Positions 1 to 64,000 of a stretch of 64,000 bases of DNA are shown here, piece by piece. Within the stretch, counting starts at the first letter, position 1, and every line of letters starts with the position of its first letter. Origin of the DNA: Spirochaetota bacterium (lineage in GTDB: Bacteria > Spirochaetota > UBA4802 > UBA5368); assembly GCA_035477215.1 (NCBI GenBank), contig DATIKU010000014.1, forward strand, positions 124,001 to 188,000. The letters are read 5' to 3'. The notes beneath the pieces were generated by a model. That model did no database searches, was not told the DNA's origin, and worked only from the letters and a program-made list of their open reading frames with translations. A program made the translations under genes and the position numbers.

Positions 1-144
1 GGATGGCGCGGATGTCGCGTGAAGGCGCGTGAAGGCGCGGATGTCGCGTGAAGGCGCGTGAAGGCGCGTGAAGGCGCGTGAAGGCGCGTGAAGGCGCGTG
101 AAGGCGCGGATGTCGCGTGAAGGCGCGGATGTCGCGGATGGCGC
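1..144. repeat. GC-rich short tandem repeat, 10-bp and 9-bp units
   Basis: Nine copies of the 10-bp unit GTGAAGGCGC (starting at 19, 29, 48, 58, 68, 78, 88, 98 and 117) are interleaved with 9-bp units GGATGTCGC (10, 39, 108, 127) and GGATGGCGC (1, 136). The array reaches the left edge of the window and probably continues beyond it. No convincing reading frame uses it. It lies just past the stop of the leftward GGDEF gene. Confidence 0.9.
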
Positions 145-160
145 GGATGGGTATCCGCGC
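141..160. terminator. Perfect hairpin next to the GGDEF gene stop, possible terminator
   Basis: GCGCGGAT, a 4-base loop, then ATCCGCGC gives an 8-bp perfect stem 3 bases beyond the stop of the leftward cyclase gene. There is no T-run after it on the minus strand, so an intrinsic terminator is only possible; it could instead be a by-product of the adjoining repeat units. Confidence 0.35.
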
Positions 161-162
161 TT

Positions 163-1173
163 TCATGCGTTCTTCCTGACCGTCCCCTTGTGGTGATACA
201 TGCCGGCGTCGGCCATCCGGATGAGTTCCCGGATTTTCGGGAAGGGGCCGGCGGCGGTGCCGTAGGAAAAGCACACGGACGGTCCGTCCGCCATGGCGAA
301 GCGTGAAAGCTTTTTCATCTCGCGCGCGAACCGTCTCTCGATTTTTTCCACCTGTTCGGACGGTGCGGGAACTATCGCGAGAAATTCGTCGCCGCCGATG
401 CGGAAGAGCATGTCGTTGTATCGCAGGCGCGATTTTAAAATTCTTGATACTTCTTTCAACACCTCGTCCCCCAGCGGATGCCCGAAACCGTCGTTGATTT
501 CCTTGAATTTATCAACGTCGACCATGACCACTACCATGGCCGGTTCGGTGTCGTAGCGCCTGCGGCGCGGGGAGGCCGTTTTTTCCGCTTCGGCAACAAC
601 CTGGTCCAGTTTCGCCCGATTGAAAAGACCGGTCAGGGGATCGGTAAGGCTGCGCTGAAGCGCCTGCTCGTAGAGCGCCGAGTTCGCGAAGGCGATCGCC
701 GCGTAATCGGCGATGGCCTGGAGGATCAGGTGTTCCATTTCGGTGAAAAGTCCCCCGGTGGTGCGGTTTACCAGCTCGATGACGCCGTACAGTGTGTCAC
801 CGAAAACGATCGGCACGGCCATCACCGATTTCGTTTTGAATCCCGTGGCCTTGTCGACCCTGTCGCTGAACCGCTTGTCCCTCGATGTGTCGGGAACGAA
901 GATGGAGCGCTTCGTCCGCGCCACCGTGCCCGCTATCCCTTCGCCCATTCCCAGCCGGATGTTTTCGACGGCTTTCGCGTCGATTCCCTTTACAATAACG
1001 AAGAAAAGTTCGTCGGTATTGGGGTCGAGCCGCATGAGGCTCCAGTTCTCCGCGTCGAAGAACAGGTGAATCTCTTCCATTATGGAGTCGAGTATCACCC
1101 CGAATTCGAGGGAGGAAGTTATGATCTTGCCAATGTTCGAATAGAGCTTTTTAATATTTAAGAGTTCTTCCAT
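163..1173 (-). CDS. GAF-GGDEF diguanylate cyclase
   Basis: Cytoplasmic sensor enzyme predicted to make cyclic di-GMP from two GTP. An N-terminal GAF domain (about residues 20-160) precedes a GGDEF domain (about 170-335). The active-site motif GGDEF is intact at residues 260-264 and the product-inhibition I-site RYND is at 251-254, with the usual five-residue spacing. The start was set at the ATG at 1173 because a GGAG Shine-Dalgarno sits just upstream; the open frame extends to 1266 but that extension has no conserved look. There is no signal peptide or membrane segment. The GAF ligand cannot be told from sequence. It is transcribed away from the TPR gene on the other strand. Confidence 0.9.
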   Translation of the reverse strand: MEELLNIKKLYSNIGKIITSSLEFGVILDSIMEEIHLFFDAENWSLMRLDPNTDELFFVIVKGIDAKAVENIRLGMGEGIAGTVARTKRSIFVPDTSRDKRFSDRVDKATGFKTKSVMAVPIVFGDTLYGVIELVNRTTGGLFTEMEHLILQAIADYAAIAFANSALYEQALQRSLTDPLTGLFNRAKLDQVVAEAEKTASPRRRRYDTEPAMVVVMVDVDKFKEINDGFGHPLGDEVLKEVSRILKSRLRYNDMLFRIGGDEFLAIVPAPSEQVEKIERRFAREMKKLSRFAMADGPSVCFSYGTAAGPFPKIRELIRMADAGMYHHKGTVRKNA

Positions 1174-1456
1174 CGCTCTCCGTTTTAAGGGTCGAATATC
1201 CCGCATGCACAGGGGATGGAAAGTATTGTGGGAGAGCCGCTTTTTTGCAATGATATTTCCGGGCATGGGCCCTCACGCGGACGACGCGCCGGACCGGTAT
1301 CGGTTTTCCGCCTTCGGCGAGAGCGGCCCCGGGCGAAAAAATCCATCCCCTCCTTTTTGTTTGATTATAATTTCGGGGAAATCCGCCGATAAGAAAACCA
1401 GGGGTTGGGACACCGTGCATAGAGACATAATCAGCGTGGACAAGGGGAGCGATATC

Positions 1457-1966
1457 ATGAAAAAAACGGCGATGTTCCTGGCGTGCGGCGCCTTGCTGGC
1501 GCTGGCGGGTATGGAACTCCATGCGCAGGAGGCTCCGAAGGAGGCCGCAAAAGAAGCATCTGGTAAGAGCCTCGGCGCCGTTGCGGACGATATAAAGTTT
1601 GAGAACGCCCTGCAGTTCTACTCCATGGGCGATTACCGCAAGGCCCTTCAGATGTTCAACGAGTACCTGGAGATATATCTCACCGGGGCGCATCGCAGCG
1701 AGGCATTGCGTCATGTCGCCCTGATCCACTTCGACCGGTTCGAGTACGAAAAGTCGATCCGTGCCTATACCGCCATCCATGAGGAGTCCAATAACACCGA
1801 GGAAGGCATAGAGGCGTATTACAAAACAGGCATCTGCTATCAGAAGATGGGTTACGACACCAGGGCGCAGGGCGTATTCCGATCCATAATCGAGCAGTAT
1901 CCATATTCGACCTATGCATATCTTTCCAGGATACAGATAGACCTGCTCAAAATAATAGAGAAGTGA
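1457..1966 (+). CDS. Exported TPR-repeat protein
   Basis: A 169-residue protein. Residues 1-20 form a signal peptide (two lysines, a hydrophobic core and an AQ cleavage region). The remainder contains two to three tetratricopeptide-like helices, with recognisable A..Y..G.Y..A and Y.TGICYQKMGY patterns. It is probably a periplasmic scaffold like the YbgF/BamD-type TPR proteins, but it lacks the full length of either. The ATG at 1457 is preceded by AAGGGGAG. It stands alone; the next gene is EF-G after a 409-base gap. Partner unknown. Confidence 0.75.
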   Translation: MKKTAMFLACGALLALAGMELHAQEAPKEAAKEASGKSLGAVADDIKFENALQFYSMGDYRKALQMFNEYLEIYLTGAHRSEALRHVALIHFDRFEYEKSIRAYTAIHEESNNTEEGIEAYYKTGICYQKMGYDTRAQGVFRSIIEQYPYSTYAYLSRIQIDLLKIIEK

Positions 1967-2375
1967 GCGGTCCGGTGAATAAAGCGCGGCGTCCTTCAAA
2001 TTTTCAGCGGCAAGCGGCCCCTTCGTTAAAAAAAGATAATTTGTTGACAGAAATCACGGGGTATTCGAGTATGCGCTTTCCGTAATGTGAATTTCGGCTC
2101 CTATCGCCATTATCAAATGTGAATGGTACCGATGGCTGGCGGGGGCGTTAATTAATAAAATGAAGTTCACGGCGATACGCTTACCGTTTTTTTATATATT
2201 TTAAACGGCAACGAGCTATTATTGTGTTACATTAACTATAATCGCGATTCATTGTAGACGGCGTCACTGCAGCAAGATGGGCCAACCCCGTCCTATAACC
2301 GCCAACAGCACATCGCGCCGGTTCCTGATTGTGCCATAATTACGGAAAATACGTTTATCCAGGGGAGATTGATAT
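1967..2375 (+). promoter_or_regulatory. Upstream region of EF-G with promoter-like boxes
   Basis: This 409-base gap is AT-rich compared with its flanks. A perfect TATAAT is at 2237-2242, without a clear -35 box. A perfect TTGACA is at 2044-2049, with only weak -10 matches after it. The gene start is preceded by AGGGGAG. I see no riboswitch consensus or small open frame with a ribosome site here. Confidence 0.35.
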
Positions 2376-4451
2376 ATGCCTTTACAGAAGTTGCGAAATA
2401 TCGGAATCGCCGCGCATATCGACGCGGGCAAGACTACGCTTACCGAGCGGCTGCTCTATTTTACCGGCTCCACGAGAAAGCTTGGCGAGGTGCATGACGG
2501 CCAGGCCACCATGGATTTCATGAAACAGGAGCAGGAGCGCGGCATCACCATCGCCTCGGCGGCGATTTCCTGCCAGTGGAAGGACTATGCCATCAACATC
2601 ATTGACACTCCCGGGCACGTGGATTTTACCGTGGAAGTGGAGCGTTCCCTCAGGGTGATCGACGGCATGATCGGCCTCTTCTGCGCGGTTGCCGGTGTCG
2701 AACCTCAGAGCGAGACCGTGTGGAACCAGGCCGACCGTTACAAGGTGCCCCGCATCGCGTTCGTCAACAAGATGGACCGCGTCGGCGCCGATTTCGACGA
2801 GTGCATCAACCAGATGGAAAAGTACCTCGACGCCAACCCGGTCCCCTTTCAGGTGCCCATGGGTGCCGAGGAAAACTTTCTGGGCGTCGTCGATATCGTT
2901 GAGCGGAAGGCCGTCATTTTCAAGGAGTTTGAGCGGTTTGTTACCGATGTGCCCGAGGAGTACAGGGAGAGATGCGAAAACGCGCGGCGTCACCTGACGG
3001 AGAAGCTGGCGGACTTCGACGAGGACATCATGCAGATGTACCTTGAGGAGAAGGACATTCCGGCGGAGTTGATAAAAAAGGCTTCGCGGTGCGCGACCAT
3101 AAAGATGCTCTTTACCCCCGTTTTTTGCGGGGCTGCATATAAGAACAAGGGCGTGCAACTGCTCCTCGATGCGGTCCTGGACTACCTCCCGTCGCCGGTC
3201 GACAAGGGCGCAGTAGTCGGCATGGATGTCAAGGACACTGAAAAGACCCAGACCCGCCATCCCCTGCCGGGCGATCCGTTCTGTGCGCTGGCCTTCAAGC
3301 TGATCCACGATCCCTATGTGGGGCAGCAGACCTTCGTCCGGGTTTACTCCGGCAAGCTCGAGAGCGGCATGCAGGTGTTAAACGGCACGAAGGGCGAGAA
3401 CGAACGCATAGGCCGGATAATGCGCATCCGCGCCAAGGAACGCGAGGATATTACCAGCGCCGGTCCCGGCGATATCGTTGCGCTTATCGGAATGAAGCAT
3501 ACCAAGACCGGCGATACGCTTTGCGATATGCGCCATCCGATCGTGCTCGAATCGATCTATATTCCGCCGGCGGTCATCGATCTCAAGGTGACTCCCCCCT
3601 CCAAGAAAGAGGAGGAGAAGCTCGGAATAGCGCTCCGCAAGCTCGCCATGGAAGACCCTTCATTCACCATTCGGGTGGACGATGAGACTAACGAGACGAT
3701 AATAAGCGGCATGGGCGAGCTGCACCTCGAAATCATCGTTGACCGGCTAATGACCGAGTTCAACGTGGAGGCGACTGTCGGTGAGCCCTCCGTGGCTTTC
3801 CGCGAAGCCATCAAGCACGAGGCACAGGCCGAGGTTAAGTTCGCCAAGCAGACGGGCGGGCGGGGGCAGTACGCGCACTGCGTGATGCGCATAGAGCCCA
3901 ATCCTGACAAGGGCTTCGAGTTCGTCGACCACACCAAGGGCGGGGTGATTCCGCAGGAGTACATGCCTTCCATTAGAAAGGGCATTGAAGGGGCGATCGC
4001 CGACGGTATTATCGCGGGATTCCCCGTGGTCGACGTGAAGGTCGTGGTGCTTGACGGCAGCTACCACGAGGTGGACTCCTCTGACATGGCGTTTCGTACC
4101 TGCGGCTCGCTGTGCTTTAAAGAGGCTTTCCGGAAGGCGTCGCCGACCCTGCTCGAACCGCTAATGAAGATGGAGATCAACACGCCGGACGAATACATCG
4201 GCGAAGTCATCGGTGACCTCAACAGGCGCCGGGGCAAAGTGGAGTCCATGCGCAGGTTCCGAAAGGGGGCGCAGAAGGTAAACGGCTTCGTGCCGCTTAT
4301 GGAGATGTTCGGCTACGCGACTCAGCTTCGCAGCCTTTCGAGCGGCCGCGCCAACTATTCCATGGAGTTCTCGCGGTATGTACCCCTGGGCAAGGAAGTC
4401 CAGGAGAAGGTCCTTAAGGCGATTCAGGAAAAGAAGCTTCAGAAAGTGTAG
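2376..4451 (+). CDS. fusA: Elongation factor G
   Basis: Ribosomal translocase GTPase of 691 residues, the normal EF-G length. G1 is AHIDAGKTT, the switch region is [14 protein letters not shown]3 is DTPGHVD and G4 is NKMD. Domains II to V follow, including the domain IV stretch TGGRGQYAH. The sequence around [18 protein letters not shown] and [14 protein letters not shown] resembles, from memory, the EF-G subfamilies of spirochaetes, planctomycetes and deltaproteobacteria (spdEFG1 and spdEFG2) rather than classic EFG I. A tree would be needed to say whether it is the translocating or the recycling form. The ATG is preceded by AGGGGAG. It is not embedded in a str operon: no rpsL, rpsG or tuf is adjacent. 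Confidence 0.95.
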
Positions 4452-4494
4452 TCCCGCCGTGGTCTGCGCGTAAACTTCTCAGTATAATACCCTG

Positions 4495-4530
4495 GGGAAA
4501 AGGGAGGCGGAAACGCTCCCCTTTTCCTTC
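4495..4530 (+). terminator. Intrinsic terminator after EF-G
   Basis: GGAAAAGGGAG pairs with CTCCCCTTTTCC across a short GGCGGAAACG loop region, with one bulge, and is followed by a T/C-rich tail. It lies about 45 bases beyond the EF-G stop. Confidence 0.6.
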
Positions 4531-4660
4531 TCTCCGTTTTGCCCGCCGCCCTAATCGTTGTTGCTTTAATCATCACGATGCAGTACCATTATACACGAAG
4601 GCATTGAGCGTCACGGCGAACCGTGCATATCGGGCGGATATCCCGAGGGAGGCGAGTATC

Positions 4661-5191
4661 ATGCGCAGGAAGAGGGCGGCGCAACTGATGGCGCGGCATG
4701 CGCCCGATGTAGATGGCAAAAAGATCCGGATACGGACGCTTCGCCCGCATGACCATAAAAACCTCCTCCGAATGTACGCTCATTTTGATCCCAAGCACGT
4801 CGCTTTCGGTCTGCCTCCGAACGAGCGGACGCTTCGGAGGCGATGGGTCGAAAACCTGGAGCACGGCAGGCTGAACGTAATCGCGCTGTCGGGAAGGCGG
4901 ATTGTCGGTCATGCGTCCATCATCGATGTGCCGGATGAGGATTTCTGCGAGTTTATCTTTTTCGTGCACCAGGACTTCCGCGGGCGCGGGATAGGTTCGG
5001 CCCTGGCCGGGGATATCTGCCGCAGGGCGCTGTGCCTTGGGAAAAAACGGATATGGCTTATGATCGAAAGCGCCAACGACGAAGCCATGACGGCCCTTTT
5101 TCGCATCGGGTTTCGCATCAGCGGCGTGCACGGAAGCGAGTACGAGATGGATCTCGACCTGGAGCCGGTGGCGGCGATTCTCTGCATGTAG
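4661..5191 (+). CDS. GNAT-family N-acetyltransferase
   Basis: A 176-residue cytoplasmic enzyme predicted to transfer an acyl group from acyl-CoA to an amine. The acetyl-CoA binding motif is HQDFRGRGIGSAL near the middle, followed by the beta5/alpha4 region IESANDEAMTALFRIGF. The short motif IRTLRPHDH near residue 25 is the typical GNAT strand-1 opening. The ATG at 4661 was chosen because GAGGGAGG precedes it; the frame opens earlier at 4604 with no ribosome site. The substrate is unknown. It is convergent with feoB. Confidence 0.8.
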   Translation: MRRKRAAQLMARHAPDVDGKKIRIRTLRPHDHKNLLRMYAHFDPKHVAFGLPPNERTLRRRWVENLEHGRLNVIALSGRRIVGHASIIDVPDEDFCEFIFFVHQDFRGRGIGSALAGDICRRALCLGKKRIWLMIESANDEAMTALFRIGFRISGVHGSEYEMDLDLEPVAAILCM

Positions 5192-5244
5192 CCATGGGTG
5201 CGACGATATTTAACAAAAACGCACAAAGCGGGTATGGCGGCCCG

Positions 5245-7443
5245 TCAGAATCCGAGTAGTTTCCCCGCGTTGTAAAAAAGAAAGCAAACCGACCAGGCCA
5301 GAAGCAGCTGGTAGGCCAGGGAGATAAACGCCCATCGCCATCCGGCCTCCCGGCCCATTACCACCACCGTTGCCAGGCAGGGAACGTACAGGAGCACGAA
5401 GAGCATGAACGTGTAGGCGGTAAGCGGCGTAATGCCGTACTCGGGCCGCCGTATCGACTGAACGATGGGCTGCTGCGCGCCTCCGGCTCCGTCCCCGGCA
5501 TGGTACAGCACTCCCATGGTGCTCACCACGACCTCCTTGGCGACAAAACCGGTTACGAGCGAGATGCCCATCTGCTGGTTGAAGCCGAGGGGCTGCATCA
5601 GCGGCGTGAGCATGGAGCCCATGCGTCCTATCATCGTGTTACGCTTTTCGAGCGAGATCTTTTCAACCTCGAGCGATTCCAGCTTCGCATCGAGTTCCGC
5701 CCGCTTCGCCTCGATGGTTTCGGACGGCGCTCCGCCTGCGCGCGCCCTGTCGATGACACGCGCGCTGTGGGACCGGAGCGCGGAGATGCGCGCGTCGAAC
5801 TCGTGCGCGATATCCGGCGACTTAGGGTACTCGCCCATAAACCAGATCACCACCGAAAACGCGAGGATGATCCCTCCCATCTTCCGAAGATATTGCGACG
5901 AGCGGTCCCACATGTGCAGCAGGGTCGATTTTATGGTGGGGATGCGGTAGGGCGGGAGCTCCATCACAAAAGGCGTGGATCCGCCGCGGAAGAAGACGCG
6001 ACCATACAGCTTTGCCGAGACAAAGGCGAGAAGGATGCCGACGAGATAAAGTGAAAGGATCACCGAGCCCGCGTGATCGTGAAAGAACGCCCCTGCGAAC
6101 AGGATGTAGACGGGCAAACGCGCCGAACAGCTCATGAAGGGATTGATGAGAATGGTGAGAATCCGGTCCTGCCGGTTCTCAAGCGACCGTGTGGCCATGA
6201 TCGCGGGGACATTGCAACCGAATCCCATGATAAGCGGGATGAACGACTTCCCGTGCAGGCCCATGGTATGCATCACCCTGTCCATGATGAAGGCGGCGCG
6301 CGCCATATAGCCGGTATCCTCCATTAAGCTTATGCCCATAAAGAGGATAAGAATGTTAGGCAGAAACACTATGACGCCGCCCACGCCGCCGATAATCCCG
6401 TCAACGACAAGGTCTTTCAGCGGTCCCGCGGTCACAAGGCGTTCCACCGCAAGACCGAGATGGTGCACCCCGTTCTCGATCAGGTTCATCGGGTATTCGC
6501 CCAGGGCGAAGGTGAGATAAAAAAGGGCCCAGAGAAAAAGGAAGAGGATGGGAAAGCCGAGATACCGGTTGGTTATCACCCGGTCTATTTTATCCGACAC
6601 ATCCACCCTGCGCGGCGCGGTCTTCTTCACCGATTCGCGCACCGCCCCGGCGATGAAGCCGTAACGGCGGTCGGAGATAATGGTCTCTATGTCGTCATCG
6701 AAGTGCCGCTCCAGGACGGTACGGCTCTTCGCTACCTGCTCCATGACAATTTCGTGGCCGGGGTACGCCTCCAGCTTCTTGACCGCGTCGGTGTCGCGTT
6801 CGAGGAGGCGCACGGACAGCCAGCGCGTGGAATAACGCCTTCCGATCGTTTCGTCCTCCCACATTTTACGCTGAATCGCGCGAATCTCCGCCTCCACGTC
6901 GTCGCCGAAGGGGATGTGGATGTGGCGCGCGGTATCGTCGGCTCCCTGCGCAACCTGGACGATCCTGTCGAGCAGCTCGGCGATGCCGATGGAACGCGTG
7001 CCCACGGTCTTGACCACGGGCATACCCAGCAGCGTCCCGAGCCTTTCGGAGTCGATCACCAGGCCCTTGTTCGCCGCCTCGTCGAACATGTTGAGCGCAA
7101 TCACCGAACGGGCGCCGATATTGATGAGCTGGGTCGTAAGGTACAGGTTGCGATCGAGGTTGCCGGCGTCGACGACGTTGACGATTACGTCGGGGCGGTC
7201 GTCGATGATGAAGTTGCGCGTGATGATCTCCTCCATGCTGTACGAGGTAAGGCTGTAGATTCCGGGGAGGTCGATGACCCTGATGGAGGCGCCCCCGTGT
7301 TTTAGGCGTCCCTCTCGTTTCTCTACGGTGACTCCGCTCCAGTTCGCCACCTTCTGCCTGGCGCCGGTGAGCGCATTGAATATTGTGGTTTTACCGCAGT
7401 TGGGATTGCCCACAAGCCCGACGGTGATTTCCCTGGTCTTCAT
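5245..7443 (-). CDS. feoB: Ferrous iron transport protein B
   Basis: GTP-dependent Fe(II) importer of the inner membrane, 732 residues. The N-terminal G domain has G1 GNPNCGKTT (about 12-20), G3 DLPG and G4 NMFD. A helical GDI-like linker follows, then the membrane region with two Gate-type repeats (ILILFMGISLMEDTGYMARAAF and the MGFGCNVPA segment are typical). A long hydrophilic helical stretch lies between the Gate halves, around residues 545-610. It starts 7 bases after the regulator gene upstream and is surely cotranscribed with it. No stand-alone feoA or feoC is present; the FeoA-like domain is on the regulator. Confidence 0.95.
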   Translation of the reverse strand: MKTREITVGLVGNPNCGKTTIFNALTGARQKVANWSGVTVEKREGRLKHGGASIRVIDLPGIYSLTSYSMEEIITRNFIIDDRPDVIVNVVDAGNLDRNLYLTTQLINIGARSVIALNMFDEAANKGLVIDSERLGTLLGMPVVKTVGTRSIGIAELLDRIVQVAQGADDTARHIHIPFGDDVEAEIRAIQRKMWEDETIGRRYSTRWLSVRLLERDTDAVKKLEAYPGHEIVMEQVAKSRTVLERHFDDDIETIISDRRYGFIAGAVRESVKKTAPRRVDVSDKIDRVITNRYLGFPILFLFLWALFYLTFALGEYPMNLIENGVHHLGLAVERLVTAGPLKDLVVDGIIGGVGGVIVFLPNILILFMGISLMEDTGYMARAAFIMDRVMHTMGLHGKSFIPLIMGFGCNVPAIMATRSLENRQDRILTILINPFMSCSARLPVYILFAGAFFHDHAGSVILSLYLVGILLAFVSAKLYGRVFFRGGSTPFVMELPPYRIPTIKSTLLHMWDRSSQYLRKMGGIILAFSVVIWFMGEYPKSPDIAHEFDARISALRSHSARVIDRARAGGAPSETIEAKRAELDAKLESLEVEKISLEKRNTMIGRMGSMLTPLMQPLGFNQQMGISLVTGFVAKEVVVSTMGVLYHAGDGAGGAQQPIVQSIRRPEYGITPLTAYTFMLFVLLYVPCLATVVVMGREAGWRWAFISLAYQLLLAWSVCFLFYNAGKLLGF

Positions 7444-7450
7444 CGATGGT

Positions 7451-8185
7451 CTATTCCTTGCCGTGCCGCCGCCCGTGCCTGCCGTGTTCGAGGGGCCGGA
7501 CGATGATGTTCCGTGCCTCCTCGACCCGGAGCGAGAGGCGGTAGTCCTTAATTGAAAGCTCTATGGGGTCGCGCAGCGGCGCGTACTTGATCACGGTGAT
7601 TCGTTCCCCCTTTCGGAATCCCATGTCGATCAGCCGTTTGCGGAGGGGGGAGTCGCCGAGCACCTTGACGATTGCCGCCGACCGGCCCTCCCTGAGCTCG
7701 TTCAGGGGGACTTCCTCCATCATGATCTGGAGCTGGTCGGTCCATTCGCGTTCCGACCCGTGCTCGGCATCGTGGAACTCCACCAGGCGGTACAGCCTGC
7801 GGCAGGCCTCGGGCGAAAGGTGGTGCTCGATACGGCACGCTTCCTCATCGGCCGAACTCTGCTCCATTCGAAGAATTTCTCCGAAGAAACGCTTGAGGAA
7901 GGAGTGCTTGCGGTACACCAGCTCCGCCACCTGCTTTCCCTTGCCGGTGAGCTCGATAAAGCCGTATTTCTCATAATGGATGAGGTCTTTTTCGCGCAGC
8001 TTGTTCAGCGCGGCGGTGACGCTCGGCATGGTAATTTTAAGGGTCTTTGCGATGTCCTTGACCCGCACCACCCGGTTAAGCGAGGAGAGGAGCGCTATGG
8101 TTTCCATGTAGTCTTCCATGTTGGCCGAGAGTTCGGTGCTCTCGAAGAATTCTTCCTTGCCCGCGCTATCGTCGCCCTGCTTCAT
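7451..8185 (-). CDS. DtxR-family metal regulator with C-terminal FeoA-like domain
   Basis: A 244-residue iron- or manganese-dependent repressor candidate. The winged helix is at about 25-85 (VKDIAKTLKITMPSVTAALNKL is the recognition region), the dimerisation and metal-binding segment at about 85-155 (with RIEHHLSPEA and EFHDAEHG ligands), and a FeoA/SH3-like domain at about 165-235 (LIDMGFRKGERITVIKYAPLRDPIEL). It heads an operon with feoB. An inverted repeat overlapping its own -10 box suggests autoregulation. DtxR and IdeR also end in such a domain, so it could be a plain DtxR, but no separate FeoA exists here, so the domain might also serve FeoB. The C-terminus is His/Arg-rich. Confidence 0.9.
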   Translation of the reverse strand: MKQGDDSAGKEEFFESTELSANMEDYMETIALLSSLNRVVRVKDIAKTLKITMPSVTAALNKLREKDLIHYEKYGFIELTGKGKQVAELVYRKHSFLKRFFGEILRMEQSSADEEACRIEHHLSPEACRRLYRLVEFHDAEHGSEREWTDQLQIMMEEVPLNELREGRSAAIVKVLGDSPLRKRLIDMGFRKGERITVIKYAPLRDPIELSIKDYRLSLRVEEARNIIVRPLEHGRHGRRHGKE

Positions 8186-8228
8186 GAGTTGTTCCCCCGT
8201 TGGTGGATATAGGGACTACGCTAAATAA

Positions 8229-8244
8229 ATTAGTCAAGTCTAAT
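8229..8244. promoter_or_regulatory. Probable DtxR-family operator
   Basis: ATTAGTCAAGTCTAAT is an inverted repeat with ATTAG/CTAAT arms and a 6-base centre. DtxR/IdeR boxes also carry TTAG...CTAA arms. It overlaps the end of the -10 box of the operon that encodes the regulator. Confidence 0.6.
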
Positions 8245-8269
8245 ATATGGATACTGATATATTTATCAA
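8242..8269 (-). promoter_or_regulatory. Promoter of the DtxR-FeoA/feoB operon
   Basis: Read leftward: TTGATA (8269-8264), a 16-base spacer, then TATATT (8247-8242). Its -10 box overlaps the inverted repeat at 8229-8244. Confidence 0.6.
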
Positions 8270-8496
8270 CTATATTTATTGTGAGCAGGTCCAACTGGCG
8301 CCGGGGCGGTGTCCGCCGTCCGCAACGCACGGGTGGCGGGCCGATGGTGTCGGGTTTTCCGTCCGCGCGAATTATAATTTTCTTTCATTTCGCCCGGGTT
8401 TACATGAAGATACGCCTGCAGGCGCTACAGTTATGGTGTGAGGTTCCATCGGCGCGAAATAGGTGGAATCATTTCCAGGAAGGAAGGACGGCGCAT

Positions 8497-10344
8497 ATGA
8501 AAACCGTCGGCGACTATAAAGAAAAGCTCGTTTCGGTCGACCAGGTCCTCGAGCTCATCAAGCCTGGAAACCGCATTTTCCTCAGCAGCGGGCCGGCCAT
8601 TCCGGCGCTGACCGTCAAGGCGATCGTCGATTCGGACGAAAAGAACCTCCTCGACCTCGAAATTATACAGCTCATCACGCTCGGGGATTACCTGCCATCC
8701 GACGCCAGCCAGACATCCAAGTACCGGCTCAAGACGTTCAATATAGGGGAAAGCATTGTACGCGACATCGGCGAAGGCAAGGTGGACTTTATTCCGGCCA
8801 ACCTCCTGGAGATACCGCTCATCCTCTCGTCGGGGGCCGTTGGGGTCGACATCGCCGTCGTACAGACGTCGCCTCCCGACAGGCGGGGCTTCATCAACCT
8901 CGGCGTGGCCGTGGACGTCGCGAACATCGCGATCAAGAACGCCGACCTCGTTATCGCCGAGATCAATCCGGCGGTGCCGGTCACCTATGGTGAAACCAGC
9001 ATCCACGTAAACCAGGTCGACTTTCTCGTCGAGAGTTCGCTGCCGCTCCTCGAACGCGAACGGACGAAGTACGATTCTATCATGGAGCGCATCGGCTGGC
9101 ACATTACCAACCTGATCGAGGACGAATCAACGGTGGTGCTTCACGCCGGGAGCATGTTCGACGCGATCGCAAAGAACCTCCGCTCCAAGAAGCGACTGGG
9201 AGTCTACACGCACGTGATCTCGGACTGGGTGATCGACCTTGTCGAGTCGGGAGCGATCTCGCTCGACCGCGGTCGCGTCAGCGGGGGCCTGGTCACGACA
9301 AGCTACTGTTACGGCACGCGCGCTCTTTACGATTATGTGGACCGTAACCCGGTTTTCGAGTTCCATCCGATTGCACGCCTGGTCAATCCCTTCGTGATCC
9401 AGCGCCTCTCACGCCTGACCAGCATAATGAACGTCAAGCGCATAGACATTACGGGCGAGTCGGTGGTGTTCCATTCGGGCGACAACCTGCTTTCGGGTTA
9501 CGAGAGCAAACTCAACTTCGCCATAGCCGCCGCTTTCACCAAACAGGGTAAGGCGATAGTGGCGCTCAAGTCGGTCGACCCCGAGGGCAACAGCAATATC
9601 GTGATTGCCCATGAGGAGGGCGAGCGGGTGAGGGCCACGCTGGGGGCGACGCGCTATGTCGTGAGCGAGTTCGGGGTGGCGCGCCTGTTCGGCAAGTCGA
9701 TCCGCGAGCGGGTGCTGGCCATGATCGACATCGCGCACCCCTCTCACCGGGAAAAACTCCTGGTCATGGCCAAAAAGTACGGCTACGCCTATCAGGACCA
9801 GATATATGTCTGCGACACTACGTGCAGTTATCCGCTCGACATGGAGACCGTTAAGACATTCGGCGGGGGCCTCGAGCTCAAGCTGCGCCCGATACTCCCC
9901 TCCGACGAGGACATGATGCGCAGGCTTTTCTACCATTTTTCGGACGAGTCGAAGTACCTGCGCTATTTTGCCAGGCTTTCGATTATGCCCCACAAAGAGA
10001 TGCAGAAGTACGTAAACATCGATTATGAAAAGACATTCTCTATCGTGGGCATTTTACAGAAAGATCGTACCGAGCGGATCATCGCCGAGGCGCGCTACGC
10101 CTATCACGACAGGATCGACGCGTACGAGATGGCGTTTATCGTCGACGAGGAGTACCAGGGGCGGGGTATCTCGACCTTTCTGCTGAACTACCTCATAAAG
10201 ATCGCCCGAGACAGGGGAATAAAGCGGCTGACGGCGACAGTGCTCCCTCAGAACGACAAGATGCTGAGGGTCTTCGGGAAAGGGGAGGTCAAACCGAAAT
10301 CGATTTTGGCCGACGGGGTGATCGAACTGCGCTTCGAGCTATAG
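8497..10344 (+). CDS. Acetyl-CoA hydrolase/CoA-transferase-like protein fused to GNAT
   Basis: A 615-residue two-domain protein. Residues 1-455 match the acetyl-CoA hydrolase / 4-hydroxybutyrate CoA-transferase family (IQLITLGDY, VQTSPPDRRGFINLGV, VVSEFGVARLFGKSIRERVLAMI, IAHPSHREKL). Residues about 462-615 are a GNAT acetyltransferase with EEYQGRGISTFLL. Such fusions are known in other bacteria. In active family members the LG(V/I)HTEM segment supplies the glutamate that forms the CoA thioester; here the segment reads LGVYTHVISD, placing His239 where that Glu is expected. The CoA-transferase half may therefore be inactive or altered, for example binding acyl-CoA for the GNAT half. Start ATG at 8497 after AGGAAGGA. 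Confidence 0.85.
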   Translation: MKTVGDYKEKLVSVDQVLELIKPGNRIFLSSGPAIPALTVKAIVDSDEKNLLDLEIIQLITLGDYLPSDASQTSKYRLKTFNIGESIVRDIGEGKVDFIPANLLEIPLILSSGAVGVDIAVVQTSPPDRRGFINLGVAVDVANIAIKNADLVIAEINPAVPVTYGETSIHVNQVDFLVESSLPLLERERTKYDSIMERIGWHITNLIEDESTVVLHAGSMFDAIAKNLRSKKRLGVYTHVISDWVIDLVESGAISLDRGRVSGGLVTTSYCYGTRALYDYVDRNPVFEFHPIARLVNPFVIQRLSRLTSIMNVKRIDITGESVVFHSGDNLLSGYESKLNFAIAAAFTKQGKAIVALKSVDPEGNSNIVIAHEEGERVRATLGATRYVVSEFGVARLFGKSIRERVLAMIDIAHPSHREKLLVMAKKYGYAYQDQIYVCDTTCSYPLDMETVKTFGGGLELKLRPILPSDEDMMRRLFYHFSDESKYLRYFARLSIMPHKEMQKYVNIDYEKTFSIVGILQKDRTERIIAEARYAYHDRIDAYEMAFIVDEEYQGRGISTFLLNYLIKIARDRGIKRLTATVLPQNDKMLRVFGKGEVKPKSILADGVIELRFEL

Positions 10345-10974
10345 CATTGAGCGCGCCGTTTTAGTCGTTTCGTCGATGATGAAATCGCCGAACACCGAGG
10401 GGGCCTCCACCTGCATAACGCGAAGCATCGCCAGGCACACGGCGCGTATCTCCCACTGAGCGCCCCGCGCGCAGCGCAGCGCAAAGACGTGCCGAAGCTC
10501 GCGGAAATTGGCCGAGAATACGATCTCGCTTTCAAGCGCGTTCGGAAGCACGAAGCGCGCGTCCTCTTTTTTTATTCCCATCTCCCGCAACCGCCTGTAG
10601 GTGAGCCGCGCGTTTTCAAGGAACTCGTCGAAGAGCGCGCCGGCTTCGTCGTGCACCTGGACATCGGGCGGTACGACATAGTTGAACTCCTCCTCGCTCA
10701 CGTAGCGCTGCGATTGCTGCGAGAAGCTCGCCACGCGGTGGCGAACCAGCTGGTGCGTGAACGCGCGCGAGGCCCCGCGTATGCGGAAACTCGCCGAGGC
10801 GTGCTCGAGTATTGAGTGATGGCCGTTTTTGATGCAGCGGCGGATGAAGTTCGCCTCGCTCGTGTCGTCCATCTTGTCGAAGGAGAGGTAGCAGGTACGC
10901 CCCGCCTCCTCGATGAGCTTTTCGGCGCGGGGGGTTACGGAGAGCAGGGTTATTTCTGGTTCGGTAATGCGCAT
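10339..10974 (-). CDS. thyX: FAD-dependent thymidylate synthase
   Basis: Makes dTMP from dUMP using methylene-tetrahydrofolate and NADPH with bound FAD. At 211 residues it is a normal ThyX length. The signature RHRVASFSQQSQR matches the RHR-x2-S-x4-S-x-R pattern, and HxSILEH is present near residue 53. It is the last gene of the leftward rnf run, 7 bases after rnfA, so probably cotranscribed. Its 3' end overlaps the 3' end of the convergent CoA-transferase-like gene by 6 bases. Confidence 0.95.
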   Translation of the reverse strand: MRITEPEITLLSVTPRAEKLIEEAGRTCYLSFDKMDDTSEANFIRRCIKNGHHSILEHASASFRIRGASRAFTHQLVRHRVASFSQQSQRYVSEEEFNYVVPPDVQVHDEAGALFDEFLENARLTYRRLREMGIKKEDARFVLPNALESEIVFSANFRELRHVFALRCARGAQWEIRAVCLAMLRVMQVEAPSVFGDFIIDETTKTARSML

Positions 10975-10981
10975 AAACGGA

Positions 10982-11581
10982 CTATATCTTCATTCCCGAG
11001 AACCCGAGGAACGCCATTGCCATGAGGCCCGCCACGATGAAGGTGATGGGAAGCCCCCTCAAGTTTTCGGGTATGTCCGCGATCTCGAGGCGCTCGCGGA
11101 TGCCGGCTATGAGGAGGAGCGCCAGTGTGAAGCCGAGCCCCGCGCCGAGGCCCTGCACGACGGCCTTTAACAGGCCGAGGTCGCCGGAGAGAAAGCCGGC
11201 CTCGGTATTGAGCACGGCCACGCCCAGCACCGCGCAGTTGGTGGTGATGAGCGGAAGAAATATCCCCAGCGAGTGATAGAGCACCGGCGACACTTTTTCT
11301 ATCACCATCTCGACGAACTGTACCAGTCCCGCGATGACGAGGATGAACGCGATTGTGCGCAGGTACGCGATGTCGAACGGCAGCAGGATGTACCTGTAGA
11401 TTAGGAAGGTGAAAAACGAGGCCATCACCATCACGAAGATGACGGCGAGTCCCATGCCCAGCGCAGAGTCGAGCTTTTTGGAAACGCCCAGGAAGGGACA
11501 CAGGCCCAGCATCTGCGAGAGCACGTTGTTGTTTATGAAGATGGTCGATATAAGTATGACGAAGAGAGCCTTTATCTCCAC
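10982..11581 (-). CDS. rnfA: Rnf complex membrane subunit A
   Basis: Integral membrane subunit of the ferredoxin:NAD+ oxidoreductase that couples electron transfer to Na+ or H+ export. At 199 residues it has the six-helix RnfA/NqrE layout. NNNVLSQMLGLCPFLGVSK and PLITTNCAVLGV carry the two conserved cysteines of the half-membrane [2Fe-2S] site formed with RnfE. It follows rnfE by 4 bases. In CDGEAB-type operons rnfB would come next, but here thyX does. Confidence 0.95.
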   Translation of the reverse strand: MEIKALFVILISTIFINNNVLSQMLGLCPFLGVSKKLDSALGMGLAVIFVMVMASFFTFLIYRYILLPFDIAYLRTIAFILVIAGLVQFVEMVIEKVSPVLYHSLGIFLPLITTNCAVLGVAVLNTEAGFLSGDLGLLKAVVQGLGAGLGFTLALLLIAGIRERLEIADIPENLRGLPITFIVAGLMAMAFLGFSGMKI

Positions 11582-11585
11582 GCTG

Positions 11586-12179
11586 TTACCTCCTTTTCCG
11601 CGACTTGAGCGCGTTCATGCCCCACAGCATTATGCCCAGGGTAAAAAAGGCCCCCGGCGCGAGGGTCATGATGGTGGCGGGCTCCATGCCGGGAATGAGG
11701 GTGTAGCCGAAGAGCCTGTTCGATCCAAGGATCTCCCTGAAGAAGGCGAGTACCGTAAGTGTGAGGCCGAATCCCAGCCCCATGCCCAGCCCGTCGAGGA
11801 CCGAGGGCAGTACGGTGTTTTTCGAGGCGAACTCCTCGGCGCGTCCCAGGATGATGCAGTTTACCACGATGAGCGGGATGAAGATGCCGAGCGATTTATA
11901 GATGTCCGGCTGAAACGCCTTTAGCGTCAGCTCGACGATGATGACGAAGGTGGCGATGATGGCGATAAAAATGGGTATGCGGATGTGCGACGGAACCATC
12001 GACTTTATAAGTGAAACGAAAATGTTCGAGAAGATGAGCACAAAGGTGGCGGCCATCGTCATCCACAATGCGTTCGACACGGATGTCGAAACGGCGAGGG
12101 CGGGACACAGGCCGATGCCCAGAATGAGGATGGGATTTTTCTCCCACAGCCCTTTCGAGAATTCCCGGTAGTAGTTCAT
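11586..12179 (-). CDS. rnfE: Rnf complex membrane subunit E
   Basis: Paralogue and partner of RnfA, 197 residues with six membrane helices. GLCPALAVSTSVSNALWM and PLIVVNCIILGRAEEFA carry the paired cysteine motifs in inverted topology relative to RnfA. The start overlaps the rnfG stop by 4 bases (ATGA type), indicating translational coupling. The C-terminus is basic (KSRKRR). Confidence 0.95.
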   Translation of the reverse strand: MNYYREFSKGLWEKNPILILGIGLCPALAVSTSVSNALWMTMAATFVLIFSNIFVSLIKSMVPSHIRIPIFIAIIATFVIIVELTLKAFQPDIYKSLGIFIPLIVVNCIILGRAEEFASKNTVLPSVLDGLGMGLGFGLTLTVLAFFREILGSNRLFGYTLIPGMEPATIMTLAPGAFFTLGIMLWGMNALKSRKRR

Positions 12180-12871
12180 CGTACGGGTGCCTCCTGCGCC
12201 TTCGCGTGTTCGTCGAGCGCCATTTTCAGGGTCCTCACGCCCTCCTCGATGCTGTCCTTTACGACCCTGGTGGTGATGGTGGCGCCAGTTATTGCCGAGA
12301 CGCTGTTCTTCCGTAAAAGTTCGTCGCGCATCGCCTCGTTCCAGTCTCCCTTCTTGACGATTTCGATTTTTGTGGCCGCGTTCAGCCCCTTAAACTGTTC
12401 CTGGAACCATGGAGACGGCGCTTCGCCGCCCTCGTGCGCCCTGCCGGTTATCGCCTGGAAGAAGGTCGCGCTGCTTGCCGCCTCGAGCACCCTGTCGCCG
12501 AGGCCGGGGGTTTCGGACTGGCGGATTATCGAAATACCAAGCACCGTGCTTTTTTCGTCAACGCCCACAATGGTGCGGATGGCCCCGCTATACCCTGGTT
12601 TTTCCGCGATAAAGGCATAGGCCCTGATTGTCCTGTTCCCCTCGGTCTTCTCGCCGATCCAGTAGGTGAAGTTGTATCCGTCCCCCCCGGCGCTCCGTTC
12701 TTCTCCGATCGAATAGCCCGGAAGCACGAGCGCGAGGGCGTTTTCCTGTTTCTGGCGCTCCTGTTTCTGGATGATGGGGTAGGTGATCGCATTGATGTGC
12801 GAAAGCGCAAAGGTCGCTACAAATGCGGTCAGCCCGAGAATGAACGTCGATCTGAGTATGGAAGCATTCAT
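12176..12871 (-). CDS. rnfG: Rnf complex subunit G, covalent-FMN protein
   Basis: Peripheral electron-transfer subunit on the outer face, 231 residues. One N-terminal membrane helix (about 8-28) is followed by an FMN-binding domain. The flavinylation motif is SAITGATITT near residue 195, where the threonine carries FMN through a phosphoester. GLGDRVLE, seen earlier, is also typical of this fold. A flavin transferase (ApbE) would be required and is not in this window. It lies between rnfD and rnfE with almost no spacing. Confidence 0.95.
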   Translation of the reverse strand: MNASILRSTFILGLTAFVATFALSHINAITYPIIQKQERQKQENALALVLPGYSIGEERSAGGDGYNFTYWIGEKTEGNRTIRAYAFIAEKPGYSGAIRTIVGVDEKSTVLGISIIRQSETPGLGDRVLEAASSATFFQAITGRAHEGGEAPSPWFQEQFKGLNAATKIEIVKKGDWNEAMRDELLRKNSVSAITGATITTRVVKDSIEEGVRTLKMALDEHAKAQEAPVR

Positions 12872-12883
12872 CTGTGCGCCCCT

Positions 12884-13963
12884 TCACGCGTGTTTCGTTC
12901 CGAAAACCCTCGGCCTGGTGAACCGGTCGATGAGCGGCACGGTGGAATTCATCAGTAAAATCGAGTACGAGACGCCTTCCGGGTATCCTCCCCACAGCCG
13001 TATAACACAGGTGAGCACGCCGCAGCCCACGCCGAAGACGATCATGCCCCTCGGCGTTACCGGTGAGGTGACCATGTCCGTCGCCATGAAAAAGGCCCCG
13101 AGGAACAGTCCCCCCGAAAGAATGTGAAAGAGCGTCGCCTCGGCGGCGTACGCGAAGCCCGTAAGCGAATAATAGGCGAACATGATAATGGCGACCGTGC
13201 CGATGTAGGTAGCCGGAATGTGCCAGGAGATGATGCGCTTGTAAAGCAGGAGGAGTCCTCCGACGAGCAAAAGCAGCGCCGATGTCTCGCCGACGCATCC
13301 GCCTATGTTTCCGATGAAAAGCGATTTGAGCATTTCGGGGGTGAAGAGCGTGCGGTACACGGCATCGGGCGCGACCCCAAGGTCGGCGAGGAGCCTGGGG
13401 CCGTCTTTAAGGGCGCCGAGCGGCGTCGCCTGGGTGATGATGTCGTAGGCCTGCTCCGGGAGCCCGGCAACGTTCGAGGCCGCCTGCGAGAGCACGTTGG
13501 TCGGCTCAAAGCGGTGCCAGGTCGTCGTCATGTGCACCGGCCACGAGGCCATCAGGAGCGCCCTGCCCGCCAGCGCCGGGTTGAAGATATTGAAGCCGAT
13601 GCCGCCGAAAAGCTGCTTGGCGACGATTATCGCGAACGCCGCGCCGATCGCTATCATCCAGAGCGGTGCGTTGGGCGGTACGTTGAACGCCAGAAGTATC
13701 CCGGTTATTACGGCGGAGCCATCGGTGACCGTAACTGGTTTTTTCATTAGAAAGCAAAAGGCCGCCTCGGCCGCCACGCACACCGCCACCGAAACGGCGG
13801 TCAGCAGGAGCGCGTTCAGACCGAAGATGTACACCGAGTACGCCACCGCGGGGGCCAGGGCGAGCACCACCAGCCACATGATCGATTCAAGCGACTGGCC
13901 GGCGTGGATATGCGGCGCGTTCGACAGCAAGAGCCCGGGGGCTGCTTTTTTCTCATCCTGCAT
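12884..13963 (-). CDS. rnfD: Rnf complex membrane subunit D
   Basis: A 359-residue membrane subunit related to NqrB, with about nine or ten helices. FNPALAGRALLMASWP and the xATPLGALK segment near residue 180, where the covalently held FMN threonine is expected, identify it. FFMATDMVTSPVTPRGM near the end is also diagnostic. It lies 12 bases upstream of rnfG and 24 bases after rnfC. Confidence 0.95.
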   Translation of the reverse strand: MQDEKKAAPGLLLSNAPHIHAGQSLESIMWLVVLALAPAVAYSVYIFGLNALLLTAVSVAVCVAAEAAFCFLMKKPVTVTDGSAVITGILLAFNVPPNAPLWMIAIGAAFAIIVAKQLFGGIGFNIFNPALAGRALLMASWPVHMTTTWHRFEPTNVLSQAASNVAGLPEQAYDIITQATPLGALKDGPRLLADLGVAPDAVYRTLFTPEMLKSLFIGNIGGCVGETSALLLLVGGLLLLYKRIISWHIPATYIGTVAIIMFAYYSLTGFAYAAEATLFHILSGGLFLGAFFMATDMVTSPVTPRGMIVFGVGCGVLTCVIRLWGGYPEGVSYSILLMNSTVPLIDRFTRPRVFGTKHA

Positions 13964-13987
13964 GGTCGTTGTTCACCCCCGGATAAC

Positions 13988-15316
13988 CTATTCTTTCTGC
14001 CTGCGGCGCAGCTTCTCCTGCGCGAGTTTGATGAAGTGGTTAAGCGGCCTGCGCGAGGGACAAACGTACGCGCACGAACCGCACATGATGCAATCGAAGG
14101 GGTGCGACTGTTCGGCGAGGTCGAGCCGTCCCTTCTCGATGGCGTTGACCATGTCGGAGGGAACGAGCCCCGCCGGGCACACGGTCACGCAGCGCCCGCA
14201 GCGTATACAGGGCAGGTAGTCCAGGGAGCGCGCCTCTTCCCTCCCGAGTACCAGGATGCCCGAGGTGCCCTTGACCACGGGGATGTCCATGTTGTCGAGC
14301 GCCGTCCCGCACATCGGCCCGCCCATGATTATCTTGGCCGGCTCGGCGACGAGTCCGCCGCATTCCTCGATGACGTCCGAAACGCGGCTGCCCAGGCGCA
14401 CCTTGTAGTTGCCGGGGTTCTTAACGCACGGTCCGGTTACGGTGACGTAGCGCTCGAAGAGGGGTTTGCCAAGCGCAACGGCTTCGCGGATTGCGAAGAT
14501 GGTGCCTACGTTCTGCACGATGGTCGCCGCGTCCATGGGGAGTCCACCCGACGGCACCTCGCGACGCGTGAGGCTGTAGATGAGCTGTTTCTCGGCGCCC
14601 TGTGGAAACTTGGTCTTGAGCGTCGAAACCCGGATGTTTTCGGAGGGTCTGATCTCCGCGAGCTTTTTTTTCAGTGCCGCGATGGCGCGCGGTTTGTTGT
14701 CCTCCACGCCGATAAAGGCGGTGGTTATCCCGAGGATCTTCAGCGCCATGCGGACACCCTCGATGACCTCGCCGGGGAAGGTTTGCATGAGCATGTCGTC
14801 CACGGTGAGATAGGGCTCGCACTCCGCGCCGTTGATGATGAGCGCCTCGATAGGGCGGTTGCCCGGAGGGTGGAGCTTTACCTGCGTGGGGAACGCGGCC
14901 CCCCCGAGGCCGACAACGCCCGCCTCGGCAACGCGGTTGAGGAGCTCGAGGCCGCTCATCGATTCCCAGGCCGAGGGCTCGAGGGGCTTGCCCGAGGTCG
15001 AAAACGAGCCCTGCGCCTCGATCACCACGCACATTCCCCGCTTCGAATACACGGTGGGGTGCTCGGATATCCCCACTACCTTGCCGGGCACCGAAGCGTG
15101 CACGTTCGCGCTGATATAACCGTCGGCCAGACCTATGAGCTGGCCTTCGTGTACGATTTCGCCCGCCTCCACGATCGGCCTGGCCGGCTTGCCGATGTGC
15201 TGCTGGAGCGGGATGTAGCAGAGTTGCGGGACCGAGAGGTTTGAAAAGGCCTTCCCTTCGCTCTGGCGCTTGTTTTCGGGCGGATGTATCCCGCCCGAAA
15301 AGGTGGTAAGGGCCAT
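13988..15316 (-). CDS. rnfC: Rnf complex subunit C, NADH- and 4Fe-4S-binding
   Basis: Cytoplasmic NADH dehydrogenase-like subunit, 442 residues. It has an N-terminal barrel-sandwich domain, a Rossmann-like FMN/NADH domain (GLGGAAFPTQVK, NGAECEPYLTVDD), an SLBB domain, and two 4Fe-4S motifs (CIRCGRCVTVCP and CIMCGSCAYVCP) near residues 375-425. It starts the recognisable rnf genes; a small Cys-containing protein ends 3 bases upstream. Confidence 0.95.
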   Translation of the reverse strand: MALTTFSGGIHPPENKRQSEGKAFSNLSVPQLCYIPLQQHIGKPARPIVEAGEIVHEGQLIGLADGYISANVHASVPGKVVGISEHPTVYSKRGMCVVIEAQGSFSTSGKPLEPSAWESMSGLELLNRVAEAGVVGLGGAAFPTQVKLHPPGNRPIEALIINGAECEPYLTVDDMLMQTFPGEVIEGVRMALKILGITTAFIGVEDNKPRAIAALKKKLAEIRPSENIRVSTLKTKFPQGAEKQLIYSLTRREVPSGGLPMDAATIVQNVGTIFAIREAVALGKPLFERYVTVTGPCVKNPGNYKVRLGSRVSDVIEECGGLVAEPAKIIMGGPMCGTALDNMDIPVVKGTSGILVLGREEARSLDYLPCIRCGRCVTVCPAGLVPSDMVNAIEKGRLDLAEQSHPFDCIMCGSCAYVCPSRRPLNHFIKLAQEKLRRRQKE

Positions 15317-15319
15317 GGA

Positions 15320-15601
15320 TTACCCCCTGGTCGAATAGATCTCGTCTTTGATCGGGAGTTCTTTCCTGAGGTTTTTTATATATGGGAAGAGCTCGCCGGC
15401 GTCCACGAAGCTGTCGCAATCGTCCATGATACGCCGGGCGACCGTGAAATATTTATAGAGCTTTTCCTCGCCGGAGCGCTTCACCCATTTTTTCTTGAGG
15501 CACTTCACCCTGAGTACGTACCGGTCGGGCTCGGATTCATACTGGCGTATCACGATGCAGTTCTGACAATTTGCGCAGAAAATCTTCTCTTTTACCATCA
15601 T
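15320..15601 (-). CDS. Small Cys-containing protein heading the rnf operon
   Basis: A 93-residue soluble protein of unknown function. The N-terminus carries CANCQNC, and further cysteines occur at about 35 and 62. That cluster could hold a metal or a small Fe-S centre, or simply be a zinc knuckle. It lies 3 bases upstream of rnfC, so it is almost certainly cotranscribed. AAGGTG precedes the ATG. It is not homologous to RnfB as far as I can see: too short and without the RnfB ferredoxin repeats. Its position suggests assembly or regulation of the complex; this is inference only. Confidence 0.75.
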   Translation of the reverse strand: MMVKEKIFCANCQNCIVIRQYESEPDRYVLRVKCLKKKWVKRSGEEKLYKYFTVARRIMDDCDSFVDAGELFPYIKNLRKELPIKDEIYSTRG

Positions 15602-15900
15602 TCACCTTCTTGACGCTGTGTTCGCGGTTGTCGGGCCTGATATTCTGTTAAAATCCATAAAAATTGTCGTAATACAACAAAGGAAGCCTCGTAACGCCGC
15701 GAAGCTCTTATATAGGAGCCGGCACCCCCGGGCGTCAAGAAAATTTTTTATTTTAGCGGGTATTTCGCGCACGCCGGTCTGTCCCGTAAAGTTCCCGTTG
15801 CGGGGGATAAAAAATACCCCGGCGGTTTTATTTTCTTTACAAAAAGCCTTTCCCAAATGGATATTTTAAACCGCCTCTATATCAAGCAAAGGTAACGCCG
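15602..15900. other. Divergent intergenic region between the rnf operon and the radical SAM gene
   Basis: About 300 bases, AT-rich. A CGGGG/CCCCG stem (15801-15821) with an A-rich loop is followed by a T-rich tract (15826-15838) on the plus strand. It could act as a leader attenuator of the radical SAM gene, but the stem is only 5 bp. No clear promoter was identified for either side. Confidence 0.3.
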
Positions 15901-17466
15901 ATGAAGGTCTTGCTCATAAATCCGCCCTATCCGTTCGAGGAATCACCCACTCCGCCGTTCGGGGTCATATCGCTCGGGGCGTACCTGGAGCGCGAGGGAG
16001 TCGAGGTGCTGGTCGAGGATTATATCGTACAGCCATATTCGCGTGCGCGCGTCCGCGAAGTGCTTTCCGCCTTCCGGCCGGACGTGGTCGGTTCCACGGC
16101 GGTCACCATGAATGTGAAGCGCGCGCTTTCCATACTGCGCGACTACAAGGAAGAAAATCCCAAAGTGATTGCCGTGATGGGAGGGCCCCACGTGAGCTTC
16201 GACGCCGACGCCATACTCGGCGGCCACCACTTCCTGGATTACATAATCCGCGGCGAGGGCGAGATCACCTTCACCGAAATGCTCCGCTCGCTCGAGACCG
16301 GTTCGCCCCCCGAAGAAGTGGAGGGCGTTTCGCTCCGTTCGAATGGCTCGGTGCGGCACAACCCCGACCGACCCCTCATCCCCGACATCAACGTGCTGCC
16401 GTATCCGGCGAGGCACCTTATCTCGCTCTCGCGCTACCGTGCGCTCGGCTTCCCCATCAACATGGTCACCTCGCGGGGCTGTCCCAACAAGTGCATATTC
16501 TGCGTCGGAAGCCGCATGGTGGGCCGCAAGGTCCGCTACCTCGACGTGCAGCGCGTTGTCGACGAGTTCGAGCTGTTGTCGACCATGCGCTTTCGGCAGA
16601 TCAACATCGTCGACGACCTCTTCACCGCCAACAAGAATCGCTGCATCTCCATCTGCGAGGAGATCGTGCGCAGGGGCATACGTCACCGCTGGACCGCCTT
16701 CGCTCGGGTCGACACGGTGTCGAAGGAGCTCCTCAACTCCATGAAGACCGCCGGCTGCACCACGCTGTGCTTCGGTATAGAGAGCGGGAACCAGGAGATA
16801 CTGGACCTCGTAAAAAAGAACATCACGCTCGAGAAGGCGAAGGCGGCCGTGGACCTCTGCAACGCGGCGGGGATCGAACCCATGACATCGTACATCCTGG
16901 GCCTGCCGGGCGAGACGCCGGAGACCGTTCGCACTACCATGGAGTTCGCCCGGAATTTAAGCCCCATGTACGGCTACCACATCCTCGCGCCCTTCCCCGG
17001 CACCGAGGTGCGCGAGAAGGCCGCCGAGTACGGCATGCGCATCCTCACCGACGACTGGGACCTCTACGACGCCAACCGGTCGGTCGCCGAGTCCGTCCAC
17101 ATGTCGCACGAGGAGATCGACCGCATCGTAAACGAGTTCAATGGGGGAATACGGCGCTACGTCGAGGCCATCGGCGAGCGGAAGAAACGGGGTGAAGGCA
17201 TCTCGAGCACCGACGAGGACATGCTGGGAGGCATCCTTTCATTCGATTTCAGCGAGAGGCTCATCTCGGGACAGGTAGTGGAGCGGTACCCCGGACTTCC
17301 GGACGGGGCGACGGATAAAATTGTGATGTCGGATTTCGCCGCCTTTGTGGAAAGAGAAATCGGCTACGGTATCGCCGATGTCGAGCGCGAGCTCGCGCGC
17401 CTGTCGGCGCTCGAGTGCATCGGAATCGACCGCGCCGGTCCCGCCTCGAAGGTCGCCTGGGTTTAG
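15901..17466 (+). CDS. B12-binding-domain radical SAM protein
   Basis: A 521-residue enzyme of the BchE/magnesium-protoporphyrin cyclase-like superfamily. The N-terminal Rossmann cobalamin-binding-type domain (about 1-140) starts MKVLLINPPYP. The radical SAM domain (about 175-400) contains CPNKCIFC, the CxxxCxxC cluster motif, followed by the VDDLFTANK segment and FGIESGNQEIL. The B12 domain lacks the strict DxHxxG motif, so cobalamin binding is uncertain. The C-terminal 120 residues are unassigned. Substrates in this superfamily range from lipids to hopanoids and porphyrins and cannot be inferred. Its 3' end overlaps the convergent GGDEF regulator by 4 bases. Confidence 0.9.
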   Translation: MKVLLINPPYPFEESPTPPFGVISLGAYLEREGVEVLVEDYIVQPYSRARVREVLSAFRPDVVGSTAVTMNVKRALSILRDYKEENPKVIAVMGGPHVSFDADAILGGHHFLDYIIRGEGEITFTEMLRSLETGSPPEEVEGVSLRSNGSVRHNPDRPLIPDINVLPYPARHLISLSRYRALGFPINMVTSRGCPNKCIFCVGSRMVGRKVRYLDVQRVVDEFELLSTMRFRQINIVDDLFTANKNRCISICEEIVRRGIRHRWTAFARVDTVSKELLNSMKTAGCTTLCFGIESGNQEILDLVKKNITLEKAKAAVDLCNAAGIEPMTSYILGLPGETPETVRTTMEFARNLSPMYGYHILAPFPGTEVREKAAEYGMRILTDDWDLYDANRSVAESVHMSHEEIDRIVNEFNGGIRRYVEAIGERKKRGEGISSTDEDMLGGILSFDFSERLISGQVVERYPGLPDGATDKIVMSDFAAFVEREIGYGIADVERELARLSALECIGIDRAGPASKVAWV

Positions 17467-18419
17467 GCCCGGGGGCGGGCGGCGACCACGCAATTCTTGG
17501 TGGCCCGTTTGCCTTCGTACATCGCCCCGTCGGCCCTGCTGATGTTGGCGTCGAGATCGATCGAGTGATCGTATTCGGCCACGCCAATGGTGACCGTCAC
17601 CTTCAGTTTATTACCTTTGAACTCCGGCCTGCCCGCCTCGACGGCCGCGCGCAGCTTTTCGGTTACCGCCATCGTGCCGTCCATCGTCAATCGCGGAAAT
17701 ATCAACAGGAACTCCTCTCCACCCCAGCGCGAGGCCATGTCCTCCTTCCGCACCGAGGAGACGAGGATGTCGGCCACGCTTTTGAGGACCACGTCGCCGC
17801 CCTCGTGGCCGTGGGTGTCGTTGAACAGCTTGAAGTCGTCGATGTCCGCCATCGCCAGCGAGAAGGGCTCGCCGTGGCGGGACGAGCGCGACAGCTCGGA
17901 CGAGAGGCGCTCCAGCGCATAACGGCGATTCGCCAGGCCAGTAAGCGGGTCGATCCGCGCCATCACCTCCAGGCGCGCGCGCACCCTGTTAAGCTCATCG
18001 TTGCGGCGCTCGAGTTCCTCCGCGTACGAGCGCAGGTCCAGGCGCGAGCGTCGCAGTTCGAGATGGGTCCGGATCCTCGCGAAGAGTTCGCGGGGATTGA
18101 AGGGCTTGGTGATATAGTCGTGCCCTCCCGCCTCGAAGCCCCGCACTATGTCGTTAGGTTCGCTTTTTGCGGTTATAAAGAGGACAGGAATATCGGTCGT
18201 CGCCGGTTCGTTCTTTAAAGTGGCGCAGATTGCATATCCGTCCATGCCTGGCATCATGACGTCGAGCAAAACGAGGTCGGGAAGTATTTCCAAGGCGCGC
18301 TTTATGGCCTGCCGGCCGTCGGTCGCGGTGTACAGGTCGTAGTCGTCCCTTAAGAGCTCGCCCAGCACACGAAGCGGGGTGGGGGCGTCATCCACGATCA
18401 GTATCTTTTCCCTGCCCAT
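17463..18419 (-). CDS. Response regulator with GGDEF output (PleD-like)
   Basis: A 318-residue diguanylate cyclase controlled by phosphorylation. The receiver domain (1-125) has the phospho-Asp in LVLLDVMMPGMDGY and the conserved Lys in TKPFNP. A coiled linker (about 125-155) leads to GGDEF (about 160-315), with the active site GGEEF at 233-237 and the I-site RKED at 224-227. Its ATG directly abuts the stop of the hybrid kinase upstream on the same strand, so the two are cotranscribed and the kinase is its likely phosphodonor. Confidence 0.95.
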   Translation of the reverse strand: MGREKILIVDDAPTPLRVLGELLRDDYDLYTATDGRQAIKRALEILPDLVLLDVMMPGMDGYAICATLKNEPATTDIPVLFITAKSEPNDIVRGFEAGGHDYITKPFNPRELFARIRTHLELRRSRLDLRSYAEELERRNDELNRVRARLEVMARIDPLTGLANRRYALERLSSELSRSSRHGEPFSLAMADIDDFKLFNDTHGHEGGDVVLKSVADILVSSVRKEDMASRWGGEEFLLIFPRLTMDGTMAVTEKLRAAVEAGRPEFKGNKLKVTVTIGVAEYDHSIDLDANISRADGAMYEGKRATKNCVVAARPRA

Positions 18420-21400
18420 TCAGGAGCGTCCTCCATTCAGTTTTTTTTCCAACCTGGCGATAAGCGATATCGCCGACTCATTGTCGAAGCGCGCGAGCGC
18501 ATTGTCAAGTTCGGCGAGGTCCTTGGGCGCGCGCCCCGGCCACGCTCTCTTAAGCGCGGCGAACGTGTCGAGCGCGCCGTAGCTCCCTGCGGCCGTTTCG
18601 CGTTGTAGCCGCGCGAGCAGCCCGAGCGCTTCTGCCGGTCCTGTCGAGGGAGCGGCATGTTTTATTTCGTCATCTTTCAGGGATGGGGCCCGGTTGGCAA
18701 GCACTACGCCGAGTTCACGGCCGAAATCAGAAAGCGGGGCGGCGATATCGGCGCCGCCGTCGGCGATCACCTTCTCGAGGGCGGCGGCGGACTTCTGCAG
18801 TCTGAGCGCTCCGAGCGTACCGGCCGAGCCGTTGATGGAATGGGCGAGCCGACGCGCGTCGTATGTCTCGCCGGCCTCCAGGTGCTTGCCGATCACGGCC
18901 GGGGCGTTCGCATAGAGATCACAGAACTGCGCGACGAGCTGCCGCAGAAAGCCCTCGTCGCCGCGCATCCTGTGCAGCGCGAACTCCATGTCAATTCCGC
19001 TTAACGCAGCCCCGGCTTCGGCAGGGTGTGTTTCCTTGACGCCGGCGGCGTTTTCAGCGGCCGTGCCGGGACCGAGCCATCGGGAAAGCGCGGCAAAGAG
19101 CGCGTCCGGGTCCACGGGCTTGGGCAGGTGATCGTTCATTCCGACCTCAAGGCACCGGTCGCGGTCGCCTCTCATCGCATAGGCGGTCATCGCCACGATC
19201 GGAAGGTCCCTGTAGCGCGCGTCGGCGCGGATCCTCGTCGTCGCCTCCAGGCCGTCCATCACCGGCATCTGCACATCCATGAATACAAGGTCAAAGAGTC
19301 CCTGTTCGAGCAGTTCGATCGCCCGGGCCCCGTCGACCGCCTCGACCACGTCTATGCCCTCGGGCTTAAGAAGTTCACGTACCACCTGGCGGCTGATGGG
19401 ATCGTCTTCCACCAGGAGCACGGCCTTGCCCGTATATCGCGCCTTCGCCGCAACGGCCAGTTTGTCGCCCCGGACGCGTTCGGGGCTTCGCCCGCTGATT
19501 CCCAGCGCTTCCATCACGCTTTCGAGGAGGACGGAGGGAGTAACCGGTTTGGGCAGAACGCGTCGTACGCCGACCTTGCCCGAGCGCTCCCTGACGATAT
19601 CGGGATCGTACGCCGAGACGATGATGATCTCGGGAACGCGCATCTTCTTTGAGAGGGCGCGGATGCGCGCGGCGGTTTCGATGCCGTCGAGGTCCGGCAT
19701 CTTCCAGTCGATGAGGGCCAGGTCGAAGAAGCCCGGAGGGTTCCCCTCTATAAGGGAAAGCGCCTCCGCTCCCGAGCGCGCGGTCGTAACGGTGAACCCG
19801 AAAAATGTGAGGCTTTCGTCGAGTATCTCGAGCGAAGTGTCACTGTCGTCGACCACAAGGAGGCGAAGCTTTCCGAATTCCGCCGTGCGCCGCAGCGCCG
19901 GCTCGCCGGGCTTCCGCATCTCGAGCGGGACGGTAAAATAAAAGCGCGATCCGCTCCCCGGAACGCTTGTAAAGCCTATCTCTCCGCCCATGAGCTCCAC
20001 GAGCCTTTTGGAAATGGAAAGCCCAAGGCCCGTGCCTCCGTAGCGGCGGGTGATGGCGGTGTCCGCCTGCGTGAATGACTGGAATATCTTTGCCTGATCC
20101 TCCACGGGTATGCCGATGCCCGTGTCGCGCACCGTGAACCTGACGGAGATCCGGCGGTCGGCACCGTCACCGGGGCGCACCGGCGCCTCGACGCGCAGCA
20201 CCACCTCGCCGTGGTGAGTGAACTTGACGGCGTTGCTGAGCAGGTTGAAGAGCACCTGCTGCAGTCGCAGCGGGTCGCCGCGGAGAGCGAGCGGCATGCC
20301 CGCAGTTATATGCAGAAAAATCTCGAGTCCCTTTTCTTCGGCGGGGCGGCCGAGCACGGCGAGAAGGTTTTTCAAAATATCGTCGAGCGAGAAGTCGACC
20401 TCTTCCAGTTCGATGCGCCCGGCCTCGATCTTCGAGAAATCAAGCAGGTCGTTGATTATACCTGAAAGCATCTTCGCCGAAGCGCCGATCTTGTCGAGGT
20501 AATCGCGCTGCCTGTCGGTAAGGCCGGTCTTGAGGGCCAGGTGGGCAAGGCCGATTATGCCGTTAAGCGGGGTGCGGATCTCGTGGCTCATATTGGCGAG
20601 GAATTCGCTCTTAACGCGGCTTGCCTCTTCGGCGGCCTCCTTGGCCGCGCGCAGGGCGTCCTCCACCGCGACGCGGTCGGTGATGTCGGAGATCAGGCCG
20701 ATGATCGCCTCCGTGCCGCCGTCGGTGTTGCGTATGGGCGTCACCGAGAGGCTGATCCAGATGATGGTGCCGTCGCGCCGTATGTAGCGCTTATCCATCT
20801 GGTACGCGTCAACCTCGCCGCTCTGCAGGGCCCGCAGTTTTTCGCCGCTGGCGCGCATGTCGTCGGGATGCGTTACCTCGGTGACGTACATTCCCTCGAG
20901 TTCGTCCACGGTGTAGCCCAGCATGTCGGCCAGGGCCTTGTTGACCTTGAGGAACCTGCCGTCGGCGTTGACGAGGTCCATGCCGGCGCCGGCGTTGTCG
21001 AAGATTGCCGAAAGACGCTTTTCTCGCTCGGTGAGCGCGGTTTCCGCGCTCTTTCTTTCGGTGATGTCGATGATGACTCCACGGGTTCCGCGAAGGAAGT
21101 CGTCGGGATCGATGGAGCAGGCGTTGACGATGACGGGGAAGGTCGTGCCGTCGGCGCGCATGGCTTCGAGTTCCAGGTTCAGGGCGATTCCGCGCGTCGC
21201 CAGCATTCTCCTGATTAAAGGCCACTTCTCCCGTGCCGCCGGTGAAAGAATGTCGACCGTTCGAAAATCCCCGGGGAGAATGTTCTTCGATGAAAAGCCG
21301 AACATGTCCATGGCGGCCCTGTTGACATAGGTGATTCGCGCCTCGGAATCGGACTCGTATATGCCTATTGGAAGAAGGTCCACCAGGTCGCGGAAACGCT

Positions 21401-22445
21401 CCTCGCTCGCGCGCAGGGCTTCTTCGGCGCGCCGGCGCGAGGTCACGTCGCGCAGCACCAGCATTCGCCCGGGAGGGGCGCCGGGCCGTGCCGGGAGTGG
21501 GTTGATATCGAGCTCGACATGCCGGTCTCCAAGCCGGACAAGCGTTGCCGAAACAACCCCCGGCGTGATCGCCGCCAGCAGTTCCGGGTGGTTCCCCAGG
21601 GCCCCCCCGGCCGTTTCGCCGATTGGCGCTTTCCCCTCGAGGCCGAGTATCCGCATGGCGGCGGGATTGATCTCGACGATGCTCAAATCGGACGAGAGCG
21701 CGATGATTCCGTCCTTCATGATCGAGAGCAGGGAATCGCGCGAAACGGGACCCGACGACAGAAACCGGAAGCGGGAAACGGCGAGCGACAGAATGAGACC
21801 GGTAACGGAAAAAGCCGCGGGGGTGATGTCAAGGCCGGGCACGGGCGAAAAGCCCGCCACGTACACGATGTTCCCGGCGAAGGGCGCGAGCGAGCCCAGA
21901 AGGAGCAGGCGCGTCTGCATCGAATACAGGTGGTTCAGGCGGACTGCGGCGCGGGCGAGCATCACGATGGCCATTAAAATGAGAAGGTAACTGTATGCAA
22001 TCTGGAAGAAGAACCAGGGACCATGGCCGAAAACGCCGGTCGTTCCATACGCGGTCTCGGTGGGAGTGATGGACGACCACACCAGGCCGTGCAGGTGGTT
22101 GGTGGCCGCCAGGGCGATTGACAGCATGGGAACGATGAAGAGCGCATACCGCCACAGCCGGCCGACACGCGCTTCGAGCCAGGTAAAGGAGAGGACAAAC
22201 AGAAAAAAGAAGACCGGGGTGGTCTGGCTGCCCAGGTACGAGACAACCGACCAGAACTGCATATGGCGACTGTCGGGAACCATGTGCACCATGGCCTCGG
22301 TGACGGCCCACAGGCATACCGCGGCCATCAGCAGCGCCATATAGCTGTTTCCGCGAACGTCGCGCCGGCGCCACGCGCGGACTGCGAGCGCGACTGCGAG
22401 CAGGGCGGGGACGGCGTGTATAAGCAATATCGGGCCTGGCTGCAC
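18420..22445 (-). CDS. Hybrid histidine kinase: 7TM, PAS x3, HisKA, HATPase, REC x2, HPt
   Basis: A 1341-residue phosphorelay sensor. The N-terminal 7TM sensor (about 1-225) is followed by three PAS domains (about 235-345, 350-470, 475-600), HisKA with phospho-His621 in [11 protein letters not shown], HATPase_c (about 730-850; [16 protein letters not shown]), receiver 1 (about 865-985, [10 protein letters not shown]), receiver 2 (about 1013-1135, [10 protein letters not shown]), and an HPt domain (about 1155-1245, [13 protein letters not shown]). The final 90 residues are helical and unassigned. The start codon is GTG, with GGAAGG upstream. It is cotranscribed with the GGDEF regulator that follows, giving a complete phosphorelay to c-di-GMP synthesis. 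The signal is unknown. Confidence 0.95.
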
Positions 22446-22490
22446 GGCGATTCGCCTTCCAGTGGACGGGTAACGTTCTTCTATTATTCG

Positions 22491-22519
22491 AGTATAATGG
22501 AATTTCCCACAGGGGGCAA
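22491..22519 (-). promoter_or_regulatory. Promoter of the hybrid kinase/GGDEF regulator operon
   Basis: Read leftward: TTGCCC (22519-22514), a 17-base spacer, TATACT (22496-22491). It lies about 46 bases upstream of the GTG start. Confidence 0.6.
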
Positions 22520-22553
22520 GTAAATTACGTGGTGTCGGTAGTCAGGATTGATA

Positions 22554-23522
22554 TTACGGTCCGACGGTAATGCCCGTGGGTGTGTTTGAAAGCCGTAGAA
22601 ACCGCTCTATGCCCGAATTCGGCCTGTCCAGATCGGCCCGGTAGATGCTGTTGTCGCCGCTCGAGGTCCAGTATATTTTTCTCTCTTTTAAGTCAAGGGC
22701 GAGTTTCTGCATTTCAAATCCCGAGGCGGCCACCCAGTCAGTTCTATTATTGACATTGAGATCGGCCCGTCTGATGGACAATGCCGCGGTAGTGTTGTTC
22801 ACATAATAAATATGTCCGCCGCTGCCGTCGACTGCAATGCCGCTGAAGGGAATTGATGGGTCTGTGAATCCGTTATCCGTAATCGGCCACACGACTGAAT
22901 TGATGGCATCAAGCTCGCCAGCGTACACCCGCCCGGTGCTGCCACTGCCGAAGGCGAGAGGGTAAAGGTTCCAATATGATCCCGCTGTATAATAAAATTT
23001 CCGGTTTATCGCATCGATGGATATACCGTATGCATATGGACGAGCGGGATCGTCAATGGACCACCAGCCCTGCTGCCCCGTTGCCGGAATTGTAAGGTTC
23101 GCGCGATTTATTTCAAGACGGTCTGGGGCTGATCTGTAACGATTCCAATAGATTTTCCTTCCTGCCGGATCTATGGCAATGGCGGTTGGTCCATGGTTCA
23201 GAGAACCTGGTACATCGATGTAGAGTTCCTCGCCGTCGCCGTTCAGTCCGATCCGCCTGATCTGGTATCGGCTTCCGGTGAACTCGGTCCAGTACAGTTT
23301 TTTCCCATGCAGGTCGAGGGCGACATCGAGGGGAACGCGCGGCGCGAGGCTCACGATGGTTCGCATTCCGGTGCCGTTGGAGCGGATCACAGTTATATCG
23401 CCGTCCGACTCGGTCCAGTATATGGAGCTATCATCATCCAGCAGTATTTCGAATTCCGATCCGCAGTTAAGCAGGGCGGATGCGAAACAGAACATGATAG
23501 CGATACATCGTAACAGATACAT
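22554..23522 (-). CDS. Lipoprotein with YWTD-type beta-propeller repeats
   Basis: A 322-residue exported protein. A signal peptide ends in a lipobox (SALLNC), so it should be lipidated and held in a membrane. The mature part repeats the LDL-receptor class B pattern: IYWTESDGDI, KLYWTEFTG, KIYWNRYRS, FYYTAGSY, IYYVNNTT and KIYWTSSGD, consistent with a single six-bladed propeller. Such domains bind proteins or polysaccharides. The ATG at 23522 was chosen because GGGAG lies just upstream; a TTG at 23555 also opens the frame but would bury the signal peptide. Confidence 0.8.
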   Translation of the reverse strand: MYLLRCIAIMFCFASALLNCGSEFEILLDDDSSIYWTESDGDITVIRSNGTGMRTIVSLAPRVPLDVALDLHGKKLYWTEFTGSRYQIRRIGLNGDGEELYIDVPGSLNHGPTAIAIDPAGRKIYWNRYRSAPDRLEINRANLTIPATGQQGWWSIDDPARPYAYGISIDAINRKFYYTAGSYWNLYPLAFGSGSTGRVYAGELDAINSVVWPITDNGFTDPSIPFSGIAVDGSGGHIYYVNNTTAALSIRRADLNVNNRTDWVAASGFEMQKLALDLKERKIYWTSSGDNSIYRADLDRPNSGIERFLRLSNTPTGITVGP

Positions 23523-23686
23523 GGCTCCCGGTCTTCTGGGTATATTCTCGGACAATTACGGGACATCAGTTTAAAATAATGCCAAACAATGGGAACACCA
23601 ACACAAACAGTGCTATTAACAGAGTCGTTGCATAACCCTGGGGGGGTGTCTTGGGCCTTACAATAAATCCTTAGTTTTTGAAAGAT

Positions 23687-24541
23687 TTAAATTGAGAAGC
23701 GATAACCCAGGCCGATGCCAAGACCCATTCCATACAGCGGGACGCTGCCGTCATAAATGTAGTCAAGCCTGATCTGGGGAAAGACGACGGCGTTATGAAT
23801 AACGAATGTCGGTCCTGTGATACAGCCGGCGTGCCATTTGAGCGCCGCGACCCTCTTGTACCTGTTCTCGACAGTATAATGGCCGATGCCCAGTACCGGT
23901 GAAATCGTATACATGAAGCGGATGTCTCCGATTGAAAAAGGGAATTCCCACACCGGCCCCGATGATACGCGTGGGCCATTAATAGACTTGACGCCTTTTT
24001 TCGAGGTAAAATATCCGACCTCGCTTCGAATTCCGGTGATCCCCGTATTTTTGATGTCGGGAACCCACTTCGTAAGGGCATCGCTTTTCAGCGGGACATC
24101 CGCCGTCAGCATGACGCCGGAGCTGTGAGGCATTATTCCGCCCAATTTCCCGGCGTTGAAAATATAGAACGGTGTAAGCATCAGTGTATACTGCACCGGA
24201 ACGATTTTCTCTCCGCCCTTATCGAGTTTCCGGTCTTTGGCCCTCTCGAGCCCCGCCCGGTAGTTATTTTTCACCTCATTTTCATCAACACGTTTACCCT
24301 TCTTCTCGAATATCGATAAATCCTCCTTATAGCTGTCAGTTTCATGGATTTCCTTTATCTGCGCCATGTCAATGATGAAGACGCCGTGGTAATTTCCAAA
24401 TATGATCTGTTTCGTTTTCTTTTCCAGTATCTTACCGTTGAGAACCATATCGTCCTTCGTTACGATTATGTCCGCATGGAGGCGGGAAAATGGAATATAA
24501 AGGAGGGCGATCATGGAAATGAAAAGCTTCTTCACATACAT
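23687..24541 (-). CDS. Exported protein, possible outer-membrane barrel
   Basis: A 284-residue protein of unknown family. A signal peptide (1-23, ending LHA) is followed by a short domain (TKDDMVLNGKILEKKTKQII and a hydrophobic IDMAQIKEI stretch) and, from about residue 110, alternating hydrophobic strands rich in Gly and aromatics. It ends in YRFSI, as outer-membrane barrels often do. Seven or eight strands look plausible. The ATG at 24541 was chosen because the signal peptide begins there; the ribosome site is weak. Base composition is less GC-rich than the neighbours, as is that of the adjacent lipoprotein gene. Confidence 0.55.
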   Translation of the reverse strand: MYVKKLFISMIALLYIPFSRLHADIIVTKDDMVLNGKILEKKTKQIIFGNYHGVFIIDMAQIKEIHETDSYKEDLSIFEKKGKRVDENEVKNNYRAGLERAKDRKLDKGGEKIVPVQYTLMLTPFYIFNAGKLGGIMPHSSGVMLTADVPLKSDALTKWVPDIKNTGITGIRSEVGYFTSKKGVKSINGPRVSSGPVWEFPFSIGDIRFMYTISPVLGIGHYTVENRYKRVAALKWHAGCITGPTFVIHNAVVFPQIRLDYIYDGSVPLYGMGLGIGLGYRFSI

Positions 24542-24833
24542 TGTTTTAGCTTCGCTCTGATGCGCGCTTAGTATTTGTTTACACTGCGTCCCATAAAATT
24601 TACGGGTAAATATAAATGCCATTATCCACCTGACGGTCTGCCAGATGGAGAGCGCAAACCATTCAAAGATCCAAGCGCAAGTGAGATTAACAGCGTATTC
24701 ACATGTGGAGAGGTTCTCTCACGAATGCAACCATTAATTTTTGGATATGATTTTAAAAGGATCACCAATAAGCACTCCGGCGAAAAGGGTCTTCGGGTCT
24801 TGTCAATGCGAAATCGCATGAGCATCATGCTTC

Positions 24834-25532
24834 TTGTACGGACAGCAGAGAAACAAGGTCCTGGAGATATCGCCTGTTCTCTGCAAAGCAAAACGAATCT
24901 GCGGTATCATCCGGGACTGGAATCCGTTTCGCGCAATAATTTATTCTGTGCCCCGAAAAATCGACCAGCGGAAATATTTGGAAGGACCTTTCGCCGGCCC
25001 CGCCCCGGGCGAGTCCTTCGGTGAACTCGAATTCCTCGAGAACGCGCCGCGCAAAGCGGCGGCCTTCATCGAGGAGGAATCGGTGCTTCTGCGCTTTCCC
25101 GCGGTGGGCATCGCGATGGCCGATCTTCTCCGCGACTACCCCTATGTCGCCGCGCGCATGCTCCACCGGTTACCCGGGATTATCGCCGGGCAAATATGGA
25201 ACGTCAAACAGCTCCTCAACGAAAGGACCGGCCTTTGCAACGAGACCTCTCCGCGCGGGGACTTCGTCAACCTCCTGCCCCGTCCCGGCGGCGGGGCGGC
25301 GCTCCTGATGATAAAGCCCGACAACTTCAAGGAGATCAACGACCGCTACACTCACGAGGCGGGCGATCATGTATTCAAGCTCATGGCGATCTTTCCGCAG
25401 TCGGAGCTCGGGGAGAACGATATCGGCGTGCGCCACCGTGGCGACGAGTTCGCCGCGGTGCTGGCCGACGCGGGTCGCGATGAGGCGCTTGAGCGTTCGC
25501 TCGCCAACCGAGGTCGCGCCGGCCCGTCCTGA
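24834..25532 (+). pseudogene. Degenerate cNMP-binding/GGDEF gene, truncated
   Basis: The middle of this frame matches the second half of a cyclic-nucleotide-binding domain (GESFGELEFLENAPRKAAAF) and then a GGDEF domain. The first half of the cNMP barrel is absent; the upstream residues look random. In the GGDEF part the first metal Asp is replaced (MIKPDNFKEIND), the signature is RGDEF, the I-site is absent, and the domain stops about 50 residues early where a repeat-like sequence (25523-25552) starts. It cannot be an active cyclase. An older gene damaged at both ends is the simplest reading. Confidence 0.65.
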
Positions 25533-25552
25533 GCTTGTCGAAGAAAGGTGGG
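25523..25552. repeat. REP-like intergenic element fragment
   Basis: The core CCTGAGCTTGTCGAAG, read on the minus strand as CTTCGACAAGCTCAGG, is, from memory, a common core of dispersed repeats in many bacterial genomes. It sits exactly where the degenerate GGDEF frame loses similarity. No second copy was noticed in the window. Confidence 0.4.
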
Positions 25553-25590
25553 AGGATTCGTTTAGCAACCGGCAACCAGCCGGTCCCCCG

Positions 25591-27321
25591 CTACGTCGCC
25601 GTCCTGTTCTTCCCCATTCGTTTGGCCAGGTACATGGCCCTGTCGGCGCACTCGAGGAGCGCATCGGCGGTATCGCCCTCGGCCAGCTCGGCAACGCCGA
25701 GGCTGACCGTGACGGTTTCGACCTGTTTTTTACCGGTGATGAGGGGCTCGGCGGCGAAGCGCGTGCGTATGCGCTCGGCCGTGCCGAGCGCATACGCCTT
25801 CGTGGTGCCGGGCATGATGATAACGAACTCCTCGCCGCCGTAGCGGCATGCCACGTCGACCTCGCGCGTGACGGCCCGGATGGTCGCCGCCAGGCGCATT
25901 AGGACCATGTCGCCGAAGCCGTGACCGTTGCGGTCGTTGACCGCCTTGAAGTCGTCCAGGTCGAGCATCACAAGCGAGAGCGGCTGCGCCAGGCGCTGCG
26001 AGTGTTGAATCTCGCTCTCGAGCTTGCTCTGCAGATAACGGCGATTGAAAAGCCCCGTGAGGCTGTCGGTGATGCTGAGCTCCATGTAGCGCTTCTGCGA
26101 CTTCTCGAAAAACTCCTTTTCCTCCTTGAGCGTCCGTATGCGGTCGGCCAGCGCGAGTGACAGCAGGAGCGATTCCGCCGCCATCCCCAGAGCCACGCCG
26201 TTCACGCTCCAGAATGCCACCGGCAGCACCTTAAGTCCCATAAGCGCGAAGGTCACCCCGCCGCTCGCGAGAAACGACCACGCCAGGATGTAATACCTCG
26301 CCGGCGCGAAACCCTGCCGGAGGCGCAGCAGTGCCGCGACGATGACCGCGATGGGCAGCAGCAGCCCGCCGACATGCGAGAGACCGAATGCCGCGCGGTG
26401 CCATCCGATGACGCCCGCCGCCCCAACGAGCGCGCCCATCGAGGCGAGCGCTCCCATGACCACGTTGACGCGCGGGAGGTTCTTTCGGAGGGAGAGGAAC
26501 GACATGGAGAAGACGCCACCCCACAGCTGCACGCCGCCCACCAGCACCCACAGAAGGCCGAGGTCGACCCCGGGAGACCGGCCGAAAAACATTTTGGTGT
26601 GCCCCTGCACGTGGAACTGCCAGGCGAGCGCGGAGGCCATGTACAGGATGTAATACAGGTAGGCCCTGTCCCTCAGCGAGGCGAAGATGAAGAAGTTATA
26701 CGCGATCATGCCGAGGAGGATTCCATAGATGATACCGAACGCCAGGAAGTATAAAACGTCCCGCTGCCGGAGCGCGATCGTGCGCCACAGGTTGAAGCGT
26801 ACGGTAACGTCCATCGAGCTTTCGAGGCGCAGATACAGGTGCGCGCCGTGCGGCACACCCGGCGGAATCTCGAAGAGATAAAAGCGCGAGGATATCACGT
26901 CCTTCCGCGTCGGGCGAAGCGAGCCGGTATGCGCGACGGTATAGGTATGCGCACCTCCGGGGGCCCCGAGCGGCAGATACAGGTCGATTTTTTCGAGGAT
27001 GATGGAGAAGCTCGGCTCAACCTCGAATACGCATCCGGCGGCCTTTTCGTCCAGGCGGAAGCGCAGCCACACGCGCGGCGCGGCGCGTGTTATATCGAGG
27101 CGCGGTCCCTCGAGCCGGGTGAAACGATCGGCGTTTCCGGGCGATGTTATTTCGTCGATCGAAAGGGGATGGTCTGCTTCAATGAAGAACTCCACGTCGG
27201 GGCCCGCAAGTCGCGAAACGCCGCCACTGCCGGGAAACATGGCATCGGCGGCGCGGGCTGCGGCCGTAATGTCGCAGCAAAGTATCGCGACGATGAGGTA
27301 TGAGCGTTTTAATCCCGGCAT
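25591..27321 (-). CDS. 7TM-DISM sensor diguanylate cyclase
   Basis: A 576-residue membrane cyclase. A signal peptide (about 1-25) is followed by a periplasmic 7TMR-DISM extracellular beta domain (about 40-185), seven membrane helices (about 195-395), a short coiled coil (about 400-425), and a GGDEF domain (about 430-576). The active site GGEEF is at 495-499 with the I-site REVD five residues earlier, so product feedback is likely. DISM extracellular domains are thought to bind carbohydrates or other small ligands. The ATG at 27321 has GGGAA and AAGGAG upstream; another ATG at 27345 lacks a ribosome site. Confidence 0.9.
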   Translation of the reverse strand: MPGLKRSYLIVAILCCDITAAARAADAMFPGSGGVSRLAGPDVEFFIEADHPLSIDEITSPGNADRFTRLEGPRLDITRAAPRVWLRFRLDEKAAGCVFEVEPSFSIILEKIDLYLPLGAPGGAHTYTVAHTGSLRPTRKDVISSRFYLFEIPPGVPHGAHLYLRLESSMDVTVRFNLWRTIALRQRDVLYFLAFGIIYGILLGMIAYNFFIFASLRDRAYLYYILYMASALAWQFHVQGHTKMFFGRSPGVDLGLLWVLVGGVQLWGGVFSMSFLSLRKNLPRVNVVMGALASMGALVGAAGVIGWHRAAFGLSHVGGLLLPIAVIVAALLRLRQGFAPARYYILAWSFLASGGVTFALMGLKVLPVAFWSVNGVALGMAAESLLLSLALADRIRTLKEEKEFFEKSQKRYMELSITDSLTGLFNRRYLQSKLESEIQHSQRLAQPLSLVMLDLDDFKAVNDRNGHGFGDMVLMRLAATIRAVTREVDVACRYGGEEFVIIMPGTTKAYALGTAERIRTRFAAEPLITGKKQVETVTVSLGVAELAEGDTADALLECADRAMYLAKRMGKNRTAT

Positions 27322-27628
27322 CAGGTTCCCGGCTGCTCCTTGCATTCGCGTGCGGGATCATCGTACAGGGCGGGGCCGGGCATGTCAATCATTGATTTGG
27401 GAGCGTGTTGTCGCGGCCGCTCCCTGAAAGCAGAGTCATATTTTAATAAATGGTCCTGTATTGTAATGCCCAACAATGCCAGTCATGTCGAAATGAGAAT
27501 GAAGAAAACAAACTGCCTTAAAAAGCCGGGACTTCCCCCGCCCGCGGCGAAGGAAGTCCCGATTACGCGAGGCATTGAGGCTGTTGTAATAAAACCGCGT
27601 GCTCAGGCTCGGGGAAAAGCCGCGTTTT
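27322..27628. other. Intergenic region with a leftward terminator
   Basis: Between two leftward genes. It holds the strong terminator at 27518-27561 for the membrane-protein gene on its right. The rest, next to the 7TM-DISM gene, is AT-rich and may carry that gene's promoter, but no clear pair of boxes stands out. Confidence 0.5.
27518..27561 (-). terminator. Intrinsic terminator after the membrane-protein gene
   Basis: CGGGACTTCC (27527-27536) and GGAAGTCCCG (27552-27561) form a perfect 10-bp stem. Read leftward, it is followed by GCTTTTTAA. It lies about 70 bases beyond the stop of the gene at 27629-28282. Confidence 0.8.
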
Positions 27629-28282
27629 TCAATACACCCATCCCATAACCCCCAGGCCGATGACGTTCATGATGATCGCCACGACATAGAGCGACGAGAT
27701 GAAGATGACGCGCTTCTTCGTGGTCTTGAGCCACAGCATGAATATGATGGCCGCGAAGAAGTGAAAATAGCCGATAAGAAGGATCAGCCAGATGCCGGCG
27801 AAGCTGCGGTTCCAGCAGGCCCAGTCCCACACCAGGAGTCCGCCGATGTTGAGCAGGCATTCCACGAAAACGCTGAACGCGGTGAAGCCGATCGCCCAGA
27901 ACCATTTTTCGGGAAGGCCCAGAATCTTCTGGTTCTGTCCCTTCGACAGGGTGTGGTAGTAGATGATTCCCGCCAGCGTAAACATGAACATGATCTCGAT
28001 GTTCCATCCCACCATGGTGCGAAGCGCCGTGTCACCGGGCGTGGTCCAGAAGGCCGAGTAGCCCGAGAGCACCATTACCCACCCGTTCCACGTCTCGTTG
28101 ACGAAGTCCATGCCGAACAGGGTGAGCCCGGCGAAGACCGCCTCCCAGTTGCCGCCCTCCCGCGCCTTTTTGATCTCGGTGGCGTAGATGTACATCACGA
28201 TCGCCAGGAGCGGAATGACGTACCATTTGAGCGTCGACAGGTCGCGCAGACCGTCGAGTGCCTGAAGCGTTGCTTCCGTCAT
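27629..28282 (-). CDS. Multi-pass membrane protein, unknown family
   Basis: A 217-residue hydrophobic protein with about six membrane helices. It is unusually rich in Trp (WNGWVMVL, WFWAIG, LVWDWACWNR) with several acidic residues near helix ends (MDFVNETWNGW, FVECLLN). No catalytic motif is recognised. GGGAGG precedes the ATG. It is downstream of, and on the same strand as, a TetR regulator, with a 153-base gap, and ends at a strong terminator. A TetR-controlled transport or lipid-modifying role is possible but unproven. Confidence 0.7.
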   Translation of the reverse strand: MTEATLQALDGLRDLSTLKWYVIPLLAIVMYIYATEIKKAREGGNWEAVFAGLTLFGMDFVNETWNGWVMVLSGYSAFWTTPGDTALRTMVGWNIEIMFMFTLAGIIYYHTLSKGQNQKILGLPEKWFWAIGFTAFSVFVECLLNIGGLLVWDWACWNRSFAGIWLILLIGYFHFFAAIIFMLWLKTTKKRVIFISSLYVVAIIMNVIGLGVMGWVY

Positions 28283-28435
28283 AAAATCCTCCCTTGTATC
28301 TATCGGGCGCGGCGCGGGGTCCGGCGCGGCCGGATTTCCCCGTGTCGAGTCCCGTGATCGGCCCCTTGCGGGACCGTTATGCGCGCCTTAGCGCCGTTCC
28401 GCGGGCGCGGCACCGGCGCTTTGCGTCTCCGGGCC

Positions 28436-29014
28436 TCACCGGCACAGCCCCCGGAGGATGAGCCGCAGGCCCTCCCGGAACATCTCCTCGACGTTCCCCC
28501 CTTCCTTTTTGACGTACGCCCTGATGAGGAACATGATATACACCGAAAACAGGAAATCCGTCGCGCGTTCCACGTTCATCTTATGGAACGATTTTTCCCG
28601 TACGCCCTGCGCCAGGATGTCCCTCATGATCCGCATCGCTGCGTCGTTGACGTCGCGAAACCGGTCCTCATCGGGCGACAGCGTGAAGATGTCGGGATCG
28701 CGCGAGAGGATCGCCGTTATGTCGCCGCGGTCGCGCAGGTACTCGAAGGAGCGCTCCGCCATCACGGCGAACTTCTCCGGCGCGCGATTCTCCGCCGCCA
28801 CCGCCAGCGCCACGGACTCCCGCCAGCGGTCCAGGGCGCTTCGCACGGTCCTCTCGTAGAGATCCTTCTTGTTTTTGACGTAGAAATAAATGTTGCCCGG
28901 CGTCATGCCGAGTTTGCCGGCCACGTCTTCCAGGGTGGTCTTCTTGTAGCCGTACTCCGCGAAAAGCTTCAGCGCGGCGTCGAATATCCGGTTTTCTTTT
29001 ATCGTTCTGCTCAT
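28436..29014 (-). CDS. TetR-family transcriptional regulator
   Basis: A 192-residue repressor candidate. The helix-turn-helix is at about 8-55 (FDAALKLFAEYGYKKTTLEDVAGKLGMTPGNIYFYVKNKKDLY, the classic TetR N-terminus). The C-terminal ligand domain is helical and unassigned; DPDIFTLSPDEDRFRDVND is a characteristic loop. The ATG at 29014 starts the conserved region; the frame opens earlier at 29125 without similarity. A long palindrome lies at 29131-29163, suggesting autoregulation, and a membrane protein gene follows. Confidence 0.9.
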   Translation of the reverse strand: MSRTIKENRIFDAALKLFAEYGYKKTTLEDVAGKLGMTPGNIYFYVKNKKDLYERTVRSALDRWRESVALAVAAENRAPEKFAVMAERSFEYLRDRGDITAILSRDPDIFTLSPDEDRFRDVNDAAMRIMRDILAQGVREKSFHKMNVERATDFLFSVYIMFLIRAYVKKEGGNVEEMFREGLRLILRGLCR

Positions 29015-29130
29015 GGCAGTTGGCGCATAACCGGGCGATAAAACGGTTTTTCCCAGCCGGCGGCGGGGAAAAACCTTCTGTTCCCGGGATTTATAACAGG
29101 CCTGTCGGGACAAGGAACAGACCATGTTAA

Positions 29131-29163
29131 ATAATTGAATACATTCATAAAATATTCAATTAT
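29131..29163. promoter_or_regulatory. Long palindromic operator upstream of TetR gene
   Basis: ATAATTGAATA, 11 bases, TATTCAATTAT: two perfect 11-bp arms. An inner TGAATACATTCA palindrome overlaps the left arm and spacer, so three TGAAT/ATTCA half-sites are present. Read leftward, a perfect TTGACA (29169-29164) abuts the right arm. The layout fits a TetR operator covering the promoter. Confidence 0.7.
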
Positions 29164-29333
29164 TGTCAAGCAATTTTCAAAACGCACCAAACGTGATCTC
29201 AATGCGCGACGGCGCCGGGCCCAATGCGGCCGAATCGGTATGCGGGGGATGCGGCGGATTGATTGCGCGACGGGAAAGGCGGCGCCGGGGATAAGGTGGG
29301 TGCGGGGCGGCGCGAAACCGCCCCACCGAAGCG

Positions 29334-29867
29334 CTAATCCCTCTTCGTGCGCTGCCTGGGTCCCGGCGACTCCGTCTTTTCTCTGGCCGGGTAGGTGATA
29401 ATGATCGTCCCCACCCCGTGCGAGCCCTTGCCCAGGTTTGAAAGCAGGACCACATATTCACCGCCGGTCCGGGTGAGCTCGCCAGCGTCGACGGGGTAAT
29501 TGATGGATGACTTCGTTTTAAACCGTTCCTTTTTCTTGATGTATCTGTCCGGTATATTGTTGGTCTTCTCATCCTGAATGCCTTTGGCCTCGACGATCCA
29601 TACCTTGAAGGGTGAGCCTTCGCCGCCCTTTATTTTGCCGCCTCCCACCTCAATGTTCGCCGTAATGAGGCCCGGCTCGTCGAGCTTGATCGGAAACTGG
29701 ACAGAATACGGATCTCTCTCCCCTCCCGGGGCCTGGTACAGGGTGAACCTGTGGGTTTCGGTCTTCTCCAGACGCTCCTGTCTGGCGGCGGTCACGCCGG
29801 TCTCGGTCATAAAGATAAACAGTAGGTATGTTAGGGAAATACACAATGCGGTAAGGAACTTTTTCAC
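29334..29867 (-). CDS. Small exported protein of unknown function
   Basis: A 177-residue protein with a signal peptide (1-28, ending TAA). The mature part is predicted all-beta (FTLYQAPGG, YSVQFPIKLDEPGLITANIEVGG, GEYVVLLSNLGKGSHGVGTIIITYPA), resembling small periplasmic C2-like or pre-peptidase-type sandwich domains, but no family is recognised with confidence. The tail is basic and Pro-rich. The start is GTG with GGAGG upstream. It stands alone. Confidence 0.6.
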   Translation of the reverse strand: MKKFLTALCISLTYLLFIFMTETGVTAARQERLEKTETHRFTLYQAPGGERDPYSVQFPIKLDEPGLITANIEVGGGKIKGGEGSPFKVWIVEAKGIQDEKTNNIPDRYIKKKERFKTKSSINYPVDAGELTRTGGEYVVLLSNLGKGSHGVGTIIITYPAREKTESPGPRQRTKRD

Positions 29868-29999
29868 TTAGTGCCTCCAAAATTTGATTTGATAGTGTTC
29901 CGATAGACATGGAAAAGATATCATCGGAGAGCGGTCAAGTCAAGCGGCAACCGGGGTGACGGGAAAAGCATTTTTCAGGCTGTTGCCGATATTTGGGAA

Positions 30000-30335
30000 T
30001 TGTCATCAAAGAAAAGCAAATCATTGCCTGTGGAATCGATAAAGGAGCCGGGCAGGATTATTGGAGATGAGAAACTGGTTATCATTGATGGCGCAAAACA
30101 GCGCAAAAACAGGCCAAAAGACAAGAAAAAACCGAAGGGGCGAGGGTTGACGAATTCTCAGAAAAAAAAGAAATGGAAGACCGGCCGCGTCCGTGCGAAA
30201 ATCGAAAATTCTTTCGCGGGGGTCAAACGATTGCGTGTCGCGGTGTATGTTTCGCGGTCGCAACGGGATTGTTTCGTGGATTTGATATTCATGTTATCAT
30301 GTGGAACATGGAACTTTTATCTTCGGGCGGGATGA
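30000..30335 (+). pseudogene. C-terminal remnant of a DDE transposase
   Basis: The frame contains KKKPKGRGLT and then IENSFAGVKRLRV, matching the C-terminal part of IS5-group/DDE_4-type transposases (pattern R.RVEHAIG.IKRFRI). The catalytic N-terminal two thirds are missing, and the initiation region looks random. No intact inverted repeats were found. It marks an old insertion sequence. Confidence 0.65.
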
Positions 30336-30404
30336 TAGTTAAGAAACAAGTCTATTATTGAAAAATGATCAGCAAGGTGATGGAAAGCTTTCGGGAGGAA
30401 AAGG

Positions 30405-30731
30405 TTGGCGCTAATGCTTGGTGAGCATATGCTCGGCCGGATGGTACGCAAATACGCGAACCGCTGCCGCAGGCCGGCGATTTATTTTTTCCGCGACCAT
30501 CACGGGCATGAGGTGGATTTTGTCGTTCCGGTGGGGGGAAGGCTCGGGCTCTACGAACGCAAATGGTCCGAGGATCCTTCCGCGGACGCGCCGTCGTTTG
30601 CCGAGTTCGAAAAGGCTATCGGCGCGAAAAACATACTCTCACGAAGCATCATCACCCCCGGCGGGAACCCACGGAAAAAAAGCGCAGTATTAATCGAAGA
30701 TAGCATAGAGATATCGAGCCTGGAGGCGTGA
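30405..30731 (+). pseudogene. C-terminal fragment of a DUF4143-type AAA ATPase
   Basis: About 108 residues. IYFFRDHHGHEVDFVV and the following ERKWSED segment match the C-terminal DUF4143 region of predicted ATPases often found in accessory regions (pattern Y.R...G.EVDF......EVK.S). The AAA domain with Walker motifs is absent, and the frame opens with TTG after a transposase remnant. It is most likely a fragment left by the rearrangement that also removed most of the transposase. Confidence 0.65.
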
Positions 30732-30745
30732 ATCGGGTGTGGTCT

Positions 30746-31273
30746 CTATCTCCTTTCCTTTAACCTCTCCACCATCTCCCCGAACAGCGCGTAAAACTCC
30801 TTGAACTCGTCGTTCTTCCTCAGCGGCCGGGGCGACGGATATTTCCCCGCGATTATTTCCTTCATATATCCGGACATCACGTAAATGGGTCCCGAGATGT
30901 GGTGGGTCTTCCTTATAAGAGCGATGAAGAGTATGGCTCCCTGGGCCAGTATGAATACGACGATTCCCCGGAGGAGCGCGTTGTTCTGCGCGATGATCTT
31001 CTCCATGGTGGCGACGTTCTGCGCGTGTATCCCCGAAATGTTTGCAATCGGCAGGTTCTCGGCGCCTGCGGCTTCCTGAGAAAAGGCGAGGAGCGCCTCC
31101 ACATTGTTGTTGTAGAGCACGATGATATTGTTGAGCCGCCGGTTGTTCATGCTGATGTTGGCGCTGATGGCGGCGACGATAACGGCCGACACAAGCAGGA
31201 TGACGGCGATGATAGAAAATGCGGTCTTAAACTGGAACTTTTTATCGAGGACGTACTTTTTTCGCTGTGTCAT
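30746..31273 (-). CDS. Membrane protein with HAMP-like domain
   Basis: A 175-residue protein with two membrane helices (about 15-38 and 103-124), a short helical periplasmic loop between them, and a C-terminal HAMP-like segment (HISGPIYVMSGYMKEIIAGKY through EMVERLKERR). It has the layout of a chemoreceptor or histidine kinase with the output module missing, yet the end is clean rather than frameshifted. It might pair with another signalling protein. GAGGGG precedes the ATG. Downstream are the ATPase and transposase fragments on the other strand. Confidence 0.65.
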   Translation of the reverse strand: MTQRKKYVLDKKFQFKTAFSIIAVILLVSAVIVAAISANISMNNRRLNNIIVLYNNNVEALLAFSQEAAGAENLPIANISGIHAQNVATMEKIIAQNNALLRGIVVFILAQGAILFIALIRKTHHISGPIYVMSGYMKEIIAGKYPSPRPLRKNDEFKEFYALFGEMVERLKERR

Positions 31274-31357
31274 GGCGCATGCCCCTCGCGGAAGTGGGGC
31301 GTCCAGGCCGCCCCCGGTTGAATGGATAGCACGGCGGGGCGGATTTGGTCAATCCCT

Positions 31358-32014
31358 TTATGGGTTCGCCGCGGCGCCGCGCGTCCGCGGCGTGCCGTCC
31401 GGACCGTGGAGCAACAGTTCACCGGCGCCCGATTCGACGAGCATTTTATAAAAGAGCCGCAGCGGAAAGCCGATAACGTTCGAAACCGAGCCCTCAACGC
31501 GTTCGATGATCATGCCGCCGTGCTCCTGCGCTGCATAGGCCCCGGCCTTGTCCAGGTACTCGATGCGGCCGAGGTAGGCGACGAGCGAGGGTGCGTCGAG
31601 CGGCTTGAACGTGATGTCCGAGCGCTCGATGCCGGTCGCCGTCACGTATCGCCCTCTTCCGTCGCCGGCGCGCCACAGGCCGAGGGTGATGGCGCTTATC
31701 ACCTGGTGCGTCCGTCCCGAGAGGCGTCCGAGTATCGAGAGCGCGTCGTCAAAGCCGGAGGGTTTGCCGATGATCATGCCGCCGATTGTAACGATGGTGT
31801 CGCCGGTGATGACGAGCGTTCCTTCCGGCCCGCTTTCGACAAGCGGCGCGAGCGAGCGCATCTTGTCGGCGGCGACGCGCGCGGCGTACGCCTCGGGCGC
31901 TTCGCCGGGGAGGGGCGTTTCGTCCGCGTCGGGCGACATCACGCTGAAGTCGTCGAAGATGTCGCGCAGCAGCTCTTTTCTGCGGGGCGAGGATGATCCG
32001 AGTATTACGCGCAT
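31358..32014 (-). CDS. maf: Maf-family nucleotide pyrophosphatase
   Basis: Predicted to hydrolyse non-canonical or modified nucleoside triphosphates (dTTP/UTP-type) to monophosphates. It has 218 residues, slightly longer than usual because of a Gly/Pro-rich tail. Motifs: LGSSSPRRKELL at the start, VITGDTIV with the catalytic Asp, and the KPSGFDDA and VIGFPL segments. It lies 4 bases after the stop of the rel gene on the same strand, so probably cotranscribed. Confidence 0.9.
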   Translation of the reverse strand: MRVILGSSSPRRKELLRDIFDDFSVMSPDADETPLPGEAPEAYAARVAADKMRSLAPLVESGPEGTLVITGDTIVTIGGMIIGKPSGFDDALSILGRLSGRTHQVISAITLGLWRAGDGRGRYVTATGIERSDITFKPLDAPSLVAYLGRIEYLDKAGAYAAQEHGGMIIERVEGSVSNVIGFPLRLFYKMLVESGAGELLLHGPDGTPRTRGAAANP

Positions 32015-32017
32015 GGC

Positions 32018-34057
32018 CTATTTCACGAGGACCTTTTCATTGAGCTTCTGGATCGAGGTGATGTTCTTCAGCCGCTTCAACCGGCCGATGATATCCCTGA
32101 GGTGCGCAAGGCTTTTCACCTCCAGGACCAGCTTGATCACCGCGTTGTCGCCGGCATGCACCGTGGCCTCGACCTTGATGATGTTGGTTTTGCAGGTGGC
32201 GAGCTCGTCGGCGACGTCTTTGAGGAGGTTCGGCCGGTCGATTGCCTGGATCGAGAGCTTGACCGGGTAGGTGTTTTCCGATCCTTCCCAGACGATGGCA
32301 ATAAAGCGCTCCTGTTCATTTGTGAGCCGTTTGAGCGAGGGGCAGCTCTTTTTATGTACGGTGATGCCCCTTCCGCGCGTAATGAAGCCCACCACGTCGT
32401 CGCCGGGAATGGGCTGACAGCACTGCGAGAGTTTGATGAGCACGTTCGACGTGCCGTCGATCGAGAGCGACATCTTCTTCTGGCGGGAGATGCTTTTTAT
32501 CTTGAATAGCTCGGTCTCGGGGATCGATACCTCGGCCGTTTTTTCGGTCTTTTTCGTCTCCGGCGGCGCCCCGGGCTTCCGCTCGGTCTCCTTTTCCCTG
32601 CGCAGCCAGTTGCGTATCTTGTAGCGCGCGTTGGACGATTTGACAAACTTCAGCCACGACTCCGACGGGTGCCCCTTGGGGCTGGTAAGCACCTCGACGA
32701 TGTCGCCGCTCTTTATCTCGGTCTTGAGGGGCACGAGCATGTTGTTGACCTTGGCGCCGACGCAGCGGTTTCCGACCTCGGTGTGGATGGCGTAGGCGAA
32801 ATCGATCGGTGTTGCGCCCTTGGCGAGCTTCATGATCTTTCCCTTGGGGGTGAAGACGAATATCTCGTCCTCGTAAAGGTCCATCTTCAGCTCTTTCATG
32901 AACTCGCGGCTGTCCACATTTTCCTTCTGCCCGGCATCGGCGCGGGGGATGTTCTGCATAACGTGGAAATTTTTGAACGCGCGCTGGTGCAGTGAGTCCC
33001 TGTCCTTGTAGAGCCAGTGCGCGGCGATTCCCATCTCGGCGGTGGCGTGCATGTCGTAAGTGCGGATCTGGAACTCGAGCGGCAGGCCGTCGGGGCCTAT
33101 TACGGTAGTGTGCAGCGACTGGTACATGTTCGATTTCGGCACCGCGATAAAGTCCTTGAAGCGCGAGGTGATCGGAGACCAGAGCGTATGGATGACGCCG
33201 AGAATGCCGTAGCAGTCCTTTACCTCGGCGGTGATGATGCGGATGGCGCGGAGGTCGAAGATGTCCTCGAAGCTCTTGCCCTGGATCTTCATCTTCCGGT
33301 AGATGGAGTAGAAGTGCTTCGCGCGGCCGGTGATCTTGGCCTGGATGTCGAGGCGCTTTAACTGCTGGTCCAGAATGAAACGCAAATCCTCGATGAACTC
33401 CTCGATCTCGGTCTTGCGCCGGGCCACCTTGGCGGCGATCTCCTCGAACTCGCCCGGGTGGAGGACGTGGAAGGCCATGTCCTCGAGCTCCGCGCGGATC
33501 TGCGACATGCCGAGCCTCCCGGCCATCGGCGCGTAGATGTCCATCACCTCGCGCGCGATACGGACCTGTTTTTGCTCGGGCTGGAACATGATGGTGCGCA
33601 TGTTGTGCACCTTGTCGGCGAGCTTGATGAGGATCACGCGGACGTCCTTGATGGTCGCCATCAGCATCTTCCTGATGCTGTGTACCTGATCGTTGTAGCG
33701 GGTCTTCTTTTTGAGCGAGGATATCTTGGTGACGCCGTCGACCAGAAGCGCGATATCCTCGCCGAACCGCTCCCTGATGATTTCGAGCGAGACGGATGTG
33801 TCCTCGACCACGTCGTGCAGCAGCGCCGCGGCGATGGTGGTGGTGTCCATCTTCAAATTCGCCAGAATGATTCCGATCTCGAGCGGGTGAACGATATAGG
33901 GTTCGCCCGAAAAGCGTTTCTGGTCCCGGTGGGCCTCGCTCGCGTATTCGTACGCCCTCCTGATCAGATCGAGGTCCCCTTCCGGATTGTTCGCCTCGAT
34001 CGCCGCGAGGAGCGCGTGGATGTCGCGGCTCTTTATTTTCAGGTCTATTTTCGACAT
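32018..34057 (-). CDS. rel: Bifunctional (p)ppGpp synthetase/hydrolase
   Basis: Stringent-response enzyme of 679 residues. Order: HD hydrolase (about 20-175; ALLHDVVEDT and the LADKVHNMRT motif), synthetase (about 220-340; GRAKHFYSIYRKM, RFKDFIAVPKSNMYQSLH), TGS (about 385-445), a helical/zinc-finger region, and C-terminal ACT (about 605-679). The RFKD synthetase motif is the form seen in bifunctional Rel/SpoT rather than RelA. The ATG at 34057 begins the conserved N-terminus; an upstream extension to 34138 has no similarity. It is cotranscribed with maf. Confidence 0.95.
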   Translation of the reverse strand: MSKIDLKIKSRDIHALLAAIEANNPEGDLDLIRRAYEYASEAHRDQKRFSGEPYIVHPLEIGIILANLKMDTTTIAAALLHDVVEDTSVSLEIIRERFGEDIALLVDGVTKISSLKKKTRYNDQVHSIRKMLMATIKDVRVILIKLADKVHNMRTIMFQPEQKQVRIAREVMDIYAPMAGRLGMSQIRAELEDMAFHVLHPGEFEEIAAKVARRKTEIEEFIEDLRFILDQQLKRLDIQAKITGRAKHFYSIYRKMKIQGKSFEDIFDLRAIRIITAEVKDCYGILGVIHTLWSPITSRFKDFIAVPKSNMYQSLHTTVIGPDGLPLEFQIRTYDMHATAEMGIAAHWLYKDRDSLHQRAFKNFHVMQNIPRADAGQKENVDSREFMKELKMDLYEDEIFVFTPKGKIMKLAKGATPIDFAYAIHTEVGNRCVGAKVNNMLVPLKTEIKSGDIVEVLTSPKGHPSESWLKFVKSSNARYKIRNWLRREKETERKPGAPPETKKTEKTAEVSIPETELFKIKSISRQKKMSLSIDGTSNVLIKLSQCCQPIPGDDVVGFITRGRGITVHKKSCPSLKRLTNEQERFIAIVWEGSENTYPVKLSIQAIDRPNLLKDVADELATCKTNIIKVEATVHAGDNAVIKLVLEVKSLAHLRDIIGRLKRLKNITSIQKLNEKVLVK

Positions 34058-34694
34058 CTGCCGGTAACGATCCCGCCGTATTAGTGGAATAACGCACACC
34101 CGTACTGCCACTTTACCACCGCGCGGACGGCGTTTCAACCATTAATCGCGTCGCGCGTTCCCGCTTCTTTCGGGTGAGAATTAAATTTCGGGAAGAATCA
34201 TAATAATGCGCCGTCTTCGCGAGCCCCGGCCGTATCGGGGCGCGGCGGTCGCTCTTTAATACAAAGTTTCATGGATCAACATATTGCCTTTTGAGATCGC
34301 CGCATCGCCGCGCTCTTCGCGATGACGGCATTTTCACCCCGAATTTGAGAGCACGCCGATCGCTTCTCAATGCACCGGAGGAATACGCCGGCGGGAAAAA
34401 AAGTTAAGCAAAAATCGCCTTCGGCCGATTTTAGAATTGATTGATAATCATTTACACTCCTGGATACATGCCGGGGAGAAGGCTTTTGCAAGCGGCATTC
34501 TTGCAAAAGCCTTTTTTGTCTTCTAAATATAGGGGCCCGTATTTGCCGATATATATACCGGGCATGTTGTGGATTCAGGGGGAATCGGGTTTTTTCCCCG
34601 CCGTTGGCGGGGGAGGGGCGGATTGCCCGGCTGTGCAACAGCCTGGTCATGGAATAGCGTTTGGGAAAAAGGCCGCAGGGCGGAATAAAACATA
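34058..34694. other. 637-base intergenic region with two hairpins
   Basis: Contains the leftward start region of rel, a strong rightward terminator-like hairpin at 34479-34519 with no gene before it, and a second A/T-flanked hairpin at 34411-34432 (AAAATCGCC/GGCCGATTTT with one bulge). No convincing protein frame is seen. It is a candidate location for a small RNA. Confidence 0.5.
34479..34519 (+). terminator. Orphan intrinsic terminator
   Basis: AAGGCTTTTGCAA (34479-34491) and TTGCAAAAGCCTT (34501-34513) form a perfect 13-bp stem with a 9-base loop, followed by a run of T. It is oriented rightward, but no rightward gene precedes it; the nearest upstream gene, rel, runs the other way. Confidence 0.8.
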
Positions 34695-35309
34695 ATGATT
34701 TTCGTCATCAACGAACAGAACCCGCAGAAGAGGCTGATACAGAAGACGCGCGAGGTGCTCGAGCAGGGGGGCGTCATCATCTACCCCACCGACACCGTTT
34801 ACGCGTATGGCTGCGACATCACGGACCGGCGCGCGATAGAGCGGATTTATCGTATTAAAAAGATTGCCAGAAACAAGCCGTTGAGTTTTGTGTTCTCAGA
34901 TATCAGCGAGCTTCACGAATACGTGCGTAATATTTCGGACCCGGCCTTCAAGGCGATGAAGAAGGCCCTGCCGGGGCCGTACACCTTCGTCTTCAAGGCG
35001 AGCGGGCTGGTGCCGAAGATCGCCATCTCGCAGCAGAAAACGATCGGTGTGCGGATACCCGACAACAACGTCGCGCGCGATATCGTGCGGGCGCTGGGAA
35101 GGCCGATCATCTCGGCGAGCGTCAGCACGGCGGCGGGCGAATACATAATAGAACCGGACGACCTCGAGAAGGTGTACCGAAACGAGGTCGATCTGGTGAT
35201 GGACTGCGGGCCGAAGGTTTCCGAGCCGTCGACGGTGGTCGACTTTTCGGACGGTGACATGCGGATTATACGGAAGGGTAAGGGTGATCTCTTTTTCACC
35301 CCGGGATGA
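34695..35309 (+). CDS. YciO-type Sua5/YrdC family protein
   Basis: A 204-residue YrdC-fold protein. The family includes the threonylcarbamoyl-AMP synthase TsaC/Sua5 that acts in tRNA t6A formation. Motifs: GGVIIYPTDTVYAYGCD, RIYRIKKIARNKPLSF, PGPYTFVFKA, GVRIPD. Length and the opening (INEQNPQKRLIQKTREVLEQGG) are closest to E. coli YciO, whose role is less certain than TsaC's. The next gene begins 27 bases later on the same strand. Confidence 0.85.
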   Translation: MIFVINEQNPQKRLIQKTREVLEQGGVIIYPTDTVYAYGCDITDRRAIERIYRIKKIARNKPLSFVFSDISELHEYVRNISDPAFKAMKKALPGPYTFVFKASGLVPKIAISQQKTIGVRIPDNNVARDIVRALGRPIISASVSTAAGEYIIEPDDLEKVYRNEVDLVMDCGPKVSEPSTVVDFSDGDMRIIRKGKGDLFFTPG

Positions 35310-35336
35310 ATTTATAATCTGTCTTAGAGGAAAACC

Positions 35337-35663
35337 ATGTCCGACGAAATGATAAGCTTTATAATGAAACTCCTGGCCATCGTTCTCTACGTGGCCCTTG
35401 GCGCGCTGTTGTCGTGGATCTTCTATTACCTGAAGCGGCGAGACCTCCTTGGCGGTTATATCGGCGGGCTCGTGATCGGCGTTATCGGCGCGCTTATCGG
35501 CGGATTCATCCTCGACCGCCTGCTCCTTGAGGCCGCCATCCGGGTGTTGCGCTTCCTGGTGTACGACACCGGGGTCAACCTCATCGCCGGCTTTATCGGC
35601 GGGTACGCGGCGCTCTACATCATGAACAGGCTCAACCACAACAAGGAACGAAAAAAATACTGA
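35337..35663 (+). CDS. Small Gly-rich membrane protein
   Basis: A 108-residue protein with three membrane segments (about 8-30, 38-62, 76-97). GGYIGGLVIGVIGALIGGFIL is a run of small residues and glycines like those of transglycosylase-associated (GlsB/YeaQ) proteins, though it is longer and lacks their typical ending. The C-terminus is polar and basic. AGAGG precedes the ATG. Probably cotranscribed with the YciO-like gene. Function unknown. Confidence 0.7.
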   Translation: MSDEMISFIMKLLAIVLYVALGALLSWIFYYLKRRDLLGGYIGGLVIGVIGALIGGFILDRLLLEAAIRVLRFLVYDTGVNLIAGFIGGYAALYIMNRLNHNKERKKY

Positions 35664-35690
35664 GCGCCGCGCCCCCGGCGCGTTTTGCAA

Positions 35691-37340
35691 TCAGTCGAAC
35701 ACCATACCTTCGATCAAGGCGTCGGGTATTGACGGCGCCGCGGCCCTCACGTCGCCGGGGCCGGCGAACGGGCGGCGCAGTATCAGTTCGCTCGCGCTTT
35801 TTTTCCCCACCCCCGAAATAAGCTCAAGCGCTTTGGCGGGCAGGGAGTTTATCCCGAGCGGAAAGGGCAGGGCGGCCACCGAGCGCTCGCGGTGGCCGAC
35901 CACCATCACGTCCACGAAGCTTTTCAGCGGCAGCGCTACGGGGATCGTCGCGGTTATCGAATAACTGGCGATCTGCTTGGCCAGCGAATACGCGTGGCGC
36001 CGCTCCTCCACCAGCGCCTCGCGCAAAATGGTGCCCGCGGGGTACACGCGCGCGAGCATGACCCGGTCGATCTCGTCGCGAATCCTCTTCTTGTAGTACT
36101 CGTAGCGGTTGCGGAGCTTCGCCGGAGGCTCGCGGAAGGCCTCGCCGGCGGCGGTGCCGGGATAGGGGAGGAGCTTTCGGATGTTGATGCGCTTCACCAT
36201 AAGTCCGGCTCCGGCGATCGCCGCGAGCCCCTCGAAATTCATGCGGAAGGTATCCATGCCCTCGCCCGGAAGTCCGTGGATCAGGTTGATGCCGGGCAGA
36301 AGCACCGGGAGCCCCTCCACGCGCCGTCCGCCGATGTCGTTTATCAGGCGAACGACGTCGAGAAGCTCCTTCGCGTTCACCTTGAGGTTGTTGCGCTTGA
36401 TGACGGTCGGGTCGAGCGATTCGACGCCCAGCGCTATCGTGTCGCCGGGCGTCACCGCGTCGGCGATGGCCGAAAGAATGGCCGAAGATTCCTCCGGGAA
36501 ATTGGCGATGGTGCCGGGGTTGCCGTTGTCGATGTTGAGCACCCGTATCGCCCCGGAGTCCCTCCGCTCTCTAAGCCCGCCGAAGAGCCCGCGTACCGAA
36601 TCGATCGAGGGCCGCGGGAAACCGTTTCTGAAATCCTCGAAGGGCGTTTTGTACTGAAAGATGTCGGCCTGTCGCCCTATGCGGAAGCGCGAAACGCCGG
36701 CGGCGATCAGCGCGTCGATTTCGGCGAGGATGTCCTCCTCGTCGCGGAATTCCAGCCGGTGCGTCGCGCCTTCCGGGCAGAACGAGCAGTGGGAGAGGCG
36801 CGGACAGCCCCGGTAGGTCTCGATCTCGCAGATAAGGCGCGGATGGTCGGGATGCAGACGCACGAGCGCGGCCCCATCAACGCTCCAGCGTGCTATCTGT
36901 GCGGCGGTGCGCCGCCCGTCGGAGGGTTCGCCATGCGCCCGGGTGTGCGCGTACAGCTCGATATCGCAGAGAACGCTCACGCAGTTGGGCCCGCAATCAC
37001 GGGCGATGAGTGGCGCAATCATCCCCCCCGCCGCGAACTCCTGGCGCGGGTTGCCCTCGATGACCCTTACTATCTCTGCCGTGGTGCCGATGCGGTGGCC
37101 GAGATACTTTCCCGGGACCACCGCGCCGCCGATGATGAAGGCCGCGCCGTAACGGTCGTCGAGCCGGTACTCCGTCGACCTGAGCGCATCGATCGTCAGG
37201 TAGTCGATCGATGCGGGTGCTACGCCGGCGTGTAGCAGGGCGCCGTAGACGTAGCGCGGGTAGGGGGCGACGAACGGTGGCACGCCCAGGCAGGCGGGTT
37301 CGTCAACATAGCAGTCGAGTATGAGGAATCGCTCACCCAT
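35691..37340 (-). CDS. Radical SAM protein with C-terminal helix-hairpin-helix (COG1031-like)
   Basis: A 549-residue Fe-S enzyme. The cluster motif is atypical, RGCPRLSHCSFC (C-x5-C-x2-C), followed by FRIGRQADIF and a barrel ending with the NLIHGLPGEG and KRINIRKLLPYPGT segments. The end contains a helix-hairpin-helix (LPAKALELISGVGKKSASELI) that may touch nucleic acid. From memory this matches the COG1031 family, best known from archaea. The ATG at 37340 overlaps the end of the HD gene; an earlier start at 37361 is possible. Substrate unknown; the HhH suggests RNA or DNA modification. Confidence 0.8.
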   Translation of the reverse strand: MGERFLILDCYVDEPACLGVPPFVAPYPRYVYGALLHAGVAPASIDYLTIDALRSTEYRLDDRYGAAFIIGGAVVPGKYLGHRIGTTAEIVRVIEGNPRQEFAAGGMIAPLIARDCGPNCVSVLCDIELYAHTRAHGEPSDGRRTAAQIARWSVDGAALVRLHPDHPRLICEIETYRGCPRLSHCSFCPEGATHRLEFRDEEDILAEIDALIAAGVSRFRIGRQADIFQYKTPFEDFRNGFPRPSIDSVRGLFGGLRERRDSGAIRVLNIDNGNPGTIANFPEESSAILSAIADAVTPGDTIALGVESLDPTVIKRNNLKVNAKELLDVVRLINDIGGRRVEGLPVLLPGINLIHGLPGEGMDTFRMNFEGLAAIAGAGLMVKRINIRKLLPYPGTAAGEAFREPPAKLRNRYEYYKKRIRDEIDRVMLARVYPAGTILREALVEERRHAYSLAKQIASYSITATIPVALPLKSFVDVMVVGHRERSVAALPFPLGINSLPAKALELISGVGKKSASELILRRPFAGPGDVRAAAPSIPDALIEGMVFD

Positions 37341-37911
37341 CCCCGCGTTCCGTGAGGCCAAAGACCACGCGCGTGCCGGTCCTCATGAAGCGGGCGATCT
37401 TATCCTCGACCGCGCGCGCGTATTCGAGATTTTTGCGGATGAGGGTCACGCGCTCCGGCGTGGTGCCGTAGCGGCCAACGAGGTCCGCCACCCGCTCGTC
37501 GAGCGTAACGACGACGTCGTGCATCACGCGCTTGTCGGCGTAATAGACGATCTCCTTTTCGAGGAGCGGCCCGTCCGGGTCGAAATCTTTAAGAAAGACA
37601 TGCTGCTCGACGATTTCGGCGACGCGACTCATGCCGAGCGCGCGCATAAGCGCCCCGCCCGATTCGTCGTGGCGCTCCCTTGTCTCGAGCGAGCGTGTTT
37701 TGGCGATGTCGTGAAGGAGGGCCGAGGCGATCACAAGGTCCCGGTCGACCGTCGTGCCGTCTTTCAGGTCGTCGGCTATCGACGCGGCGACGCGCATCAC
37801 CTGTTCGGAGTGTTCGACGATGTTGGGGAGCATGCCATGCTCCGCGATGAGCAATCGGCACTCGGCTTCGGAAGGGACGCGGTCGTGTTTCGTTTCGCTT
37901 TCAGTTTTCAT
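37333..37911 (-). CDS. HD-domain phosphohydrolase
   Basis: A 192-residue cytoplasmic metal-dependent hydrolase candidate. The HD signature is HSEQVMRVA, LLHDIAK and EQHVFLK, with the final Asp region farther on, all within residues 30-140. Small HD proteins act on nucleotides, cyclic nucleotides or phosphorylated metabolites. AGGTGG precedes the ATG at 37911. Its stop overlaps the start of the radical SAM gene, so the two are translationally coupled and may act on the same molecule. Confidence 0.85.
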   Translation of the reverse strand: MKTESETKHDRVPSEAECRLLIAEHGMLPNIVEHSEQVMRVAASIADDLKDGTTVDRDLVIASALLHDIAKTRSLETRERHDESGGALMRALGMSRVAEIVEQHVFLKDFDPDGPLLEKEIVYYADKRVMHDVVVTLDERVADLVGRYGTTPERVTLIRKNLEYARAVEDKIARFMRTGTRVVFGLTERGDG

Positions 37912-38006
37912 CTTGGGCCACCTGTCATGTCGCCGCGGTAGCGTGGAGCGCGGCCGGGCCGCGAGGATGCGCGGTCGCACGGCGGGTGCTGCAAGGGCCC
38001 GCGCCC

Positions 38007-38603
38007 CTACGATGCCCGCAGCGCAGCCTGCTCCTCGCCGTCGGCGGAAGGGAAGAGCGCGTTCGGTCGCGTTTCGACGATCATCCCCGCCACGGCCGCT
38101 TCGTTCCCGAGGCCCGAAAGAATGAATTCGGGGACCGCACCCATCGTTATGTAGCGGTTCCGGGTTTCGACGGGAAGATGCTTGAAGTCCCGGACCCGCC
38201 CCCTGCACGCGGCGCTGCTGCACTGGCAGCGCATCTCCCAGAAATCCTCGTCCATGGAGGTGGAATAGTCAAAGGTTATTTCATCGCCCGCGGCGATCTG
38301 CCTGATGGCGAAGAGATACGCCCGGCCCGCCTCTATCTTCAGTCCGCAGTTGGGGTCGCAGGAGTGGTTGATGAAGTTGTCCGCCGTTTCGGTCGGTCCA
38401 AGGAACAGGTTCCGGTCAATCTGCAGAAAGTGGTTGTTGTCGGGGTCGACGTGGCTGATGTATTCGTTGCGGCTGAACCTGCCGCCGCCGAATTCGATGA
38501 TGCACGAGCCCGCGCCGAAGTCCTCAAGCGCGAAAACCGACCGTCCCCGCCCGGTCTGGCCTATCGCGAGACGCTCTCCCGAAGAAATTAATCCTTCCTC
38601 CAT
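38007..38603 (-). CDS. SET-domain protein (putative lysine methyltransferase)
   Basis: A 198-residue protein built almost entirely from a SET domain (about 15-130). The S-adenosylmethionine and knot motifs NFINHSCDPNC and GDEITFDYS are intact. They are followed by a post-SET-like CQCSSAACRG that, with the Cys of the knot motif, could bind zinc. SET proteins in bacteria are uncommon and scattered, with protein lysine methylation shown in a few cases. It precedes the HD-radical SAM pair on the same strand with a 95-base gap. Confidence 0.9.
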   Translation of the reverse strand: MEEGLISSGERLAIGQTGRGRSVFALEDFGAGSCIIEFGGGRFSRNEYISHVDPDNNHFLQIDRNLFLGPTETADNFINHSCDPNCGLKIEAGRAYLFAIRQIAAGDEITFDYSTSMDEDFWEMRCQCSSAACRGRVRDFKHLPVETRNRYITMGAVPEFILSGLGNEAAVAGMIVETRPNALFPSADGEEQAALRAS

Positions 38604-38921
38604 AAGGCGGACGACGCCACCCCTCCTTGAACATTAGCATAGACCGAACCAACCGCTAAAACCGTATTTTACCCGCACGCGGCAGGGAAGGAGCCGGCAA
38701 ATAAAACCGCATTTCGCATATAATAGCGCTCCACCCCATTGATGTGGGAAAGAGCGCTCGTGCATGAGTACCGGTCGTTTAATTGTGAGTAATGGAGGAA
38801 CAGGCAGGGGATTTGTCAATGTAATTTCATCGGTATTTTGGTTTTCGATGTAAATCCGGCGGCGGCAAATAAAAAAGAAGGCGGTTTGAACCGCCTTCCC
38901 ATACTCGTCTGACGGGGGATG
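38604..38921. other. Intergenic region with hairpins
   Basis: 318 bases. Contains the terminator of the 46-codon gene at 38866-38898 and a larger stem at 38725-38758 (AGCGCTC/GAGCGCT outer arms with an inner CCAC/TGTGGG-type stem). The latter has no T-run. No other gene is seen. Confidence 0.5.
38866..38898 (-). terminator. Intrinsic terminator of the 46-residue gene
   Basis: GAAGGCGGTT and AACCGCCTTC (38877-38898) form a 10-bp stem around a 2-base centre. Read leftward, TTTTTTATTT follows directly. It lies 24 bases beyond the stop of the small gene. Confidence 0.85.
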
Positions 38922-39062
38922 TCAGAGCATTATATGCTTAGCCAGGAAGTGCTCGTCCACGTTCTCCCGAGTGGGCTTGTCAAGCTCGTTGAAGATGGTT
39001 TCGGTGCGGCGATAATAATCGCACCGGTCATCGATACAGAAAGACTCAATAATGTTTTTCAT
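38922..39062 (-). CDS. 46-residue small protein of unknown function
   Basis: A soluble, charged mini-protein beginning MKNIIESFCIDDRCDYY, with two cysteines five residues apart, and ending AKHIML. It is supported by a complete expression unit rather than by similarity: a promoter (TTGACC, 17 bases, TATACT), a perfect AGGAGG six bases before the ATG, and a strong terminator 24 bases after the stop. No signal peptide or membrane helix. The helix-rich middle has an acidic bias. It could be a protein-binding regulator or a redox/metal mini-protein; neither can be shown. Confidence 0.75.
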   Translation of the reverse strand: MKNIIESFCIDDRCDYYRRTETIFNELDKPTRENVDEHFLAKHIML

Positions 39063-39139
39063 GTCCTGCCTCCTCGACAGCAATCGTTCCACGTTCCAAA
39101 GCCATGGTTAACCCTGAAACAAAGAACATAAGATAATTA

Positions 39140-39168
39140 AGTATATTATAAAATACGAGAATGGTCAA
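39140..39168 (-). promoter_or_regulatory. Promoter of the 46-residue gene
   Basis: Read leftward: TTGACC (39168-39163), a 17-base spacer, TATACT (39145-39140). About 75 bases separate it from the ATG. Confidence 0.75.
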
Positions 39169-39224
39169 GATAAAATTCAAAAAATTTATTGCAATAATTG
39201 CGGTAAATAGCACAATTATTTTCC

Positions 39225-40361
39225 ATGAATACCGTAAAGCTTTTGCAGTCGCCCGCCGTCTTCGCCGGAAAGGCGATTCCCAACAGGCTCGCGGCGCAGG
39301 CGATGGAGATCAATTCGGCGGGTCCCGGCGGATCCGTGAGCGGCGCGGTACTTGCGCGGTATGCCTCGCTCGCCGCGGGCGGCTGGGGCGTGGTAATCGT
39401 CGAAGCGGTCTCGATCACCGCCGACTCGCTTGCGCGGTTGAATGGGCTGGTGCTCAACGGAAAGACCATCGACGGGTTCAGGCGCCTGGTGGATTCGTTC
39501 AGGGCGGCGAGTCCCGATTCGCTTTTTATCATCCAGCTTACCCACGCGGGCCGCATGGCCGGGAGCTTTTCCCGGCCCGTCAGGGTCTTCGGTGATGACG
39601 ATACCATCCCCTGCCTTTCCACGGCCGAGCTCGATACGGTAAGTTCGCTGCACGGCGATTCGGTCAGGCTTGCGGCCAAGGCGGGCTTTGACGGGGTCGA
39701 GATCAAGGCCTGCCACGGCTATCTCGGCGGTGAACTGCTCCGCCCGATGAACGATCGCGACGACATCTGGGGCGGGGGCCCGGCGAACAGGGCGCGCCTG
39801 GTTTCCACGGCGGTGGCGGAGGCGAAGGCGCACCGGCCCGGCTTCATCGCCGGCGTCCGCGTCTCGCTCTACGAGGGCCTGCGCGGGGGCTGCGGTACGG
39901 CCGGCGCGGGGGACGTCATCGAGGACCTTTCGGGCATGCGCGCGGTGCTCGGCGCGATCGTCGGGGCGGGCGCGGATTACATCAACGTCTCGGCCGGCGT
40001 CCCGGCGCTCACGCCGCAGCTCACCCGCCCGGTGAAGGGAAACGCCTTCGACCTCTATCATCATTTTCGCTACGCGCGGACCGTAAAGGAATGGTTTCCG
40101 GAACTTGCCGTCATCGGCTCGGCCTATTCGACCGGCGGCGAATCGGCGGCCGCATACGCCGAGGAGAACATCGCCGCCGGCGGGGTCGATGTCGCCGGCT
40201 TCGGGCGGCAGAACCTCGCCGATCCGCTTTTCCCGCGCAAACTCGCCCAGGGTTCGGACGATATTGATTACTGCACGCTCTGCGGCGGCTGCTCGAAGCT
40301 CCTGAAAAACCAGGAGCCGGTTCGCTGCACCACCTATCCGCGTACGGCGGAGGCGACGTGA
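39225..40361 (+). CDS. NADH:flavin oxidoreductase (Old Yellow Enzyme family)
   Basis: A 378-residue FMN TIM-barrel enzyme. IQLTHAGRM, GFDGVEIKACHGYL and the downstream ADYINVSAG segment are standard OYE motifs. The C-terminus CTLCGGCSKLLKNQEPVRC gives the four cysteines (C-x2-C-x2-C-x12-C) that hold a 4Fe-4S cluster in the 2,4-dienoyl-CoA reductase branch, but the FAD/NADPH domains of that branch are absent. No Shine-Dalgarno precedes the ATG. It is the first gene of a rightward catabolic cluster; its stop overlaps the LacI start by 4 bases. Role probably reduction or oxidation of an unsaturated or keto intermediate. Confidence 0.85.
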   Translation: MNTVKLLQSPAVFAGKAIPNRLAAQAMEINSAGPGGSVSGAVLARYASLAAGGWGVVIVEAVSITADSLARLNGLVLNGKTIDGFRRLVDSFRAASPDSLFIIQLTHAGRMAGSFSRPVRVFGDDDTIPCLSTAELDTVSSLHGDSVRLAAKAGFDGVEIKACHGYLGGELLRPMNDRDDIWGGGPANRARLVSTAVAEAKAHRPGFIAGVRVSLYEGLRGGCGTAGAGDVIEDLSGMRAVLGAIVGAGADYINVSAGVPALTPQLTRPVKGNAFDLYHHFRYARTVKEWFPELAVIGSAYSTGGESAAAYAEENIAAGGVDVAGFGRQNLADPLFPRKLAQGSDDIDYCTLCGGCSKLLKNQEPVRCTTYPRTAEAT

Positions 40362-41371
40362 CTCCGCATCGGCCCAGGGGACTGGGCGACATCGCGCGAG
40401 CGTGCGGCGTTTCGGCAAGCACCGTCTCGCGCGTACTCAGCAACGCCCCCGGCATCGCCTCCGGCACGCGGCGCAGGGTGCTCGAGGCCGTCGAGGCGGG
40501 CGAGTTCTCTCCCCGCAGGCGCCGCCGCCGCATCAGCCGAAGCGCCATTCGTCTCACGGTCGTCATTCCCGGACGTCAGCGGCTCGCCACCAATCCCTTC
40601 TTCGACCCCGGCGAACTCATCGTCGCCATCAACAACGCCTTCAATGACATCCCCCGCGAGGTGTCGCTTCTCACCTACGACGACCTGGCCCGGAGTCTCG
40701 ATTCGGCCGGGTCGGCGATAGACGGCTTCATCTTCGCCTTCGGCGAAATCGACGACGACCTGCGCCAACGGCTGCGCGCGGGCGATGTTCCCTATATCTT
40801 TCTCAACCGCGTGCGCGAGGGCGAAAGCTCGATATCGTGCAACAATTTCAAGGGCATGCTCCGCCTGGGACGGCACCTGCTCGGCCGCGGCTATCGCCGC
40901 GTGGGCTACCTTGACTGCGCCGATAACGTTATCAACGCCGACCGCTATCGGGGCTTTCTTGTCGCAATGATGGAGGGCGGCATCGACGGCTACGGCGCGA
41001 ACGTGTACCGGGCCGGAGAAATCGCCGCCGTAGACGGGAAGGCGGCCTCGTTCTTCGCCGACTGTAAATGCGACGCGGTGATGTGCTTCAACGACAATTT
41101 CGCCATCCGCCTCATCTCCCTTTTCCGCGAGATGGGTTTGCGCGTGCCCGGCGATATCGCCGTCACCGGTTTCGACCGCTCGCCCGCGCAGGCGCTCTTC
41201 CGGCCCTCGATCGCCACCATCAGCCTGTCCACCTACGAGATGGCCTTTCTGGCGGCGCGCTGGCTTCGCGACAACATCGAACAGCGCGAGGCGCGCACCA
41301 TGTGCCTGGAGGTGGAGGGAGCCTTTGTGGACGGCGAATCGGTGGGATGGAAGAGAGGCCGCGATGGATGA
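40358..41371 (+). CDS. LacI-family transcriptional regulator
   Basis: A 337-residue repressor. The N-terminal helix-turn-helix (GLGDIARACGVSASTVSRVLSNAPGI) and hinge helix region are followed by a periplasmic-binding-like effector domain (about 65-330; DGFIFAF, GRHLLGRGYRRVGYL, FNDNFAIRL, VPGDIAVTGFDRSP). An Arg-rich stretch after the HTH (SPRRRRRRISRS) is unusual. The start is GTG, overlapping the previous stop. It sits inside the cluster it likely controls; the effector should be the cluster's sugar or a derivative. Confidence 0.95.
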   Translation: MTPHRPRGLGDIARACGVSASTVSRVLSNAPGIASGTRRRVLEAVEAGEFSPRRRRRRISRSAIRLTVVIPGRQRLATNPFFDPGELIVAINNAFNDIPREVSLLTYDDLARSLDSAGSAIDGFIFAFGEIDDDLRQRLRAGDVPYIFLNRVREGESSISCNNFKGMLRLGRHLLGRGYRRVGYLDCADNVINADRYRGFLVAMMEGGIDGYGANVYRAGEIAAVDGKAASFFADCKCDAVMCFNDNFAIRLISLFREMGLRVPGDIAVTGFDRSPAQALFRPSIATISLSTYEMAFLAARWLRDNIEQREARTMCLEVEGAFVDGESVGWKRGRDG

Positions 41372-42152
41372 GCGCACCGGTAAAGGCAGGGTGGCGCTGG
41401 TCACCGGATCGACGGCCGGCATAGGCCGGGCAATCGCGCTCGCGCTTGCCGCGGACGGGTATGCGGTGGTGCTCAACGGCAGGCGCGACGCGGAGGCGGC
41501 CGAGGACGTCCGCGCCGAGGCCGAGCGGCTTTCCGGCGCGCCGGGCTGTGGCATCTACGTTTCGGCGGACGTCTCGGAAGCGGCGGGCCGCGCGGCGCTG
41601 TGCGACGCGGTCGAATCGCGTTTCGGAAGGCTCGACGTGCTCGTCAACAACGCCGGCGTCACCACCGGGGGGCGGTGCGACATGCTCGATCTCACCGAGG
41701 AGGCGATGCTTCGCGTACTGCGGACCAATCTGCTGGGACCGTTCCTGCTCAGCTCCGCGCTTTCGCGCCTCATGGAACGGGACGACGCTTTGCGCTATAT
41801 CGTCAACATCTCGTCGATTTCGGCCTACCTGCCGTCCGTAAACCGGGCCGACTACTGCTTATCCAAGGCCGGCATGGCCATGATGACGAAGCTCTTCGCC
41901 GTGCGCCTGGCCCCACACGGCGTGCGCGTCTTCGAGATACGGCCGGGCATCATCCGCACGGACATGACCGGACCGGTCGCGGCGAAGTACGATGCGCAGA
42001 TCGGCGGCGGCCTCCTGCCGCTTTCGCGCTGGGGCGGGCCGGATGATGTGGCGCGCGCGGTCCTCGCCGTGGTGCGGGGGCATCACGACTATTCCACGGG
42101 CGAGGTAATAAACGTGGACGGCGGGTTTCACATCAACAGGGGCGCACTGTAG
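41364..42152 (+). CDS. Short-chain dehydrogenase/reductase
   Basis: A 262-residue NAD(P)-dependent SDR. TGSTAGIGRAIA is the cofactor motif, NNAG follows, the catalytic Ser is in NISSIS, and YCLSKAG carries the Tyr and Lys. The end (GEVINVDGGFHINRG) is typical of classical SDRs. The nearest familiar types are sugar or uronate SDRs such as KduD, or 3-oxoacyl reductases; the context favours a carbohydrate substrate. The ATG at 41364 overlaps the LacI stop by 8 bases. Confidence 0.9.
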   Translation: MDERTGKGRVALVTGSTAGIGRAIALALAADGYAVVLNGRRDAEAAEDVRAEAERLSGAPGCGIYVSADVSEAAGRAALCDAVESRFGRLDVLVNNAGVTTGGRCDMLDLTEEAMLRVLRTNLLGPFLLSSALSRLMERDDALRYIVNISSISAYLPSVNRADYCLSKAGMAMMTKLFAVRLAPHGVRVFEIRPGIIRTDMTGPVAAKYDAQIGGGLLPLSRWGGPDDVARAVLAVVRGHHDYSTGEVINVDGGFHINRGAL

Positions 42153-42226
42153 CGGAAGACGTTTCAGCAATTATTCCAGGGTGCGGCGGATCATAATTTT
42201 CATTAAAATGACGGGTCGGACCGATT

Positions 42227-44227
42227 ATGGAAAAAAAACCCATCACCGTCGCGGGTAACGAATTCCCCCTCCATTCCGTGAGGGTGGCCGTTGTCGGTTC
42301 GGGCGCGGCGGCGCTGAACGCCGCGGTGCACCTTGCTCGCCTCGGCGTGGACGACGTCGCCATCGTCACCGAGCGCCTCGGCGCGGGCGTTTCGGCAAAC
42401 GCCGGATCGGACAAGCAGACTTATTACCGGCTCAATCCCGCCGACGACGCGGGGGATTCCGCGCGCGAGACGGCAAATCGGCTTTTCTCCGGCGGCTGCA
42501 TGCACGGCGACGTGGCGCTGGTGGAGGCCTCGCTTTCGCTTTTAGAGTTCCATCATCTCGCCTCGCTCGGCGTGCCATTCCCCTTCGACCGCTACGGCTC
42601 ACACGCCGCCTATCGCACCGACCACGACGAGAGAGCGCGCGGTTCCTCGGCCGGGCCCGGCACCTCGATCATGATGTACGAAAAGCTCCGCGACGAGGCC
42701 AAGCTCCTCGGCATCCCGGTGCTCGAGGGCCTCACGGTCGTCGACATCGTCACCGTGGACGACACCAACGGCCGCCGCGCCGCGGGCATCATCGCGATGG
42801 GCGGTGTTTCCGGCGCGGGTGCGCCATACAACCTGTGCGCGATCGGGGCCGACTATGTGGTGCTTGCCACGGGAGGGCCCGGCGCGCTCTACGCCGACAG
42901 CGTCTACCCGGCGTCGCAGGCCGGCTCGCTCGGCGCGGCCGTCGCCTCGGGCGCGGTGGCGCAGAACCTGTCCGAGTCGCAGTTCGGAATCGCGTCAAAG
43001 CGTCCGCGCTGGAACCTCTCCGGTTCGTACCAGCAGGCGCTGCCGCGCTATTACTCGACCGCTCCCGACGGAGGCGGCGAACGAGAGTTTCTCGCCGACT
43101 GCTTCCCCTCGGTGGAGGCGCTTCTCGCGGCGCAGTTTCGCAAGGGCTACGAGTGGCCCTTCGACGTAAAAAAAATTACCGGGCACGGTTCGTCCTGCGT
43201 CGACCTCCTGGTCTATTACGAATCGGTCGTGCGCGGCCGCCGCGTCTACATCGATTACCGCTCCAACCCCTCGTTTCCCGGCTCGGCCTTTGGAATCGAC
43301 GTCCTTCCGGCCGAAGCGCGCGACTACCTCGAGCGGTCGAACGCTGTCGGTAAAGCGCCGGTCGAGCGGCTCCTCGTGATGAATACGCCCGCATACGAAC
43401 TCTTCCTGAAGCATGGAATCGATCTCGCGCGCGAACCGCTCGAGATCGCCGTGTGCCATCAGCATGTAAACGGCGGACTCCGCGGCGATATCTGGTGGGA
43501 GTCGTCCGTACGGAATCTCTTCCCGGTGGGCGAGGCGAACGGCTCCCACGGCGTGTACCGTCCCGGAGGCGCGGCGCTCAACGCGGGGCAGGTCGGGGGG
43601 CTTCGCGCCGCGCAGATGATCGCGCACCGTGTTTCCGGCAAAGCGCCGGAGGGTGGGGACGGTCGAAGCGCCTCCGTACGCATCGCGCTAAAGGCCCGGA
43701 TACGCGAGTGCAGACGGGCGCTCGCGGCGAAACCGGCGGACCCGCGCGCAGAGCGCCTTGAATTGCAGCGGCGCATGTCGCGCGCCCTCGGCATACTGCG
43801 CGATCCTGCCGGGATCGAGCGCGCGATTGAGGAAAACGCCGGGGCGATGCGGCGCCACCGCGAGTCCGGTGTGGCGGCAGCGAAGGCGCTGCGGGATTTT
43901 TTAAAAAACGCCGACCTGCTTCTTGCGGAGCGCTTGTTCCTCGAGGCATCGAGGCTCGCGCTTTCGCGCATTGAGGGTGGGCGCGGCTCGTATCTGGTTG
44001 GGAGGATCGGGGATTTCCTCAAGATCGACGAGGAGGGACGGGCGCGCACGGTGTCGCCGCCGGTCCTCGGCGGCATGGCCCTCGGCGAGATCGTGGAGCT
44101 CTCGCTTGGTGGGGACGGACGCATCGACTCGCGCGTAGTTCCGGTTCGACCCATACCGCGAGAAACCATGTGGTTCGAGAGAGTCTGGAAGGAGTATATG
44201 GAAGGGAGCGTGTATACTCCGGATTGA
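42227..44227 (+). CDS. FAD-dependent oxidoreductase, fumarate reductase flavoprotein-like
   Basis: A 666-residue flavoprotein. The dinucleotide fold is VAVVGSGAAALNAAVHLA (about 19-36), VVLATGGPGALY follows, and the FAD region of the FrdA/SdhA family ends with GEANGSHGVYRPGGAALNAGQVGGLRAAQMIA, where family members read GE...G.HGANRLGGNSL. The usual catalytic Arg/His residues of fumarate reductase are not obviously kept, so the substrate is likely different. The helical C-terminal tail (about 490-620) is long. There is no signal peptide and no B-subunit gene nearby. In this cluster it may oxidise a carbohydrate hydroxyl or reduce an enoate. Confidence 0.8.
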   Translation: MEKKPITVAGNEFPLHSVRVAVVGSGAAALNAAVHLARLGVDDVAIVTERLGAGVSANAGSDKQTYYRLNPADDAGDSARETANRLFSGGCMHGDVALVEASLSLLEFHHLASLGVPFPFDRYGSHAAYRTDHDERARGSSAGPGTSIMMYEKLRDEAKLLGIPVLEGLTVVDIVTVDDTNGRRAAGIIAMGGVSGAGAPYNLCAIGADYVVLATGGPGALYADSVYPASQAGSLGAAVASGAVAQNLSESQFGIASKRPRWNLSGSYQQALPRYYSTAPDGGGEREFLADCFPSVEALLAAQFRKGYEWPFDVKKITGHGSSCVDLLVYYESVVRGRRVYIDYRSNPSFPGSAFGIDVLPAEARDYLERSNAVGKAPVERLLVMNTPAYELFLKHGIDLAREPLEIAVCHQHVNGGLRGDIWWESSVRNLFPVGEANGSHGVYRPGGAALNAGQVGGLRAAQMIAHRVSGKAPEGGDGRSASVRIALKARIRECRRALAAKPADPRAERLELQRRMSRALGILRDPAGIERAIEENAGAMRRHRESGVAAAKALRDFLKNADLLLAERLFLEASRLALSRIEGGRGSYLVGRIGDFLKIDEEGRARTVSPPVLGGMALGEIVELSLGGDGRIDSRVVPVRPIPRETMWFERVWKEYMEGSVYTPD

Positions 44228-44272
44228 GCGAACGTCAGGGCGCAAAACGTCACTGGCGGGAAGGAGGAAGAC

Positions 44273-44890
44273 ATGAAAAAACGGATACTGGTGATTTCCG
44301 ATGGAATAGTCCACCCGTCCATCCGGGCCAGATGGAATTTCAGGCAATTATTGACCGGCATGGATGAGATCGAATGCGTTTTTTCGTCGTCCATCGGGTC
44401 GCTCCGCTCCCTGTCGGACGGGGGCTTCGACGCGCTCGCCGTCTATCTGCACCGGGGCGCCATCCCGGACGACGCCCTCCGCGCCCTCGAAGACTTCGTG
44501 CGCGGCGGCGGCGGTTTTCTGCCGGTGCATTCGGCCTCCGCGTCGTTCAAGACGAAAAGCCGCTGGTTCGAGGTAATCGGCGGGCGCTTCATTGGACACG
44601 GTAAAATCGGGCCCTTCACCCTGCGCGGAATCGAACAGGAAATCTTCGGAGGAATACGGGATTTCACCGTAAAAGACGAGCTCTACCTGCACGACTACGA
44701 CACCGCCAACACCGTGCATTTCGTCACTGACACGGCGAAGGGGGCCGAACCCCAGGTATGGACCCGTTCGTACGGAAGGGGCCGTGTCTGTTATTTCGCG
44801 CCGGGGCATTGCGCTCCCACCATGCGGAATCCGGGCGCTGTCGAGGTGCTTGAGCGGGGCCTGCGCTGGGTCTGCCGGTCCGGTGATTGA
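44273..44890 (+). CDS. ThuA-like protein
   Basis: A 205-residue class I glutamine amidotransferase-like fold protein of the ThuA family, which in rhizobia functions with a Gfo/Idh partner (ThuB) in trehalose breakdown through 3-keto sugars. Motifs: VYLHRGAIPDDALRALEDFVRGGGGFLPVHS, HDYDTANTVHFVT, and the strand W.RSYGRGRVCYFAPGH with GNP-like region after. No catalytic Cys triad is apparent. The next gene, a Gfo/Idh/MocA dehydrogenase, follows within 20 bases, reproducing the ThuA-ThuB pairing. Confidence 0.85.
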   Translation: MKKRILVISDGIVHPSIRARWNFRQLLTGMDEIECVFSSSIGSLRSLSDGGFDALAVYLHRGAIPDDALRALEDFVRGGGGFLPVHSASASFKTKSRWFEVIGGRFIGHGKIGPFTLRGIEQEIFGGIRDFTVKDELYLHDYDTANTVHFVTDTAKGAEPQVWTRSYGRGRVCYFAPGHCAPTMRNPGAVEVLERGLRWVCRSGD

Positions 44891-44907
44891 GATCGGGTGA
44901 TGATACA

Positions 44908-45933
44908 ATGAAAAAACCGTTTACATTTGGCTTCATAGGCTGCGGCGACATCGCGACCGACCTCGCGCGGGTGATCGGCATGACGCCGGGGGTGCGCGTA
45001 ACGTCGTGCGCCGACCCGGACGGGTCGAGGCTTTCATCCTTCGCGCGCCGCTTCGCGGTAAAGGCCACCTACGACGACGCCGCAAAGCTTATGGAAAAGG
45101 AGCGGCCTGACGCGCTTTTCGTCGGGATTCCCCATCACCTCCACCACCCGCTGGCGATGCTTGCGTTGGGCCTGGGGCACAACGTGCTGTGCGAGAAACC
45201 CCTTGCCATCACCATGGACCAGGCGCGCGAAATATGCGATACCGCCCGGAAAAATGACCTCAGGCTGGGTGTCAACTACCAGTACCGGTATGACCGCAAC
45301 GCCCATGCCCTGATCATGGCGTGCCGCGAGGGGCTTCTGGGCGCCATCTCCCACTGCCGCTGCAACATGCCGTGGCACCGGGGACCGGAATACTTTTCGA
45401 CCGGCACCTGGCGCGCAAGGAAAGGCGAGGCCGGAGGCGGGACGCTTATCACGCAGACCAGCCACTGGATCGACATCGCGCTCGAGGCGATGGGAAGCCC
45501 TCCGGTTGCCGTCATGGGAATGACGGCCCGCCGCAGATTCACCGATGTCGAGGTGGAAGACCTTGGCATGGGAACGGTCGAGCTCGCCAGCGGTGCTCTT
45601 TTAAACGTAACCGGGGCGATGACGGCGACTCCGCATCAGAAAGTGACGATAGAGGTGTACGGGGAGCGGGGCACCGCCGTCTATACCGGTCCCGACGATT
45701 TCCCGCCGGCATCACGGCTGAAATTCCTCGGCGTCAAGGGGAAACGCTATGCCATGCCTTCCCCGGGGTTCTTTTCGCTTCAGCGCAACATGATAGGGTT
45801 CTGCCGGTGGGTACGCCACGGAGCGGACTTTTATAACGTCGCCGAGCGGTCTCTGCCGACGCTGGCGACGGTCCTGGCCATGTACCGCTCCGCGGAGAGC
45901 GGGAGGAGGGAATCCATTGAATACACGGGATGA
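44908..45933 (+). CDS. Gfo/Idh/MocA-family oxidoreductase
   Basis: A 341-residue NAD(P)-dependent dehydrogenase. The Rossmann fold is GFIGCGDIATDLARV, and the family Lys is in VLCEKPLAIT (about residue 95). A C-terminal alpha/beta domain with GGGTLITQTSHWIDIALEAMG follows, with the catalytic-type His/Asp there. Substrates are usually sugars, inositols or their keto forms. The ATG at 44908 was chosen; a TTG overlapping the previous stop could also start it. Paired with the ThuA-like gene just upstream. Confidence 0.9.
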   Translation: MKKPFTFGFIGCGDIATDLARVIGMTPGVRVTSCADPDGSRLSSFARRFAVKATYDDAAKLMEKERPDALFVGIPHHLHHPLAMLALGLGHNVLCEKPLAITMDQAREICDTARKNDLRLGVNYQYRYDRNAHALIMACREGLLGAISHCRCNMPWHRGPEYFSTGTWRARKGEAGGGTLITQTSHWIDIALEAMGSPPVAVMGMTARRRFTDVEVEDLGMGTVELASGALLNVTGAMTATPHQKVTIEVYGERGTAVYTGPDDFPPASRLKFLGVKGKRYAMPSPGFFSLQRNMIGFCRWVRHGADFYNVAERSLPTLATVLAMYRSAESGRRESIEYTG

Positions 45934-46144
45934 AGAAGCTGACAAATACGCGGAACGGCGATAAGCTCTCGAGCTTGACGAAACCCGGTTACAGGGAGGA
46001 GCACCCTGAAAGGTCCCAACGGGATGAGGTCATATGTGGCCGACATAGTCCGGGGAAATCTGTTTTTCATCGGCGTATGCGAGATGTTCAGCTTCAACGA
46101 TGTCAGGACTGCCGTGGCGGTAATCGAATTAAAGGAGGCGAATA

Positions 46145-47590
46145 ATGAAGAATACCAAAGGCGAGCTCTCACTCTGGAACAAGATCGCGTTCGGCATGGG
46201 CGACATCTACGGCGGCGGGTCGATGATCATCGTGGGCATCTATTATCTTTATTTTCTGACCGACGTGGTGGGCTTGAGCCCGGCGCTCGCGGGCACGGTG
46301 CTCCTGGTCAGCAAGATCTGGGACGCGGTCAACGACCCGCTCATGGGGGTCATCACCGACCGCACCCGTACGCGCTTCGGGCGGAGGCGGCCGTTTCTCC
46401 TCGCGGGGATCGCCTTCATCTTCCTCTCGTATTTCATGCTCTGGTATCCGGTGAGCTACGAGAGCGAGGTCGCGCGATTCGCGTTCGTGCTCCTGGCCTA
46501 TCTCTTCTTCGACGCGGTGATCACGCTGGTCATGGTGCCCTACAACGCGCTCGCCTCCGAGCTGACGCTCGACTATGCCGAGCGCACCTCGCTCATCTCC
46601 ATCCGCATGGGATTTTCGATGTTCTCCTCGATCCTCTGCGCGGTCGTGCCGATGGAGATCATCAAGATGATCCCGGATGTGCGCGTGGGCCACATGGTCA
46701 TGGGCGCGAGCTTCGGGCTCTTTTTCGCGCTTCCCTTCCTGGCGACCTTCTTCTATACAAAGGAGCGGCCGGAGTTCCAGGAGGCGGTGCCCGAGTTCAA
46801 CCTGGTCAAATCCTACCGCGAGCCATTCAGGATAAAGTCGTTCCTGCACGTGATGAGCATGTATCTTTTCGCCTTCGTTGCCATGGACGTGGTGATGGCG
46901 ATCGTCATCTATTTCATGACGCACTACATGAAGCGCGGCGGGGACACCAACTACGTGCTCGGCGCGCTCCTCATCACCCAGCTATGCGTCATCCCGGCGT
47001 ACTACTGGTTAAGCCGCAAGACGAGCAAGAAGACCGGTTTCATAATCGCGGTCTGCCTCTGGATGGCGGTGATGGTGTACAGCTTCTTCATAACGCCCGA
47101 TTCGGGCCGCACGTCGGTCTTCATCTTCGGCAGCGCGATGGGTCTTGCCACCGGCGGGGTGGTGGTGATGCTCTATGCCATATTCCCCGACCTGCCCGAC
47201 GTCGACGAGCTCGTTACCGGGATGCGCCGGGAGGGTGTCTACGCGGGCCTTCTCACCTTCATGCGCAAGCTCAGCTCGGCCCTCGCGATCTTCCTGATAT
47301 CGCAGGCCATATCGCTCGCGGGTTACGTACCGCCGGTGAGCGAGACGATAGACGGCGTCACGAAGCTCGTGCAGCAGCCGCAATCGGAAGGGTTTCTCCT
47401 GGTGCTCAGGGCGGTTTTCGCGGCCGTGCCGATGGCGCTGCTGGCCCTCTGCCTGCTCTTCGCCCTCGGGTTTCCGCTCACGCCCCAGGTCCATGCACGG
47501 CTCAAGGACTTCCTGGCCCGCCGTCGCGCCGGCGGCATGACGGACGAGCTTGCGGCCGAGGAAAAGCGGCTGAAGGATATACTGGTCTGA
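46145..47590 (+). CDS. GPH-family sugar:cation symporter
   Basis: A 481-residue 12-helix transporter of the glycoside-pentoside-hexuronide family. The signature VSKIWDAVNDPLMGVITDRTRTRFGRRRPF (about 55-85) and the VMVPYNALASELTLDYAERT segment, after helix IV, are textbook GPH motifs. It should import a glycoside, pentoside or uronide with Na+ or H+. AAAGGAGG precedes the ATG. The 211-base gap before it contains no clear gene. Confidence 0.95.
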   Translation: MKNTKGELSLWNKIAFGMGDIYGGGSMIIVGIYYLYFLTDVVGLSPALAGTVLLVSKIWDAVNDPLMGVITDRTRTRFGRRRPFLLAGIAFIFLSYFMLWYPVSYESEVARFAFVLLAYLFFDAVITLVMVPYNALASELTLDYAERTSLISIRMGFSMFSSILCAVVPMEIIKMIPDVRVGHMVMGASFGLFFALPFLATFFYTKERPEFQEAVPEFNLVKSYREPFRIKSFLHVMSMYLFAFVAMDVVMAIVIYFMTHYMKRGGDTNYVLGALLITQLCVIPAYYWLSRKTSKKTGFIIAVCLWMAVMVYSFFITPDSGRTSVFIFGSAMGLATGGVVVMLYAIFPDLPDVDELVTGMRREGVYAGLLTFMRKLSSALAIFLISQAISLAGYVPPVSETIDGVTKLVQQPQSEGFLLVLRAVFAAVPMALLALCLLFALGFPLTPQVHARLKDFLARRRAGGMTDELAAEEKRLKDILV

Positions 47591-47721
47591 GCCGTATAAA
47601 TGGATTTTTCGCATAACCGGAAAATCGAGCGGGAATGCTCCTCCCTCGTCGGGGGAATCCCCGCATCCTCAAGGTCCGCGCCGGACCGTGTTCTCAATGA
47701 TCGGAAAGAGGCATAAGCATC

Positions 47722-49773
47722 ATGAAAAATAAAACCGGTGAACCGATGTTTCAGCACGAGTTCTTCGAGGCAACGAGCGCGACCGACTATGTGTTCACCG
47801 GGTACGGAAGGCCGCCGAAGGGATATCCCGCCCACGAACGCGCCGACCGCTACTCACCGCGTCCCTTCGCGCCGGCCTACGACGCCCGCCGCAGGGCGCT
47901 GCTCAACCACGCCATTACCAATCCCGCCCGCACCACCATGAAGGGACATTTTCGCGAGCTGGCGCGCCTTGCGCTCGGACGCGGTCCCATACATGCGGGC
48001 CTTCTCGGCGCGGCGCTCACCTATATCGATGAGCGGCGCGACTGTTCCGATTTCGTGATGCTCGGCATCGTGCGCATGCTCTATCAGTTTCGGGAGAGCC
48101 GCCTGCTCGACCGGAAGCTCGTCGCGCGCGCGGAAAAGACCCTCCTATCGTTCAAGTACTGGCCTGACGAACCGGGGATCGACTCCATGTGCACCTGGAC
48201 CGAGAACCACCAGATAATGTTCGCGGCGAACGAGTATCTCGCCGGCCAGATCCTTCCCGACCGTGTGTTCGCCGGGAGCGGCCTTGCCGGCATCGAACGG
48301 ATGGAGCGCTCGCGCGTGCGGATTTTGCGCTGGATGGAGATGCGCTACCTCACCGGCTTCAGCGAATGGCTCTCGAACGTGTACTACGACGAGGACGTTA
48401 CGGCGCTGGCGAACCTCGCGGACTTCTGCCGCGATGAAATCGTCGCCCGCCGCGCGGCCATCATCCTGGATCTCATGTTTTTCGATATGGCGCTCAACGG
48501 CCACAACGGCATCTTCGGCTCGACCCACGGCAGGAGCTATGCCAGGGAGAAGCGCTTTCCCTTTCTGGAGTCGACGACCGACACCTCCAAACTGTTGTTC
48601 GGCACGGGCGTCTTCGCCGGCGAGGACAACATGAGCGCCATAACGCTCGCGCTCGGCGGTTATCGGCTGCCCCGCGTCATTTATGAGATCGCGAATGACC
48701 GTGCGCCCGACGAAATCGAAAACCGCCAGCGCATGGGAATACGCCTCCGCGAGGCCGGGCGCTGGGGGCTCGATCTGAACGATCCGGCCTGCGTGATGGA
48801 AACGCTCGGCCTCGAGGCCTATGCGCATCCGCTGACGATTACCGCGGTCACCCGGCTCTTCGACGCGTACCGCTGGTGGGAGAACCGATTTTTCGCGATG
48901 TTCGCGTCGAAACGCCGTCTCCTCGCCGCGACGCGCGCGCTTGGGCTTCTGCCGCTGGTCGCACGGTTCTTCGAGAAGGACATCACCCGCAACACCCGAG
49001 AAGAGGTGAACATCTACACTTATAAAACGCGCGAGTACATGCTCAGCTGTGCTCAGGACTACCGTCCGGGCTACGGCGGCGACCAGCAGCATATATGGCA
49101 GGCGAGCCTTGGCGGTGAAGCGGTGTGTTTTACGACGCATCCGGGCAAATACGAGGACGGCTCCATTGGTTACTGGACCGGCTCGGGCAGGCTTCCGCGC
49201 GCGGCGCTGATCAAAAACGTGCTTTTGTGCGCGTACAACGTCCCCCGGCGCCCGGGGATTTACCATACCGACCGGTTGTTCTTTACGCACGCGTGGCTGC
49301 CGCGCGACCGCTTCGATGAGGTGCGCGAGCGTGCCGGCTGGGTGTTCGCACGGAAGGGCGGCGCGTACCTCGCGCTGCATTCTCAAAACGGGTATCGCTG
49401 GCAAAGCGAGGGGCCCGATGCCGGGCGCGAGCTCATAGCGGAGGGGGCGAGAAACATCTGGATATGCGAAATGGGCGACGCACGGTGCAACGGCGGTTTC
49501 GATACGTTCGTTGACGTGATGGCAAACAGCGCGATATCCTTCAAGGGGGCCCGGGTGCGGTTCGAATCGCCCTCGAGGGGAATTATCGAATTTGGCTGGA
49601 AAGGCCCCGTCAGGAACAGGGGCGTAACGGTGAACACCGGGGGCTATCGCCGCTACGATAATCCGTACTGCCGGGCGGAGTTTCCCCCGGATGAAATCGT
49701 GATCGGGCACGGCGCGCACCGGCTAAGGCTCGATTACCGTCGCGGCATCCGCGAGACGAGCGGGTATGTATAG
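47722..49773 (+). CDS. Large protein of unknown family in sugar cluster
   Basis: A 683-residue cytoplasmic protein; no signal peptide seen. The first 440 residues are alpha-helical and Trp/Tyr-rich with TWTENHQIMFAANEYLAGQ (about 155-173), NGIFGSTHGRSYAREKRFP, and GHN/TENH-type polar motifs. The last 230 are beta-rich (GGDQQHIWQASLGGEAVCFTTHP and later strands). An alpha/alpha-toroid followed by a beta-sandwich is the architecture of several polysaccharide lyases and heparinase-like enzymes; no known family could be assigned. It lies between the transporter and the kinase, so it may cleave the imported glycoside. Inference only. Confidence 0.6.
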   Translation: MKNKTGEPMFQHEFFEATSATDYVFTGYGRPPKGYPAHERADRYSPRPFAPAYDARRRALLNHAITNPARTTMKGHFRELARLALGRGPIHAGLLGAALTYIDERRDCSDFVMLGIVRMLYQFRESRLLDRKLVARAEKTLLSFKYWPDEPGIDSMCTWTENHQIMFAANEYLAGQILPDRVFAGSGLAGIERMERSRVRILRWMEMRYLTGFSEWLSNVYYDEDVTALANLADFCRDEIVARRAAIILDLMFFDMALNGHNGIFGSTHGRSYAREKRFPFLESTTDTSKLLFGTGVFAGEDNMSAITLALGGYRLPRVIYEIANDRAPDEIENRQRMGIRLREAGRWGLDLNDPACVMETLGLEAYAHPLTITAVTRLFDAYRWWENRFFAMFASKRRLLAATRALGLLPLVARFFEKDITRNTREEVNIYTYKTREYMLSCAQDYRPGYGGDQQHIWQASLGGEAVCFTTHPGKYEDGSIGYWTGSGRLPRAALIKNVLLCAYNVPRRPGIYHTDRLFFTHAWLPRDRFDEVRERAGWVFARKGGAYLALHSQNGYRWQSEGPDAGRELIAEGARNIWICEMGDARCNGGFDTFVDVMANSAISFKGARVRFESPSRGIIEFGWKGPVRNRGVTVNTGGYRRYDNPYCRAEFPPDEIVIGHGAHRLRLDYRRGIRETSGYV

Positions 49774-49955
49774 ATACTTGATACCGGGTGAATCAAGTGA
49801 AGGACCATCGGCTTACAGCGGCCTGCGGCGGAGAAGACCCGTGACTTGCAGTTTACCGGTAATGCATATCGTAATGGCAGAACTGTCGCGAATCCCCGGA
49901 TCATCGCCCTTCCCCCCGCTTTCGGATGGATCGTTATCCGGTTACGCAATAACTT

Positions 49956-49965
49956 TACCATGGTA
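49956..49965. promoter_or_regulatory. Palindrome upstream of sugar-kinase gene
   Basis: TACCATGGTA is a perfect 10-bp palindrome 23 bases before the kinase ATG. Nearby CGGTTA and TAACCG arms (about 49938-49971) enclose it. It could be a LacI-type site or simply chance; the LacI gene is in the same cluster. Confidence 0.3.
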
Positions 49966-49988
49966 TAACCGTTTGAGAGGTGCATCAC

Positions 49989-51050
49989 ATGCGAATCGAC
50001 GAAATCATGAAAAAAAGCGGCGGCGGGACCTGCGTGACGCTGGGAGAGCTCATGCTCCGTCTATCGCCCCCGGGCAAGGAACGCTTTTTGCAGAGCCCGC
50101 ACTTCGAGGCGCGGTTCGGGGGCGGGGAGGCCAATGTTGCGGCGAGCCTCGCCATATTCGGTCATTCCGCGCGTTTTGTCACGGCACTCCCCGACAACGA
50201 GATCGGCCGCGCGGCGGTGCGCGACCTCCGCGGCTTCGGGGTGGACACCGGCTGCATCTTCCTGGTAAAGGACGCCCGCATGGGCATCTATTTCGCCGAA
50301 AAGGGCGCGAACCAGCGCGCCTCGGCGGTCATTTACGACAGGGATGGCGCCGCGATCAACAATCTCAATCCCGGTGATGTGGACTGGGGCCGGGTTTTCG
50401 CCGGATGCGGCTGGTTTCACATCACCGGAATTACGCCCGCTCTTTCGCGAAACGCCGCAGACCTCGGCCTGCGCGCGGTTGCCGAGGCCAAAAAGCGCGG
50501 TGCGGTCATTTCCTGCGACCTCAATTATAGGGCGAAGTTATGGAAATACGGCAAAGCCGCGCGGGAAATAATGCCCGAAATCGCGCGCCATACCGACGTA
50601 CTCATCGCCAACGAGGAGGACTGCCAGAAGTCGCTCGGGATAGGGGGCTTCGAGGTGAAGGGCGGCGGACTGGACGCCAGGAGATACGAGGAGCTTACCC
50701 GCGCCGTGGCGGCGGCGTACCCGGACCTTGCCCTCATCGCCGTCACCCTCCGGGAGAGCGTATCGGCCGACGCCAACGGCTGGAGCGCGTGCTGCTTCGA
50801 CGGGAAGGACTTTACGCTTTCATCGAAATACATGATAAACGACATCGTCGACCGTGTCGGCGCCGGCGACAGCTTCGCGGCGGGTCTCATCTACGGTATT
50901 TCGTCCCTTCCGACCGTAAAGGAGGCCCTGGAGTTCGCCGTGGCCGCCTCGTGCCTCAAGCACTCGATCGAGGGCGATTTCAACCTCGCCACGGTGGCCG
51001 AAATAGCGCGGCTTGTGCGCGGAGAGTCGTCGGGGCGTATAAACAGGTAG
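49989..51050 (+). CDS. PfkB-family sugar kinase, KDG kinase-like
   Basis: A 353-residue ribokinase-fold kinase. The first signature is [25 protein letters not shown] is characteristic of 2-keto-3-deoxygluconate kinases, and the [16 protein letters not shown] motif carries the catalytic Asp and anion hole. It probably phosphorylates the acyclic or keto sugar acid made by the cluster. The ATG at 49989 has GAGAGG eight bases upstream. It is the last gene of the cluster. Confidence 0.9.
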
Positions 51051-51123
51051 AAATTAAATGTCAAGACCCGTACGCCTTTTTCCGAAAATTAAGACAGCAT
51101 ATTCCCGGGCGGTACCGAATCGA

Positions 51124-52623
51124 ATGACGATGATAAAAAACCTGAAAATTGCGGTTTCAGCGCTGACGGTGGCCCTGTCGGCGTGCCTGGTCTTGAGCAC
51201 CGGCGCCAAAGCGGCCTTCCTCCTCGACAAGGAGGCGCCGGCGCGCGTGGAGAAAACGGAACCGGTGGCGCCGGCCAGGGCCGGGAGCGAGTTCCCACCG
51301 CACATTGCGACCAACATAAAGGCTCAGCCCGTGGCCGGGGTGAGGGGCGCTATCAGGATAAGCTGGGACGCGGATCCCACGGCCCCGAACGATTTTATCG
51401 TCGGTCGTTCGATGGAGATACCCGACACCGCCGGGAAGGCGGTCGCGGCGCGCTCGATCAAGATCGTTCCCGCCGCGCCGGGTTCGAGCGTCATCGATAC
51501 CAACCTTCCGCCGGGCCGTTACTACTACGTCGTGCTCGCGCGGGAGAAAGTAATGTCCCACGATGTCGAGGTTTATCCCGACGTCAATTATACGGTAAAT
51601 CCCGTCGTAATGGAAAGAGATGAGCCGATATCGACGCGCCCGGTCCTTCCCGACCAGGTCGCGCTTATCCACGCGCAGGCGATAAACCAGACACATGTGG
51701 CGTTAAGCTGGAAAGGCGTATCCGGCCAGGGGATCACCTATACCGTCTATCGTGGCACGCAGCCGCTGTCCACGCCCGAGCGCCTGAAGAGCGCCGACAG
51801 TGTCGCGACCATCACCGACGGGCGTGAGTCGTATACGGACCGGGGTATCCAGGCTACCGGCAACTATTATTATGCCGTCACCACCAGGGACATTGCGGGA
51901 AACGAAGATTTCCAGCTCACACCGGACCAGAGCTATATGACAAAGGGAGTGTATGTGGCCTTTATCTCCGAAGCCACGGTGTCGGGGCTTAAGGCCATTC
52001 CCGGGGATGATGGATCGATCAGACTCACCTGGAAGGGTGTCGGATCCGGTTCGGTCGAATACCTGGTATACCGTTACAACAGGCCGATTACGGACGTTCA
52101 GCGGCTGGCGCTTGCAACGCAGCTCGGCGTTGTCCGGGCGGGTGTGGAAGAATATATCGACAATAATCCGGGTAGGGACGTACATTATTACGCCGTATTT
52201 GTTCGTTTTCAGGATTCTTCCATAGAGAACACCATTAAACAGGGGCAGAACTGCACCATCGATCCGGTCGCGGCGCGGCGGAAGGCGGTTGCGCAAAAGG
52301 AGCCGCCCGTAATAATCGCGCCCCCGGCGAAAAAGGAGATCGCACGTCCAATTCCCGTTGAGACCGGGACGGTCGACGCTATACTTCGCGAAACATTTTT
52401 CAAGGAGAAGTACTCCGCCTCGGCAAAAAAACTGGGAGATGTCGTACGCACTTCCGACAATGAGACCGAGGTCGCCAAGGCGCGCCTTTTCATCGGGCGT
52501 TCGCTCGTTGAGATGCGGCAGTACAGGAAGGCGATCGATTATTTTCTGATGCCCGACGTGAAAAAGCATTTTTCCAGAGAGGCGAAGTTCTGGAGTGAGT
52601 ACGCAATTTCGAGGACGCGTTGA
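51124..52623 (+). CDS. Exported protein with fibronectin III-like repeats
   Basis: A 499-residue exported protein. A signal peptide (1-29, ending AKA) is followed by three FN3-like units (about 60-165, 180-285, 293-395), recognisable by repeated RISWD/LSWKG/LTWKG, YYYVV/YYYAV/YYAVF strands. A helical C-terminal part (about 430-499) has TPR-like character (VAKARLFIGRSLVEMRQYRKAIDYF). The next two genes are TPR and unknown proteins on the same strand. Probably an envelope scaffold. The ribosome site is weak; ATG at 51130 is an alternative start. Confidence 0.7.
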   Translation: MTMIKNLKIAVSALTVALSACLVLSTGAKAAFLLDKEAPARVEKTEPVAPARAGSEFPPHIATNIKAQPVAGVRGAIRISWDADPTAPNDFIVGRSMEIPDTAGKAVAARSIKIVPAAPGSSVIDTNLPPGRYYYVVLAREKVMSHDVEVYPDVNYTVNPVVMERDEPISTRPVLPDQVALIHAQAINQTHVALSWKGVSGQGITYTVYRGTQPLSTPERLKSADSVATITDGRESYTDRGIQATGNYYYAVTTRDIAGNEDFQLTPDQSYMTKGVYVAFISEATVSGLKAIPGDDGSIRLTWKGVGSGSVEYLVYRYNRPITDVQRLALATQLGVVRAGVEEYIDNNPGRDVHYYAVFVRFQDSSIENTIKQGQNCTIDPVAARRKAVAQKEPPVIIAPPAKKEIARPIPVETGTVDAILRETFFKEKYSASAKKLGDVVRTSDNETEVAKARLFIGRSLVEMRQYRKAIDYFLMPDVKKHFSREAKFWSEYAISRTR

Positions 52624-52709
52624 GCGCCGGGCTGCGATAACGCCCCTTTCGCCCCCGGTCCGCGCTTTCCGGGAGCGTGGCGCCATATACGAGGTGAGGA
52701 GATTCACTG

Positions 52710-53951
52710 ATGAAACCGAAACTGATTGTCGGCATGCTGCTTGTGGTACTTGGGGTCGGCGTTTTCGTATACAACGAAAACTTCCTGAAACCCGAGCGCG
52801 AGGCGCGCGAGATGATGGTGGAAGCGAAGATGATTTACGAGCGGGGAGACAAGGACTCGATCAACCAGGCCATCAATATCTTCACCAAAGTGATAGCGAA
52901 GTATCCCTCGTCGCGGCTGATTCCCGATGCCTACTATTTGATAGGGCAGTGTTACGAACGCATTGGCCTCAACCGGCTTGCATTTCTCAAATACAGCTAT
53001 CTTATCAAGAACAACCATCCGTACCTCTCGGCCGATCTTCGCAAGGAAGTGATGATACGGCTGGCCCGCCTCAACGTGCTCAAGCAGTACAACGAGGAGG
53101 GGATCAATCAGCTTTATGGCCTGCTCAACGCCAATTATAACAAAGAGCTGCGCAGCCGCATTTATTCGGAGCTCGGCCACACGTATCTGCGTCTCGGCGA
53201 GTACCAGCGTTCCGGGAGGATGTTCGATATAGCCCTTGCCGAAAACGGGAGCAACGAGGAGGCCCTGGTCGGCAAGGCCCGCGTTTTCAAGCGCCTGGGC
53301 ATGGACGACGACGCCTACGACACCTACGAGAATTTCCTGCGCTATTACGGCGCGGTAAGCCAGTATGCTTCCGACGTCCGCTCGGCCTACAGGGACCAGG
53401 CGTACAGGAGCGGCCTCGACGCGTTCGGGAAGGGGAGCTACGATAGGGCCATTTCGTTTTTCAGCAGGGTGCTGAAAAACTTCCCGGAAGACCGCCTCGC
53501 CGAAAACGCGATGTACTGGATCGGCGAGAGCAGCTTCGCGTTGCGCAGGTTCGATACGGCCATATCGTGGTTCAATCGCACGCTCGGGAATTCCTTTTAT
53601 CACAAAGACCAGGATGCGCAGATAAAGAAGGGGTACGCGTATTTCCTCGGCAAGCGTTTCGACCTGGCCGCTCGGGAGTTTCAGACCTACCTGAGAAATT
53701 ATCCAACGGGCCAGCACGCCGCCACGGCCCGGGAATGGAAGAGCATGAGCACGAAAGAGCTTCTCTATCGGATCGAGGGTAAAAAAGTTCCGGACGAAGG
53801 AGATGAGGATGATTCTGTCCCGCCCGAGGACTCCACGGGGAAGAGCCCTTCAGCCAGGGGGGAGAGCGACGAGGAGGTCGCCGGGGATTATGGATACGGA
53901 GGCGACATGAACGTCGAAAAAATTGAACTTGAAAATGTCGCGGAACTGTAG
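52710..53951 (+). CDS. Membrane-anchored TPR protein
   Basis: A 413-residue protein with one N-terminal membrane helix (about 5-22), then about eight TPR units up to residue 350 (for example INIFTKVIAKYPSS, IYSELGHTYLRLGEYQRSGRMFDIAL, AENAMYWIGESSFALRRFDTAISWF, DLAAREFQTYLRNYPTGQHA). The last 70 residues are acidic and disordered. It resembles YbgF/BamD-type assembly proteins but is longer. It is 86 bases downstream of the FN3 protein gene and probably in the same transcription unit. Confidence 0.8.
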   Translation: MKPKLIVGMLLVVLGVGVFVYNENFLKPEREAREMMVEAKMIYERGDKDSINQAINIFTKVIAKYPSSRLIPDAYYLIGQCYERIGLNRLAFLKYSYLIKNNHPYLSADLRKEVMIRLARLNVLKQYNEEGINQLYGLLNANYNKELRSRIYSELGHTYLRLGEYQRSGRMFDIALAENGSNEEALVGKARVFKRLGMDDDAYDTYENFLRYYGAVSQYASDVRSAYRDQAYRSGLDAFGKGSYDRAISFFSRVLKNFPEDRLAENAMYWIGESSFALRRFDTAISWFNRTLGNSFYHKDQDAQIKKGYAYFLGKRFDLAAREFQTYLRNYPTGQHAATAREWKSMSTKELLYRIEGKKVPDEGDEDDSVPPEDSTGKSPSARGESDEEVAGDYGYGGDMNVEKIELENVAEL

Positions 53952-53960
53952 ATGATGGCA

Positions 53961-53985
53961 ATCACCCCGCTGAAAGCGGGGTGAT
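53961..53985 (+). other. Perfect 11-bp hairpin between TPR and unknown gene
   Basis: ATCACCCCGCT, GAA, AGCGGGGTGAT. No T-run follows, so it is unlikely to terminate fully; it may stabilise or process the mRNA between cotranscribed genes. It starts 10 bases after the TPR stop. Confidence 0.5.
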
Positions 53986-54074
53986 TGGCAAAAAGCCGCC
54001 ATCACGCCGAGCAATCGGCCGGAGAGACTGAGCACACGCAGGCGGACACTCATTTTACTCAAAAACAGGAAAAA

Positions 54075-54824
54075 ATGTTCACTAAATATTTTGAAGATGC
54101 GCAGAAACAACTCGTAAAAACCCCTTCCGGCGGCCGGGCTAAAACGCAGGTGAAGGCGAAGGGGAAGGCAACGCCCAAATCCGTCAAATCCGCCGATCCC
54201 GGCGCTGACGGCAAAATTGACATGCATGGATTGATGAAGACCATCGAGGGGATCGTTCCGCTTGAGCTTGATGTGGGCACACTCGGAATAATCGATCCCA
54301 GCGGATACTCTCCCGAAGGCGTCGATTTTATCACCTTCCGCCCATTGTGCAGGGACATGTCCGCGCTGATGGGCGGATACGTACCCTCCGAACTGGTATA
54401 CGGCACCTTCCACGTCTGCGGCGATTTCGGCAGGGAGAGCCTCCAGGGGGGCCTCAACAAGGTGATACAGGCCAAAAAGGTCAACATCTTCACGGAGGAC
54501 CGGCAGGACGTTCCGGCAATACCCGCATTCATTATCAGCGGCGGGGGCGGTATGAGACTGGAGGATGTAAAGGACACGATCGTCGATTACTACGTTTCAA
54601 AAAGTGTCGACTATATCCTCGAGTTCGACGTTCTGATGATCCTTAACAAGGGGCTTGTCGTTAAAAACTGGCGCGAAAAAAGGAGCTTCATCGCGCTCGA
54701 GACGGGTGCGGCCACACTCATGTGGTTCTACATCCTGATGCACGAATACCTCGACATGGAGCGTGGAAAGACCCTGGATCTCAGAAACTATGTAAAATAT
54801 ACGGAAAAGTACGCGGAATACTGA
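54075..54824 (+). CDS. Conserved-looking cytoplasmic protein, unknown function
   Basis: A 249-residue protein. A basic linker (about 10-45, rich in Lys) is followed by a compact alpha/beta domain with no family I recognise: GIIDPSGYSPEGVDFITFRPL, SELVYGTFHVCG, IPAFIISGGGGMRLEDVKDTI, IALETGAATLMWFYILMHEYLDM. No signal peptide. The ATG at 54075 has ACAGGA just upstream; the frame opens earlier with TTG at 53987, which is less likely. Its neighbours are TPR and VWA-domain genes, so an envelope or cell-structure role is possible. Confidence 0.6.
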   Translation: MFTKYFEDAQKQLVKTPSGGRAKTQVKAKGKATPKSVKSADPGADGKIDMHGLMKTIEGIVPLELDVGTLGIIDPSGYSPEGVDFITFRPLCRDMSALMGGYVPSELVYGTFHVCGDFGRESLQGGLNKVIQAKKVNIFTEDRQDVPAIPAFIISGGGGMRLEDVKDTIVDYYVSKSVDYILEFDVLMILNKGLVVKNWREKRSFIALETGAATLMWFYILMHEYLDMERGKTLDLRNYVKYTEKYAEY

Positions 54825-54919
54825 CCGATTTTATAAAAACCGGGTGATTTTTCGAAGGATTTTTCCCCGGGCAGCCGGCCGGGTGGAATGTCCGCTCCGC
54901 CGGGGCCCATCGCACATCC

Positions 54920-54975
54920 CGTCAATTTTATTGACGATAATTATTCTTGACAAAAACTGAAATTATTAATAGGCT
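54920..54975 (+). promoter_or_regulatory. Promoter and inverted repeat upstream of VWA gene
   Basis: CGTCAA, five bases, TTGACG (54920-54936) is an inverted repeat directly before a perfect -35 TTGACA at 54947-54952; the -10 after 17 bases (TAGGCT) is poor. The repeat could be an operator. Confidence 0.4.
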
Positions 54976-55041
54976 ATTGGTCCTAATAGCGGTCAGGTTT
55001 TCTCTGCGTATAACAACACCCTCGGTAAGGAGCGGTAAAGA

Positions 55042-56169
55042 GTGAAAGAGCAAAAACAGAGACTGGGCGCCCTGCGGGGGCTGTTCTTCGCGGGCCTTCT
55101 TTCCTCAATTCTTGTAATGCCGGGCGCCTGCGAGGCCAGGGAACAGAAAGACATGATCCTTGTCCTCGATACATCGATGAGCATGATCGGCAGCGGCGGC
55201 CGGAACATAATGGCGGGAGTGAAGGAAGGCCTGGACAAGTTCATCGATCAGCTCGAGGCGGGTGACAGCTTCACCTTCATCACCTTCGATACGGAAGTAA
55301 AGCTCTATCCGATTGTCTACATCCATGACAAAAACGACAAGGAAATCTTAAAGAAGTATGTCTCGGTGATTGAGGCGAAAGGGGCCTGGACCTACACGCA
55401 GGAGATGATTAGGAACGTATTCAAGACGGCTCAGAGCCTCGAAGAAAAGGAGAAGGGCAGACAGAGGGTTATCGTGGTCCTGACCGACGCGCTTGATGAT
55501 CCTCCTCCCGGGCGGCGTCACGAACGCTTCGATATCAAGAAAATTGCCAAGCAGTACAATAACAAGGACTGGTTTATTTTCCTCGTAAATCTCGGGGATA
55601 TCAAAACCGGCAGGATGATTGAAAAAGCCCAAAAGGACATAAAAGACAACATTTCACCGTACACCAGGGTCGTCGACGCGACCGATGCTCCGGGCAAGGT
55701 CATCGAGAAGCAGCTGATGCGGGATGTCCGCGACATGTCCGCCGAGCGGCGCGAGAATGAAAAGACCTTCCTCTCGAGTCCCTGGTTTCTCGGCGCCCTG
55801 GCGCTTCTGGTCGCGCTGGTTGTGCTGATTCTGGTGCGCCGTTACCTGGGGCTCCGGGTGAGCGGCGTGCTGGATTACTGGAACAACACCATCCTCGATC
55901 CGTATATCAACACGATCAATCTCTCGCGGCAGGAGGGCCGGAAAATAAGCATCGGCCGCGGAAGCGGCCTTACGGTAAACATCAGGGACATCGAGATTGC
56001 GGAGCCGTTCAGGGTCGTCGCGCGCCGCGACAAGGGCGTGATAAAATGTGCGCTCCAGTGGGGAAACAGTTATACCATAGAGTTCCAGAACGGGGTGCAG
56101 GGTGAATACCTGAAAGACGGGGACGTATTCAAGGTGGCGAACTATACGTTTAAGTACAGTATCGATTGA
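55042..56169 (+). CDS. VWA-domain membrane protein with FHA-like C-terminus
   Basis: A 375-residue protein. A signal peptide (about 1-32) and a von Willebrand A domain (about 35-230) with the metal-site motif DTSMS at 43-47 and VVLTDALDD further on. A membrane helix (about 253-275) follows, then a short beta-rich segment (about 305-375; KISIGRGSGLTVNIRDIEI and the DGDVFKVANYTFKY end) that resembles an FHA fold. That gives an extracytoplasmic VWA and a cytoplasmic FHA-like part. Starts GTG, with AAGGAG upstream. VWA and FHA modules often mediate protein contacts. Confidence 0.8.
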   Translation: MKEQKQRLGALRGLFFAGLLSSILVMPGACEAREQKDMILVLDTSMSMIGSGGRNIMAGVKEGLDKFIDQLEAGDSFTFITFDTEVKLYPIVYIHDKNDKEILKKYVSVIEAKGAWTYTQEMIRNVFKTAQSLEEKEKGRQRVIVVLTDALDDPPPGRRHERFDIKKIAKQYNNKDWFIFLVNLGDIKTGRMIEKAQKDIKDNISPYTRVVDATDAPGKVIEKQLMRDVRDMSAERRENEKTFLSSPWFLGALALLVALVVLILVRRYLGLRVSGVLDYWNNTILDPYINTINLSRQEGRKISIGRGSGLTVNIRDIEIAEPFRVVARRDKGVIKCALQWGNSYTIEFQNGVQGEYLKDGDVFKVANYTFKYSID

Positions 56170-56226
56170 CGGATGGAGAAGGGCTGTATTTTAATAAAAA
56201 ATTTTATTTTAATTTAAAATAAAGCC

Positions 56227-56254
56227 TTGACATCGCATGAAGCGCTGATACACT
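56227..56254 (+). promoter_or_regulatory. Promoter of the cfpA-type gene
   Basis: TTGACA (56227-56232), 16 bases, TACACT (56249-56254), about 125 bases before the gene. An AAGGAGG precedes the ATG. Confidence 0.55.
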
Positions 56255-56378
56255 CACGGCGGCTTTCCGTAGTGAAACGAGAATCCCCCCGGGTGAAGAG
56301 CGTGTTATTATATAAGTGTTTTTAATTCGAGCGGGGGCGGTTTAACTAAGTCCGCAGCAGAAAAAAGGAGGTTTTTAC

Positions 56379-58337
56379 ATGTCGATAACTCAATTACCCA
56401 AGAGCCCGAATAAATTTCATCCTACCGAGCCGAGCGCGGTCGGGTCGCGGAATTCGATCGCTCAGGAAGGGCGCGATAAGATCGCGGAATCGAAGCTTGT
56501 CATTGATGAAACATCGGACAAGGTATTAAATACCATCATGAACAAACTTCCCGAAGAGGTTCTCTCGAGGCTTGACGTGATGGGCGGGCTGAAAGAGAAA
56601 ATATACAACTACGTCAACCAGGCGTACGTCAACATGGCCAACCGCTACACGGTCACCATGGAAGACGAATTTTTAAAGAAGGTTCGCGACTTCGTCGACA
56701 AGGAAGAGGCCAAGGGACTGGCCCGTTATACTTCCCGCGAGATGATCGAGCTTCTCGACAAGATCGGGGGCGCCGACAAGTTCAACACCGGCGAAATCGA
56801 GAAGTCGATGGTCAATATGTACGGGCACCTTCAGGGCCATATCCAGCGCGGCATGAACGACCTCGAAAATGAGACCAACGCCATACTGAGACAGAAGACC
56901 GACGTCGGTGCCTTTGTCCGCGGTGAAAACGCCTATGCAATTATCAAGTGCATCTTCAAGGACAATCAGCTTCGGCCCAAGTTCGTTTACGACGTCAAAC
57001 TGTCGATCAACATCCTCGACAGCGAGCTGGTGAGCCCGATCTACCACTACCAGGTAACCGTCGAGTCTCTCCTTAAAGACGCCATCCAGAAGCACATCCA
57101 GGACCTCATCGACAAGCAGGTACAGCAGCTTACCGAGGAGCTGGTCGACCAGGGCAAGAGCGAACTGTCGGGCTCGGAGATAATGTTCGAAAAGATCAAG
57201 AGGATCGACAGCTATACCGACGACGACAAGGAAGACGAGAAGTCCCGCCGGTACACCATTCTCGCCAAAAGGTTCCTGGACAAGATCGAAGGCCTCCGCG
57301 CCGAGATCGACATCGAGGAGTACGATCCGCTGAACATCCGAGAGAACATCAAGCATATCATTGACTCCGAAAATATCCGTAACCGCGGCTACAACACCGC
57401 GATCAACGCACTTACCTCGATCCTCGACACCTCGAAGCTCGGCTATCAAGTGTGCGACAACATGAAGAACGCCCGCATATGCCAGATCAGGGAATACGAG
57501 GAGATGGACAGGACGATCCTTCCCGACGAGCGCTATGCCATCAGGCTGGCCTACTACGACCAGAACCAGTTGCGCGAAGAGAAGCGCGAGTTCGACCGCC
57601 AGATGGAAGGCTTCACGAAGGAGATTCTGCGCGCATGGGACGTTGTGCATGCCCATTATGAGTCCAAGAAGCGCTTCCGTTCGCTGAAGGATTTCGACGA
57701 TCTCTGCAGCCGCCTCATGAGCAAGGAGTGGAGACGCGGAAAGAAGGAAGAAGAGGCCGATCCCAACAGCGTTCTCTGGAACGAGCTCGGCGAGCTATAC
57801 AACGAAGGCAGCTTCGTCGAGAAGAACAACAGGACCTACGAGGACAGGATACTCAACCTCAAGGGCAAGTTGAAATACCTCAGAGAGATTTTACAGAACA
57901 TGCATGGCTACCAGAACCCGATCGAGCGCGTAATCCTCGACGAGCGCCTGAGCTTCCTTGACAGGAAATTCAATGAATTCACCTACAAGATCAACCCGCA
58001 CCACATTCAGCCGGGGCTCATCCTCGACGTCGACGTTACGACGATCAAGAGGAAGCAGTACATGCTCAAGGGTATGGCGAATGTTCTGAACGAGTTCCTG
58101 TACGGTATCTCGAAGGGATTCGCCGACGCGGCATTCGCCCAGTTCAAGAGAAGGAGGTCGACCGTTCGTTCGGACATCTCGCAGTCTTTCGGCGAAGAAG
58201 AGATCAAGGAAGATATTTTCGAGACCGCTTATAAAACGGCCGCCGACGCTGCTGAAGTCGCGGAAGTGAAGGGATCCATAAACCTTTCGCCCCGTCTAAA
58301 GCCGAAAGGCAAGGCTTCCGGTCTGAAAGAACTGTAA
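56379..58337 (+). CDS. cfpA: Cytoplasmic filament protein CfpA-type
   Basis: A 652-residue largely helical protein without signal peptide or membrane segment. Content and order (KIYNYVNQAYVNMANRYTVT, GGADKFNTGEIEKSMVNMYGHLQG, QKTDVGAFVRGENAYAIIKC and the later long coiled-coil helices) match my recollection of treponemal CfpA, the subunit of the ribbon-like filaments lying under the inner membrane in Treponema. Length is close to the roughly 680 residues there. It has its own promoter and terminator. An unknown gene and a PPDK-like gene follow on the same strand, as I recall in Treponema. The identification rests on memory of the family. Confidence 0.75.
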   Translation: MSITQLPKSPNKFHPTEPSAVGSRNSIAQEGRDKIAESKLVIDETSDKVLNTIMNKLPEEVLSRLDVMGGLKEKIYNYVNQAYVNMANRYTVTMEDEFLKKVRDFVDKEEAKGLARYTSREMIELLDKIGGADKFNTGEIEKSMVNMYGHLQGHIQRGMNDLENETNAILRQKTDVGAFVRGENAYAIIKCIFKDNQLRPKFVYDVKLSINILDSELVSPIYHYQVTVESLLKDAIQKHIQDLIDKQVQQLTEELVDQGKSELSGSEIMFEKIKRIDSYTDDDKEDEKSRRYTILAKRFLDKIEGLRAEIDIEEYDPLNIRENIKHIIDSENIRNRGYNTAINALTSILDTSKLGYQVCDNMKNARICQIREYEEMDRTILPDERYAIRLAYYDQNQLREEKREFDRQMEGFTKEILRAWDVVHAHYESKKRFRSLKDFDDLCSRLMSKEWRRGKKEEEADPNSVLWNELGELYNEGSFVEKNNRTYEDRILNLKGKLKYLREILQNMHGYQNPIERVILDERLSFLDRKFNEFTYKINPHHIQPGLILDVDVTTIKRKQYMLKGMANVLNEFLYGISKGFADAAFAQFKRRRSTVRSDISQSFGEEEIKEDIFETAYKTAADAAEVAEVKGSINLSPRLKPKGKASGLKEL

Positions 58338-58358
58338 AAATCGGTAACAGCGCAATTT

Positions 58359-58395
58359 AAAAAAGGGTGCCCGAAAGGGTGCCCTTTTTTTCTTT
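58359..58395 (+). terminator. Intrinsic terminator after cfpA
   Basis: AAAAAAGGG..CCC GAAA GGG..CCCTTTTTT forms a stem with a GAAA tetraloop and a central pair of G-U wobbles, then a T-rich tail. It starts 22 bases after the stop. Confidence 0.85.
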
Positions 58396-58445
58396 ATTTA
58401 AGGGGAAAAGTTGGGTTTAGGCGTGGGGATATTATTTGCTGACAG

Positions 58446-58474
58446 TTGACAAAATGCTTGCAATTATTTTAAAA
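58446..58474 (+). promoter_or_regulatory. Possible promoter of the unknown/PPDK-like operon
   Basis: TTGACA (58446-58451), 17 bases, TTAAAA (58469-58474). Weak -10 but placed between the cfpA terminator and the next gene. Confidence 0.4.
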
Positions 58475-58579
58475 CCGCGGACAATATACACTGCATGGTT
58501 CGGTGTGTCCGGATGATGCTGCGGCCCGGCATATAACGGTTTGCTGCGGGGAAAAAATTTGTCACAAGGAGTCTGACCC

Positions 58580-59491
58580 ATGGAAAGCGCTTTTTATTCG
58601 CTTGCGACCAAGAGCAATTTCAACAAGGCACTGAACCACTTCTTCAAGGTCAATGAGATCGTCGATTACCTCGATTCAAAAAGAAATCTCGCCGATGTCA
58701 TAAACGCCGATCTCGACCAGAACGAGATCATGATAGACCAGATTCTTCCGATCGTCGGGGCGGTGATCCGCGATAAGTACCGGTATTCATACGATTCATA
58801 CAATGTTCACGAAAAGGTAACCGACTTCGCGAAGCTGGCCGGGGAGACCGCCAAGTGGACGGCGCTGGACATACTGATCGTTTACTACACCCCGGCGGGG
58901 GAGATATCGCTTGTTAATCCCAAGAATATGGCCCACTGGGACAGGGTTCGCGAACTGGCAAAAGACCAGGCGATGGTCATATACGCGCGCCATCTGAAAG
59001 AGGAAAAAGACTCCAAGATCGAGCACGAGGCGATCGCGGCCATTGAGGAGATGATCGCCGGCAAGGACGTATTCATCAACAAGGACTTCATCGACCAGAC
59101 GGTCGCGCCCAAGGCGGCCCCGCCAAGGCCGGTGGTGCAGGCGGCAGCGGCGGCCGGACAGAGAAGGATGACTCCCAAGTATTCCGTCCAGGTGACCAAC
59201 GAGCTTTTCCATAATGGAAACGTGGAGGCCTGGAAACGAATCATCGAAAGCTATAAGGTCGCTCATCCGGACATCGAAGTAAGGATATTTTATGAGAACG
59301 AGCTTATCAATGATATCAATACCCTTTTTAAATGGGGCAAAGTGAAGACGGGCGGTTTGATTTTCTTCCAGGCTTCGGGCGAGAATATCCGTAACGTTTC
59401 CAAGCTGCAGAAGTACCTCTTCGAGGGTGCAAGCCCCCGTTTCGAACAGTTCCTCAAGCTTGGCGTCGGCAAAGTTCTCAAGCTTTTCTAA
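58580..59491 (+). CDS. Unknown protein paired with PPDK-like gene
   Basis: A 303-residue cytoplasmic protein. The N-terminal helical domain (about 1-155) and the C-terminal alpha/beta domain (about 195-303; SVQVTNELFHNGNVEAWKRIIE, EVRIFYENELINDINTLFKW) are joined by an Ala/Pro linker (about 170-195). No motif or family is recognised. AAGGAG precedes the ATG. It lies between cfpA and the PPDK-like gene; the next gene starts 56 bases on. The same three-gene order exists, as far as I recall, in Treponema pallidum (TP0746-TP0748). Confidence 0.7.
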   Translation: MESAFYSLATKSNFNKALNHFFKVNEIVDYLDSKRNLADVINADLDQNEIMIDQILPIVGAVIRDKYRYSYDSYNVHEKVTDFAKLAGETAKWTALDILIVYYTPAGEISLVNPKNMAHWDRVRELAKDQAMVIYARHLKEEKDSKIEHEAIAAIEEMIAGKDVFINKDFIDQTVAPKAAPPRPVVQAAAAAGQRRMTPKYSVQVTNELFHNGNVEAWKRIIESYKVAHPDIEVRIFYENELINDINTLFKWGKVKTGGLIFFQASGENIRNVSKLQKYLFEGASPRFEQFLKLGVGKVLKLF

Positions 59492-59546
59492 CGTAACGCA
59501 GACTGAAAAAAGAAACGGAAAAGCAATAAAAAGGGAGAATTGAACA

Positions 59547-62138
59547 ATGGAAAACATAGTTTATTTCAGCAAGGACCTCAAAGAGCTTGATGAGAAAGTT
59601 AAAAAAAGACTCGGTATTCGGGGACGGCGCGCGGTTGAGCTTGCGATGATGGGCCTCCCGATAGCTCCCGGCTTTATTATAGATTCGGAGCTTACAAGGA
59701 AGCTGCCACAGGTAAATTTGAAGGAGTTTTTAAAGACTCATATAGACCACCTCGAAAAAGAAACCAAAAAGGGATTCGGCGATGCGAAAAGGCCGCTCCT
59801 TCTCAAGGTGGTTTTAAGCTCGGATTTCAATGTGCCGTATTTCCCCTCGATACACAACATAGGGCTCAACGACAAGACGGTGACCGGCTTCGGACAGTTT
59901 ACCGGATTGGATTTCGCATACGGTGAATACAGGTTTTTACTGAGGAGCGTGGGGACAAAAATATACAGCCTGGAGGCCGCGGACTTCGACAAGATGGACG
60001 CGAAGGGCGCGAAGCAGAAGGCCGAAGACATAAAGAAGGCCGTGGATAATTTTAAGAAGTACCTTGGTGACAAATACAGCGAAGACGTGTACGACCAGCT
60101 CGGTCTTATACTGAAAGGGGCGGCTTCCAGGTATTGCGACTCCGAGATCGATGTGGACGATTCACTCTCCATCATGGTGCAGGCGATGGTCTACGGCAAC
60201 TTCGGCAACAATTCCTATTCGGGGAATTACTATACGAGGAATATCATTACGGGTGACCCGCTTATCCAGGGTAGCTTTCTCCAGAACGCCTTCGACATCG
60301 ACAAGAGCAAGTCGAAGGATATTGCAAAGATCGATAAAAAGTATTTCGACAAGTTCTCAGACATAGCCAAGAAAGTGGAGGAGAAGTTCAAGGAGATCCG
60401 GGAGATCAAGTTCACCATCGAGGAAGGCGATTTCTGGCTGGTTGAGCAAAGGGACGTTGACGAAAAATCGACCCAGGCGCACATCAAAACGCTGCTCGAT
60501 CTATGCAAGCGGAAAAGCGTGACCGAAGAATACGTGGTCGGCAATATCAAGCCGGCCCAGCTTAACGAGCTTCTGCACCCCGTTATCGATCCAAGGACGA
60601 TCGGCGGCGTCAAGACCATCAAGGGCGGGATTTCCGGATCGCCCGGGGCGGCGATCGGCCGGGTGTTCTTCTCGACGCCGAAGCTGCTTGAGGAATATAA
60701 AAAAGCGATCATGCACGGGGGCGACACCAACCTGATTCTGGTGATGCCCTCAAGTTACGCGGAGGATGTCAAGGCGATCGAGGTCGCGAAGGGCGTTATG
60801 ACCACGGAGGGCGGGTTCTCTTCACACGCCCCGGTGGTCGCTCGCAGTTTGGGAAAGGTCGCCATGGTTCAGCCGGACATGAGGATTCGCGGCACTACTT
60901 TCACACTGGCCGGCAAGACGGTAAAGGAAGGGGACTACGTTTCGATCAACGTTCCCTATTACGAACCGCCGACGATATATCTGGGGAAGGTCGGCCTCAT
61001 CGAACCGAACGTAAAGGAAAACGGGCTCATCGACTTTCTTAAAATCGTGGAAAAGTTTATTGATGATTTCGATGTTCGCGCCAACGCCGATCAGGGGCGC
61101 GACGCCAAGCTCGCCCGCGAGTTCAACGCCGTTGGTATCGGCCTGTGCAGGACCGAGCACATGTTCTTTAACGAGAAGCGCATCATGAGGTTCCGGGAGA
61201 TGATCCTCGCCGAGTCCGAGGATGAGCGCAGGAAAACCCTGGATGCGTTGAAGCCCATGCAGCGCTCGGACTTCTACGACCTCTTCAAGACGATGGTCGG
61301 GTTCCCGGTAACCATTCGCCTGCTCGACGCGCCTTTACATGAATTCCTGCCGCGTACGGACGCGAGTATGAAGGAGTTTATACGGCACATGCAGGGCCGG
61401 GGAAAGGCCCCCAAGCCCGCCGAAATAATGGCGCGCTGCGAGGAGCTCTCGGAGATGAACCCGATGCTCGGGCATCGCGGGTGCCGGGTCGCGATCACTT
61501 ATCCGGAAATCTACGAAATGCAGTGCCGCGCGATCTTCGAGGCGGCCTGCATGCTGAGAAAAGAGGGCATAAAAATCAAACCCGAAATCATGATTCCGAT
61601 TGTCATGACCGAGCACGAGCTGAAGTTCATCAAAAACGGCAAGAAAATCGAAGGAAAGGTCGTCAAGGGTATACGGGACATAAAGGACGAAGTGGTCATG
61701 GAGTATGGCGTCGAGGACCTCGACTACAGCGTTGGGACCATGATAGAGCTTCCCGCGGCGGCCCTCGGCGCGGGCGCTATCGCGCAGCATGCGGAGTTCT
61801 TCAGCTTCGGCACGAACGACCTTACCCAGACAACGTACGGACTCTCTCGCGACGACATCAACTCGTTCTTCCCGAGCTACTCGCTCTACGACCTCATCCG
61901 CAACAATCCTTTCCAGGTGCTGGGCGAGCAGGTAAAGGAGCTCATCGAAGTCGCCGCGCTCCGCGGGCGGCTCACCCGCCCGGACATCAAGATGGGACTG
62001 TGCGGCGAGCACGGAGCGGACCCGGAGAATATCGAGTTCTGCATCAATGTGGGACTGAACTACGTTTCGTGTAATCCGTATTCAATCCCGCTCGCAAAGC
62101 TCGCGGTTGCACAGTACAACCTGCGGGAAGAAGAATAG
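59547..62138 (+). CDS. Pyruvate phosphate dikinase homologue with degenerate ATP-grasp
   Basis: An 863-residue protein of PPDK length. The swivelling phosphohistidine domain (about 370-480) has His427 in EGGFSSHAPVVAR; the PEP/pyruvate barrel (about 505-863) is fully recognisable (GLCRTEHMFF, RLLDAPLHEF, GHRGCR, FGTNDLTQTTYG, GLCGEHGAD, NYVSCNPYSIP). The N-terminal ATP-grasp is divergent: the GGKGA loop reads GIRGR, the VRSGA segment is KVVLSS with Val89 where the nucleotide-binding Arg sits, and the MPGMMDT loop is lost. VQAMVYGNFG and FWLVEQRD remain. ATP binding is thus doubtful. It is paired with the preceding 303-residue gene. Confidence 0.85.
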   Translation: MENIVYFSKDLKELDEKVKKRLGIRGRRAVELAMMGLPIAPGFIIDSELTRKLPQVNLKEFLKTHIDHLEKETKKGFGDAKRPLLLKVVLSSDFNVPYFPSIHNIGLNDKTVTGFGQFTGLDFAYGEYRFLLRSVGTKIYSLEAADFDKMDAKGAKQKAEDIKKAVDNFKKYLGDKYSEDVYDQLGLILKGAASRYCDSEIDVDDSLSIMVQAMVYGNFGNNSYSGNYYTRNIITGDPLIQGSFLQNAFDIDKSKSKDIAKIDKKYFDKFSDIAKKVEEKFKEIREIKFTIEEGDFWLVEQRDVDEKSTQAHIKTLLDLCKRKSVTEEYVVGNIKPAQLNELLHPVIDPRTIGGVKTIKGGISGSPGAAIGRVFFSTPKLLEEYKKAIMHGGDTNLILVMPSSYAEDVKAIEVAKGVMTTEGGFSSHAPVVARSLGKVAMVQPDMRIRGTTFTLAGKTVKEGDYVSINVPYYEPPTIYLGKVGLIEPNVKENGLIDFLKIVEKFIDDFDVRANADQGRDAKLAREFNAVGIGLCRTEHMFFNEKRIMRFREMILAESEDERRKTLDALKPMQRSDFYDLFKTMVGFPVTIRLLDAPLHEFLPRTDASMKEFIRHMQGRGKAPKPAEIMARCEELSEMNPMLGHRGCRVAITYPEIYEMQCRAIFEAACMLRKEGIKIKPEIMIPIVMTEHELKFIKNGKKIEGKVVKGIRDIKDEVVMEYGVEDLDYSVGTMIELPAAALGAGAIAQHAEFFSFGTNDLTQTTYGLSRDDINSFFPSYSLYDLIRNNPFQVLGEQVKELIEVAALRGRLTRPDIKMGLCGEHGADPENIEFCINVGLNYVSCNPYSIPLAKLAVAQYNLREEE

Positions 62139-62217
62139 CCAAAACGGCGAAGTTTCGGTGAAACCGAGGAGAGGGACGGGAGTCTCTCTCCTTTTTTCTT
62201 GTCGAGTTACGCATCGG

Positions 62218-63144
62218 TCAGAGGTACTGTACCGAGGCAAAGGAGCGGCGTATTCCCCGGGAGTAACGGAAAGCGGGATATCCGAGTATCATCGCCAGCG
62301 ACACGCTGTTTTTGTCCGGTATTCCCCACTTTCTCTTCAGACGTTTTTCGCGGTTGATTGCGAACGACACGGTGCCGATCATGCAGCTTCCCAGCCCAAT
62401 CGCTTCCGCGGCGGTCATCGCATACGTGCATGCGATGCTTCCGTCCACGGGGTCGGCATAGGGCGATTGATGGAACAGCAATACGCACGGGGCGTGGTAG
62501 AAGAGGTAGTCCGTAGTATCAGACCGCGCCTCTGTTATGGCGCGTAAGGCCGGGATGACAAATCCTTCCATCATTTCAGCGTCGGTCTTTTTCATGAAGG
62601 GAACCGCGAGGGTCTTTATTACCGGGTTGTCGAAAATGAGCCACTTTTTAAATATACCGCAAATGTCCCCGGCGAGTTCCCAGACGCGTTCCGTCGACAT
62701 CACCGCGACAACCCCGACGTCCGATGGCGGCAGGCCCATGGGCGCGGTCGAAGCGACCGAAATAATTTTTTCGATCGATGCTTTTTCGACGGGGCGATCG
62801 CTGAACTCGCGCACGCTTCTGCGCGAGGCCAGCAGATTATACAGGGCGCCAAGGGAGGCGCGTTCATTCTTTTTCGGCAGGGGAAATGAGTATTCAGGGT
62901 CGACGCCGCGTCCGGTGACCGAAATGGCGCTGCGCGGGCAGACGAGCATGCACTGCGCACAGCCTATACAGCCCAGGCCGTTGTCGGGAAATATTTCGGG
63001 CCTTCCGTCCACGTCGAGAATGGTGAACGACTTGCATACCCTTGCGCACAGGCCGCATGAAGTGCAACGGCAGTAGTCTATCGAGGGACGGGCCGGTTCG
63101 TCACCGAAGCCCGTTTTGATCGTTTTCCCCGGCCTGTCTTTCAT
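62218..63144 (-). CDS. Nitroreductase with N-terminal 2[4Fe-4S] ferredoxin domain
   Basis: A 308-residue Fe-S flavoprotein. Two cluster motifs, CRCTSCGLCARVC and CIGCAQCMLVC, occupy about residues 25-75. A nitroreductase-fold FMN domain follows (about 95-290; ASRRSVREFSDRPV, AMTAAEAIGLGSCMIGT, MILGYPAF). Such fusions often use ferredoxin-type electrons to reduce an unidentified substrate. The ATG at 63144 is preceded by GGAG; the upstream AT-rich frame extension to 63306 is not coding. It is divergent from the thiolase. Confidence 0.9.
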   Translation of the reverse strand: MKDRPGKTIKTGFGDEPARPSIDYCRCTSCGLCARVCKSFTILDVDGRPEIFPDNGLGCIGCAQCMLVCPRSAISVTGRGVDPEYSFPLPKKNERASLGALYNLLASRRSVREFSDRPVEKASIEKIISVASTAPMGLPPSDVGVVAVMSTERVWELAGDICGIFKKWLIFDNPVIKTLAVPFMKKTDAEMMEGFVIPALRAITEARSDTTDYLFYHAPCVLLFHQSPYADPVDGSIACTYAMTAAEAIGLGSCMIGTVSFAINREKRLKRKWGIPDKNSVSLAMILGYPAFRYSRGIRRSFASVQYL

Positions 63145-63339
63145 GATATATCTCCGGCGTTTTTGTAATCGGTTAAGGTTAAAAATATAAAGCATATAAT
63201 TCAACCTATTAATGGCGTGTTTCCAGGTGCTGATGGAGACAGTGTCATGCAACATGTAATGGCGAATGTAATAATAATTAAAATTGTCTTGATAATATTT
63301 GGCCACTTATTACCTTTTCCAAAAAAAGGAGATGGGTCT

Positions 63340-64000
63340 ATGGACAACAAGGATATCGTCATTATTTCAGGTTGCAGAACGCCGATCGGCAGTTTCGGGC
63401 AGAGCCTGCGCGACGTACGCGCGTACGAGCTTGCTTCGCTTGTAATGAAGGAAGCGATGGCCAGGGCGAAAGTAGAGGGGGCACAGCTCAGCGACGTAAT
63501 CTTCGGGGATTGCATTCAGACCTCGGAGGAGGCGAACACGGCCAGGACCGCGGCGCTGAAGACCGGTATTCCGGTCGGGGTACCGGCGGTCACCATTCAG
63601 CGCCAGTGCGCTTCGGGTATGCAGTCCGTAATTTTCGCGAGCCAGCAGCTCCAGTGCGGAGATTCCGAGATCGTGCTTGCCGGCGGCGTGGAGTCCATGT
63701 CGAACGCGCCGTACATACTCAAAAAGGCCCGCTGGGGCGCACGCCTGACACACGGTGAAATGACCGACGCGATGTGGGAACTGCTCCACTCGGGCAGCGG
63801 CCTGCTTGGCGAGGCCTATATCATGGGCCAGACGGCCGAGAACCTCGCGAAGAAGTACAATATTTCGCGTGACGAGCAGGACCAGCTTGCCTTTGAAAGC
63901 CACTCGAAAGCACTTGCCGCGATCGATTCTGGAAAATTCAAGGATGAAATTGTACCGGTTCCCATTCCCGGACGCAAGGGGGAGGTGAAGATGTTCGATA
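63340..64000 (+). CDS. Acetyl-CoA acetyltransferase (thiolase), 5' part
   Basis: The first 220 codons of a thiolase; the gene runs off the window. VIISGCRTPIGSFGQSL is the thiolase opening and Cys90 in QRQCASGMQS is the active-site cysteine; GGVESMSNAPY follows. Enzymes of this type condense or cleave acetoacetyl-CoA or longer 3-ketoacyl-CoA. AAGGAGATGGG precedes the ATG at 63340. The remaining catalytic His and Cys lie beyond the window. Confidence 0.95.
   Translation, partial: MDNKDIVIISGCRTPIGSFGQSLRDVRAYELASLVMKEAMARAKVEGAQLSDVIFGDCIQTSEEANTARTAALKTGIPVGVPAVTIQRQCASGMQSVIFASQQLQCGDSEIVLAGGVESMSNAPYILKKARWGARLTHGEMTDAMWELLHSGSGLLGEAYIMGQTAENLAKKYNISRDEQDQLAFESHSKALAAIDSGKFKDEIVPVPIPGRKGEVKMFD

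Follow-up and report, generated by a model that had tools for sequence, protein, structure and literature searches.

It has been known for decades that treponemes contain cytoplasmic filaments, and the assembly of cytoplasmic filament protein A (CfpA) into cytoplasmic ribbon filaments has been shown for treponemes only. In Treponema denticola, a cfpA mutant exhibits chromosome condensation and filamentation and has lost infectivity (PMC3398590, in excerpt). The excerpt treats the filament as a ribbon made of a single protein, whereas two conserved partners are proposed here; a title cited in it refers to components that bridge and anchor the filaments. In the literature searched, part of which was available as excerpts, no partner genes of the treponemal filament were found, nor any proposal linking a dikinase with CfpA, an HPr-like protein, or the spirochaete cytoskeleton.

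Published data from T. denticola nevertheless place the products of three neighbouring genes together. Among the 16 major proteins of the envelope fraction, TDE0844, annotated as pyruvate phosphate dikinase (PPDK), is band 1 and TDE0842 (CfpA) is band 3 (PMC3931704, in excerpt); this is not a fraction in which one would look for a soluble glycolytic enzyme. Moreover, TDE0842-TDE0844 are jointly repressed with P. gingivalis (-1.94, -1.50, and -2.30, respectively) and with T. forsythia (-3.12, -1.50, and -2.21) (PMC3914990, in excerpt).

The genes described here lie in a 64,000-nucleotide stretch of DNA from a Spirochaetota bacterium (hereafter, the window). The initial annotation had proposed that a filament protein, an unknown protein, and a PPDK homologue are encoded side by side, and the three open reading frames were found where it had placed them, on the plus strand and with the same lengths of 652, 303, and 863 amino acids (Table 1). 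It had also named results that would undo it, among them failure of a profile search to recognise the 652-residue protein as CfpA; this protein in fact scores above the NF040882 cut-off and belongs to the same family as the CfpA of the Treponema filament. The 303-residue protein (u303) is indeed without a match in Pfam, in NCBIfam, or, by sequence, in the PDB. As regards the third protein, the proposed homology to PPDK holds from end to end (residues 9-858 of the protein align with TIGR01828), but the score falls below the family cut-off and the ATP-site residues have been lost. Judging from the strong terminator-like hairpin that separates the first two genes, cfpA may have a transcript separate from that of u303 in the window organism.

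Table 1. Features of the cfpA locus, with positions counted from the first nucleotide of the window
Feature	Position	Strand	Evidence or occurrence
279-aa neighbour; family has a DUF6602 match (PF20247) in locus L103	53985..54824	+	family in 49/137 cfpA loci
VWA-domain protein	55042..56169	+	PF00092, 8.4e-12; family in 91/137 cfpA loci
cfpA, cytoplasmic filament protein A, 652 aa	56379..58337	+	NF040882 profile, 910.7 bits (cut-off 500)
Candidate terminator-like hairpin (14 pairs) and T-run between cfpA and u303	58359..58390	+	consensus scan, sequence inspection
Weak promoter-like site before u303, 9/12	58439..58467	+	consensus scan only
u303 (TP0747/TDE0843 counterpart), 303 aa: N-terminal helical part, HPr-like D1, linker, HPr-like D2	58580..59491	+	orthologues in 134/392 genomes
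D1, residues 69-162, predicted HPr fold, no conserved histidine	58784..59065	+	VIA Z 9.2
D2, residues 195-303, predicted HPr-like fold	59162..59488	+	VIA Z 7.6
Motif NELFHNGNVEAWK (207-219), H211 just before helix A	59198..59236	+	H211 in 113/113
Motif LFKWGKVK (249-256), at the place of the HPr 46-50 region	59324..59347	+	column counts
PPDK-like protein (TP0746/TDE0844 counterpart), 863 aa	59547..62138	+	TIGR01828, 716.1 bits (cut-off 843.45)
Eroded nucleotide-binding domain, R25 (K22 of 1dik) to K288 (E323); V89 for R92	59619..60410	+	
Catalytic histidine H427 (His455 of 1dik)	60825..60827	+	kept in 107/107 rows
PEP/pyruvate domain, residues 506-858: R535, E537, R591, E734, N757, C819	61062..62120	+	PF02896, 5e-69
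Terminator-like hairpin 3' of the PPDK-like gene	62166..62193	+	consensus scan

On the other side of cfpA, genes of the VWA family are frequent companions. A VWA gene also stands upstream of cfpA in locus L131, and in Treponema pallidum the member of the VWA family adjoins cfpA but is encoded on the opposite strand, with a further gene (family 5, found in 41 loci) beside it; these two neighbours presumably correspond to the positions of TP0750 and TP0751, respectively.

CfpA was found in 136 of the 392 Spirochaetota genomes searched, whereas 14 control genomes gave no match; this yielded 137 cfpA loci, the window included (one locus, from genome G028, is one of two fragments). In 96 of the 137 loci, cfpA, u303, and the PPDK-like gene are adjacent and in this order; T. 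pallidum is among them, and the frames of its cfpA and of proteins of 344 and 901 amino acids follow one another just as the initial annotation had stated for TP0748, TP0747, and TP0746. In 15 further loci the PPDK-like gene lies 5-7 kb further on; the insert before it in L103 consists of VWA, DUF6602, and GGDEF genes and one gene without a Pfam match. Among the remaining loci, four contigs end inside u303 and six end less than 1 kb from cfpA; in three others u303 is present but no PPDK is seen, and in 13 u303 is absent from at least the first 1 kb downstream of cfpA. The order, whose absence from other spirochaetes would have told against the annotation, is present across the phylum and conserved far beyond chance, and a fortuitous neighbourhood of three genes was rejected on this ground. 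Two loci are unusual in their cfpA genes: genome G309 (L147, L148) has two full copies, only one of which stands beside u303 and the PPDK-like gene, and in G212 (L069) the cfpA match lies within a read-through frame with one stop.

The three genes also occur jointly. Among the 392 genomes, searches with family alignments gave 134 with u303 and 133 with the PPDK-like protein; all three genes are present in 128 genomes, none in 252, and a subset in 12, which are mostly incomplete assemblies or cut at contig ends. These subsets comprise CfpA and u303 (G044, G109, G214), u303 and the PPDK-like protein (G183, G204, G307), CfpA and the PPDK-like protein (G202), CfpA alone (G114, G117, G207, G219), and the PPDK-like protein alone (G210); in G044, fragments of the PPDK-like gene lie at a contig end, and in G307, u303 is 311 bases from one. 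Joint retention does not depend on linkage, as the three genes lie on separate contigs in G052, G059, and G084, and u303 and the PPDK-like gene form an adjacent pair unlinked to cfpA in G007, G032, G050, G131, G087, G342, and G212. Since this pair usually remains adjacent where cfpA is unlinked, it is the tighter unit; the median gap in the 96 loci is 19 bp between u303 and the PPDK-like gene versus 94 bp between cfpA and u303.

It could be argued that gene order persists through descent and that the three genes have no functional link, a view to which a separate cfpA transcript in the window, as the terminator-like hairpin may indicate, would lend itself. This view is largely refuted, and very improbable indeed, in light of joint presence and absence over 392 genomes, unlinked cases included, of co-fractionation and co-regulation in T. 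denticola (PMC3931704, PMC3914990, both in excerpt), and of a divergent copy of the gene set in SAR324-type genomes (see below). The functional link that the initial annotation had suggested between the filament and the two other proteins is supported by the gene order and by the same joint occurrence and T. denticola data, and it is highly probable that the three genes constitute one functional module.

The PPDK-like protein is, with a similarly high degree of confidence, not a normal PPDK. It shares with PPDK (TIGR01828; 1dik) full three-domain homology, the phospho-histidine, and the PEP/pyruvate residues, but differs in its replaced ATP-site residues, a score below the cut-off, a separate branch in the tree, and linkage to cfpA and u303. 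In particular, residues K22, R92, D321, and E323, which we take to be those that bind ATP in C. symbiosum PPDK (1dik, whose numbering is used in what follows), read R, V, E, and K in the window protein, whereas none of the four is replaced in any of the 24 canonical spirochaete PPDKs used as a control (one of them a fragment). In the alignment of linked-type proteins (107 rows, in which at least three genomes occur twice, L304, L306, and L307 repeating L048, L050, and L131; from the first alignment, 12 of 113 PPDK matches, shorter than 780 amino acids, had been dropped), R22, V or I at position 92, and S94 occur in all 107 rows and R or K at position 323 in 105. The opposite holds for the catalytic histidine and the PEP site: H455, R561, E563, R617, E745, and N768 are found in 107 of 107 rows and C831 in 106. 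A loss of Q335 was counted at first and then dropped; this position reads E in one alignment and Q in another, and it is not claimed because the combined alignment with canonical PPDKs shifts the column.

Over whole domains, too, the loss is limited to one half. In the nucleotide domain, 113 columns are fixed in canonical PPDKs, of which 16 are retained by the linked family; the corresponding figures are 19 of 51 for the swivelling domain and 89 of 125 for the PEP domain. The linked family is monophyletic and forms a branch of its own (107 rows, support 0.949); its profile scores full-length PPDK-like proteins at 1077 bits or more and three fragments at 807-944 bits, compared with 770 bits for the best canonical PPDK. 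Every linked protein tested falls below the TIGR01828 cut-off, the T. pallidum protein scoring 609 bits, and the protein does not qualify as PTS Enzyme I either (TIGR01417, 112.6 bits versus a cut-off of 341.7). The nucleotide domain contains, moreover, six columns fixed to another residue (R22, K90, V92, S94, F119, and R320) and eight newly fixed ones, which suggests that it is under selection and not merely decaying. This could mean that the domain now serves a different acceptor or donor (another nucleotide, PPi, or a small metabolite), that a different phosphorylated product is made, and that u303 is a regulator. Rifampin phosphotransferase is a PPDK relative with another acceptor, which counts for such a re-tooling. 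A further relative of this kind is VadK (Rv1127c), a mycobacterial histidine kinase derived from PPDK, whose conversion to protein phosphotransfer parallels what is proposed here; in VadK the ATP half survives and the PEP domain is missing, whereas in the PPDK-like protein it is the PEP half that survives and the ATP site that is lost (PMC13400623, in excerpt). The re-tooling hypothesis is, however, improbable, as the module has no linked gene for a partner enzyme or a substrate and the HPr-like protein described below is left unexplained.

A role for the PPDK-like protein as the glycolytic enzyme of the window organism was rejected because the genome also encodes a canonical PPDK (G000:C31, 1265 bits) and a pyruvate kinase; most module-bearing genomes likewise hold a separate canonical PPDK and, where tested, a pyruvate kinase. 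Frames of approximately 1470-1510 amino acids with a partial match to the PPDK N-terminus occur in the window genome (G000:C36:50397-51386) and in G007, G032, G050, G131, G183, and G117, in addition to the canonical and linked copies.

In T. pallidum, TP0746 and TP0748 are reported to comprise 901 and 678 amino acids, respectively (PMC3373638, in excerpt), and the published variant positions of TP0746, nt 810772 and 811414 (PMC10013896, in excerpt), fall inside the 901-aa frame of genome G056, which, from its frame lengths and these variant positions, is taken as T. pallidum of the Nichols type. This genome is the only one of 13 searched in which no match to pyruvate kinase was obtained; a canonical PPDK was not found in it either, and its sole other PEP-utilising protein is probably PtsI. 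A PEP-consuming step that yields ATP would therefore otherwise be missing, and TP0746 has been termed a glycolytic PPDK (PMC10013896 and PMC8525777, in excerpt). According to this annotation, the protein would convert PEP, AMP, and PPi into pyruvate and ATP by means of an unusual nucleotide site, which is compatible with its full-length homology to PPDK. However, the T. pallidum protein has R28, V92, E301, and R303 at the ATP site, with all PEP-site residues kept, and at the level of sequence this speaks against TP0746 as a glycolytic PPDK. Considering also that the ATP-site residues are replaced in all rows, with a positive charge for E323 in 105 of 107, that no linked protein tested reaches the PPDK cut-off, and that most hosts possess the separate enzymes mentioned above, a working PPDK appears quite unlikely.

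The second partner, u303, has no recognisable sequence family: no Pfam match was obtained at E 0.1, nor for its T. pallidum counterpart at E 0.05, the HPr family PF00381 included, and no mention of TP0747 was found in the literature searched. Its C-terminal part looked HPr-like by eye, while the first structural comparison, made with an AlphaFold2 model built from 52 orthologues (pLDDT 90.5), placed HPr on the middle domain (D1); the C-terminal part (D2) was therefore predicted alone (residues 191-303, pLDDT 91.3, pTM 0.86) and also matched HPr. Two HPr-like folds are thus predicted for u303. The modelled D1 superimposes on HPr 9s8k_G with a VIA Z of 9.2 and an rmsd of 1.7 over 79 of 83 residues; for D2, the Z is 7.6 and the rmsd 2.2 over 79 aligned residues, the first 26 matches listed all being HPr, although a Z below 8 possibly reflects a common arrangement. 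The Foldseek E-values for the likeness are weak (0.045 and 0.012), HPr being the top match of D2 (E 0.012, probability 0.99). Homology between u303 and HPr at the sequence level was tried by profile alignment and was not established: the comparison with 25 spirochaete HPr sequences was not significant (probability 5.6, score 22.4; 24 control families reach 24.0), nor was the profile similarity of D1 to D2.

Conservation is concentrated in D2 (mean 0.73 versus 0.47 in D1). Among the 113 u303 sequences (6 of 119 matches, shorter than 290 amino acids, were dropped), residues 207-216, 218, and 219 are invariant, as are L249, F250, W252, G253, K254, V255, and K256, and K251 occurs in 111. In HPr, His15 stands just before helix A, and Arg17 follows two residues later. 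A helix starts right after H211 of u303, and by secondary-structure correspondence H211 is predicted to occupy the place of His15; Arg17 has no counterpart near H211, where G213 is found in 113 of 113 sequences.

Together, the two proteins recall the PTS. The PEP domain and the swivelling phospho-histidine of the PPDK-like protein are homologous to those of Enzyme I, and the u303 domains share with HPr the predicted fold (b-a-b-b-a-b-a), with a histidine before helix A in D2. The module differs from the PTS, however, in being based on PPDK instead of Enzyme I, in its tandem HPr-like folds without a Pfam HPr signal, and in having no EII; ordinary HPr and EI-type genes are additionally present in most genomes searched.

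The best reading of these data, to which we assign a probability of roughly 0.4, is a PEP-driven, PTS-like relay, or a PEP sensor, tied to the cytoplasmic filament. CfpA would form the cytoplasmic ribbon of a cytoskeletal module made up of the three genes. The PPDK-like protein would be a former PPDK without the ATP half-reaction, in which PEP still phosphorylates the swivelling histidine; the phosphoryl group might then move from this histidine to H211 in D2 of u303, and the pair would resemble Enzyme I and HPr of the PTS, built from PPDK. Alternatively, the PPDK-like protein might signal PEP/pyruvate status to u303 via the same histidine. In either case u303 would act on the filament or on its bridges or anchors. 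In its most specific form, which is proposed only tentatively, a PEP-driven phosphorelay descended from PPDK and a tandem HPr-like protein would control or anchor the filament throughout Spirochaetota and in some SAR324-type bacteria, and would tie chromosome segregation and division to glycolytic PEP.

The copies outside Spirochaetota bear directly on this proposal. Two MAG loci, L248 (labelled SAR324) and L246 (labelled Deltaproteobacteria), carry cfpA, u303, and the PPDK-like gene, with CfpA over the cut-off in both; in L248 (1178-9310), two cfpA genes flank u303 and the PPDK-like gene. Misbinned contigs were suspected and this explanation was set aside: both loci are probably real because PPDK-like matches occur in 12 of 52 genomes of the G392 phylum at scores (849 bits and above) that lie between those of the spirochaete linked-type and canonical proteins. 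In the two SAR324-type copies whose PEP domain could be read, the PEP site has decayed (R561 to K or S, E563 to D, R617 to Q or C, and D769 to M), with H455 kept and with the H211 motif retained in the u303 of these genomes. A PEP relay is therefore unlikely at least there, and H211 and H455 may have another role. Nothing else in the data weighs as heavily as this decay against a PEP relay as the function shared by all copies of the module.

The decay also favours a different view, in which the PPDK-like protein serves the filament as a structural or ligand-sensing pseudo-enzyme, e.g., a bridge or an anchor; it might bind PEP or pyruvate but would pass no phosphate to u303, itself a scaffold. 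In the SAR324-type genomes both active sites are eroded and the gene set is kept; with CfpA, the PPDK-like protein is one of the most abundant proteins of the envelope fraction in T. denticola (PMC3931704, in excerpt), which is more structural than relay-like; and HPr folds without a catalytic histidine exist, as in D1. On the other hand, if there were no turnover at that site, it would be difficult to account for an invariant PEP site and His455 in Spirochaetota next to a nucleotide domain that has drifted. A filament component that is non-catalytic or senses PEP is a possible, if somewhat doubtful, alternative that comes close behind the PEP-driven relay.

These findings put in question the annotation of TP0746 as the ATP-making glycolytic PPDK of the syphilis spirochaete; if the relay reading is true, T. 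pallidum would be without a known ATP-yielding step from PEP to pyruvate. The PPDK-like protein would be the mirror image of VadK, itself a 'PPDK' that proved to be something else (PMC13400623, in excerpt). For the filament itself, the analysis provides two specific candidate partners across the whole phylum, together with a testable mechanism.

Follow-up and report, generated by a model that had tools for sequence, protein, structure and literature searches.

The cfpA gene unit

The window, which is the whole 64,000-nucleotide stretch of spirochaetal DNA that was analyzed, contains the gene for cytoplasmic filament protein A (CfpA), followed on the same strand by a gene for a 303-aa protein and by a gene that resembles pyruvate phosphate dikinase (PPDK). 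The coordinates of these genes and of their domains are given in Table 1.

Table 1. Genes, domains and catalytic codons of the cfpA gene unit (window coordinates)
Feature	Position	Strand	Basis
cfpA, cytoplasmic filament protein A	56379..58337	+	NF040882, 911 bits (cut-off 500)
303-aa middle gene (TP0747/TDE0843 equivalent); N-terminal and predicted HPr-like C-terminal domain	58580..59491	+	directly upstream of PPDK-like gene; AF2, Foldseek
Predicted HPr-like domain, residues 201-283 of the 303-aa protein	59180..59428	+	strand/helix order, Foldseek, hhalign shuffle test
Codon of invariant His211 (position of HPr His15)	59210..59212	+	66/66 sequences
PPDK-like gene, ATP site lost; TP0746 family	59547..62138	+	intact ORF, full-length PPDK match, PPDK fold, family-wide residue table
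Remodelled ATP-grasp domain, residues ~4-308	59556..60470	+	aligned to C. symbiosum 13-340; new family invariants
Phosphohistidine domain, residues ~358-511	60618..61079	+	PF00391 at residues 395-467; match to solved His-domain structure 2fm4
Codon of catalytic His427 (C. symbiosum His455)	60825..60827	+	His in all family members aligned there
PEP-binding domain, residues 506-858, catalytic residues kept	61062..62120	+	PF02896, 5e-69; residue equivalents

Upstream of cfpA (53985-56169, + strand) lie genes for a 279-aa protein that has no Pfam match and for a protein with a von Willebrand A (VWA) domain, and the arrangement 279-aa, VWA, cfpA, 303-aa, PPDK-like is maintained in many loci of the same order. 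The PPDK-like gene and a gene for a ferredoxin-nitroreductase fusion (62218-63306, - strand) converge; of the loci that were fetched, only those of the nearest relatives have the fusion.

The PPDK-like protein and its ATP site

The PPDK-like ORF is intact and encodes a protein of 863 aa that aligns end to end with the PPDK of Clostridium symbiosum (1dik; E 1.8e-162). An AlphaFold2 model, made from 67 family sequences (pLDDT 87), has the PPDK fold over its full length, with 1vbg as the best Foldseek match (1.5e-68) and a TM of 0.76 to 5jvj. However, the protein scores below the cut-off of the PPDK equivalog model TIGR01828 (716.1 bits; cut-off 843.45), and it also scores below that of the enzyme I model TIGR01417 (112.6 bits; cut-off 341.7).

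Residues K22, R92, E323, Q335 and R337 of C. symbiosum PPDK matter for the nucleotide half-reaction, and structures of the K22A and R337A mutants are present in the PDB. In the window protein, Lys22 is replaced by Arg25, Arg92 by Val89, Gly101 by Tyr98, Met103 by Phe99, Arg135 by Phe130, Glu279 by Ile251, Glu323 by Lys288 and Gln335 by Glu300, and the PGMMDT loop is gone; Arg337 is retained as Arg302. A further change, Asp321 to Glu286, is left out of the losses as it is conservative and the position varies across the family. The residues of the other half-reaction, equivalent to His455, Arg561, Arg617, Glu745, Asn768, Asp769 and Cys831, are all retained.

An initial annotation of this DNA had proposed just such a division, with intact phosphohistidine and PEP domains and an ATP-grasp domain that had lost the Arg of VRSGA (Val89), the MPGMMDT loop and the GGKG motif. 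The intact domains and the first two losses are borne out by the alignment of the window protein to the C. symbiosum enzyme, in which neither the Arg nor the loop turns up at a shifted position. The claim about GGKG applies in part: its Lys has become an invariant Arg, but the outer glycines remain (GIRG). The idea that the ATP residues have merely been moved was also set aside; K87 might partly compensate, yet the acidic residue at position 323 is now basic.

These changes are characteristic of a family. Position 22 (C. symbiosum numbering) is Arg in 87/87 relatives from across the Spirochaetota, and a basic residue (Lys or Arg) occupies position 323 in 84 of them. Position 92 is Val or Ile in 87/87; this was the position by which family members were told apart from canonical PPDKs. 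In contrast, the 14 canonical PPDKs that were compared (the second PPDK of the same genome, those of other spirochaetes and those of other phyla) all retain the original ATP-site residues (Lys22, Arg92, the PGMMDT loop, Glu323 and Gln335). The phosphohistidine and the PEP/pyruvate residues, from His455 to Cys831, are retained in every family member that covers them, and Arg337 is kept in many members besides the window protein. In a tree of 60 sequences, a single branch with 100% SH-aLRT support separates the PPDK-like family from canonical PPDK. The pattern at the ATP site is not a product of chance: the loss is real, old and fixed throughout the family. An assembly or frameshift artefact is ruled out by the intact ORF and by identical changes in 87 relatives from many assemblies. 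In the second PPDK of the same genome (L116:1425-4610, - strand; L002/L116), the C terminus is extended by ~100 residues, many of them Lys, Ala or Pro; the C. symbiosum enzyme has no such tail.

The two halves of the protein have evolved differently. When divergence in the ATP-grasp domain is set against that in the PEP domain, the slope is 1.98 in the PPDK-like family versus 0.94 in canonical PPDK, a rate about twice as fast; 17 of 86 canonical invariants survive in the ATP-grasp domain of the family versus 72 of 108 in the PEP domain. At the same time, nine positions of the ATP-grasp domain have become newly fixed (R25, K87, V89, S91, H103, F249, R285, W297 and Q301), several of them basic and at or beside the former ATP and metal positions. 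Because new invariant residues have arisen there, the domain looks rebuilt for another role rather than decaying. Thus, in the initial annotation's "probably dead" ATP-grasp domain, the loss of the ATP site stands and is fixed in the family, but "dead" is too strong for a domain that has invariants of its own. These invariants, together with the invariant PEP site, also rule out a pseudogene or decaying paralogue. PPDK activity has very probably been lost.

What the remodelled domain would now accept can be read in more than one way. It might take another small donor or acceptor, such as PPi, a sugar phosphate or another nucleotide; the protein would then be a PEP-dependent small-molecule kinase. 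The new invariant basic residues (R25, K87, R285 and K/R288) at or beside the former ATP and metal positions would suit such a role, and rifampin phosphotransferase provides a precedent, showing that a change of acceptor is possible within the superfamily. However, there is no family-specific acidic metal ligand at 321/323, and the neighborhood consists of a filament protein and a predicted HPr-like protein rather than a metabolic pathway; a small-molecule kinase is very unlikely.

Co-inheritance with cfpA

Of 78 loci whose upstream sequence is long enough, 76 have the 303-aa gene immediately ahead of the PPDK-like gene, and the order cfpA, 303-aa gene, PPDK-like gene is found in 58 of 63 loci. 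Among 393 Spirochaetota genomes sampled, 137 have cfpA, 133 the PPDK-like gene and 132 the C-terminal domain of the 303-aa protein. Of the 141 genomes with at least one of these, 127 have the full set; because the genomes are related by descent, the Fisher p-value for this association should not be read literally. Most genomes without the full trio are incomplete assemblies, although one that is 93% complete (G117) has cfpA alone, without the other two genes. Linkage can be relaxed in various ways. The 303-aa gene stays beside the PPDK-like gene where cfpA lies elsewhere (G343, genus g4); it stays beside cfpA, with the PPDK-like gene some kilobases away, in one family (f34); and all three genes are unlinked in another (f32). 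In one genome (G212) the PPDK-like match is confined to the C-terminal two thirds and a stop interrupts the cfpA match, while another (G303) has only fragments of cfpA and lacks both partner genes; together these two hint at joint decay of cfpA and its partners. A further genome (G310) has two copies of cfpA (C1:845179-846993 and 2843679-2845493), the second of which adjoins the 303-aa and PPDK-like genes.

Such strict co-inheritance would also be expected if the PPDK-like protein were a structural or regulatory subunit of the filament, one that carries out no net chemistry, changes shape when it binds PEP or phosphorylates itself, and bridges or anchors CfpA filaments. Tomography by Izard in 2004 (cited in PMC3398590) reportedly revealed bridging and anchoring components of the filaments. 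The T. denticola protein, moreover, is abundant and is found in the same envelope fraction as CfpA: among the major envelope proteins of this species, TDE0844 is band 1 and CfpA band 3 (PMC3931704), a shared fraction that is not proof of binding. TDE0844 probably belongs to the PPDK-like family, judging from its position beside cfpA and from the presence of the family in genomes of that genus. The genes TDE0842-0844, which are annotated in the order cfpA, hypothetical, ppdK, respond together (PMC3914990), and a cfpA mutant has no filaments, its phenotype including both cell filamentation and chromosome condensation (PMC3398590). However, a purely structural role would have no need of the PEP half-reaction residues and the phosphohistidine, which no member covering them has lost; on balance, a subunit of this kind is rather unlikely. 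A role at the filament that leaves out the 303-aa protein was considered less likely as well, given that this protein is just as strictly co-inherited.

The 303-aa protein

Searches of Pfam and NCBIfam with the 303-aa protein gave zero matches, and PF00381 (PTS-HPr) is absent from the matches of 38 members of its family. The N-terminal domain is variable. Conservation is high over the C-terminal 106 residues, where NELFHNGNVEAWK and LFKWGKVK are almost fixed and His211 is invariant (66/66). In an AF2 model (pLDDT 86.7), residues 201-283 show the strand and helix order of HPr, and His211 sits just before the first helix, as does His15 in HPr. HPr and Crh dominate the well-superposed Foldseek matches, with a probability as high as 0.99, a TM as high as 0.67 (HPr side) and an rmsd as low as 2.6 Å, but their E-values are 0.06 or worse. 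Matches to berberine-bridge enzymes were dismissed (rmsd ~18 Å), and weak RxLR and folliculin matches were set aside as chance.

An hhalign alignment of the domain to HPr scores 20.8 with a probability of only 8.7%, and none of 200 column shuffles scored as well (best 20.3); the HPr profile included two sequences, of E. coli and B. subtilis, without which the score is slightly lower. The full-length alignment places His211 on HPr His15. The H-x-R-P motif of HPr is not matched, since the protein has HNGN and lacks the Arg and Pro that follow His15, and by sequence alone the homology to HPr does not reach firm significance. An HPr-like fold for the C-terminal domain is predicted by the model, and is a lead rather than proof.

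The Treponema proteins

The T. pallidum genome examined (G056) is presumably that of strain Nichols. Its family member is TP0746, which is 48% identical to the window protein, has the same residue losses and lies in the same cfpA, hypothetical, ppdK order; the coordinates given for two single-nucleotide variants in TP0746, 810772 and 811414 (PMC10013896), fall inside the PPDK-like match of this genome. At position 337 TP0746 has Lys, where the window protein has Arg. This family membership, like the 303-aa gene with its predicted HPr-like domain and the canonical PPDK elsewhere in the window's own genome, was not part of the initial annotation. In the open-access literature that was searched, no paper was found that remarks on the missing ATP site or deals with the 303-aa protein.

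If residues such as Arg25, Lys87 and Arg302 compensated for the lost ones, the protein would be a working PPDK with an unorthodox ATP site (PEP + AMP + PPi <-> pyruvate + ATP + Pi) and in T. pallidum would take the place of pyruvate kinase, the role with which it is at present credited. T. pallidum lacks pyruvate kinase (PMC8049484), none was found in the genome by a search in which 14/14 controls were positive, and TP0746 is the only protein of the genome with a PPDK_N match. TP0746 is highly expressed (PMC8525777), and published work regards the formation of pyruvate and ATP from PEP, AMP and PPi as its most likely reaction (PMC10013896). The retention of Arg337 in many members, the window protein among them, would also be in keeping with this activity. 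However, at least five ATP-site residues have been lost together, and T. pallidum itself has Lys at 337. Plant PPDK Arg95, which by numbering and motif should be the equivalent of C. symbiosum Arg92, is described as directly involved in ATP binding (PMC5507339). Furthermore, all ten other tested cfpA genomes that retain the PPDK-like gene have pyruvate kinase, and T. pallidum has both a GTP-dependent PEP carboxykinase (PEPCK) and an oxaloacetate decarboxylase beta (L140, L141), which could together carry PEP to pyruvate with a yield of NTP, independently of both pyruvate kinase and PPDK. Taken together, a functional PPDK appears improbable.

A proposed phosphate relay at the filament

In PPDK, a swivelling phosphohistidine domain shuttles between the PEP site and the ATP site. 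Since the PPDK-like family has kept the former intact but lost the latter, the simplest working machine would be one that resembles enzyme I of the phosphotransferase system (PTS). We propose that the spirochaetal family arose from PPDK by losing the ATP/AMP/PPi chemistry while retaining the PEP half-reaction. PEP would phosphorylate His427, with release of pyruvate, and the phosphorylated His427 on its swivelling domain would then turn to the former ATP-grasp face, which would dock a protein in place of ATP. The 303-aa protein is the natural candidate for the acceptor because it is a conserved neighbor with a predicted HPr-like domain and an invariant His. In such a scheme, His211 would most likely receive the phosphate, the pair would be comparable to enzyme I and HPr, and the 303-aa protein would tie the relay to the CfpA filament, so that the PEP level (the energy state) might influence filament assembly, anchoring or partner binding. 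Among the options that the initial annotation had raised, those of a phosphate carrier dependent on PEP and of a function next to CfpA would fit best. In favor of the relay count the fixed ATP-site losses beside an intact His427 and PEP site, the new invariants of the ATP-grasp domain, the gene unit and its co-inheritance, the predicted HPr-like fold with its invariant His211, and the T. denticola observations on envelope bands and joint response; against it count the poor E-values and low hhalign probability of the HPr match, the missing Arg and Pro, and the unlinked genes of family f32. An enzyme I-like PEP-dependent phosphotransferase on the filament, with the 303-aa protein as its acceptor, is the reading that we favor, plausible if somewhat short of probable; any particular effect of the relay on CfpA is held with less confidence than the relay itself.

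The broader proposal is put forward more tentatively: that a further PEP-phosphotransferase system, derived from a PPDK whose ATP site was exchanged for an HPr-like acceptor, controls the intermediate-filament-like cytoskeleton of spirochaetes, with the corollary that T. pallidum lacks both pyruvate kinase and a working PPDK. If this is true, T. pallidum must route PEP to pyruvate by other means, for example by PEPCK and oxaloacetate decarboxylase. An enzyme treated as glycolytic and ATP-forming in papers on syphilis would then be misannotated, and the route from PEP to pyruvate in an organism without pyruvate kinase would be reopened. Moreover, the cytoplasmic filament of spirochaetes would have gained two named partners that are strictly inherited with it, suggesting a metabolic phosphate relay that feeds a bacterial cytoskeleton.

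Comparison with known systems

PPDK, as known from C. symbiosum and plants and as defined by TIGR01828, shares with the window protein its fold over the whole length, its domain order, and its phosphohistidine and PEP sites. Unlike PPDK, the family lacks Lys22, Arg92, the PGMMDT loop, Glu323 and Gln335, and the window protein remains under the TIGR01828 cut-off; in the literature, TP0746 and TDE0844 are nevertheless annotated as "pyruvate phosphate dikinase", and TP0746 is treated there as glycolytic and ATP-forming. PEP synthase and rifampin phosphotransferase belong to the same superfamily and also combine ATP-grasp and phosphohistidine domains. Both of these families use ATP, and the domain order and sequence of the window protein are those of PPDK rather than theirs. 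The PTS proteins offer a parallel to the proposed chemistry, in which PEP would phosphorylate a His on a swivelling domain: the PEP domain of enzyme I is homologous, and the predicted HPr-like partner has a conserved His. However, the window protein has a PPDK-type ATP-grasp fold and not the helical HPr-binding domain of enzyme I, the 303-aa partner lacks the sequence signature of HPr, and the gene unit is with cfpA. Judged by its sequence, then, the protein is of PPDK descent, fails the ATP-site test that defines PPDK, and differs from enzyme I in its domain make-up; by analogy, it may nonetheless work like enzyme I.
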